A stretch of 21,721 bases of DNA. Source: a virus. Shown here in pieces: positions 1-21,721 of this stretch. Position numbers and translations under genes: made by a program. The notes below the pieces were generated by a model. The model was not told where the DNA came from and made no database searches. It saw only the letters and a list, made by a program, of their open reading frames with translations. The DNA lies in the IMG/VR virus record IMGVR_UViG_3300034093_003979, positions 1-21,721 of that record. One strand, 5' to 3'. The number at the start of each line of letters is the position of its first letter. The first letter of the stretch is position 1.

Positions 1-674
1 TGCGATGGTGCAAACACCCCGGCGACAAACTGCTGCAAGAATATTAAATTCTTGGCAAACTTTTCTTTAAACAACAACGACGCTTTTTCCAACAAGTTAT
101 ACGCAAGATATGCAGAAGACAGGGATATGTTGTTTTGCTTGTGTATGTTGTCTATGCCCTTCTCGGAAACAATAGCCGTAATGTTGTCCAATGTGGCCTT
201 GAGCGCCAACATGACAGATGCATCGGTCAGGGGCATCTTGTCGTCAGGATCCGAACGGGCACAGATAGTTTGAGTTTGCACAATAGCCGTAGTGTTGTCG
301 TCGTAGCAAAATCCAACGCTCACTGTAACTGCTTTGATGCTTTTCTCAGGCTCGTCGTGCGTCGCCATTGTGTACACAGGCCACAGCGTCAGAACAATAT
401 CTTGCCCCGAAGAAACATCAAGCATAGAACTTAATTGCTCATAAACTTCACGTGTAACTTCAGCTTCGTGGCATAACTGCTTAGCGTCAAATTCTTCAAA
501 ATGCTCAATAAGCCAAAACAGAAAAGCGGCCGGAGATGCCCGGTGCTTTTCTGTTTCTGTTGATTCGTTGTCTTCTGTTTCCCAAAATCGATCAAACAAT
601 ACGCGTAAAAGATACGGAACGCCGGGGTCCATGAACGTGTCATCATCATCGTCAGAAGAGTCGTCGTATGGCAC
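1..674 (-). CDS. Hypothetical acidic phage protein, C-terminus beyond window
   Basis: An open frame without a stop runs from a GTG at 674 off the left edge (224 codons visible). GTG is preferred because GAGG lies 6 nt upstream and the previous gene stops 8 nt before it; the first in-frame ATG is 14 codons further in. The N-terminus is very acidic (DDSSDDDDDTF, residues 4-14), followed by a mixed helical-looking region. No signal peptide, membrane segment or known catalytic motif is visible, and I do not recognise the family. Codons for roughly residues 40-53 also form a long RNA hairpin, listed separately. It follows the tubulin-like gene, the membrane peptide and a 113-residue protein in one apparent operon. 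Confidence 0.75.
   Translation of the reverse strand, partial: MPYDDSSDDDDDTFMDPGVPYLLRVLFDRFWETEDNESTETEKHRASPAAFLFWLIEHFEEFDAKQLCHEAEVTREVYEQLSSMLDVSSGQDIVLTLWPVYTMATHDEPEKSIKAVTVSVGFCYDDNTTAIVQTQTICARSDPDDKMPLTDASVMLALKATLDNITAIVSEKGIDNIHKQNNISLSSAYLAYNLLEKASLLFKEKFAKNLIFLQQFVAGVFAPS
516..556 (-). repeat. Long hairpin inside coding sequence
   Basis: Positions 516-527 (AAACAGAAAAGC) and 545-556 (GCTTTTCTGTTT) are perfect 12-bp inverted arms. One further G.U pair can be added in the minus-strand RNA, and an inner CCGG/CCGG stem (530-533 with 540-543) caps the structure. The arm has a short T run, but no long U tract follows, so it is not a standard terminator, and it lies in the middle of an open frame. 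Confidence 0.7.
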
Positions 675-682
675 GGCTAACC

Positions 683-1024
683 TCAGAAAATGGCGTTAAC
701 GGACGTAGCACTCACACCGTTCTGCCCGGGTTGTGATCTTGCGACGCTGATCGAAACTGCTTCAGATGGTTGCATTGTACCTGAAGTCGTATCTGTTGTC
801 GTAGTGACGCGGACGTTGTTGCTTAGACACATACCAATGTTGCCAGTACCGTCGGGATAAAACAATTCGATGACGCGATGCTGATCCATGTAACTTTTAG
901 CGAAAGCAATAAAAGCATCAAGGGTCTTTGCTGCAATTGTCGTGTCTGCGTCAAATGCCGTCTTAAGATGCGTCACGATGTCAGGTACAGATGCTGAATT
1001 TACGAACGCCGGAATCGTACTCAT
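683..1024 (-). CDS. Hypothetical protein, 113 residues
   Basis: A complete frame with ATG at 1024. A GTG directly before it (1027) is in frame, but the AGGGGG ribosome site ends 4 nt before the ATG and only 1 nt before the GTG, so ATG is favoured. The N-terminal half (to about residue 55) looks helical (VPDIVTHLKTAFDADTTIAA). The C-terminal half is rich in Thr, Ser, Val and Gly, as in beta-structured phage proteins. There are no cysteines forming a metal site and no nucleotide-binding motif. It sits 8 nt from the membrane peptide gene upstream and 8 nt from the downstream GTG gene. Function unknown. Confidence 0.7.
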   Translation of the reverse strand: MSTIPAFVNSASVPDIVTHLKTAFDADTTIAAKTLDAFIAFAKSYMDQHRVIELFYPDGTGNIGMCLSNNVRVTTTTDTTSGTMQPSEAVSISVARSQPGQNGVSATSVNAIF

Positions 1025-1032
1025 CACGCCCC

Positions 1033-1155
1033 CTACTCTTTAATGTTCATAGTCACAAACACACCCAGAAAAAAGCATAACGTACACGACACCACATCAA
1101 TAGAGTGTCTTATCAAATCGTGCAGATTTTGGTCAAAGTTGAAATGCCCAAACAT
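1033..1155 (-). CDS. Small one-helix membrane peptide, 40 residues
   Basis: A 40-codon frame starts at an ATG that overlaps the stop codon of the tubulin-like gene as TGATG, the classic arrangement for translational coupling, and ends in TAG at 1033-1035, 8 nt before the next ATG. The protein begins with a polar, aromatic stretch (MFGHFNFDQNLHDLIRHS), continues with an uncharged hydrophobic segment of about 16 residues (VVSCTLCFFLGVFVTM, residues 21-36) and ends NIKE. The likely topology is a single transmembrane helix. It fills an otherwise empty 127-nt gap in an operon that elsewhere leaves almost no gaps. A membrane anchor or adaptor for the GTPase, or a holin/spanin-like peptide, are both possible; neither is shown. 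Confidence 0.6.
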   Translation of the reverse strand: MFGHFNFDQNLHDLIRHSIDVVSCTLCFFLGVFVTMNIKE

Positions 1156-2396
1156 CAGTCAACACCCAAGAACGAAGCGATGTTGCTAGCGGCATTAGCG
1201 GCCGTAACACTACCAACGCGGGCAAGCTTAGATAGGGTTTCACGAGGTGGCTCCAGATCACCAATCAAGGTGTAACACTGGATACCTGAATCATCGTCAC
1301 CTGTGTAGATGCCTCTGTGCAGAACAGTCGCAGGCTTCTCAGGATACCCACTACCTAGAAGCTGATCTAATTGCTCAAATCCCGACATGAGGTAATCGTC
1401 AGAAAACGTTTGCTGTACTTCGGGACTGGTAGCGAAGACACAAACACCCTTCTTACCTCGCCGCAGATCACAGGCTGACAAGACATTGTTGGCTAGTTCA
1501 TCTCTAATGACGCTGCGCACATCAGCAGGCGACGATACCTTCTTAGGATCAATGTATGCCGAACCCATGACAAGGATGCCTGAGTCGAGAAGCTGGAAGA
1601 ACTCACTCTGATCAAACGTTACTAAGCCCTTACGGTTGGCTGCGTAGTAATTAAAGACGTTAAACAATTCCGCCACTACAGAGTTAGCCTTGGGATAAAG
1701 ATCGGCCATAGATGACGAGTAAATGTTCTTGACGCGGGCATTGTCAATCACGATCAAAGGACTGACCTTAGCTGCCATTAGTTCAGAAAATGCTTGAATG
1801 GCATTGCGACAGGTCAACTGGCCTTCGCCCGGTTGTGGCAATGAAACGATGGCGCCTACACGGGTATCTTCTCCCGTGGTCTGTGCCATGTGCTTGCGAG
1901 CTAATGCTACGAGGCTGGAGCTCATGCCTCCACCTGTACCGCCACCTAGACCGGCACAGATCAGAATGCAATCTAAAGGACCAGAACCCCACGCCCTAAA
2001 CAACAAGTCTCTTACATCTGCATCTCGATTAGCCAAAACTTGCTTGGCTAATTTCATATCCTTAGATGCTCCGCCCACGTCCAAAGACAGTTTGGGCATC
2101 TCGGCATCTAGGCCGTCAAAGTCATTTACCGTGGTATTGAGAACACCTACACGTCGATATCCCAAGGCCCAGAACGCTTGTGCAATACGACCACCCGCCT
2201 GACCACATCCAAGTACACCAATCCGAGCTGCGACGGGGTAAGACAAATCATCTTCAATTGGAGCTACTTGTTTAGTCGCTTGCTTAGATTGCGCCACAGA
2301 TGTTGTCAGCGCAATGTTGCCCGGACGAGACGGCATAGGGGGACCAGATGGCTTCAATTGTTCTGCGGCATTCAAGGACTTGGAAAAATCAGACAT
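1155..2396 (-). CDS. Tubulin/FtsZ-family GTPase
   Basis: A cytoskeletal GTPase expected to bind GTP and polymerise into filaments in the infected cell; phage relatives centre phage DNA or segregate replicons. Visible motifs: T1-like nucleotide loop GVLGCGQAGGRIA (residues 60-72), tubulin signature loop GGGTGGG (151-157), FtsZ-like base-contact strand LIVIDN (214-219), and synergy (T7) loop FDQSEFFQLL (261-270), whose Asp262 and Glu265 match the acids that trigger hydrolysis across the subunit interface. The GTPase therefore looks intact. It has an extra 55-residue Pro/Ser-rich N-terminus and, at 413 residues, is longer than the ~315-residue PhuZ proteins. The start follows GGAG by 6 nt. The C-terminus overlaps the membrane peptide gene (TGATG). 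Whether it belongs with PhuZ, TubZ or an FtsZ-like branch cannot be decided here. Confidence 0.9.
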   Translation of the reverse strand: MSDFSKSLNAAEQLKPSGPPMPSRPGNIALTTSVAQSKQATKQVAPIEDDLSYPVAARIGVLGCGQAGGRIAQAFWALGYRRVGVLNTTVNDFDGLDAEMPKLSLDVGGASKDMKLAKQVLANRDADVRDLLFRAWGSGPLDCILICAGLGGGTGGGMSSSLVALARKHMAQTTGEDTRVGAIVSLPQPGEGQLTCRNAIQAFSELMAAKVSPLIVIDNARVKNIYSSSMADLYPKANSVVAELFNVFNYYAANRKGLVTFDQSEFFQLLDSGILVMGSAYIDPKKVSSPADVRSVIRDELANNVLSACDLRRGKKGVCVFATSPEVQQTFSDDYLMSGFEQLDQLLGSGYPEKPATVLHRGIYTGDDDSGIQCYTLIGDLEPPRETLSKLARVGSVTAANAASNIASFLGVD

Positions 2397-2399
2397 GTC

Positions 2400-2753
2400 T
2401 TACTCCGCGTCAGACTTGGGTTTTTTACGCCCGTACCTATATGGAACTTGTCCGCCTCCACGACCTTCCATGATGTCCCTGTGCGCATCCTGAGATTCAT
2501 TGGCCGGTACGGTTTTCGACATTATTGTAAGTTTAGCTGCCTTGATCAATTCCAATGCTGAAAAACGTCCAAGGTCAGCCGCCGTGACAATCTTGTCCCC
2601 GGATACTTTGTCAAGTAACGCCGATACGTTTCCAATCAAAGCTGATGGCGCTGACTTGCGCACGCGAGTTACACGATTGATTACGTCATCTACGTCGCGA
2701 TCGGATTCGACGTCTTTGTTGAGATTGTATTTGGTCGTGCGGCGGCGTGGCAT
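2400..2753 (-). CDS. Small basic hypothetical protein, upstream partner of GTPase gene
   Basis: 117 residues, basic at both ends (MPRRRTTKYNL at the N-terminus, GRKKPKSDAE at the C-terminus), with a predicted helical middle (ALIGNVSALLDKVSGDK, then ADLGRFSALELIKAAK). The start has a GGAGGAG ribosome site about 8 nt upstream, and the stop lies 3 nt before the GTPase start, so the two are certainly cotranscribed. In TubZ systems the gene beside the GTPase encodes a DNA-binding adaptor (TubR). The charge pattern would allow nucleic-acid binding, but no helix-turn-helix is evident and I do not recognise the family, so the adaptor role is only a possibility. Confidence 0.7.
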   Translation of the reverse strand: MPRRRTTKYNLNKDVESDRDVDDVINRVTRVRKSAPSALIGNVSALLDKVSGDKIVTAADLGRFSALELIKAAKLTIMSKTVPANESQDAHRDIMEGRGGGQVPYRYGRKKPKSDAE

Positions 2754-2768
2754 TGCACTTCTCCTCCA

Positions 2769-3821
2769 CTAAGGAACAAGTAACTCGCACCATGCGTCGG
2801 CAAAAACCGTAGAATTTTCAATGGAGCGTGTTGCCATTGTCTCAAAAATCTGTTCTTGCGCAAACGCTAACGATGCGTATTTGACAAAGTTTGACGTGTC
2901 ATTAATTGCGGAAGGCGCTTGCATCCAATTTGTTTTAATATCGCATGGCACCAAAACGCCTGTCTCGTCGGTTTTGATAATGTCGCTATAAGGCGGAATG
3001 TCCCACGCTAATACGGGACAACCACACGTAGTAGCCAATGTCGCAAATGCTCCAAAATTAGATTTACGTGACGGGAACCATATCCAATCGTGTGCATGAA
3101 AATGCGTTGCAAGTTCGTCTAATTTGGGCATTGGTTGCATAACGAACCGCGTCGGTAAATCTCGCAACATGCTCTTAAGGGTTTGCTTGTCTGTAGGTGC
3201 AAAGTTTTTAGTACACAACAATGTAAATTCTAGATTGGAGTGTAAGTTCAATAACTCATCAATCGCTGACAACATGAATCCCGCTGAATTGCTGATAGCA
3301 TCTGAATCCGCTACCACACAAATTCGTCTGATGTTTTTGCGGACGTGTCCCGTTCGCTTTGTAATCGGCGATCTAACATCCCACGGCACTGTCAGTAACT
3401 TCTTAGTCCGCGTCTTACCATAAACACATTGTGTAAACGTTTTTTTAATTGAGGGTGTCGGCACAACGCAATAATCAAAAAAGGATCGTATTGTTTCTAC
3501 GGATTCCAGTCGCGTGGATTGCCATAAAGGTACAAGGATTTGATTGCATTTTTTAGACACGGAGCGCCGATAATGTTGAGTCATTGTAATAAAATCATGA
3601 TCGACACCCATGTGTACGATCGTTGTAGCTGACAGTATAGCCGGCAACACATTTACGCGAGATAACACGTGCGCATCCCAGAAAGATGATGCCACGCCAG
3701 ATTTAGTACCCTGTGGTAAAATAAACACTTCTTGATTTGACATTTCCAAAGCAACTTGCGCCACACGCAACGCCGCATATGTGGTTTCATCTCGGCGATA
3801 GGGCGTGTAGATATAAATCAT
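2769..3821 (-). CDS. GT-B fold glycosyltransferase-like protein
   Basis: 350 residues starting at an ATG that overlaps the previous stop as ATGA; an in-frame TTG four codons earlier lies inside the upstream gene and lacks a ribosome site. The C-terminal half carries the family-4 glycosyltransferase donor-binding pattern: DWIWFPSRKSNFGAF (about 245-259), CGCPVLAWDIPPYSDII (about 266-282), then TGVLVP. In active retaining GT4 enzymes the segment reads E-x7-E; here those positions are Ser254 and Leu262, so both glutamates are missing. The N-terminal half shows Rossmann-like strands (MIYIYTPYRRDETTYAALRV). The protein could use other residues, be inactive, or be a binding subunit. It is cotranscribed with a GT-A enzyme, so the pair may decorate a virion protein, DNA base or host glycan. 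Confidence 0.75.
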   Translation of the reverse strand: MIYIYTPYRRDETTYAALRVAQVALEMSNQEVFILPQGTKSGVASSFWDAHVLSRVNVLPAILSATTIVHMGVDHDFITMTQHYRRSVSKKCNQILVPLWQSTRLESVETIRSFFDYCVVPTPSIKKTFTQCVYGKTRTKKLLTVPWDVRSPITKRTGHVRKNIRRICVVADSDAISNSAGFMLSAIDELLNLHSNLEFTLLCTKNFAPTDKQTLKSMLRDLPTRFVMQPMPKLDELATHFHAHDWIWFPSRKSNFGAFATLATTCGCPVLAWDIPPYSDIIKTDETGVLVPCDIKTNWMQAPSAINDTSNFVKYASLAFAQEQIFETMATRSIENSTVFADAWCELLVP

Positions 3822-4624
3822 AGTCGCGTCCAATCGCCTTTGTTGTATCTCGGGCCGCGCGTGACAGACCTGTAATGAAACACGTAGCTCGACAAAGCTA
3901 TGCCTGATTTTAAACCAAGCTTATGCCAACGCGATTGTAACTCATACTCTTGTAACGTCATAGCCGGGGTAGGGTTAGGCTGGCCTTTACTGTTAAAAGG
4001 GTTTACATCTCTAAAAGGTTGTTCGGGCGCATACATATTCTTTTCCCATGTGCTTGCCTTGGCCATCATGCAAAAACCGTTGATTGATGCCACTTTTACT
4101 TTGGTTGCTTGTTTGGCGAGTAATTCTAGTTGTACATCATCCATGTTTGTTGCGTCGGGACCCCGATACGTTTCAGCATAATGTTTAACAAATTGCTCGT
4201 CTTCTGTTCCGGGAGCATTGGTGACGGGACCCACTAATTGCACACGATCAGCGCGTAACGCCGACACCATGCCATTGTCGTAATTTTTAGGGAAAACAAC
4301 GTCACTGTTAGTTACACAGATAAAAGAAAATCGGGTATCGCGCAATGCCGCCATGATCCCGGCATTCCACGTTTTAGTAAGACCCATGTTTTGGCGATTT
4401 ACAATCAAACGCATGCGCGTCGGATACCGTTCCATAAGATTGCGCACAATCGTATTAGGTATGTGCACATCACGACTTATGGTTTCATGGAAGTCAGGAC
4501 TGGCATCGTCTACCAGATAGACATGCGTCTCTACGTGAGCCGCAGCTTCGATCGCTGAAGTGATCGCAAGCGCGGCATACTCAAATTTTCCGTACGTGGG
4601 GACGATAACACATAGCCGATCCAT
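3818..4624 (-). CDS. GT-A fold (family 2) glycosyltransferase
   Basis: 268 residues. It should transfer a sugar from a nucleotide-sugar donor, acting in the cytoplasm. The GT2 motifs are in order: first strand VIVPTYGK (6-13), nucleotide-binding VDDASPD (38-44), RQNMGLTKTWNAG (77-89), DxD-equivalent TNSDVVF (105-111), and a C-terminal FHYRSVTRG segment typical of rhamnosyltransferase-like GT2 proteins. All key acidic positions are present, unlike in the GT-B partner downstream. AAGGGA lies about 7 nt before the ATG. The stop codon overlaps the GT-B start (ATGA), so both are translated in step. The position directly after the proline-rich/portal genes makes a structural protein a reasonable acceptor, but a modified DNA base is also possible. 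Confidence 0.85.
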   Translation of the reverse strand: MDRLCVIVPTYGKFEYAALAITSAIEAAAHVETHVYLVDDASPDFHETISRDVHIPNTIVRNLMERYPTRMRLIVNRQNMGLTKTWNAGIMAALRDTRFSFICVTNSDVVFPKNYDNGMVSALRADRVQLVGPVTNAPGTEDEQFVKHYAETYRGPDATNMDDVQLELLAKQATKVKVASINGFCMMAKASTWEKNMYAPEQPFRDVNPFNSKGQPNPTPAMTLQEYELQSRWHKLGLKSGIALSSYVFHYRSVTRGPRYNKGDWTRL

Positions 4625-4642
4625 AAGTTCGTCCCTTAATTA

Positions 4643-6265
4643 TTACCTGCGACGGCCGAACAACCCACGGCGTTGTTGCGGTTGCGGTGGAACATACTGG
4701 GGCGGCGCATATCGTGGCTGATATTGAGGCGGCGCGTACTGCGGTTGATATTGCGGAGCTGCGGGCGGCGCCTCCTCTTGCGGTTCCGGTACTCCCACAC
4801 TCTCTGGAGAAGCAAAACCAAATTGACGTTCTCTTTCCTCGTCTTCTTGTCGTTTTTGCGCATCTAAACTGCGTTGAAACAGTGACAGCTCGCCTTCAGG
4901 TGAAGATGGATCCCGCGACTGAACTCTGTCCCTGTGACTGTCTGGGTGTTGCTCCAAATCAGCTAGCTCTTGAGGCGTCAGGTCTGAACGATTCGCCGGT
5001 GGAGGTGGCGGAAGAATACTGTCAAGTTGGTTTTGTTCCTGTCCGGTAAATGCCTTTTGCGTTTCCGTAAGAGGAGGGGGAAGATTTGGATCAACAAGCT
5101 CAGAGGGAGACTCAGACACTTGTGGCGTGTACGGAGCTACAGACGGACTTTTAAACGGATCGTTTGGTTTCGGTTTTGCGGTCGGAACTGGTGCCGGAAC
5201 TGGCGGTTTTTTTGGAGCGTCCGGCTGTTCCGGACTGTAAAGCTCAGACGCATCTGTAGGTAATGGTGTTTTATCCGCAAAAAAGTTACCAAGTCTTTGT
5301 TTAATTTTTTCTGGGTCAGTTGCGCTTACCGCACCTGCGGCTATTCCGCCAAGTCCGCTACCAATTCCACTTGCAATCGGCGTTGTATACGCTTTTGCCG
5401 CTTCGGTGCGTTTTTTTATCTTTTCGCCTTCTTGCGCCCAAATTTTTCCAAAATCAAACGGAACTTCAGGCGGCGGTGGCGTTGTAGCGTTGACCGGTTG
5501 CGGTGCCCGCGCAGGTAGCAGCCTAGCAGCCGCACCACCAGCAGTTCTACCAGCAGCCATCGCAGCGTTGGCTCGATTTAATTGCTGTGCCTGCTGAACG
5601 TACACATCCGGAATTTTACGCGTGCCTTCGCCAATCGTGCTAAAAGTATATGGTCTGCCGTCAGAACCCTCAATCGTTACATTGGTTTCACCCCTATTCA
5701 GCGCGTCTGCAATAGCTTTTACGTACTCACCCGGATTGTCTTTATCGTAACGTGGCAGTCGTGGATTAACTGCGGGCGCAGGCTGTGTCTGATTGCCGCC
5801 AGCTTGCATACGATCGGCAGCCGCTTGTTGTTTTTTGAATTTAACAAACTCGGCATAGTCCGGGTGGTTTTCAAATGCCTTTCGTGCTGCTTCGTGCCTT
5901 CGCAGTTCGGGCGTGGGCGGCGTGCTGATCGTACGACGTATACGAAATCCGGGAATGGTGTCATCGTCGTCATATGTAACGTCCATGAGTGGATTTGGTT
6001 TTGGCTGTGCGGGTTTGGCCCTCGGTAATTTAGGCTGCGGTGGTGGTTGAGGTGCTGGTGGCGGTGGTGGTTGAGGTGCTGGTGGCGGTGGTGGTTGAGG
6101 TGCTGGTGGTGGTGGTGGTTGCGGCTGAGGTGCTGGTGGTATTGCTGGCTGCGGCGATGCTTGCTTTACAGCCGCAATTGCACCCAAATCAGCTGCGGTC
6201 TTTGCGACCGCAACCTGCCGACGCGCAATTTCAGCGCCAAGATCATAAGCAGTTATAATTTTCAA
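4643..6265 (-). CDS. Proline-rich low-complexity protein, probable virion component
   Basis: 540 residues from a TTG start, chosen because AGGAG lies 7 nt upstream and the portal stop is 10 nt upstream; there is no ATG near this site. Domains: short helical N-terminus (KIITAYDLGAEIARRQVAVA), APQPPPPP repeats at about residues 43-76, a charged region with a folded-looking stretch near 165-225, a Gly/Ala-rich hydrophobic stretch (ASGIGSGLGGIAAGAV), long Pro-rich linkers with DPF and PSEL motifs, and a C-terminal Tyr-Pro-Gln repeat region ending RRGLFGRRR. Mostly disordered. A gene directly behind a portal is often a head-assembly, protease or scaffold gene, but no protease motif is seen. Function unknown; the basic Arg tail might contact DNA or the portal. 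Confidence 0.75.
   Translation of the reverse strand: MKIITAYDLGAEIARRQVAVAKTAADLGAIAAVKQASPQPAIPPAPQPQPPPPPAPQPPPPPAPQPPPPPAPQPPPQPKLPRAKPAQPKPNPLMDVTYDDDDTIPGFRIRRTISTPPTPELRRHEAARKAFENHPDYAEFVKFKKQQAAADRMQAGGNQTQPAPAVNPRLPRYDKDNPGEYVKAIADALNRGETNVTIEGSDGRPYTFSTIGEGTRKIPDVYVQQAQQLNRANAAMAAGRTAGGAAARLLPARAPQPVNATTPPPPEVPFDFGKIWAQEGEKIKKRTEAAKAYTTPIASGIGSGLGGIAAGAVSATDPEKIKQRLGNFFADKTPLPTDASELYSPEQPDAPKKPPVPAPVPTAKPKPNDPFKSPSVAPYTPQVSESPSELVDPNLPPPLTETQKAFTGQEQNQLDSILPPPPPANRSDLTPQELADLEQHPDSHRDRVQSRDPSSPEGELSLFQRSLDAQKRQEDEERERQFGFASPESVGVPEPQEEAPPAAPQYQPQYAPPQYQPRYAPPQYVPPQPQQRRGLFGRRR
6037..6138 (-). repeat. 24-nt tandem repeat encoding APQPPPPP
   Basis: Three identical 24-nt copies (6037-6060, 6061-6084, 6085-6108; each begins GCGGTGGTGG on the plus strand) are followed by a degenerate fourth copy with a 6-nt insertion ending at 6138. 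Each unit codes for eight residues of the polyproline region. Identity at all positions, including synonymous sites, points to recent copy-number change by slippage. Confidence 0.9.
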
Positions 6266-6275
6266 GGTAAGACTC

Positions 6276-8183
6276 CTAACCTGTTGGTTGCACACCGCCC
6301 GCCTGTCCCATAGCAGCACTGTTGGCCGCCTGCGTCTTCGTATCGCGTCGCTTTTGTGCCATTCTCTCTTTGACCAGAGCATGCATTGTCGGATTAGATT
6401 GTTTCAATTTGCGCAGATCGGAATCTTTAACAGACTCCGGTTGTCCAAGCAATTGATCCGCCAGACTATCCGCAGCCGCCATCATATCCTGAGGCGTCTG
6501 TTGCGTGTTCTGTCCCATAGCTTGAACATACTGCGTAACCGGGCTTTGCTGCTGCGCCATGGCGTTGGGATCTTGTCCACCTTGAGGAGCGCCACCGCCT
6601 TGAGGAGGAGCACCGCCTTGGGGTTGATTAGGATCGCCTGTCTGACCCTTGGCAATCTGCTGAGCAAAGCCTTGTTGCTGCATCTCTTCTTGCATACGGG
6701 CTTGAATCTCGGATTGAAAGCGCGCCTCTTCTCCCAGTTGCTTTTGTTCCTGTCTCCAATCATAACCCATGTCGCGCAAAACCGTAGTGCCAGACAACTG
6801 CTGTGACATCATCATCTGCGCAGCCATCATTTGCTTCTCAAGATTGTCAGCAATAGTGATGCGCTTGAGCGATGTCTTAACAGTCTCCCACGACTTAATG
6901 CGACTGATCTCTGTCGTCAACCAACGCAAAAATCTATTGGCGTCATTTACCAAAGGATGATGCGTGGCTTCAAACAAACGCAATGCTACAGGCGCCGTTT
7001 GAAGTTGCAGACTTCCATTATAAAGTTCAACGGGAGTACCGCAATCATTCAACAAGCGTTCGTAGCCTTGAGCAATTAATTCCGTTGGTGCCAGTTGCTT
7101 GGCATCGGCACCAAACATCTGGAAATTAACGGGAAACGGAAATACTTGAATTGAGGCGGGATCTCTGCGCCTACGCCTAATCATCTGCAAAGCTTGATTG
7201 CGAAAATCACCGCCGTCATATGTCATTAGCGGATCCATAGCTCCGCCCGACGGGCCACCTGCGCCTTGCCGTGGCTGAGGCGTGATAATCCTAAAAGGAA
7301 TCACGTAGTCAAGAGCGATGGCTTCGTTGAAACGATGAAGAACCTGCACGTACCAAATCTGCCTGAAGTTAGACAGCAACCGAGGAATACCCCAACCTCG
7401 GTTAATCATGCCTGACAACGTTGGTTCTTTCATGTGAAAAATAGCATCAGGGTTAAACCTAAAAACCTGATTTAATTGCACGGCCTTTAGAACTTCTTGG
7501 TCCACACGCTCCAAATGAAACAAAGAACCTTGGCGAATTTGTCTGCGGTAGTCTTCGGGGATACGCCAAATGTAATTCAAGTCTTCGGTGTAAAGATCAT
7601 GCAGCAATTCAATTTCGTGGACGTTCCAATGCTTAACACGAATTTTACTTTCGTCTTTTTCGTCTTTGATTTTCCAAGGCCCACGATATGTTTCTTTACC
7701 TTTCTTGGCACATACGGGACATGTGGCAACAAAATCAGGCATCTGCCAACTAAAATTAAATACTTTGTTTTCGTAGATTTCTTTGAGCGGCGCCTGATAT
7801 CCACACTTAGGGCAACTAAGAAAACGTTTGAAAGGTACAACGATACTGCAAAAACCATTACCGTAACACATGCGATTGCGCAGAGCTGTTTGAATCTCAC
7901 CAATGATGTTCATATCATCGCGTAAGTATTCTTCCCACTTTTCGCGCTCATCATCCGAGGCTTCTTCAATGACAACATCAGTAAGGAAATAACTGATGAT
8001 GCGTTCCATGGCCATACGGTAAGTGCCATGGTAATTCCAAATAAACTCACACCAGTACAAAGCCGATCTAATGTTCTGAGGAATAGAGAGACTGGCTACG
8101 TCCATGAATGGATCGGGAAACTCGGCACCACCGCCAAGTCCCGAGAAACGTGTAAACTGCCCGCGCATTAACGCCGAAGTCAT
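6276..8183 (-). CDS. Portal protein with zinc-ribbon insertion
   Basis: 635 residues. Portals form the dodecameric ring at the capsid vertex through which DNA is packaged and ejected. Support: an N-terminal region with YRMAMERIISYFLTDVV (55-71), LRNRMCYGNGFCSIVVPF (101-118), and the characteristic middle GMINRGWGIPRLLSNFRQIW followed by RFNEAIALDYVIPFRII; then a C-terminal Gln/Gly/Pro-rich tail of about 150 residues. Between core strands there are two knuckles, CPKC (124-127) and CPVC (155-158), spaced like a zinc ribbon, which most portals lack. The ATG has AAGGA 8 nt upstream. The neighbours fit a head module. The portal call rests on pattern and context, not on a search. Confidence 0.72.
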   Translation of the reverse strand: MTSALMRGQFTRFSGLGGGAEFPDPFMDVASLSIPQNIRSALYWCEFIWNYHGTYRMAMERIISYFLTDVVIEEASDDEREKWEEYLRDDMNIIGEIQTALRNRMCYGNGFCSIVVPFKRFLSCPKCGYQAPLKEIYENKVFNFSWQMPDFVATCPVCAKKGKETYRGPWKIKDEKDESKIRVKHWNVHEIELLHDLYTEDLNYIWRIPEDYRRQIRQGSLFHLERVDQEVLKAVQLNQVFRFNPDAIFHMKEPTLSGMINRGWGIPRLLSNFRQIWYVQVLHRFNEAIALDYVIPFRIITPQPRQGAGGPSGGAMDPLMTYDGGDFRNQALQMIRRRRRDPASIQVFPFPVNFQMFGADAKQLAPTELIAQGYERLLNDCGTPVELYNGSLQLQTAPVALRLFEATHHPLVNDANRFLRWLTTEISRIKSWETVKTSLKRITIADNLEKQMMAAQMMMSQQLSGTTVLRDMGYDWRQEQKQLGEEARFQSEIQARMQEEMQQQGFAQQIAKGQTGDPNQPQGGAPPQGGGAPQGGQDPNAMAQQQSPVTQYVQAMGQNTQQTPQDMMAAADSLADQLLGQPESVKDSDLRKLKQSNPTMHALVKERMAQKRRDTKTQAANSAAMGQAGGVQPTG

Positions 8184-8195
8184 GCTGCGATTCCT

Positions 8196-8208
8196 TGTAA
8201 GTGCTTAT
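8196..8208 (-). promoter_or_regulatory. 13-nt motif 12 nt before portal start (also before the resolvase gene)
   Basis: TGTAAGTGCTTAT on the plus strand, with near-dyad TAAG/CTTA arms, occurs here and at 15039-15051. In both places exactly 12 nt separate it from the downstream ATG on the minus strand. A translational or transcriptional operator is possible. One shared 13-mer in a window this long is expected by chance, so only the equal spacing is notable. Confidence 0.25.
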
Positions 8209-8211
8209 TGC

Positions 8212-8388
8212 TTATTTACGGCGAAAGGCATCCGCAGCTTCATCTGACAGACGTGAGGCGATATGCCGATCATGAATATCTTCGGCCTGTTTTTCAGTAG
8301 AACAGGCGCCAGTGCATTTACCCGAGCAACCCTTTTCGACCGGGCTGTCGGGTGTCTGTTCTGTAATAATACCGCGTTTTTCGATCAT
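8212..8388 (-). CDS. Small Cys-motif protein, 58 residues
   Basis: A short frame fits exactly between the 361-residue gene (11 nt upstream) and the portal gene (28 nt downstream). GGAG lies 6-7 nt before its ATG, which is strong support for translation. The sequence is charged and soluble, with one compact cluster, GCSGKCTGACS, in which three cysteines are spaced C-x3-C-x3-C (residues 21, 25, 29). This could bind a metal or an iron-sulphur cluster, or form disulphides in a virion, but three ligands on this spacing do not match a family I know. The C-terminal half is helical (EDIHDRHIASRLSDEAADAF). Confidence 0.7.
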   Translation of the reverse strand: MIEKRGIITEQTPDSPVEKGCSGKCTGACSTEKQAEDIHDRHIASRLSDEAADAFRRK

Positions 8389-8399
8389 GACAAACTCCG

Positions 8400-9485
8400 T
8401 TAGCCGTTGTCTTCCTCTGAATCATCTTTATCTACTGTAACAAGGATGACGCAGTCAAACACACCAAACGCAAACTTAAGGCCAAAATACTTGGTGTCGT
8501 AGATCTTATCTTTCTCTTTAAGCTTATTGGGCTTAGGCGCTGGTACAACGACTTTAAGAGGTAAACCTTCAGGATGAGTTTCAGAGCTGTAAGGAGGACA
8601 GAACTGTTGGCCGTCAGCATAACGTGTGTCATACACAAGGACCACACAACCGTCACCCGTAAAAATACCGTGAAACCAAGTAGACATAGAACCAAAACCG
8701 GGTAATTCAATAAACACTTGCGTTTTGGCTTTTTGAGGCGTTGGTCCAACAACAAAGGGAATTTCCAACGCTTCGTAACCCATACTGGCACTTACGTCTG
8801 GTGCGGCTTCTGACATGACAGGCTCCTCAGGTTTAACGGTCTTCGTAACAGGGGCAGGCGTAGGTTCATTGCGAGTCAGATTTGTGTGCATCATAGACGT
8901 CAGTTGAGATACCTGAGCCATGAGTTGCGCAATGATAAGTTGATTGGGGTCTTGTTTGGCGCCAAGAGGAGGAAAGACAGGTTCTTCCGCAGGCGCAGCC
9001 GAAGCTACAGTTCTTTGAGTAACGATAGGGTTTGAGGGGATAGCATAAGATTGCATAGGCGTGCCTTCCATGTCAGCACGTGGAACAACGTAACTGCCGG
9101 GCATCAAAGGATTAGAACGAAGGGGTTCCATAGCTTTCTTTTCCGGTAATTTTTGAGCTGTGCTTAATTCAGAATAAATCTTAAACGGGTCTTCACTGCC
9201 GTGTTTGGCGTAAATCTTTTCGTAGTTTTTTTTATCTATGTTGGCCAAGTCAACAACAATGTTGCCGCCTTTTTCATCAGGATCAATACACACAACGTCA
9301 GGAACGTTGTGGTCAAAGCCTTTACTGCGTCCGTCATTTTTGCCATATGAGCCGGGAATAACAGCATAATCACCCGTAACACCACCACCCAACAAATACC
9401 TTTGTCTTTCGTCGGGCTGATGGTAATGCGCGTCGTCTGGCGTGAAGCGTTTAGTACCTTCGGGTAATACCATCGGATTGGACAT
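8400..9485 (-). CDS. Hypothetical protein, 361 residues, probable virion module
   Basis: The start is set at the ATG at 9485 (MSNPMVLPEG), 5 nt after GAGG; the frame stays open upstream to 9557, but that part lies in the leader between a terminator and a candidate promoter. Residues 1-70 are polar with a Gly-rich segment (LLGGGVTGDYAVIPGSYG). About 80-240 is Pro/Ala-rich linker with a short helical, coiled-coil-like piece (LIIAQLMAQVSQLTSMM). The C-terminal ~115 residues look like a compact beta domain (TQVFIELPGFGSMSTWFHGI, GDGCVVLVYDTRY, KFAFGVFDCVILVTV) with an acidic tail. No known family recognised. It is the first gene after a strong terminator and leads the transcript carrying the 58-residue protein and the portal. 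Confidence 0.75.
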   Translation of the reverse strand: MSNPMVLPEGTKRFTPDDAHYHQPDERQRYLLGGGVTGDYAVIPGSYGKNDGRSKGFDHNVPDVVCIDPDEKGGNIVVDLANIDKKNYEKIYAKHGSEDPFKIYSELSTAQKLPEKKAMEPLRSNPLMPGSYVVPRADMEGTPMQSYAIPSNPIVTQRTVASAAPAEEPVFPPLGAKQDPNQLIIAQLMAQVSQLTSMMHTNLTRNEPTPAPVTKTVKPEEPVMSEAAPDVSASMGYEALEIPFVVGPTPQKAKTQVFIELPGFGSMSTWFHGIFTGDGCVVLVYDTRYADGQQFCPPYSSETHPEGLPLKVVVPAPKPNKLKEKDKIYDTKYFGLKFAFGVFDCVILVTVDKDDSEEDNG

Positions 9486-9515
9486 GGCCACCTCGTGGAA
9501 ATAGGGGTTTGTGCA

Positions 9516-9544
9516 AGTGTAGGAAAGGAAAGGATTAGTTACAA
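9516..9544 (-). promoter_or_regulatory. Candidate sigma70-type promoter for the portal transcript
   Basis: On the minus strand TTGTAA (9544-9539) is followed after 17 nt by TACACT (9521-9516). Each hexamer matches four of six consensus bases at optimal spacing. It lies between the terminator of the upstream unit and the ribosome site of the 361-residue gene, where a promoter is needed. Predicted start of transcription near 9509. Confidence 0.4.
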
Positions 9545-9572
9545 GTTCGATTAACAAAAGTCTCTGATAGCT

Positions 9573-9617
9573 AAAAAAAAGACCAAGCCACCCGGGAACG
9601 CCCCGGACAGCTTGGTC
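9573..9617 (-). terminator. Intrinsic terminator, 16-bp stem
   Basis: In minus-strand RNA the arms pair over 16 contiguous positions (GACCAAGCUGUCCGGG at 9617-9602 against 9596-9581), including three G.U wobbles, closed by GCGUU and followed by eight U (9580-9573). The wobbles are A.C mismatches on the other strand, so the hairpin is directional. It ends the 78-residue gene 5 nt after its stop. Confidence 0.92.
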
Positions 9618-9622
9618 AAATT

Positions 9623-9859
9623 TTATTTGGACGCCGTAACGGCGTCTATTGTCCGCAATACAAGTTTGGAGTATTCTCCAAACCTGTTCCGCCAGACGAT
9701 TTCTCCGGGGCCAAAGGCCCCAAGGGCGGTGTTGAAAATTTCTGTGGCGCGGCGAGCATCAGCGGAATCGGCCGTAGCCAACTCCGCAATGCTTAACCCT
9801 GTGACCATCTTTGTCAATTTGTCTGCTGCGACCACAGACGATACGAATTCAGTTTGCAT
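9623..9859 (-). CDS. Hypothetical protein, 78 residues, hairpin-rich mRNA
   Basis: The ATG at 9859 follows GGAGG by 7 nt; an earlier in-frame ATG (9886) has no ribosome site. The protein is soluble and helical in its first half (FVSSVVAADKLTKMVTGLSIAELATADSADARR, shown here only as a landmark: begins FVSSVVAADK, ends TADSADARR) and ends with a more aromatic region (GEIVWRNRFGEYSKLVLRTI). No family recognised. It has its own promoter-like motif, structured leader and terminator, so it forms a single-gene transcription unit. The coding sequence carries several strong RNA hairpins, including a 12-bp stem at 9660-9687. This is the same layout as the 252-residue gene at 10248-11006. Confidence 0.75.
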   Translation of the reverse strand: MQTEFVSSVVAADKLTKMVTGLSIAELATADSADARRATEIFNTALGAFGPGEIVWRNRFGEYSKLVLRTIDAVTASK

Positions 9860-9913
9860 CGTGCATCCTCCACTAAACAACGGCATTACGCCGGCACAGC
9901 TAAACCGCTGTAC
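9630..9913 (-). other. RNA hairpin array in leader and coding sequence of 78-residue gene
   Basis: Stems in the minus-strand RNA (plus-strand coordinates): 9630-9646, 7 bp, loop 3; 9660-9687, 12 bp with one G.U, loop AAUA; 9705-9723, 8 bp with two G.U, loop UUU; an outer 5-bp stem 9689-9693/9725-9729 enclosing the last; 9821-9839, 6 bp with one G.U; and in the leader 9881-9893 (4 bp, or 5 with a G.U) and 9894-9913, 7 bp with one G.U. No two stems share sequence, so they are not dispersed repeats. Confidence 0.8.
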
Positions 9914-9916
9914 ATG

Positions 9917-9927
9917 TTATATGACGC
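9917..9927 (-). promoter_or_regulatory. Promoter-like motif GCGTCATATAA
   Basis: It lies 16 nt past the stop of the 75-residue gene and 57 nt before the ATG of the 78-residue gene. The same motif (GCGTCATATTA) is at 11068-11078 in the same relation to its neighbours. A TATAAC box fits a -10 element, but no -35 hexamer is seen at 16-18 nt, so an extended, activated or phage-specific promoter is more likely. An A-rich stretch precedes both copies. Confidence 0.5.
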
Positions 9928-9942
9928 AATTTTGCCTTGAAT

Positions 9943-10170
9943 TTAGGCAGGTTTGAAAGGTAGCCAATCGTCTGTATTCGAGTTCCAGCGCAGTGCTTCT
10001 TTGGTGGCAGTTAACACGTGATTGACCGTACAGTAATTAACGGCACCGCATTTACATGACTTTGAAAAACAGTCATAAGTATTTTCATGCTCCTTACAGT
10101 CAGGAGCAATAACAACTTTCATACAAACGGTACAACGGATAACCACGGTATATTCCTCGTGTCCGCACAT
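9943..10170 (-). CDS. Small Cys-rich, probable zinc-binding protein
   Basis: 75 residues from the ATG at 10170 (weak GAG upstream). The frame is open back to 10311, but that part overlaps the terminator and end of the previous gene, so the short start is preferred. Nine cysteines in the first 47 residues (2, 13, 16, 25, 34, 39, 41, 47, with His4 nearby), including CTVC and CKC, suggest one or two structural zinc sites; the tail is RWNSNTDDWLPFKPA. It may bind nucleic acid or protein, but no named zinc family fits. Only 31 nt separate the upstream terminator's U run from its start and no promoter is visible, so expression may depend on readthrough. Its RNA has two 7-bp hairpins, at 10055-10077 and 10088-10108. 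Confidence 0.65.
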   Translation of the reverse strand: MCGHEEYTVVIRCTVCMKVVIAPDCKEHENTYDCFSKSCKCGAVNYCTVNHVLTATKEALRWNSNTDDWLPFKPA

Positions 10171-10201
10171 TCTAAGCTCAACAATAATTTCTGCAATAGT
10201 T

Positions 10202-10241
10202 AAAAAAAAGACCACGCCCAGCCCTAAGGCCAGACGTGGTC
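10202..10241 (-). terminator. Intrinsic terminator, 14-bp stem
   Basis: The minus-strand RNA pairs GACCACGUCUGGCC (10241-10228) with GGCUGGGCGUGGUC (10223-10210) across a UUAG loop: 14 bp including three G.U wobbles, then eight U (10209-10202). It starts 6 nt after the stop of the 252-residue gene. Only the outer 7 bp pair on the plus strand, so it is directional. Confidence 0.92.
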
Positions 10242-10247
10242 TCTGCA

Positions 10248-11006
10248 TTACGCCAACATGTCTGGCGGGAACGCCAAACTGATTTTCAATCCGTGTGGGT
10301 ATTCCACCCACTCCTTGCTATCCCATCTTTCTCCGGTGGGCAGCGGAGTTAAGACAAAGGCTTGCGCCTCCTCCAGATAGTTGTCCACCTGCCCCTCTCC
10401 GAGGAGGTGTGTAACCTCGTAGGCTACACTACCATCCGACATCGCTGTCGGAATTGGAGACTTGACGTCCCGGAGCGCCGCAAAGGCGCCCACAAACGGA
10501 TTGAGCAGGACTGAGTCCTGCTGCAAGATCAGATCGATCTTGCGCAATTGGCCGCGCACAACAAGGGCCATGTCGGCCCATGACCTGCGCCCAGCGGCGC
10601 AAGCCGCCGTGGTCATGGCAACATCCACCGCCACGGCAGCGGTGAACGACGCAGCGTCGTCCGCCGCGCACTGCGCGGCTGGCATCCCCCTCAAAGGGAA
10701 AACGCTTTCGGTGGCATTGATGCCACCAACAACACCTGCCCCGAAGGGCAAGATCCGCGCCACGGTGGCGCTGGGAGTGCAATCTCCCAACGCCCCGTCA
10801 AGGTAATTAGGCGGTACATCCTGTACCACCAGCCATTCACCGGACAGTACAAAATGCCGGTCTTCGATGACCGTTACCTCTTTTGCCAACAGAGCAACTC
10901 CCACGTTTCCTCTGAACTTAGTGGCGATGCCATTGCGGTTTTTCGGCATCGTGGCATTGTGCCACTTTGCAAGGGCTAGGCTGTTATCAATATTGCTAGT
11001 AGTCAT
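10248..11006 (-). CDS. Hypothetical protein, 252 residues, encoded by a hairpin-packed GC-rich gene
   Basis: The ATG at 11006 follows GGAGG by 6 nt and the stop is 6 nt before a strong terminator, so this is a genuine single-gene unit. Residues 1-35 are polar, about 36-60 look beta-stranded (NVGVALLAKEVTVIEDRHFVL), about 105-150 are strikingly Ala-rich (AADDAASFTAAVAVDVAMTT), and the C-terminus is mixed (WVEYPHGLKISLAFPPD). No signal peptide or known motif; family unknown. Hand counts give 72% G+C over 10561-10680 against 47% at 11101-11160 just upstream, and the whole coding region forms consecutive hairpins. The RNA structure may itself have pushed the protein towards Ala, Gly and Arg. Acquisition from elsewhere is an alternative reason for the composition. 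Confidence 0.75.
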   Translation of the reverse strand: MTTSNIDNSLALAKWHNATMPKNRNGIATKFRGNVGVALLAKEVTVIEDRHFVLSGEWLVVQDVPPNYLDGALGDCTPSATVARILPFGAGVVGGINATESVFPLRGMPAAQCAADDAASFTAAVAVDVAMTTAACAAGRRSWADMALVVRGQLRKIDLILQQDSVLLNPFVGAFAALRDVKSPIPTAMSDGSVAYEVTHLLGEGQVDNYLEEAQAFVLTPLPTGERWDSKEWVEYPHGLKISLAFPPDMLA

Positions 11007-11053
11007 GAGAAACCTCCACGCAATAACTGACACGCTATCCGAAATGGATAGCG
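10260..11053 (-). other. Dense array of about 25 RNA hairpins across leader and coding region
   Basis: Stems in sense RNA, with bp and G.U count: 10260-10279 (8,1), 10295-10311 (6), 10331-10348 (5), 10356-10371 (6,2; GCAA loop), 10386-10409 (5+4), 10409-10429 (9,1), 10435-10452 (7; GCGA loop), 10473-10491 (7,1), 10504-10522 (8), 10523-10543 (8), 10565-10579 (5), 10578-10618 (8, enclosing a 6-bp stem), 10622-10648 (10,2), 10644-10662 (8,1), 10663-10679 (7), 10685-10701 (7,2), 10708-10729 (9,1), 10735-10752 (7,1; UUCG loop), 10757-10771 (7) or 10767-10794 (11,1), 10810-10830 (9,1), 10858-10873 (5), 10925-10951 (8,1), 10951-10965 (6), 11033-11053 (8, in the leader). A few overlap and are alternatives. 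Confidence 0.85.
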
Positions 11054-11067
11054 CGACGCATTGCAGA

Positions 11068-11078
11068 TAATATGACGC
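11068..11078 (-). promoter_or_regulatory. Promoter-like motif GCGTCATATTA
   Basis: Second copy of the GCGTCATATWA motif: 17 nt past the stop of the 210-residue gene and 61 nt before the ATG of the 252-residue gene. The 8-bp leader hairpin (11033-11053) lies between motif and ribosome site. TATTAT is a fair -10 box; no -35 hexamer is seen. Confidence 0.5.
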
Positions 11079-11094
11079 GTTTAGGGTCTGTTAT

Positions 11095-11727
11095 TTAGTC
11101 GTCGTAATCGTCGTCATTACGCGGTATTGGCGCCTGTCTGACTTGTTTCTTTTTGTCTTCTTTGAACGTGACACTCGTTATCATTTCGACTGGACCAAAA
11201 TAATAGTCTGCCTGCATCTTGACCACAGGCAATAATGTCTCAGTATCGACTTCTGTAACCGCACCATCTTTTACCGCAGGAACTGTCAATGCCGTTGCAC
11301 CGTCAGGCAGATACACATACCTCTGCGGCCCCTTAGTGACAGGCAGAGGTACGCCATAAAAAGGAAATACATAAACGTCTTTACCTTCTGCCGAACTTAA
11401 ATACTTGGCCAAGGCTACAGACGTGCGTACGTTCTTAATCTTAGGAGCCTCGCCGTCTGCGCATTCGACAATCCAATAACCTATCGACGTGAAATTAGGA
11501 ACGACGTCACCCACAGGCATTTCGGCTGCAACTTTTTCCTGAATGACGGTTCGTGTAAATTCGCTTAATTTGGCAAAGCTGTTTTTAAATAACTGTGCGT
11601 CATCACATACAACTGTTTTATGCATAGCCAATTCACGCGATACAGGACTACGCCGTGTTTCTTCTACCGTCTCTTTGCCGACGGGACTTAATTTGTCAAA
11701 CCATGTGTTCCACGCAGCCAGTGCCAT
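11095..11727 (-). CDS. Hypothetical protein, 210 residues
   Basis: The ATG at 11727 overlaps the previous stop by one base (TAATG), so translation is probably coupled. The N-terminus is helical (ALAAWNTWFDKLSPVGKETV). The middle and C-terminal parts read as alternating beta strands with many Val, Tyr and Pro (DVYVFPFYGVPLPVTKGPQ, RYVYLPDGATALTVP), and the tail is acidic (PRNDDDYDD). No membrane segment, metal site or catalytic pattern seen; family not recognised. It is the last of three adjacent unknown genes of similar length (210, 219, 226 residues) without visible similarity to each other. The next gene downstream is separated by the first GCGTCATATWA motif. Confidence 0.72.
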   Translation of the reverse strand: MALAAWNTWFDKLSPVGKETVEETRRSPVSRELAMHKTVVCDDAQLFKNSFAKLSEFTRTVIQEKVAAEMPVGDVVPNFTSIGYWIVECADGEAPKIKNVRTSVALAKYLSSAEGKDVYVFPFYGVPLPVTKGPQRYVYLPDGATALTVPAVKDGAVTEVDTETLLPVVKMQADYYFGPVEMITSVTFKEDKKKQVRQAPIPRNDDDYDD

Positions 11728-12386
11728 TACACACCATTCTTCGTATTAGCAATTTCAACCAGAGGATTCTTACCCGCCGCAAACGCATCAAAAAACGTTT
11801 GCATTTCTTTCTCAGGCGGCAATTTTATGGGATAGGGAATCAGCTCGTCTGGCTTAAAACAAATCGTGCTGTTGTTGGAAATGATCCCTATTGCTTTGAT
11901 GGGTATGACATTGGATACGAGCATATGCAAATCAGACGCTAGTGGATCGGCAATGTTAAATGTCTGTATCGCAAACTTGGCTGCAAGCTTACGCGCCAAA
12001 CTAAACATTGTGATGCCACAGATGTGATCTTCAAGCGCAGGCCATTGTTCTTTCTGTATGGCAAACAATGTGTGATTCCACGAAGAATCGCCGTCGGTTT
12101 TAACTAGATTCTTAAAGATCGACGAAAAGAATTTATGCTTATAGATTTTTAAAGGCGCAGTCATGTCTTTCTGCAAATCAACAAAATGTCCATCAACAAA
12201 AGCACCGTGCAAGTTAGCCAACGCCGGCGTGAAAAATACAAAGTCGGCTAACATCTCGTAGAGAGATTTAGATAACCCCAAAGGCAAAGGCACTTTCGGA
12301 AACTGTTCAGCGAAATCGTGTGCCTTACCTAAGCTCACGATTTCTTTCGTGGGATTATTTGCACGGGCTTGTTGTTGACGTGACAT
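11727..12386 (-). CDS. Hypothetical protein, 219 residues
   Basis: The start lies 4 nt after the previous stop, but no clear ribosome site precedes it, so reinitiation after the upstream gene is likely. The N-terminus is polar (MSRQQQARANNPTKEIV); about residues 35-65 are hydrophobic and aromatic (LYEMLADFVFFTPALANLHG); the centre has FKNLVKTDGDSSWNHTLFAIQ; the last third is mixed alpha/beta. Two isolated cysteines do not form a metal site. No known motif. The stop codon overlaps the next start (TAATG). Confidence 0.7.
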   Translation of the reverse strand: MSRQQQARANNPTKEIVSLGKAHDFAEQFPKVPLPLGLSKSLYEMLADFVFFTPALANLHGAFVDGHFVDLQKDMTAPLKIYKHKFFSSIFKNLVKTDGDSSWNHTLFAIQKEQWPALEDHICGITMFSLARKLAAKFAIQTFNIADPLASDLHMLVSNVIPIKAIGIISNNSTICFKPDELIPYPIKLPPEKEMQTFFDAFAAGKNPLVEIANTKNGV

Positions 12387-12390
12387 AATA

Positions 12391-13071
12391 TTAGTCGTTC
12401 AAAAAGCCAAGTTGCGCAGCTAGTTCCGTAATTAACCAGCTATCCTGTTGTACATTAACGTGCGGCCGTGTCCAACTGGAAACATCCCATTTCTTGGTTG
12501 CGTCGTCCGTTTCCCATGGCTTGCGCAATTTCAAGACAATAGGCCACGACAACGAAAACTCAGAAGGCATCACCGCTTCGGTAATATCTCTGTGGTTAGC
12601 ATTATTATACCAAAGTCGCAATGGCACTTGCACTTTGCTGTCAGGTAACGTGCAGTCCAAACCAAGCATCTTTAAAAACAGCCGCGTGTCAAACCCAATA
12701 AACACGACGTTGGAATTTGCCGTGTCTAAGATGTCGCCGACGAACGCATCAGGGTTATTACGTAAGATCCACGAGGCTGCGGCTTCGGCAACTGTCAGAC
12801 CATCCGCAGCGTCACGGTCTTTGCTGGACCATTTACCCACAAGCTGTTTCTGCAAATCTACAAGCATCACTTCATCGAACGTACCCGTATAAGGTTGGTT
12901 AGCTGCATCGGCCTCGAAACTGTCCTTACGTTCTTTAATGTACTTGGAGATCTTGTCGGCGTCCTTGTAGTTAGACGGCGCCTTAAAGTCCGGGGTCATC
13001 GAAGCAATATTGTCAGGATCCACAAGTTTAGTTGTAAACGACACAATAATTCTTGTAGTCTTGCTGCTCAT
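12391..13071 (-). CDS. Hypothetical protein, 226 residues
   Basis: The ATG has AAGGA 6 nt upstream. The N-terminal strand TRIIVSFTTKLV is followed by a charged helical region (YKDADKISKYIKERKDSFEAD). The middle has VAEAAASWILRNNPDAFVGD, then NVVFIGFDTRLFLKMLGLDC, slightly reminiscent of an exonuclease III-type helix, but the required acidic triad is not visible, so I do not call it one. The C-terminus is Trp-rich (WPIVLKLRKPWE, KKWDVSSWTRPHV). Unknown function, in the same operon as the RecA-like protein upstream. Confidence 0.7.
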   Translation of the reverse strand: MSSKTTRIIVSFTTKLVDPDNIASMTPDFKAPSNYKDADKISKYIKERKDSFEADAANQPYTGTFDEVMLVDLQKQLVGKWSSKDRDAADGLTVAEAAASWILRNNPDAFVGDILDTANSNVVFIGFDTRLFLKMLGLDCTLPDSKVQVPLRLWYNNANHRDITEAVMPSEFSLSWPIVLKLRKPWETDDATKKWDVSSWTRPHVNVQQDSWLITELAAQLGFLND

Positions 13072-13080
13072 ATACGTTCC

Positions 13081-13977
13081 TTAAGTAATGTTGCCGTTTT
13101 CGTCTACCCGGCGCAACTGGCTGAATACGCGCAGTTGCTCATACTCGGGTCCTGTAATATCTGAATCCGTCGTCGGCACCGCTCCAAGCAATGCCGCACC
13201 TAACTGTTGACACATACGCCAAATAACCTTGTGCGCGTTACCAGCCGTAGCGCCGACAGGTTGACCCACGAATAACTCAGGGTGGGCCAACGCCAAATCA
13301 TCAACAATAACCAAGTCAGGCGGTACATCCATTTGTTTGAGAATGGATATAGACGTGAACTTGCCAAAGGTGCTGGGATTCTTAGCGACATCTTTCCACT
13401 GTTCAGCAGAAAACGAACAGTACATGGCAGACTGCTTATCAGGCTCAGGCTGCATGCCAAAGCGTAGAACCACCATACCAGCTACTTCTGCTGCGGCGGA
13501 CGTGGCGTTCAATAAGGCACTAATTTGAGTCGGGTCACCTGCCAGTGTCAAAGACCTGTCTCTGGCAAGTGTCATCGTGTCAGATGGGAGCCTGAACCCT
13601 AGCGGTACAGGTGTCTCCCTTCGGCGTTGTTCCAGTACAAGAAGCTGCTCTTCCTCAATCTTGGAATGCTCAGCCATCTTTTCCTGAAGCCACGGAAGCA
13701 CAGCACTATGCAATCCCGTGAACAGTTGCTTTTCCTGAAACGGCTTAGCGGCAGCGTGCATGGCCGACTGTACGATAATGTCACACGACAAGGGATGGTA
13801 CTCAGCATCATCCTTGGGAGTGTCGAGCATCTTCTGCAATTCCGAATACGCAACCACATAGGCTCGGCGCAACGACAGAAGCACGTTGAAAATGCGTAAG
13901 CCTTCAGGGTCTTCTAGAAACCTAGACACGTCCTGAGTTGCTTCGACCTGTGCCTTGTCCGCTTCTGTCACTTCCAT
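13081..13977 (-). CDS. RecA/KaiC-like protein with degenerate P-loop
   Basis: 298 residues. The stretch LTLAGDPTQISALLNATSA (143-161) sits where RecA, DnaB and KaiC-type ATPases have strand, Walker A and helix, and is followed by the expected second strand (AGMVVLRFGM). The P-loop G-x4-GK(S/T) instead reads Gly147, then Ile152, Ser153 and Ala154, so the lysine and threonine are gone. A Walker-B-like DLVIVDDLA (221-229) and a late strand GAALLGAVPTTDSD are present. The N-terminal 120 residues are helical with a charged heptad-like segment (LQEKMAEHSKIEEEQLL). If the fold call is right, the protein cannot bind ATP normally and may be a structural or regulatory partner in replication. The ATG has AGGAG 6 nt upstream. 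Confidence 0.45.
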   Translation of the reverse strand: MEVTEADKAQVEATQDVSRFLEDPEGLRIFNVLLSLRRAYVVAYSELQKMLDTPKDDAEYHPLSCDIIVQSAMHAAAKPFQEKQLFTGLHSAVLPWLQEKMAEHSKIEEEQLLVLEQRRRETPVPLGFRLPSDTMTLARDRSLTLAGDPTQISALLNATSAAAEVAGMVVLRFGMQPEPDKQSAMYCSFSAEQWKDVAKNPSTFGKFTSISILKQMDVPPDLVIVDDLALAHPELFVGQPVGATAGNAHKVIWRMCQQLGAALLGAVPTTDSDITGPEYEQLRVFSQLRRVDENGNIT

Positions 13978-13986
13978 TACACACTC

Positions 13987-14223
13987 CTAAGATAAATGCC
14001 GAGCCACTACGGTACGCTTGCTGCACGAAGGCATCAGCAAACGTTTCTTGAAACCATTACCTACATTAATGCCACGGTAGTAAATCACAGCCTGAATCAA
14101 CTTACCAACAAACTTGTACTGCGTCTTGTAGCTACTTTTGCCTTTACCAACTTGTATCAAAAATTCAGTCTCATCGGTGTACGCAATTTTTTTACCATCA
14201 ACCTCAGATATGTATATCTGCAT
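13987..14223 (-). CDS. Small paralogous protein A, 78 residues
   Basis: The ATG at 14223 is preferred to one two codons earlier because AAGGA ends 6 nt before it and directly abuts the earlier one. The protein is basic and probably beta-rich: QIYISEVDGKKIAY, EFLIQVGKGKSSY, then FKKRLLMPSCSKRTVVARHL. It is a clear homologue of the next gene upstream (14233-14475): an ungapped 66-residue alignment has 25 identities, with conserved FL-x-QVG-x-G, KKRL-x-MP and a final AR. Small, basic and beside a resolvase, it may bind nucleic acid; that is inference. Family not recognised. Confidence 0.72.
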   Translation of the reverse strand: MQIYISEVDGKKIAYTDETEFLIQVGKGKSSYKTQYKFVGKLIQAVIYYRGINVGNGFKKRLLMPSCSKRTVVARHLS

Positions 14224-14232
14224 AGTCATTCC

Positions 14233-14475
14233 TTAAACGTTGTAAGTACGTGCCAGTATGTGACGATTGGTTCCGTAAGGCATCACTAATCGTTTCTTAT
14301 CGCCCTTCTCAAGTTGAATGCTGTCGTAACATTCAAGAGCCAGCCTTAAATTTCCTCTTATCGACTTTGTGACGGAGTAGGCATCGCTGCCCGAACCTAC
14401 TTGCAGTAAGAACAATGTGGCGCTGTGCCAATTGATCTGTCTTCCCTTGTAAATAATCGATCGTAACTTTGTCAT
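14233..14475 (-). CDS. Small paralogous protein B, 80 residues
   Basis: The ATG overlaps the resolvase stop as TGATG; an in-frame GTG precedes it but has no better ribosome site. It is the tandem paralogue of 13987-14223, with LFLLQVGSGSDAY, KGDKKRLVMPYGTNRHILAR and the same length. Copies that differ at about 60% of positions show an old duplication with both members kept, suggesting separate roles or a heterodimer. The C-terminal block KKRL-x-MP is the best conserved, so it probably forms the functional surface. Function unknown. Confidence 0.72.
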   Translation of the reverse strand: MTKLRSIIYKGRQINWHSATLFLLQVGSGSDAYSVTKSIRGNLRLALECYDSIQLEKGDKKRLVMPYGTNRHILARTYNV

Positions 14476-15026
14476 CACGCACCATATACCTTTCTGCGTA
14501 AATACTCCGCCAGCAACAAACCCTCCGCGCGATTGTGATCAGCCTTACGGGTAAGTTTGACGTTGGGGAACATGGCTGCGGCTTTCATGCGGCTGAATTC
14601 TTTATCCTTGCCCTGAAGCCCCATGTTCTTCTTCCATGAAATTGGAGCTACGACTTCGTGGTAATAATCTAGCGCCGTAAAGAACAAAGACCACATGCCA
14701 AAACCAACACCTACACGAAAACCTGTGTAGGCATTGGCTCCCTTACCTTTAATCTGAACCTGCGCCTCTTCCACGCAAACCCTGATCCGTTTACGCAAAG
14801 GATTGAAAGGCTTAAACAATTCGACGATAGCTCTGTGATCAAACAGAGTTTTGGTTTTGGAAGAACCATCTAGTTTCTTGCCAGAGCGTTCCGTTTTGTA
14901 TGTGGGTATGTCCACCACACACGCAAAGTTGCCACACAGAAATCCAATGGCGCCTTCCGATCCGGGATCAATTCCCACAAAGATGAGTTCTTCGCTATTG
15001 GCGACACTTTTCAGAAACTCATCCAT
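14475..15026 (-). CDS. RuvC-fold Holliday junction resolvase-like nuclease
   Basis: 183 residues. It is predicted to cut branched DNA such as Holliday junctions during recombination, replication or before packaging, using two metal ions. The RuvC/RNase H catalytic pattern is complete: first strand FVGIDPGSEGAIGFL with Asp20, third-strand VCVEEAQ with Glu86/87, and C-terminal RKADHNRAEGLLLAEYLRR with Asp163 and Glu168 in the D-H-x-x-(A/D)-E helix. Length matches RuvC and the related phage and poxvirus resolvases. The ATG overlaps the end of the DUF3310 gene by 8 nt. Two small basic paralogues follow directly. The alternative, a RuvC-fold nuclease acting on other structures, cannot be excluded. 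Confidence 0.85.
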   Translation of the reverse strand: MDEFLKSVANSEELIFVGIDPGSEGAIGFLCGNFACVVDIPTYKTERSGKKLDGSSKTKTLFDHRAIVELFKPFNPLRKRIRVCVEEAQVQIKGKGANAYTGFRVGVGFGMWSLFFTALDYYHEVVAPISWKKNMGLQGKDKEFSRMKAAAMFPNVKLTRKADHNRAEGLLLAEYLRRKVYGA

Positions 15027-15231
15027 GTGTTGACTCGCTGTAAGTGCTTATAAGTTTCGTCAGGTAATCCTGAGCTTTTTTCAGATCGTCTACACCGTTC
15101 TTATCCCTGTAACGCGCAATGTACTTAATGACATTGCCTTGCAGAAAACCTTGAAACTGATCCTTTGTCATCCACGCTTCCATAGCATCCCACGGCTGAA
15201 TTGATTTGTTGTAATGCTCAGGTGTCGCCAT
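15019..15231 (-). CDS. DUF3310 family protein
   Basis: 70 residues from the ATG at 15231, which has GGAGG 6 nt upstream; an upstream in-frame extension lacks a ribosome site. The sequence matches the DUF3310 consensus closely: PEHYNKSIQPWDAMEAW, then QFQGFLQGNVIKYIARY, then KNGVDDLKKAQDYLTKLI. The domain is common in phages and occurs in T7 gp1.7, a nucleotide kinase; the short stand-alone forms have no proven activity. It overlaps both neighbours (14 nt upstream, 8 nt downstream). The context of replication and thymidylate genes fits a nucleotide-related role. Confidence 0.82.
   Translation of the reverse strand: MATPEHYNKSIQPWDAMEAWMTKDQFQGFLQGNVIKYIARYRDKNGVDDLKKAQDYLTKLISTYSESTHG
15039..15051 (-). 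promoter_or_regulatory. 13-nt motif 12 nt before resolvase start
   Basis: Second copy of TGTAAGTGCTTAT (other copy 8196-8208), again with exactly 12 nt to the next ATG. Here it lies inside the DUF3310 coding region, which argues for action on the RNA (translation control), if it acts at all. Chance is a real alternative. Confidence 0.2.
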
Positions 15232-15445
15232 GGTTATCCTCCGGATCAGCATCAAGGGAATCCCACAACAACAGGTCGTGGCGATATGGCTTGTATAGGT
15301 GATGCCTGTCTCTTTCCCGATGCAGATCAATAGCGCGTCTCAAGCGTTTGACTTCTGCCATCAGCCGCCGCGCAGATACTACTGTGTCTGTCGGCGTGCT
15401 GACGGTCAACATAGCTTCAATGATTCTCAATTCATTTTCAGTCAT
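15218..15445 (-). CDS. Hypothetical protein, 75 residues
   Basis: A highly charged helical protein: MTENELRIIEAMLTVSTP, then ARRLMAEVKRLRRAIDLHRE with a short heptad pattern that could form a coiled coil, then an Arg/His-rich piece (RERDRHHLYKPYRHD) and an acidic tail. The start overlaps the upstream gene's end by 8 nt and lacks a clear ribosome site, so translation is probably coupled. No known family. Confidence 0.65.
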   Translation of the reverse strand: MTENELRIIEAMLTVSTPTDTVVSARRLMAEVKRLRRAIDLHRERDRHHLYKPYRHDLLLWDSLDADPEDNHGDT

Positions 15446-15674
15446 GAGGACACAGCAGGTCGCGCGCCCACTCCTGTACCATCATTTCGCCTTTTACCGT
15501 CACCGAACAGTTATCGACAATCGCTCCGCGCAATTCTTGAATGGTGTCAATCAACTTGGCAATGGCACAGGCAGAGTGCCGCAAGTGACATTCTTGCCAA
15601 TGTGTTGCACCTTCGTTGGATTGCTTGTCCACGAAATTTAATTTCATGAACACCAGATCTGCATCGCTTAACAT
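15438..15674 (-). CDS. Hypothetical small protein with His/Cys cluster, 78 residues
   Basis: GAGGG lies 6 nt before the ATG, and the previous stop is 1 nt upstream. A cluster HWQECHLRHSAC (residues 25-36) places His, Cys, His and Cys at metal-binding spacings (H-x3-C-H-x2-H-x2-C), followed by a helix AIAKLIDTIQELRGAI. A zinc site, or simply a conserved helical surface, is possible. Family not recognised. It overlaps the downstream 75-residue gene by 8 nt. Confidence 0.65.
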   Translation of the reverse strand: MLSDADLVFMKLNFVDKQSNEGATHWQECHLRHSACAIAKLIDTIQELRGAIVDNCSVTVKGEMMVQEWARDLLCPHD

Positions 15675-15675
15675 T

Positions 15676-15906
15676 TCAATCCCTCACATACAAGCGTTTG
15701 CCGCGCACTTCGACAAAACAACTACCCACATTGCTGATCAATGTGCAGTACACCCGATACTTACGCTTGTCATTTGCAAACACCAACATCTTGTCAGTAG
15801 CTATTTTCCTGCCGTATCCCGAGGGAGACTGTCCGGGCCGTAGCCCTCCGGGTGAAACTCTTACTGGTTTTTCAATGAGCGTATAGTTCTCAGCATAAGT
15901 AATCAT
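15676..15906 (-). CDS. Hypothetical protein, 76 residues
   Basis: The ATG overlaps the exonuclease stop as TGATG, with AAGGA 7 nt upstream. The first 20 residues (MITYAENYTLIEKPVRVSPG) look like strands. A Gly/Pro-rich loop PGGLRPGQSPSGYGR follows, then DKMLVFANDKRKYRVYC and a C-terminal strand pair (SCFVEVRGKRLYVRD). The basic, strand-rich character suggests a small barrel, but no family is recognised. The codons of the Gly/Pro loop can also form an imperfect RNA hairpin (15818-15852). Confidence 0.68.
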   Translation of the reverse strand: MITYAENYTLIEKPVRVSPGGLRPGQSPSGYGRKIATDKMLVFANDKRKYRVYCTLISNVGSCFVEVRGKRLYVRD

Positions 15907-16733
15907 CAATTATTCCTTTGACCTCTGTAACGTGTCAGGGCGTCAGATCTAATAACCGCAGGCGAACCTGCATTAGGAGTTTCTGTCACAGTTTCCGGTA
16001 CGAGCAATTGCCGAAATTTTTCCATCAAAATATGCACACAAAATGCGTCTACACTTGCATTATGCATTTGTGATTTGTTGACGTGCTGATCAAAACCATA
16101 TTTAACAAAACAATGTTCGCCTAAGTTTGATTTAAGCCCTTTTATTCTAAGCGCATTTAATCGCATAAAGTAAGAACGTAATGTGTCAGCTGGCTTAGGA
16201 ATTGTTACCGGTGTCGGCCCCAATCCATTAGCTTTCTCGATTCCGTTGGTGTCGATGATGCAGTTATCGTTAAACGTAACTTTGGGAAACTTGAACCTTT
16301 GAATGTTGTTAAGAAACATAGGTTCGTCAAAGGCGTAAATGTTGTGTCCGATGACAGGCACACCTTTGGATAGAAGCGTATTAATCATTTGCGCGTAAAA
16401 CGTGAATACCTCTTCAGGTGGTTTACCTTCACGTTTCATGCGCTGGAAATCGAGGTGAAATTGCACTCCTCTTGCGGCCATGGCATTAGATACATTCTGT
16501 AACTTGCCTTCTATGGCGTCAGCGAGATCAGCTTGATGTTTAGTCCAGTCCACAATTGTTGTGAGCCTGTCCACCACTTCGCCGTTACGAACCAGACAGT
16601 GACCGAACTCCACAATCAAATCGTTCTGCAAATCTAGCCCTGTGGTTTCAACGTCGATGACGAAGTAATCACGTGGCCAGCCGCCTCCGTACAGTTTACG
16701 AAACTCAGCTGGCCAGTGATTAGCGATCATCAT
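15906..16733 (-). CDS. DEDDh 3'-5' exonuclease (DnaQ-like)
   Basis: 275 residues. It should remove nucleotides from 3' ends of DNA or RNA with two metal ions. Motifs: Exo I FVIDVETTGLD with Asp27 and Glu29; Exo II VIGHNIYAFDEPMF with Asp136; Exo III MHNASVDAFCVHIL with His224 and Asp229, the H-x4-D pattern of the DEDDh class. The family resembles the epsilon proofreading subunit, but it is stand-alone here, as in many phages. The last ~35 residues are polar and likely disordered. Two ATGs are possible (16733, overlapping the previous stop as ATGA, and 16730, better spaced from GGAG); they differ by one residue. Confidence 0.9.
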   Translation of the reverse strand: MMIANHWPAEFRKLYGGGWPRDYFVIDVETTGLDLQNDLIVEFGHCLVRNGEVVDRLTTIVDWTKHQADLADAIEGKLQNVSNAMAARGVQFHLDFQRMKREGKPPEEVFTFYAQMINTLLSKGVPVIGHNIYAFDEPMFLNNIQRFKFPKVTFNDNCIIDTNGIEKANGLGPTPVTIPKPADTLRSYFMRLNALRIKGLKSNLGEHCFVKYGFDQHVNKSQMHNASVDAFCVHILMEKFRQLLVPETVTETPNAGSPAVIRSDALTRYRGQRNN

Positions 16734-17251
16734 GCTCTCCGCGTCAAAATGTGAAACGCATCTTTAATCCGTTGCCATCCTACGTACAAACCTCGACGCC
16801 ATTTAGGAATGGTCATGCGGCGGCTCAGATCACGACCATAGTTGGCCAATTCCTGATAATTTTCACACGGAGAATGCTCCGCAACGGAAGCTTCTCTTAC
16901 CCCAGCCCAGTACACGCCTGAGATGACGGTACCGAGCAACGCCATATACAAAAACTGCGCAGGCTCTTCCACCTCAAACCAGCCAGACTCAGACAACGAT
17001 TCCACCATAGACTTGGTCTTAGGATCTGCCGCAGCAGGCACGAACTTGCAGAATGCCGCACAGGCCTGACCAAGTTGCTCATCCGTCACATTGAAGTGTT
17101 TCTTAAACGCCGTAAGACAGTTAGGGTTGTTTTCCAACTCCTCAAGCCTTTGCGCCACAACCATAGCAATGCTGCCAAAGTTGTGCGCTACGTCTCTCTC
17201 CGGACGGTATAAGCGCTTATCGTCTGCTGAGAACCGTGCCTGCAATCCCAT
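16730..17251 (-). CDS. Hypothetical protein, 173 residues
   Basis: The start is secure: AGGAGG lies 7 nt upstream. The N-terminus is polar and basic (GLQARFSADDKRLYRPERD). A long helical region follows, AMVVAQRLEELENNPNCLTA then VTDEQLGQACAAFCKFVP. Around residue 105 lies a moderately hydrophobic stretch (FLYMALLGTVISGVYWAGV) that could be a buried helix or a single membrane segment. The C-terminus is basic (RRMTIPKWRRGLYVGWQRI). Cysteines are not arranged as a metal site. Not recognised. Confidence 0.7.
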   Translation of the reverse strand: MGLQARFSADDKRLYRPERDVAHNFGSIAMVVAQRLEELENNPNCLTAFKKHFNVTDEQLGQACAAFCKFVPAAADPKTKSMVESLSESGWFEVEEPAQFLYMALLGTVISGVYWAGVREASVAEHSPCENYQELANYGRDLSRRMTIPKWRRGLYVGWQRIKDAFHILTRRA

Positions 17252-17252
17252 G

Positions 17253-17819
17253 TCAAACCTCCTGCTTCAAATCATCGATGTCATCGCCAAGAAAGAACTT
17301 TGCTTGTTCTTTTATATAATCACTTGGCAGGCATCCGTCTTTAGGTAATTCCTCAGAAAAGTACCGACAGTCCCAACCGGCAGCCTCGTCCCCCGTTACC
17401 AGCAAATTGTCTGAGTCGTAATATGTGCCGTTTCCTGAAATTATCGGTTCCCTCACGTAATTGGCTTCTCCATGCACGCCATGGACTAACAACTTGCCGC
17501 CGATTGTGATTGTGAACTTAGCGCCGGGTGGTATTTCGCCCAAATCTGAATACTGCTTTCGTGCACCGTCGTCTATCCCGGCATAAGTGAATCCGTAATC
17601 GTGACACTCTGGACCATCGGGAGTTACCAATAACGCTGCGCCGTACTCAGATTCCGCCAATTCATCCATAGCTTCATCTACACATTTTGCCTCTACCGCA
17701 AAGTGCTCAGGGAAGAAACTATCGTCAATAGTCACGAGCCAAACAATACCGCCCGCACCCGGATTGATCACTGTTGCTGTAATGGGCTGTCCGCGAAACT
17801 TACCTTCTGCACGTACCAT
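17253..17819 (-). CDS. Hypothetical protein, 188 residues
   Basis: An acidic protein, probably beta-rich at first (GQPITATVINPGAGGIVWLV) and again in the middle (AKFTITIGGKLLVHGVHG). Acidic loops alternate with Tyr/Gly-rich stretches (GNGTYYDSDNLLVTGDEA), and the C-terminus is acidic (FLGDDIDDLKQEV). The ATG sits 1 nt after the ThyX stop. No catalytic motif or family recognised; position after ThyX does not define a role. Confidence 0.68.
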   Translation of the reverse strand: MVRAEGKFRGQPITATVINPGAGGIVWLVTIDDSFFPEHFAVEAKCVDEAMDELAESEYGAALLVTPDGPECHDYGFTYAGIDDGARKQYSDLGEIPPGAKFTITIGGKLLVHGVHGEANYVREPIISGNGTYYDSDNLLVTGDEAAGWDCRYFSEELPKDGCLPSDYIKEQAKFFLGDDIDDLKQEV

Positions 17820-17820
17820 G

Positions 17821-18651
17821 TCACTCTCCCTTAGGCTGAGCCAGTTCGTAAGGTGTTGTTCTCATGCCATACACTTCTGGCAAATCATCAACCATCCGAA
17901 CCTTTGCGTCGCTAAACATGTGTGGATACTTCTTGCTCAGGATCTCGTAGATCTGCGCAAAGACGTATCGGATTTCCCATTCTGCGTGAGCTGACGTGCG
18001 CATCTGAATCATGTGCCTTGCCGCCCTGACATTCATTGAAAACCCAATCTCGTTTGCCACGCCATTGGGTAGGAACATCCGCCGTAACGCTGATGTCACT
18101 TTTTTCTTGTAATCGAACGACTGCTTGGGGTCGTTCAAATTCATGTCCTCGCACGCCATCCGATACTTCATCTCTAGATACTCAAGCGTCAGTTCGATGT
18201 CGTGCTTGATAGGCTCCAAGATCGGATCCCACACAACCTTCAGCTTGTCCGTACGAACATACCGGCCAGACGTCTGACTGTATTCCGTACCGACATGGTG
18301 CCGCACCAATTCGTGCGTGAACACCCTACTACAGTTCGTAATGACGAAGTTAAAGTTCACATGCCCAAAAACAGATCCATGCCCATGTGCCAAACACGCA
18401 GCAAGATTAGCTGGAATATCGCGCGTCCTATCAATGTTGTCGTTCTTGCCCGGCGACAATGATGCGTAGCAAAGCTTCGCATAGAAGCTCACTAAGCATT
18501 CTGCTGGTGACAATCCTAGTTCTAGCGCCTGCCTGTATTGATGGATAAAGGCTTGATTGCCCGTATCCTCCAGATACCTGACCAGCTCTATGTCATTAAC
18601 CTCAGTGAATCCCAGCAAATATACAGACGGTTTAACAAACGGAGATGGCAT
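17821..18651 (-). CDS. thyX: Flavin-dependent thymidylate synthase ThyX
   Basis: 276 residues. It makes dTMP from dUMP using methylene-tetrahydrofolate, FAD and NADPH, supplying thymidine for phage DNA synthesis. The ThyX signature is at residues 117-131, RHHVGTEYSQTSGRY, a variant of RHRx7S in which the third position is His; Ser125, Ser128 and the RY pair remain. The upstream helix-strand AHGHGSVFGHVNFNFVI and SRVFTHELV match the family, as do the C-terminal dUMP-contact residues in SMNVRAARHMIQMR. Length is slightly above typical (~220-260). GAGG lies 5 nt before the ATG. Flanked by replication genes in one operon. Confidence 0.93.
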   Translation of the reverse strand: MPSPFVKPSVYLLGFTEVNDIELVRYLEDTGNQAFIHQYRQALELGLSPAECLVSFYAKLCYASLSPGKNDNIDRTRDIPANLAACLAHGHGSVFGHVNFNFVITNCSRVFTHELVRHHVGTEYSQTSGRYVRTDKLKVVWDPILEPIKHDIELTLEYLEMKYRMACEDMNLNDPKQSFDYKKKVTSALRRMFLPNGVANEIGFSMNVRAARHMIQMRTSAHAEWEIRYVFAQIYEILSKKYPHMFSDAKVRMVDDLPEVYGMRTTPYELAQPKGE

Positions 18652-18658
18652 AGAATCC

Positions 18659-19465
18659 TCACTTAAAAGCTACGGCTACTGGATACTTAGGAACAATATC
18701 GTCTCCAAACGTTAAATCAAAATACGCCACGATCAATCGGCGTGAAATATACTTACGCGAATTAGTTGTTAATTCAATACTTGTTACAACGTGTTGCGGG
18801 CACATTACTTCAAACTCATCGCCGTGGTCTGTTGCACATACGGCTACGGCAAAATTAGTAAATTCGCCGCGTCCGCTTTTTACATCCACAACGTTGTAAC
18901 TTTTAGTCTTAGGCGTGTGCGCCGCCAAGAAAAATACAGAATCGTTCGATTTGTATCCTTCCGCCGAATGCCGCAAATTGACTCCGGGGTAACCTAACAG
19001 CAGACAACGCGATTGATAGTAGTTAAGATCTTCCCGGTTACGAATTTTGACCGTTTCTGCACACGTTACTAATGCCCCCGTAAAAGCGTTGAGCTTTTTA
19101 TATCTTTCAGAAAATGCAGCTGTGCTGATCTGATCGCACAACACAAATTGCACTTTCGTATTATCTGCCTTTAATTTTTTTAATCGCTTTTGCAACACAG
19201 TTTGTGCTATGCCAGTTTCTGTTAAAAATCCGTCTAGAATTACAGCAGGTTCTTGTGTCAGCGGCCAATGCAATGCGCTGTTGATACGCGGTACAGTTGT
19301 GACCGGTGTCGCATCCATGGTCACCAACTGTACTTGATCGTTTTCAAGATATGCAAAACAACGTTCGCCCTGCAAAATAGGTTGACCTAATGCGTTGTCC
19401 CAGCGTACTTTAGATGCGCAATCCACGTAATCGCGCGGAAGTGCAGGGCTTGGCATTTTTATCAT
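18659..19465 (-). CDS. DNA ligase homologue lacking all catalytic residues (pseudo-ligase)
   Basis: 268 residues that track a phage ATP-dependent DNA ligase from end to end. Motif I (K-x-D-G-x-R) reads ILQGER: Ile30 replaces the AMP-accepting Lys, Gln32 the Asp, while Gly33 and Arg35 remain. Motif III (LDGEL) reads LDGFL, with Phe80 for Glu. Motif IIIa is kept as FVLCD. Motif IV (GYEGxxxR) reads GYPGVNLR, with Pro160 for Glu. Motif V (LLKxK) reads FLAAH. The OB-fold ends normally (AYFDLTFGDDIVPKYPVAVAF). The fold and length are intact while adenylation residues are gone, so a DNA- or nick-binding or regulatory role is more likely than ligation. The ATG overlaps the previous stop (ATGA). Assignment by eye. 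Confidence 0.7.
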   Translation of the reverse strand: MIKMPSPALPRDYVDCASKVRWDNALGQPILQGERCFAYLENDQVQLVTMDATPVTTVPRINSALHWPLTQEPAVILDGFLTETGIAQTVLQKRLKKLKADNTKVQFVLCDQISTAAFSERYKKLNAFTGALVTCAETVKIRNREDLNYYQSRCLLLGYPGVNLRHSAEGYKSNDSVFFLAAHTPKTKSYNVVDVKSGRGEFTNFAVAVCATDHGDEFEVMCPQHVVTSIELTTNSRKYISRRLIVAYFDLTFGDDIVPKYPVAVAFK

Positions 19466-20373
19466 GAACTAGAATTCCTTGAACAATTGATGCATGCGGT
19501 CACGGCAGCACCGTCGCTAAAATATGCTTGTGTATTACACGCCGGACACAGTTTTACCGCATATGTCGTTGGATGACAACCCGCTCTGCATTCTTGATAG
19601 CCTATAGGACATGTGTGACATGCAAAATTATTTGCATACCCAGCAGGACACGCATACTTAGGATTGCGTCGAGCCCTGTAGCGCATTTGCTCTTTATTCC
19701 ATTTCATCAAGTTTGGAATAGCAACAAGTTCTACAAACCTTAAATTTTGTTCGGATTTGTCATAATCCACAAGCGCAGAAAACCGCATTGTCACCAGTTC
19801 TAACGGTCCTCTGTACAAAAATACTTCGCGTTTACGCATACTCGCAGGTAGCCGGCGATACAGCTTTAATTGACGCCATGCTATATACCGACAATACGAT
19901 AACGGCCACCATGACGTGCTTGTCAACGTGCAAGGAAATCCTGCTAAAACTTTAAACGTAACGTCGTACCCTTCTACCTTTTTTGCATTAACGCGCGCAG
20001 TCATTTCCATGATCTGCACAGGCACCCATTCCTTACCCTCAAGCCGCACGTAAGGACGTACGGCTTTGTTTTCCTTAAGCGTCCAACAGTTACCAAGCAA
20101 CCGATGTATCAAATCTACAGCCAAAGACTCTGTCAGTTCCGTTCCAGCAAATGGGCGCAACGATTCCTGTATTGTGTCGTATTGCAATCCGGGCATACGG
20201 ATTGCTAACGAGACCTGAGCAAAAATGTAATTCACAAATTGCTTGAATATGCTTCCCGCAAGTTTTTGATTAGCAAATTTATGGTAAACATCTAAACCTA
20301 TGCTATTCTTTTGCGCAATGATTTGTTCAACGTCGTAGCGTAATCGTGTTGTTTTTTCATTGCTCTCCGTCAT
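19462..20373 (-). CDS. Hypothetical protein with Cys-rich zinc-binding C-terminus
   Basis: 303 residues. The N-terminal 230 are mixed alpha/beta with no known motif (YDVEQIIAQKNSIGLDVYHK; DVTFKVLAGFPCTL). The last 70 hold nine cysteines and one His: Cys242, 252, 255, 262, 266, His267, 276, 279, 294, 297. Pairs C-x2-C at 252/255, 276/279 and 294/297 fit two or more zinc sites, with phrases CHTCPIGYQEC and CPACNT. Such tails often bind nucleic acid or protein. GGGGA lies 8 nt before the ATG. Its stop overlaps the pseudo-ligase start, so the two are made in step and may act together. Family not named. Confidence 0.7.
   Translation of the reverse strand: MTESNEKTTRLRYDVEQIIAQKNSIGLDVYHKFANQKLAGSIFKQFVNYIFAQVSLAIRMPGLQYDTIQESLRPFAGTELTESLAVDLIHRLLGNCWTLKENKAVRPYVRLEGKEWVPVQIMEMTARVNAKKVEGYDVTFKVLAGFPCTLTSTSWWPLSYCRYIAWRQLKLYRRLPASMRKREVFLYRGPLELVTMRFSALVDYDKSEQNLRFVELVAIPNLMKWNKEQMRYRARRNPKYACPAGYANNFACHTCPIGYQECRAGCHPTTYAVKLCPACNTQAYFSDGAAVTACINCSRNSSS
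20041..20066 (-). repeat. Hairpin in coding sequence, 11 bp with one G.U
   Basis: Arms 20041-20051 and 20056-20066 pair AAGCCG-U-ACGU with ACGU-G-CGGCUU around CCUU in the minus-strand RNA. The one non-Watson-Crick position is a U.G wobble in the sense RNA and a C.A mismatch on the plus strand. Confidence 0.65.
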
Positions 20374-20908
20374 CGATCAATTCCCCGTATGTGCCAGTTG
20401 AAACACCGGTACTTTCATTTACGACAACAATAGGTGTGGTATTTGTTAATCTAGGCAATTCCGGTGCGTAAATATGTTCGTACGAATAAGTAGCTGTAAC
20501 ATCTTCAGAAAAATCTTCAATTGCAGCGATTGTCAGATAGGATCGAATCAAATGGTACGGCGCATGCTCTGCGGTACCAACCCCATTTTTCTGTAACTGA
20601 GAAAACAATACACCCAACTCACTCCAGTCCCCACTTGTATTGAAGAAACGCGCAATTGCGTCACTTAGTAAATACAGTCGCTGCGCTTCGCCTCGTTGAA
20701 ATTCGTTTGGTGCTGTCCAAAATCCCAAGGTAATTGTGCCGTGTTGTTCTTCCGTCATATCCAATAGTGGCACATACCGATCATCTAAACGCAAATTAAA
20801 ATACACGCCAATAGAATTACCGTCATCAATTAACTTAACGACATATCCGTCTCCGGGTTTTAACTTAGTTAGCGTTTTGGGCTTGTCGTCGTTTGACATT
20901 GTGTTCAT
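20357..20908 (-). CDS. Hypothetical protein, 183 residues
   Basis: The ATG at 20908 follows AGGG by 6 nt and lies 44 nt inside the previous gene in another frame; a second ATG three codons on is possible. Likely beta-rich in the first half (GYVVKLIDDGNSIGVYFNLR; HGTITLGFWTAP), helical in the middle (AQRLYLLSDAIARFFNTSGD) and again later (APYHLIRSYLTIAAIEDF), with an acidic tail (YGELIDDGEQ). It resembles small single-strand-binding or recombination mediator proteins only in general layout, so no function is assigned. Its RNA carries a 10-bp bulged hairpin at 20553-20579 (TGGTAC and CGCA arms). Overlaps the Cys-rich gene by 17 nt. Confidence 0.7.
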   Translation of the reverse strand: MNTMSNDDKPKTLTKLKPGDGYVVKLIDDGNSIGVYFNLRLDDRYVPLLDMTEEQHGTITLGFWTAPNEFQRGEAQRLYLLSDAIARFFNTSGDWSELGVLFSQLQKNGVGTAEHAPYHLIRSYLTIAAIEDFSEDVTATYSYEHIYAPELPRLTNTTPIVVVNESTGVSTGTYGELIDDGEQ

Positions 20909-21395
20909 AAATTACCCTGTTTACTTCTGACCAGTAATATTTAATTACAGCTTTCTTTGAAAACCCTTGTGCCGTTAACTCAAGCATAATTGCTTTTTGT
21001 TGCGCTGGTTCTGGATAAGCGTATTCCCATTTAGCTGCGGCGTTACGCGCTTTTATATACAACTGTGCTACCACAGGATCGTTCTGTTCTAAAGTTAACG
21101 GTGTTTTATTGATTTTTTTGGCTGCATACGCTGCGTACTTTCTAGGTAACAAGTGCTTTAACTGCATGTCAATTATGGCTTGATCCGTCGTCAACGCTGT
21201 GACTACGCAATATTCTTTAAATTCGGTTGAATAACACACGGGAAATATAATCCCGTGTGTTTGCTCTGAAAGCAAATAGCAATTTTTAGTATGTTTCCCG
21301 AAGGGAACCGCTTGTTCCACAGCTTCATAAATGGAAAGCTTAACGTCGGGAAAACGTTCGGCAAATCGATTCAATGCGTGAATAGAAATCAACAT
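20865..21395 (-). CDS. Hypothetical protein with DUF4258-like N-terminus
   Basis: 176 residues. The beginning ISIHALNRFAERFPDVKLSI, followed by two or three strands (NCYLLSEQTHGIIFPVCY; EYCVVTALT), resembles the DUF4258/RelE-like layout (His-Ala-x3-Arg-x3-Arg, then a small beta sheet). The remaining 100 residues are a basic helical extension (KYAAYAAKKINKTPLTLEQN; KAVIKYYWSEVNRVIYEHN) not seen in the short family members. No active-site proof; a nuclease-like or RNA-binding role is only possible. The start is 12 nt after the PhoH stop. Codons for about residues 30-55 carry three close RNA hairpins. Confidence 0.65.
   Translation of the reverse strand: MLISIHALNRFAERFPDVKLSIYEAVEQAVPFGKHTKNCYLLSEQTHGIIFPVCYSTEFKEYCVVTALTTDQAIIDMQLKHLLPRKYAAYAAKKINKTPLTLEQNDPVVAQLYIKARNAAAKWEYAYPEPAQQKAIMLELTAQGFSKKAVIKYYWSEVNRVIYEHNVKRRQAQNAN
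21233..21307 (-). repeat. Three adjacent hairpins in coding sequence
   Basis: 21233-21243/21251-21261 form a perfect 11-bp stem (AACACACGGGA, loop 7). 21260-21265/21271-21276 form a 6-bp stem (TTTGCT, loop 5). 21295-21299/21303-21307 form a 5-bp stem (TTCCC, loop 3). All lie inside the DUF4258-like gene; there is no U tract after any of them. Confidence 0.7.
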
Positions 21396-21407
21396 GGATC
21401 GTCTCGC

Positions 21408-21721
21408 TTAAATGCGGGCAGCGATGTCCGCTATGATTGGATGGCGTACGATGTTTTCATCGCTAATATGAATTACAGCGACGCCCGGAACTTTACCGAT
21501 TTTGTCAATAATGTCCATCATGGCGACCCGACCCACGAGGTCACTTTGTTTTGGATCGCCTGTGATGATCATTTTTGACCCTACTCCAATACGCGTAATA
21601 AACAATTTCAATTGCGCATAGGAACAGTTTTGCGCTTCGTCCAGAATGCACACCGCATTCTTTAACGTACGCCCACGCAAATAGGCAATTGGGGCAACCT
21701 CCACGCCCTTGTCAATATATT
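21408..21721 (-). CDS. phoH: PhoH-like P-loop ATPase, C-terminal part
   Basis: The frame enters from the right edge and ends at TAA (21408-21410), giving about 104 C-terminal residues. PhoH hallmarks: IAYLRGRTLKNAVCILDEAQN with the Walker B/DEAQ box, then the strand MIITGDPKQSDL with the sensor and Arg/Gln positions typical of the PhoH family, which is related to superfamily 1 helicases. PhoH proteins are common phage auxiliary genes and are thought to act as RNA or DNA helicases, sometimes with a nuclease domain; the biological role in phages is unsettled. The Walker A part lies outside the window. It is the most upstream gene seen in this transcription direction. Confidence 0.92.
   Translation of the reverse strand, partial: YIDKGVEVAPIAYLRGRTLKNAVCILDEAQNCSYAQLKLFITRIGVGSKMIITGDPKQSDLVGRVAMMDIIDKIGKVPGVAVIHISDENIVRHPIIADIAARI

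Follow-up and report, generated by a model that had tools for sequence, protein, structure and literature searches.

Why should a stretch of phage coding DNA specify messages that are a nearly continuous run of short hairpins? The question is raised by positions 9,573-11,053 of a 21,721-nt stretch of virus DNA (IMG/VR record IMGVR_UViG_3300034093_003979), the whole of which is called the window here. About 35 short stems had been reported from the sequence of this region, and our count of 34 perfect Watson-Crick stems of at least 5 bp with loops of 3-8 nt in 9560-11065 agrees with that figure. The region consists of two units and an intervening gene, with these features:

11068..11098, minus strand: promoter-like motif of unit 1, CTAAAT-N14-GCGTCATATTA, at the same place in the phage contigs G001, G002 and G003
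11033..11053, minus strand: leader hairpin of unit 1, an 8-bp perfect stem (stem count)
10248..11006, minus strand: 252-codon ORF, the coding sequence being the hairpin string (folding and stem tests); no Pfam or PHROGs match
10202..10243, minus strand: terminator-like end of unit 1, a GC-rich stem then T8 (sequence and fold)
9943..10170, minus strand: 75-codon gene between the units, without motif or hairpin excess, an internal control
9917..9946, minus strand: promoter-like motif of unit 2, CTAAAT-N13-GCGTCATATAA (sequence; G001 ortholog)
9896..9911, minus strand: leader hairpin of unit 2 (stem count)
9623..9859, minus strand: 78-codon ORF, the second hairpin-rich gene (z -3.7)
9573..9617, minus strand: terminator-like end of unit 2 (sequence and fold)

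Hairpin excess in the window genes

The RNA structure is real, in that folding energy lies well below that of codon-preserving shuffles, as the original prediction had proposed to check. The 252-codon coding sequence has a mean 50-nt MFE of -17.9 versus -13.5 in 200 synonymous shuffles (z -8.9), the lowest of which reached -15.2, and the z value was -9.2 when dinucleotide counts were nearly kept. Stems of at least 6 bp number 13 in this coding part versus 2.4 in synonymous shuffles (maximum 10). Eight perfect stems of at least 7 bp had been claimed for 10248-11053; we found six (starting at 10435, 10504, 10523, 10663, 10710 and 11033), but the excess itself stands, five of the six being in the coding part, where 1000 synonymous shuffles gave a mean of 0.84 and a maximum of 5. 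The longest unpaired run of the gene (20, versus 20.1 in shuffles) is no shorter than expected.

The 78-codon gene gave a z of -3.7, with three stems of at least 6 bp versus 0.5 in shuffles, and the 75-codon gene, tested as 9943-10191, folds ordinarily (z -1.3). Among the 29 window genes tested the 252-codon gene is a clear outlier. In that same test a gene at 19462-20373 (z -3.5) came near the 78-codon gene (z -3.2), although its energy excess per 50 nt was 1.3 kcal/mol versus 2.8 for the latter. Of the hyperstable loops singled out earlier, the UUCG loop exists (10737-10750), but such tetraloops are ruled out as a general theme, with four GNRA and two UNCG loops (6/52) among the four-nt loops of 17 hairpin genes.

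Ten window proteins were scanned, without a PHROGs match; above the Pfam cut-off only tubulin models were matched, and four weaker Pfam matches (E 0.01-0.1) fell below it. The product of the 252-codon gene had no match over the cut-off in either collection, and its AlphaFold model was uninformative (mean pLDDT 35).

Structure retained while stems turn over

Two distant homologues of the 252-codon gene, L008 and L009 (35-39% tblastn identity), are likewise structured beyond synonymous shuffles (z -10.6 and -13.8, respectively), as strongly as the window gene or more so. No relatives were found in the GenBank phage collection or, using six peptide patterns, in genome contigs (very near records may be excluded from both), and no further homologue emerged when viral contigs were scanned by alignment. 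When pairs with letters on both sides were compared, the L009 stem pairs placed on the window allele were 17 same, 7 compensatory, 14 one-sided and 52 broken, and the window stem pairs placed on L009 were 18 same, 9 compensatory, 13 one-sided and 32 broken. Even on the closer L008 (71% DNA identity), the L009 pairs were 87 same, 3 compensatory, 10 one-sided and 33 broken, with 5 of 18 L009 stems fully kept. Most stems thus differ between distant alleles, which rules out a conserved fold; it is structuredness itself that has been retained. The earlier suggestion of an ornate RNA, if read as one such fold, is not supported, and Rfam gave no match at gathering score in the window; neither kept homologous pairs with compensation nor a described family marks this RNA as a conserved structured RNA. 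The original prediction took absence of conserved pairing in homologues as a refutation. Our result would not have passed by this rule, which asks too much, because structuredness persists largely without conservation of pairs: what was expected of homologues holds for the former and mostly not for the latter. The idea that the central stretch is specially conserved in near relatives was rejected, because the adjoining genes match G001 at 99.2-99.8% identity in any case. As the genomes are mosaic, we do not claim that alleles were swapped at the hairpin gene in particular.

Selection acts on the sense RNA of the hairpin genes. The reverse strands of L008 and L009 fold nearly as low as the sense strands (z -10.6 versus -10.7 and -13.8 versus -12.4, sense given first), so the choice of strand rests on the mismatches that interrupt stems. 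Single interruptions were G-U in 41 cases and A-C in five, versus 11.4 and 9.8 in shuffles (nominal p 3e-7), with other mismatches at 40 versus 34.0. Stricter stem lengths gave G-U to A-C ratios of 25 to 5 (p 0.001) and 16 to 3 (p 0.02). This bias disfavours a DNA-level or antisense function. Third-position differences between the window and G001 were rarer at paired (16/173) than at unpaired (18/78) positions (p 0.005); those between the window and G002 (22/173 and 15/78) did not differ significantly (p 0.18).

The G-U bias also bears on a mutational origin, in which template-switch (quasipalindrome) mutation would yield perfect inverted repeats without selection on RNA. Stems do turn over and many are perfect, as such a process predicts, but a DNA process should be strand-symmetric and the 41 to 5 ratio is not. 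Moreover, the start-codon regions of the units are weakly folded and so spared, and the trait follows a motif (below). We consider this origin highly improbable.

Comparison with the ssRNA phage MS2 gives a measure of the structure. Three MS2 genes are also folded beyond synonymous shuffles (z -3.3 to -8.5), with an excess per 50 nt of 1.9-2.8 kcal/mol, whereas the window gene, L008 and L009 have 4.4-5.7, or 1.6-2.9 times the MS2 excess, at a higher GC (0.58 versus 0.49-0.52). Stems of at least 6 bp occur at 1.7-3.1 per kb in MS2, 10.5 in L008 and about 17 in the window gene and L009. This density above that of MS2 genes would fit an mRNA that doubled as a structural RNA, packaged or protein-bound like an ssRNA phage genome. 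However, there is no common loop, few stems are shared, the units encode different proteins and the window has no Rfam match, and we find such a role scarcely probable. The hairpin-string RNA, unlike that of MS2, is not a genome, and no RNA replicase of the kind encoded by ssRNA phage genomes is present among the ten window proteins scanned. We know of no precedent for coding RNA of a dsDNA phage, in a promoter-defined gene set, that is more structured relative to shuffles than an ssRNA phage genome.

A promoter-like motif common to the hairpin genes

The hairpin genes form a predicted multi-gene regulon of large DNA phages that has in common a 30-31-bp promoter-like motif, CTAAAT-N13/14-GCGTCATAWWA and close variants. 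The set is larger than the original prediction had seen; its multi-gene nature and the motif were missed there. In a typical unit the motif goes with an open start codon and an ORF rich in hairpins; most units also have a strong hairpin in the leader, and a terminator-like sequence usually closes them. In the window the gene upstream of unit 1 (11095-11727) uses the TAA of the unit 1 motif as its stop codon, as is also seen in the G001 ortholog, and the unit 2 motif overlaps the stop codon of the 75-codon gene (G001 ortholog checked). The G001 ortholog of the unit 1 leader folds at -20.8 kcal/mol.

Strict sites (n = 34) were taken from G001, G003, G009 and G006 with the pattern [CG][TA][TA]AAT-N13/14-G[CTG]GTCATA[ATG][AT], allowing close variants; looser matches in these four contigs were not used, nor was any match in G007, G008 or G002, the last of which overlaps with G001 around the window. 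The first ORF behind a strict motif had z <= -2 in 29 of 34 cases (four being -2.0 after rounding) and z <= -4 in 17; five of the ten strict units of G006 had z above -2. Within 400 nt behind the motif, stems of at least 6 bp exceeded background in G001 (11 sites, p 2.7e-8), G003 (10 sites, p 7.1e-7) and G009 (9 sites, p 3.6e-5), these p values being nominal because G001 and G003 have homologous units in common. The excess was not significant in G002 (p 0.17), G006 (p 0.16) or G007 (p 0.31). The motif is absent from Vibrio phage D69 and Salmonella phage Arash. Folding z was computed for ORFs with stem z > 2, drawn from the 391 ORFs of G001, G002 and G003 and from 971 ORFs of G006, G007, G008, G009 and two Arash stretches; a further scan took in every ORF of G001, G003, G009, D69 and Arash (984 ORFs, 12 shuffles each). 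The ORFs in contig-wide scans were mechanical calls rather than annotated genes.

In 26 of the 34 units the leader has a folding energy of -15 kcal/mol or lower, versus an average of -10.4 for random 60-mers. In a chosen set of 12 leaders (the window's plus 11 of the 18 strict leaders of G001 and G003, near-duplicates and leaders without the common stem being omitted), 6 of 13 pairs of the leader hairpin covary. A T-run lies behind the ORF in 30 units, mostly with a stable stem ahead of it, although a few of these stems are weak (-9.4 to -10.6). It sits 28-51 nt past the stop codon in 23 units and 106-715 nt past it in seven; four units have no assigned T-run.

The arrangement recalls several known systems. 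Moron-like phage units are small autonomous genes that lie between ordinary genes with their own promoter and terminator. The present units also sit amid ordinary genes with their own motif and terminator-like sequences (predicted promoter and terminator activity), but here one phage-specific motif is common to many units and RNA armour would be added. The ompA type of mRNA is stabilised by a 5' stem-loop, and the units resemble it in having a strong hairpin near the presumed 5' end and a terminator-like stem at the 3' end, but here the ORF is filled with hairpins too. In type I toxin mRNAs (hok or aapA type) the ribosome-binding site is sequestered in the full-length mRNA; in the units local folding, which considers local pairing only, gives only weak structure around the start. 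GORS (a term that appears in PMC6563262) denotes structure that pervades coding RNA, and folding energies well below codon-preserving shuffles across coding RNA are found here as well. Here, however, it is selected dsDNA-phage mRNAs that are structured, by short local hairpins and in association with a promoter-like motif, rather than viral-genome RNA throughout: 12 of the 304 ORFs of G001 and G003 exceed their shuffles by more than 3 kcal/mol per 50 nt (towards lower energy), and 11 of these 12 lie in motif units. Among the matches listed for open PMC papers on structured phage mRNA, RNase and non-virion RNAP none describes such a regulon, and a literature search found no paper on Salmonella phage Arash.

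Possible roles of the hairpin strings

The hairpin strings probably keep away something that attacks or grips single-stranded RNA. The explanation we favour, at a probability of about 45%, is that the regulon mRNAs are short transcripts armoured by RNA structure and so protected from ribonucleases. The motif would serve as a promoter, recognised either by a multisubunit RNA polymerase that the phage itself encodes or through a phage sigma factor. The choice of synonymous codons is such that one local hairpin follows another in the sense RNA. Fast-folding local hairpins, together with those at both ends, would deny ribonucleases single-stranded landing sites and free ends, and the armoured messages would outlive other transcripts. 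The ribosome, a good helicase, could still read such a message from its open start site. Because any hairpin would suffice, individual stems could turn over while overall structuredness stays. Protection from RNases, which the original prediction had listed among possible purposes, leads by inference. Against it stand the RNase E consensus RNWUU, for which 12 tested ORFs showed no depletion (z -1.3 to +2.4), and the longest unpaired run of the 252-codon gene, which is as long as in shuffles. In its favour, no trimer or tetramer is outstanding among the 17 ORFs at z <= -4 (largest depletion z -3.6). Selection therefore seems to favour structure and not the loss of a single short motif, and avoidance of the RNase E motif or another k-mer as the cause was set aside. 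A wider and more tentative proposal is that a lineage of dsDNA phages may guard the RNA of one regulon, its dedicated-promoter messages having evolved into co-transcriptionally folding hairpin chains that exclude ribonucleases, RNA-guided immunity and template re-annealing but not the ribosome.

If this is true, RNA-level protection of a regulon would be to RNA what DNA modification or the phage nucleus is to DNA. The units make it testable whether cis-acting structure alone sets mRNA fate during infection and provide natural examples of how much structure a still-translated mRNA can bear. Searching for motif and structure together could also bring to light accessory genes of uncultured large phages, possibly ones for counter-defence.

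Alternatively, the hairpins might act on the nascent RNA, pulling the transcript off its DNA template or blocking Rho or antisense partners, as a special phage RNAP at this promoter might need. RNAP beta-like and beta'-like domains are encoded in 5 of 6 and 5 of 5 contigs searched, respectively, and the structure excess is local, since it was measured in 50-nt windows. According to a passage of a review (PMC7598289), the AR9 non-virion RNAP transcribes single-stranded DNA and the mode of RNA-template separation is open. Such structure is missing, however, from almost all the remaining ORFs of G001 and G003, some of which are presumably transcribed by the same polymerase; strong hairpins at both ends also point to the fate of the finished RNA. 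We regard this role as unlikely.

Quite unlikely is a shield against RNA-targeting defence (type III/VI CRISPR or ribonuclease toxins), by which structured counter-defence transcripts would hide target sites. The unit genes are mostly short, and a Pfam scan of 10 of the 34 unit proteins gave no match at E 0.05 (the first entered as 200/213 residues). The window units have 93% and 81% nucleotide identity to G001 versus 99.2-99.8% for three adjoining genes, but several ordinary genes of these mosaic genomes are about equally divergent. No short motif is strongly depleted.

Finally, hairpins could pace translation, slowing ribosomes so that the product can more readily insert into the membrane or fold. 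We judge this very unlikely, since the non-coding leader is also structured, structure runs through the ORF and stem positions are mostly unconserved between distant homologues, although some unit products do begin with a hydrophobic segment as read by eye (for example, G003 14013 and G001 183566).

Folding of the hairpin genes and their homologues

Perfect stems in the window were concentrated between 9.3 and 11.05 kb, a region that holds the following genes.
10248-11006, minus strand, 252-codon gene
9943-10170, minus strand, 75-codon gene
9623-9859, minus strand, 78-codon gene

When each of 29 window genes was compared with shuffles preserving protein and codon usage, gene 10248-11006 had a local folding energy z of -8.5 (negative denotes more structure) and 13 perfect stems of at least 6 bp versus 2.3 in the shuffles. 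The values for 9623-9886 and 19462-20373 were -3.2 and -3.5, and all remaining genes lay above -3. Using 200 shuffles, z was -8.9 for the 252-codon gene (-9.2 with shuffles that also nearly preserved dinucleotide counts) and -3.7 for the 78-codon gene, confirming the original observation of coding mRNAs built as strings of hairpins, although the long perfect stems number six and not eight. The 75-codon gene folds ordinarily.

Nine homologous loci of the 252-codon gene were found in IMG/VR, seven near (96-100% identity, one of them partial) and two distant, L008 and L009 (43% and 42% identity in the alignment). Both distant loci lie further below their own shuffles than does the window gene, with z values of -10.6 (L008; 11 stems of at least 6 bp versus 2 in shuffles) and -13.8 (L009; 17 versus 2). 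Strong folding recurs in the homologues, whereas the pairing is mostly unshared between distant alleles. Mapping of the L009 stems onto the window allele gave 17 identical pairs, 7 compensatory, 14 one-sided changes and 52 broken, and the reverse mapping gave 18, 9, 13 and 32. L008 and L009, with 71% of DNA letters in common, gave 87 identical and 33 broken pairs. The distant alleles retain an amount of structure, not one fold. By the same shuffles the genes of the ssRNA phage MS2 lie 1.9-2.8 kcal/mol per 50 nt under expectation, a smaller excess than the 4.4-5.7 kcal/mol per 50 nt of the window gene, L008 and L009, although the GC content of the latter is higher.

A promoter-like motif and its units

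More hairpin-rich ORFs were found among the 391 ORFs tested on the contigs behind the homologous loci (G001, 186 kb; G002, 66 kb; G003, 74 kb). The motif at their 5' ends reads CTAAAT-N13/14-GCGTCATA, then W-W-A and in many cases CATG. An IMG/VR scan for this motif returned 44 stretches, part of which are chance matches judging by their AT-rich, hairpin-poor surroundings, and added four contigs (G006, 190 kb; G009, 137 kb; G008, 208 kb; G007, 205 kb). With site lists that allowed one mismatch and include some chance sites, stems of at least 6 bp within 400 nt downstream of the motif exceeded background in G001 (3.73 versus 0.70, p 2.7e-8), G003 (4.8 versus 0.85, p 7.1e-7), G009 (3.89 versus 0.97, p 3.6e-5) and G008 (2.0 versus 1.01, 2 sites, p 0.048). 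The excess was not significant in G002 (5 sites, p 0.17), G006 (11, p 0.16) or G007 (11, p 0.31). A motif variant with GGCATATT occurs at several plus-strand places in G007, with no significant stem excess overall, although z reaches -4.5 for the ORF that follows 111107. The cultured phages D69 and Arash have no motif sites.

Strict sites numbered 34 (G001, 9; G003, 9; G009, 6; G006, 10). The first ORF behind the motif had z of -2 or below at 29 of these (four being -2.0 after rounding) and -4 or below at 17; the five that fell short all belong to G006. Conversely, 12 of 304 ORFs in G001 and G003 fold more than 3 kcal/mol per 50 nt below expectation, and 11 of them lie within motif units. G009 has 9 such ORFs among 151; 7 of these are in or directly behind motif units, provided that two ORFs in second place and one on the antisense strand are included. 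Such outliers numbered 4 of 278 ORFs in D69 and 2 of 251 in Arash, all of 54-81 codons.

At 29 of the 34 sites, either the stop codon of a frame open for 55 codons or more lies no further than 9 nt from where the motif starts, or a T6 run begins 22-35 nt before that point; at nine of the 34, the TAA of CTAAAT doubles as this stop codon. The 60-nt leader folds at -15 kcal/mol or below in 26 of 34 units (random 60-mers average -10.4), and in G001 and G003 at -18 to -36 kcal/mol in 17 of 18, the remaining unit being at -12.5. In a stem common to twelve chosen leaders, 6 of 13 pairs show compensatory changes. Folding is weak around the start codon (mean 30-nt MFE -2.7 to -3.9 at -20 to +20) and stronger in the ORF beyond +40 (-5 to -7.5). 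Reduced structure at start codons has been described for dsDNA viruses (PMC3072339). Thirty of the 34 units have a T-run downstream of the ORF, and in 23 of these it lies 28-51 nt after the stop. Near-identical leader hairpins precede different ORFs at G001 2736 and 180687 and at G003 13209 and 11361; leader and ORF look as if exchanged as modules.

Pervasive structure in coding RNA is known from RNA viruses. Among the open papers listed in literature searches, none was on a promoter-marked set of such mRNAs in dsDNA phages.

The selected molecule and its possible function

In the 34 ORFs behind the strict sites, single non-Watson-Crick interruptions of stems were G-U in 41 cases and A-C in 5 (11.4 and 9.8 in shuffles), with other single mismatches at 40 versus 34.0; a smaller 17-gene set gave 17 and 4. 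Since G-U on one strand is A-C on the other and G-U dominates, it is the sense RNA that must fold, and the bias counts against a role of the DNA itself or of an antisense RNA, and against an origin by mutation alone. Reverse-strand energies are likewise low, as expected because most pairs are Watson-Crick. Between the window and G001, third positions differed less when paired (16/173) than unpaired (18/78, p 0.005); the comparison with G002 was not significant. Both the 252- and 78-codon genes look protein-constrained, since codon positions 1+2 change less than four-fold sites (window versus G001, 0.034 versus 0.117 and 0.070 versus 0.463).

We infer that the hairpins may shield the messages from ribonucleases: a unit would be a message armoured along its body and at both ends, with the start site left open. 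Protection, one of the purposes originally proposed, would explain that any hairpin suffices, that leader and end are structured too, and that strong depletion was seen for no short motif. However, there is no depletion of RNase E consensus sites, and in the 252-codon gene the longest unpaired stretch is not shortened. The main rival is that hairpins release the RNA from its template, because these phages encode their own multisubunit RNA polymerase domains and, for the phage AR9 enzyme, how RNA parts from template is described as an open question (PMC7598289). Sigma70 region 4 scored above cut-off in G006, G008 and G009 and not in G001, G003 or G007. Beta-like and beta'-like domains occur in frames of about 1470-1500 aa in G001 (166122-168554) and similarly in G006, G007 and G009, possibly as one fused protein; in G008 the two frames are of 1044 and 636 aa.

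The window and its relatives

The 21.7-kb virus record encodes a Tubulin/FtsZ-family protein at 1155-2396 (Pfam Tubulin, E 2.5e-12), suggestive of a PhuZ-like spindle, that is 98-100% identical to the G001, G002 and G003 versions and 48% to that of G008. Megablast of the window against the GenBank phage collection gave no match. Gene 6276-8183 has relatives in four cultured-phage records, at about 30% identity in Vibrio phages D69, D181 and D148 and 25% in Salmonella phage Arash, where the counterpart is annotated as portal protein. The ORF at 4643-6382 has long proline-rich repeats. Gene 20865-21395 has 10 stems of at least 5 bp versus 3.9 expected, including a perfect 11-bp stem with a 7-nt loop at 21233-21261, and its counterparts in G001 and G002 also hold 11-bp stems with 7-nt loops.
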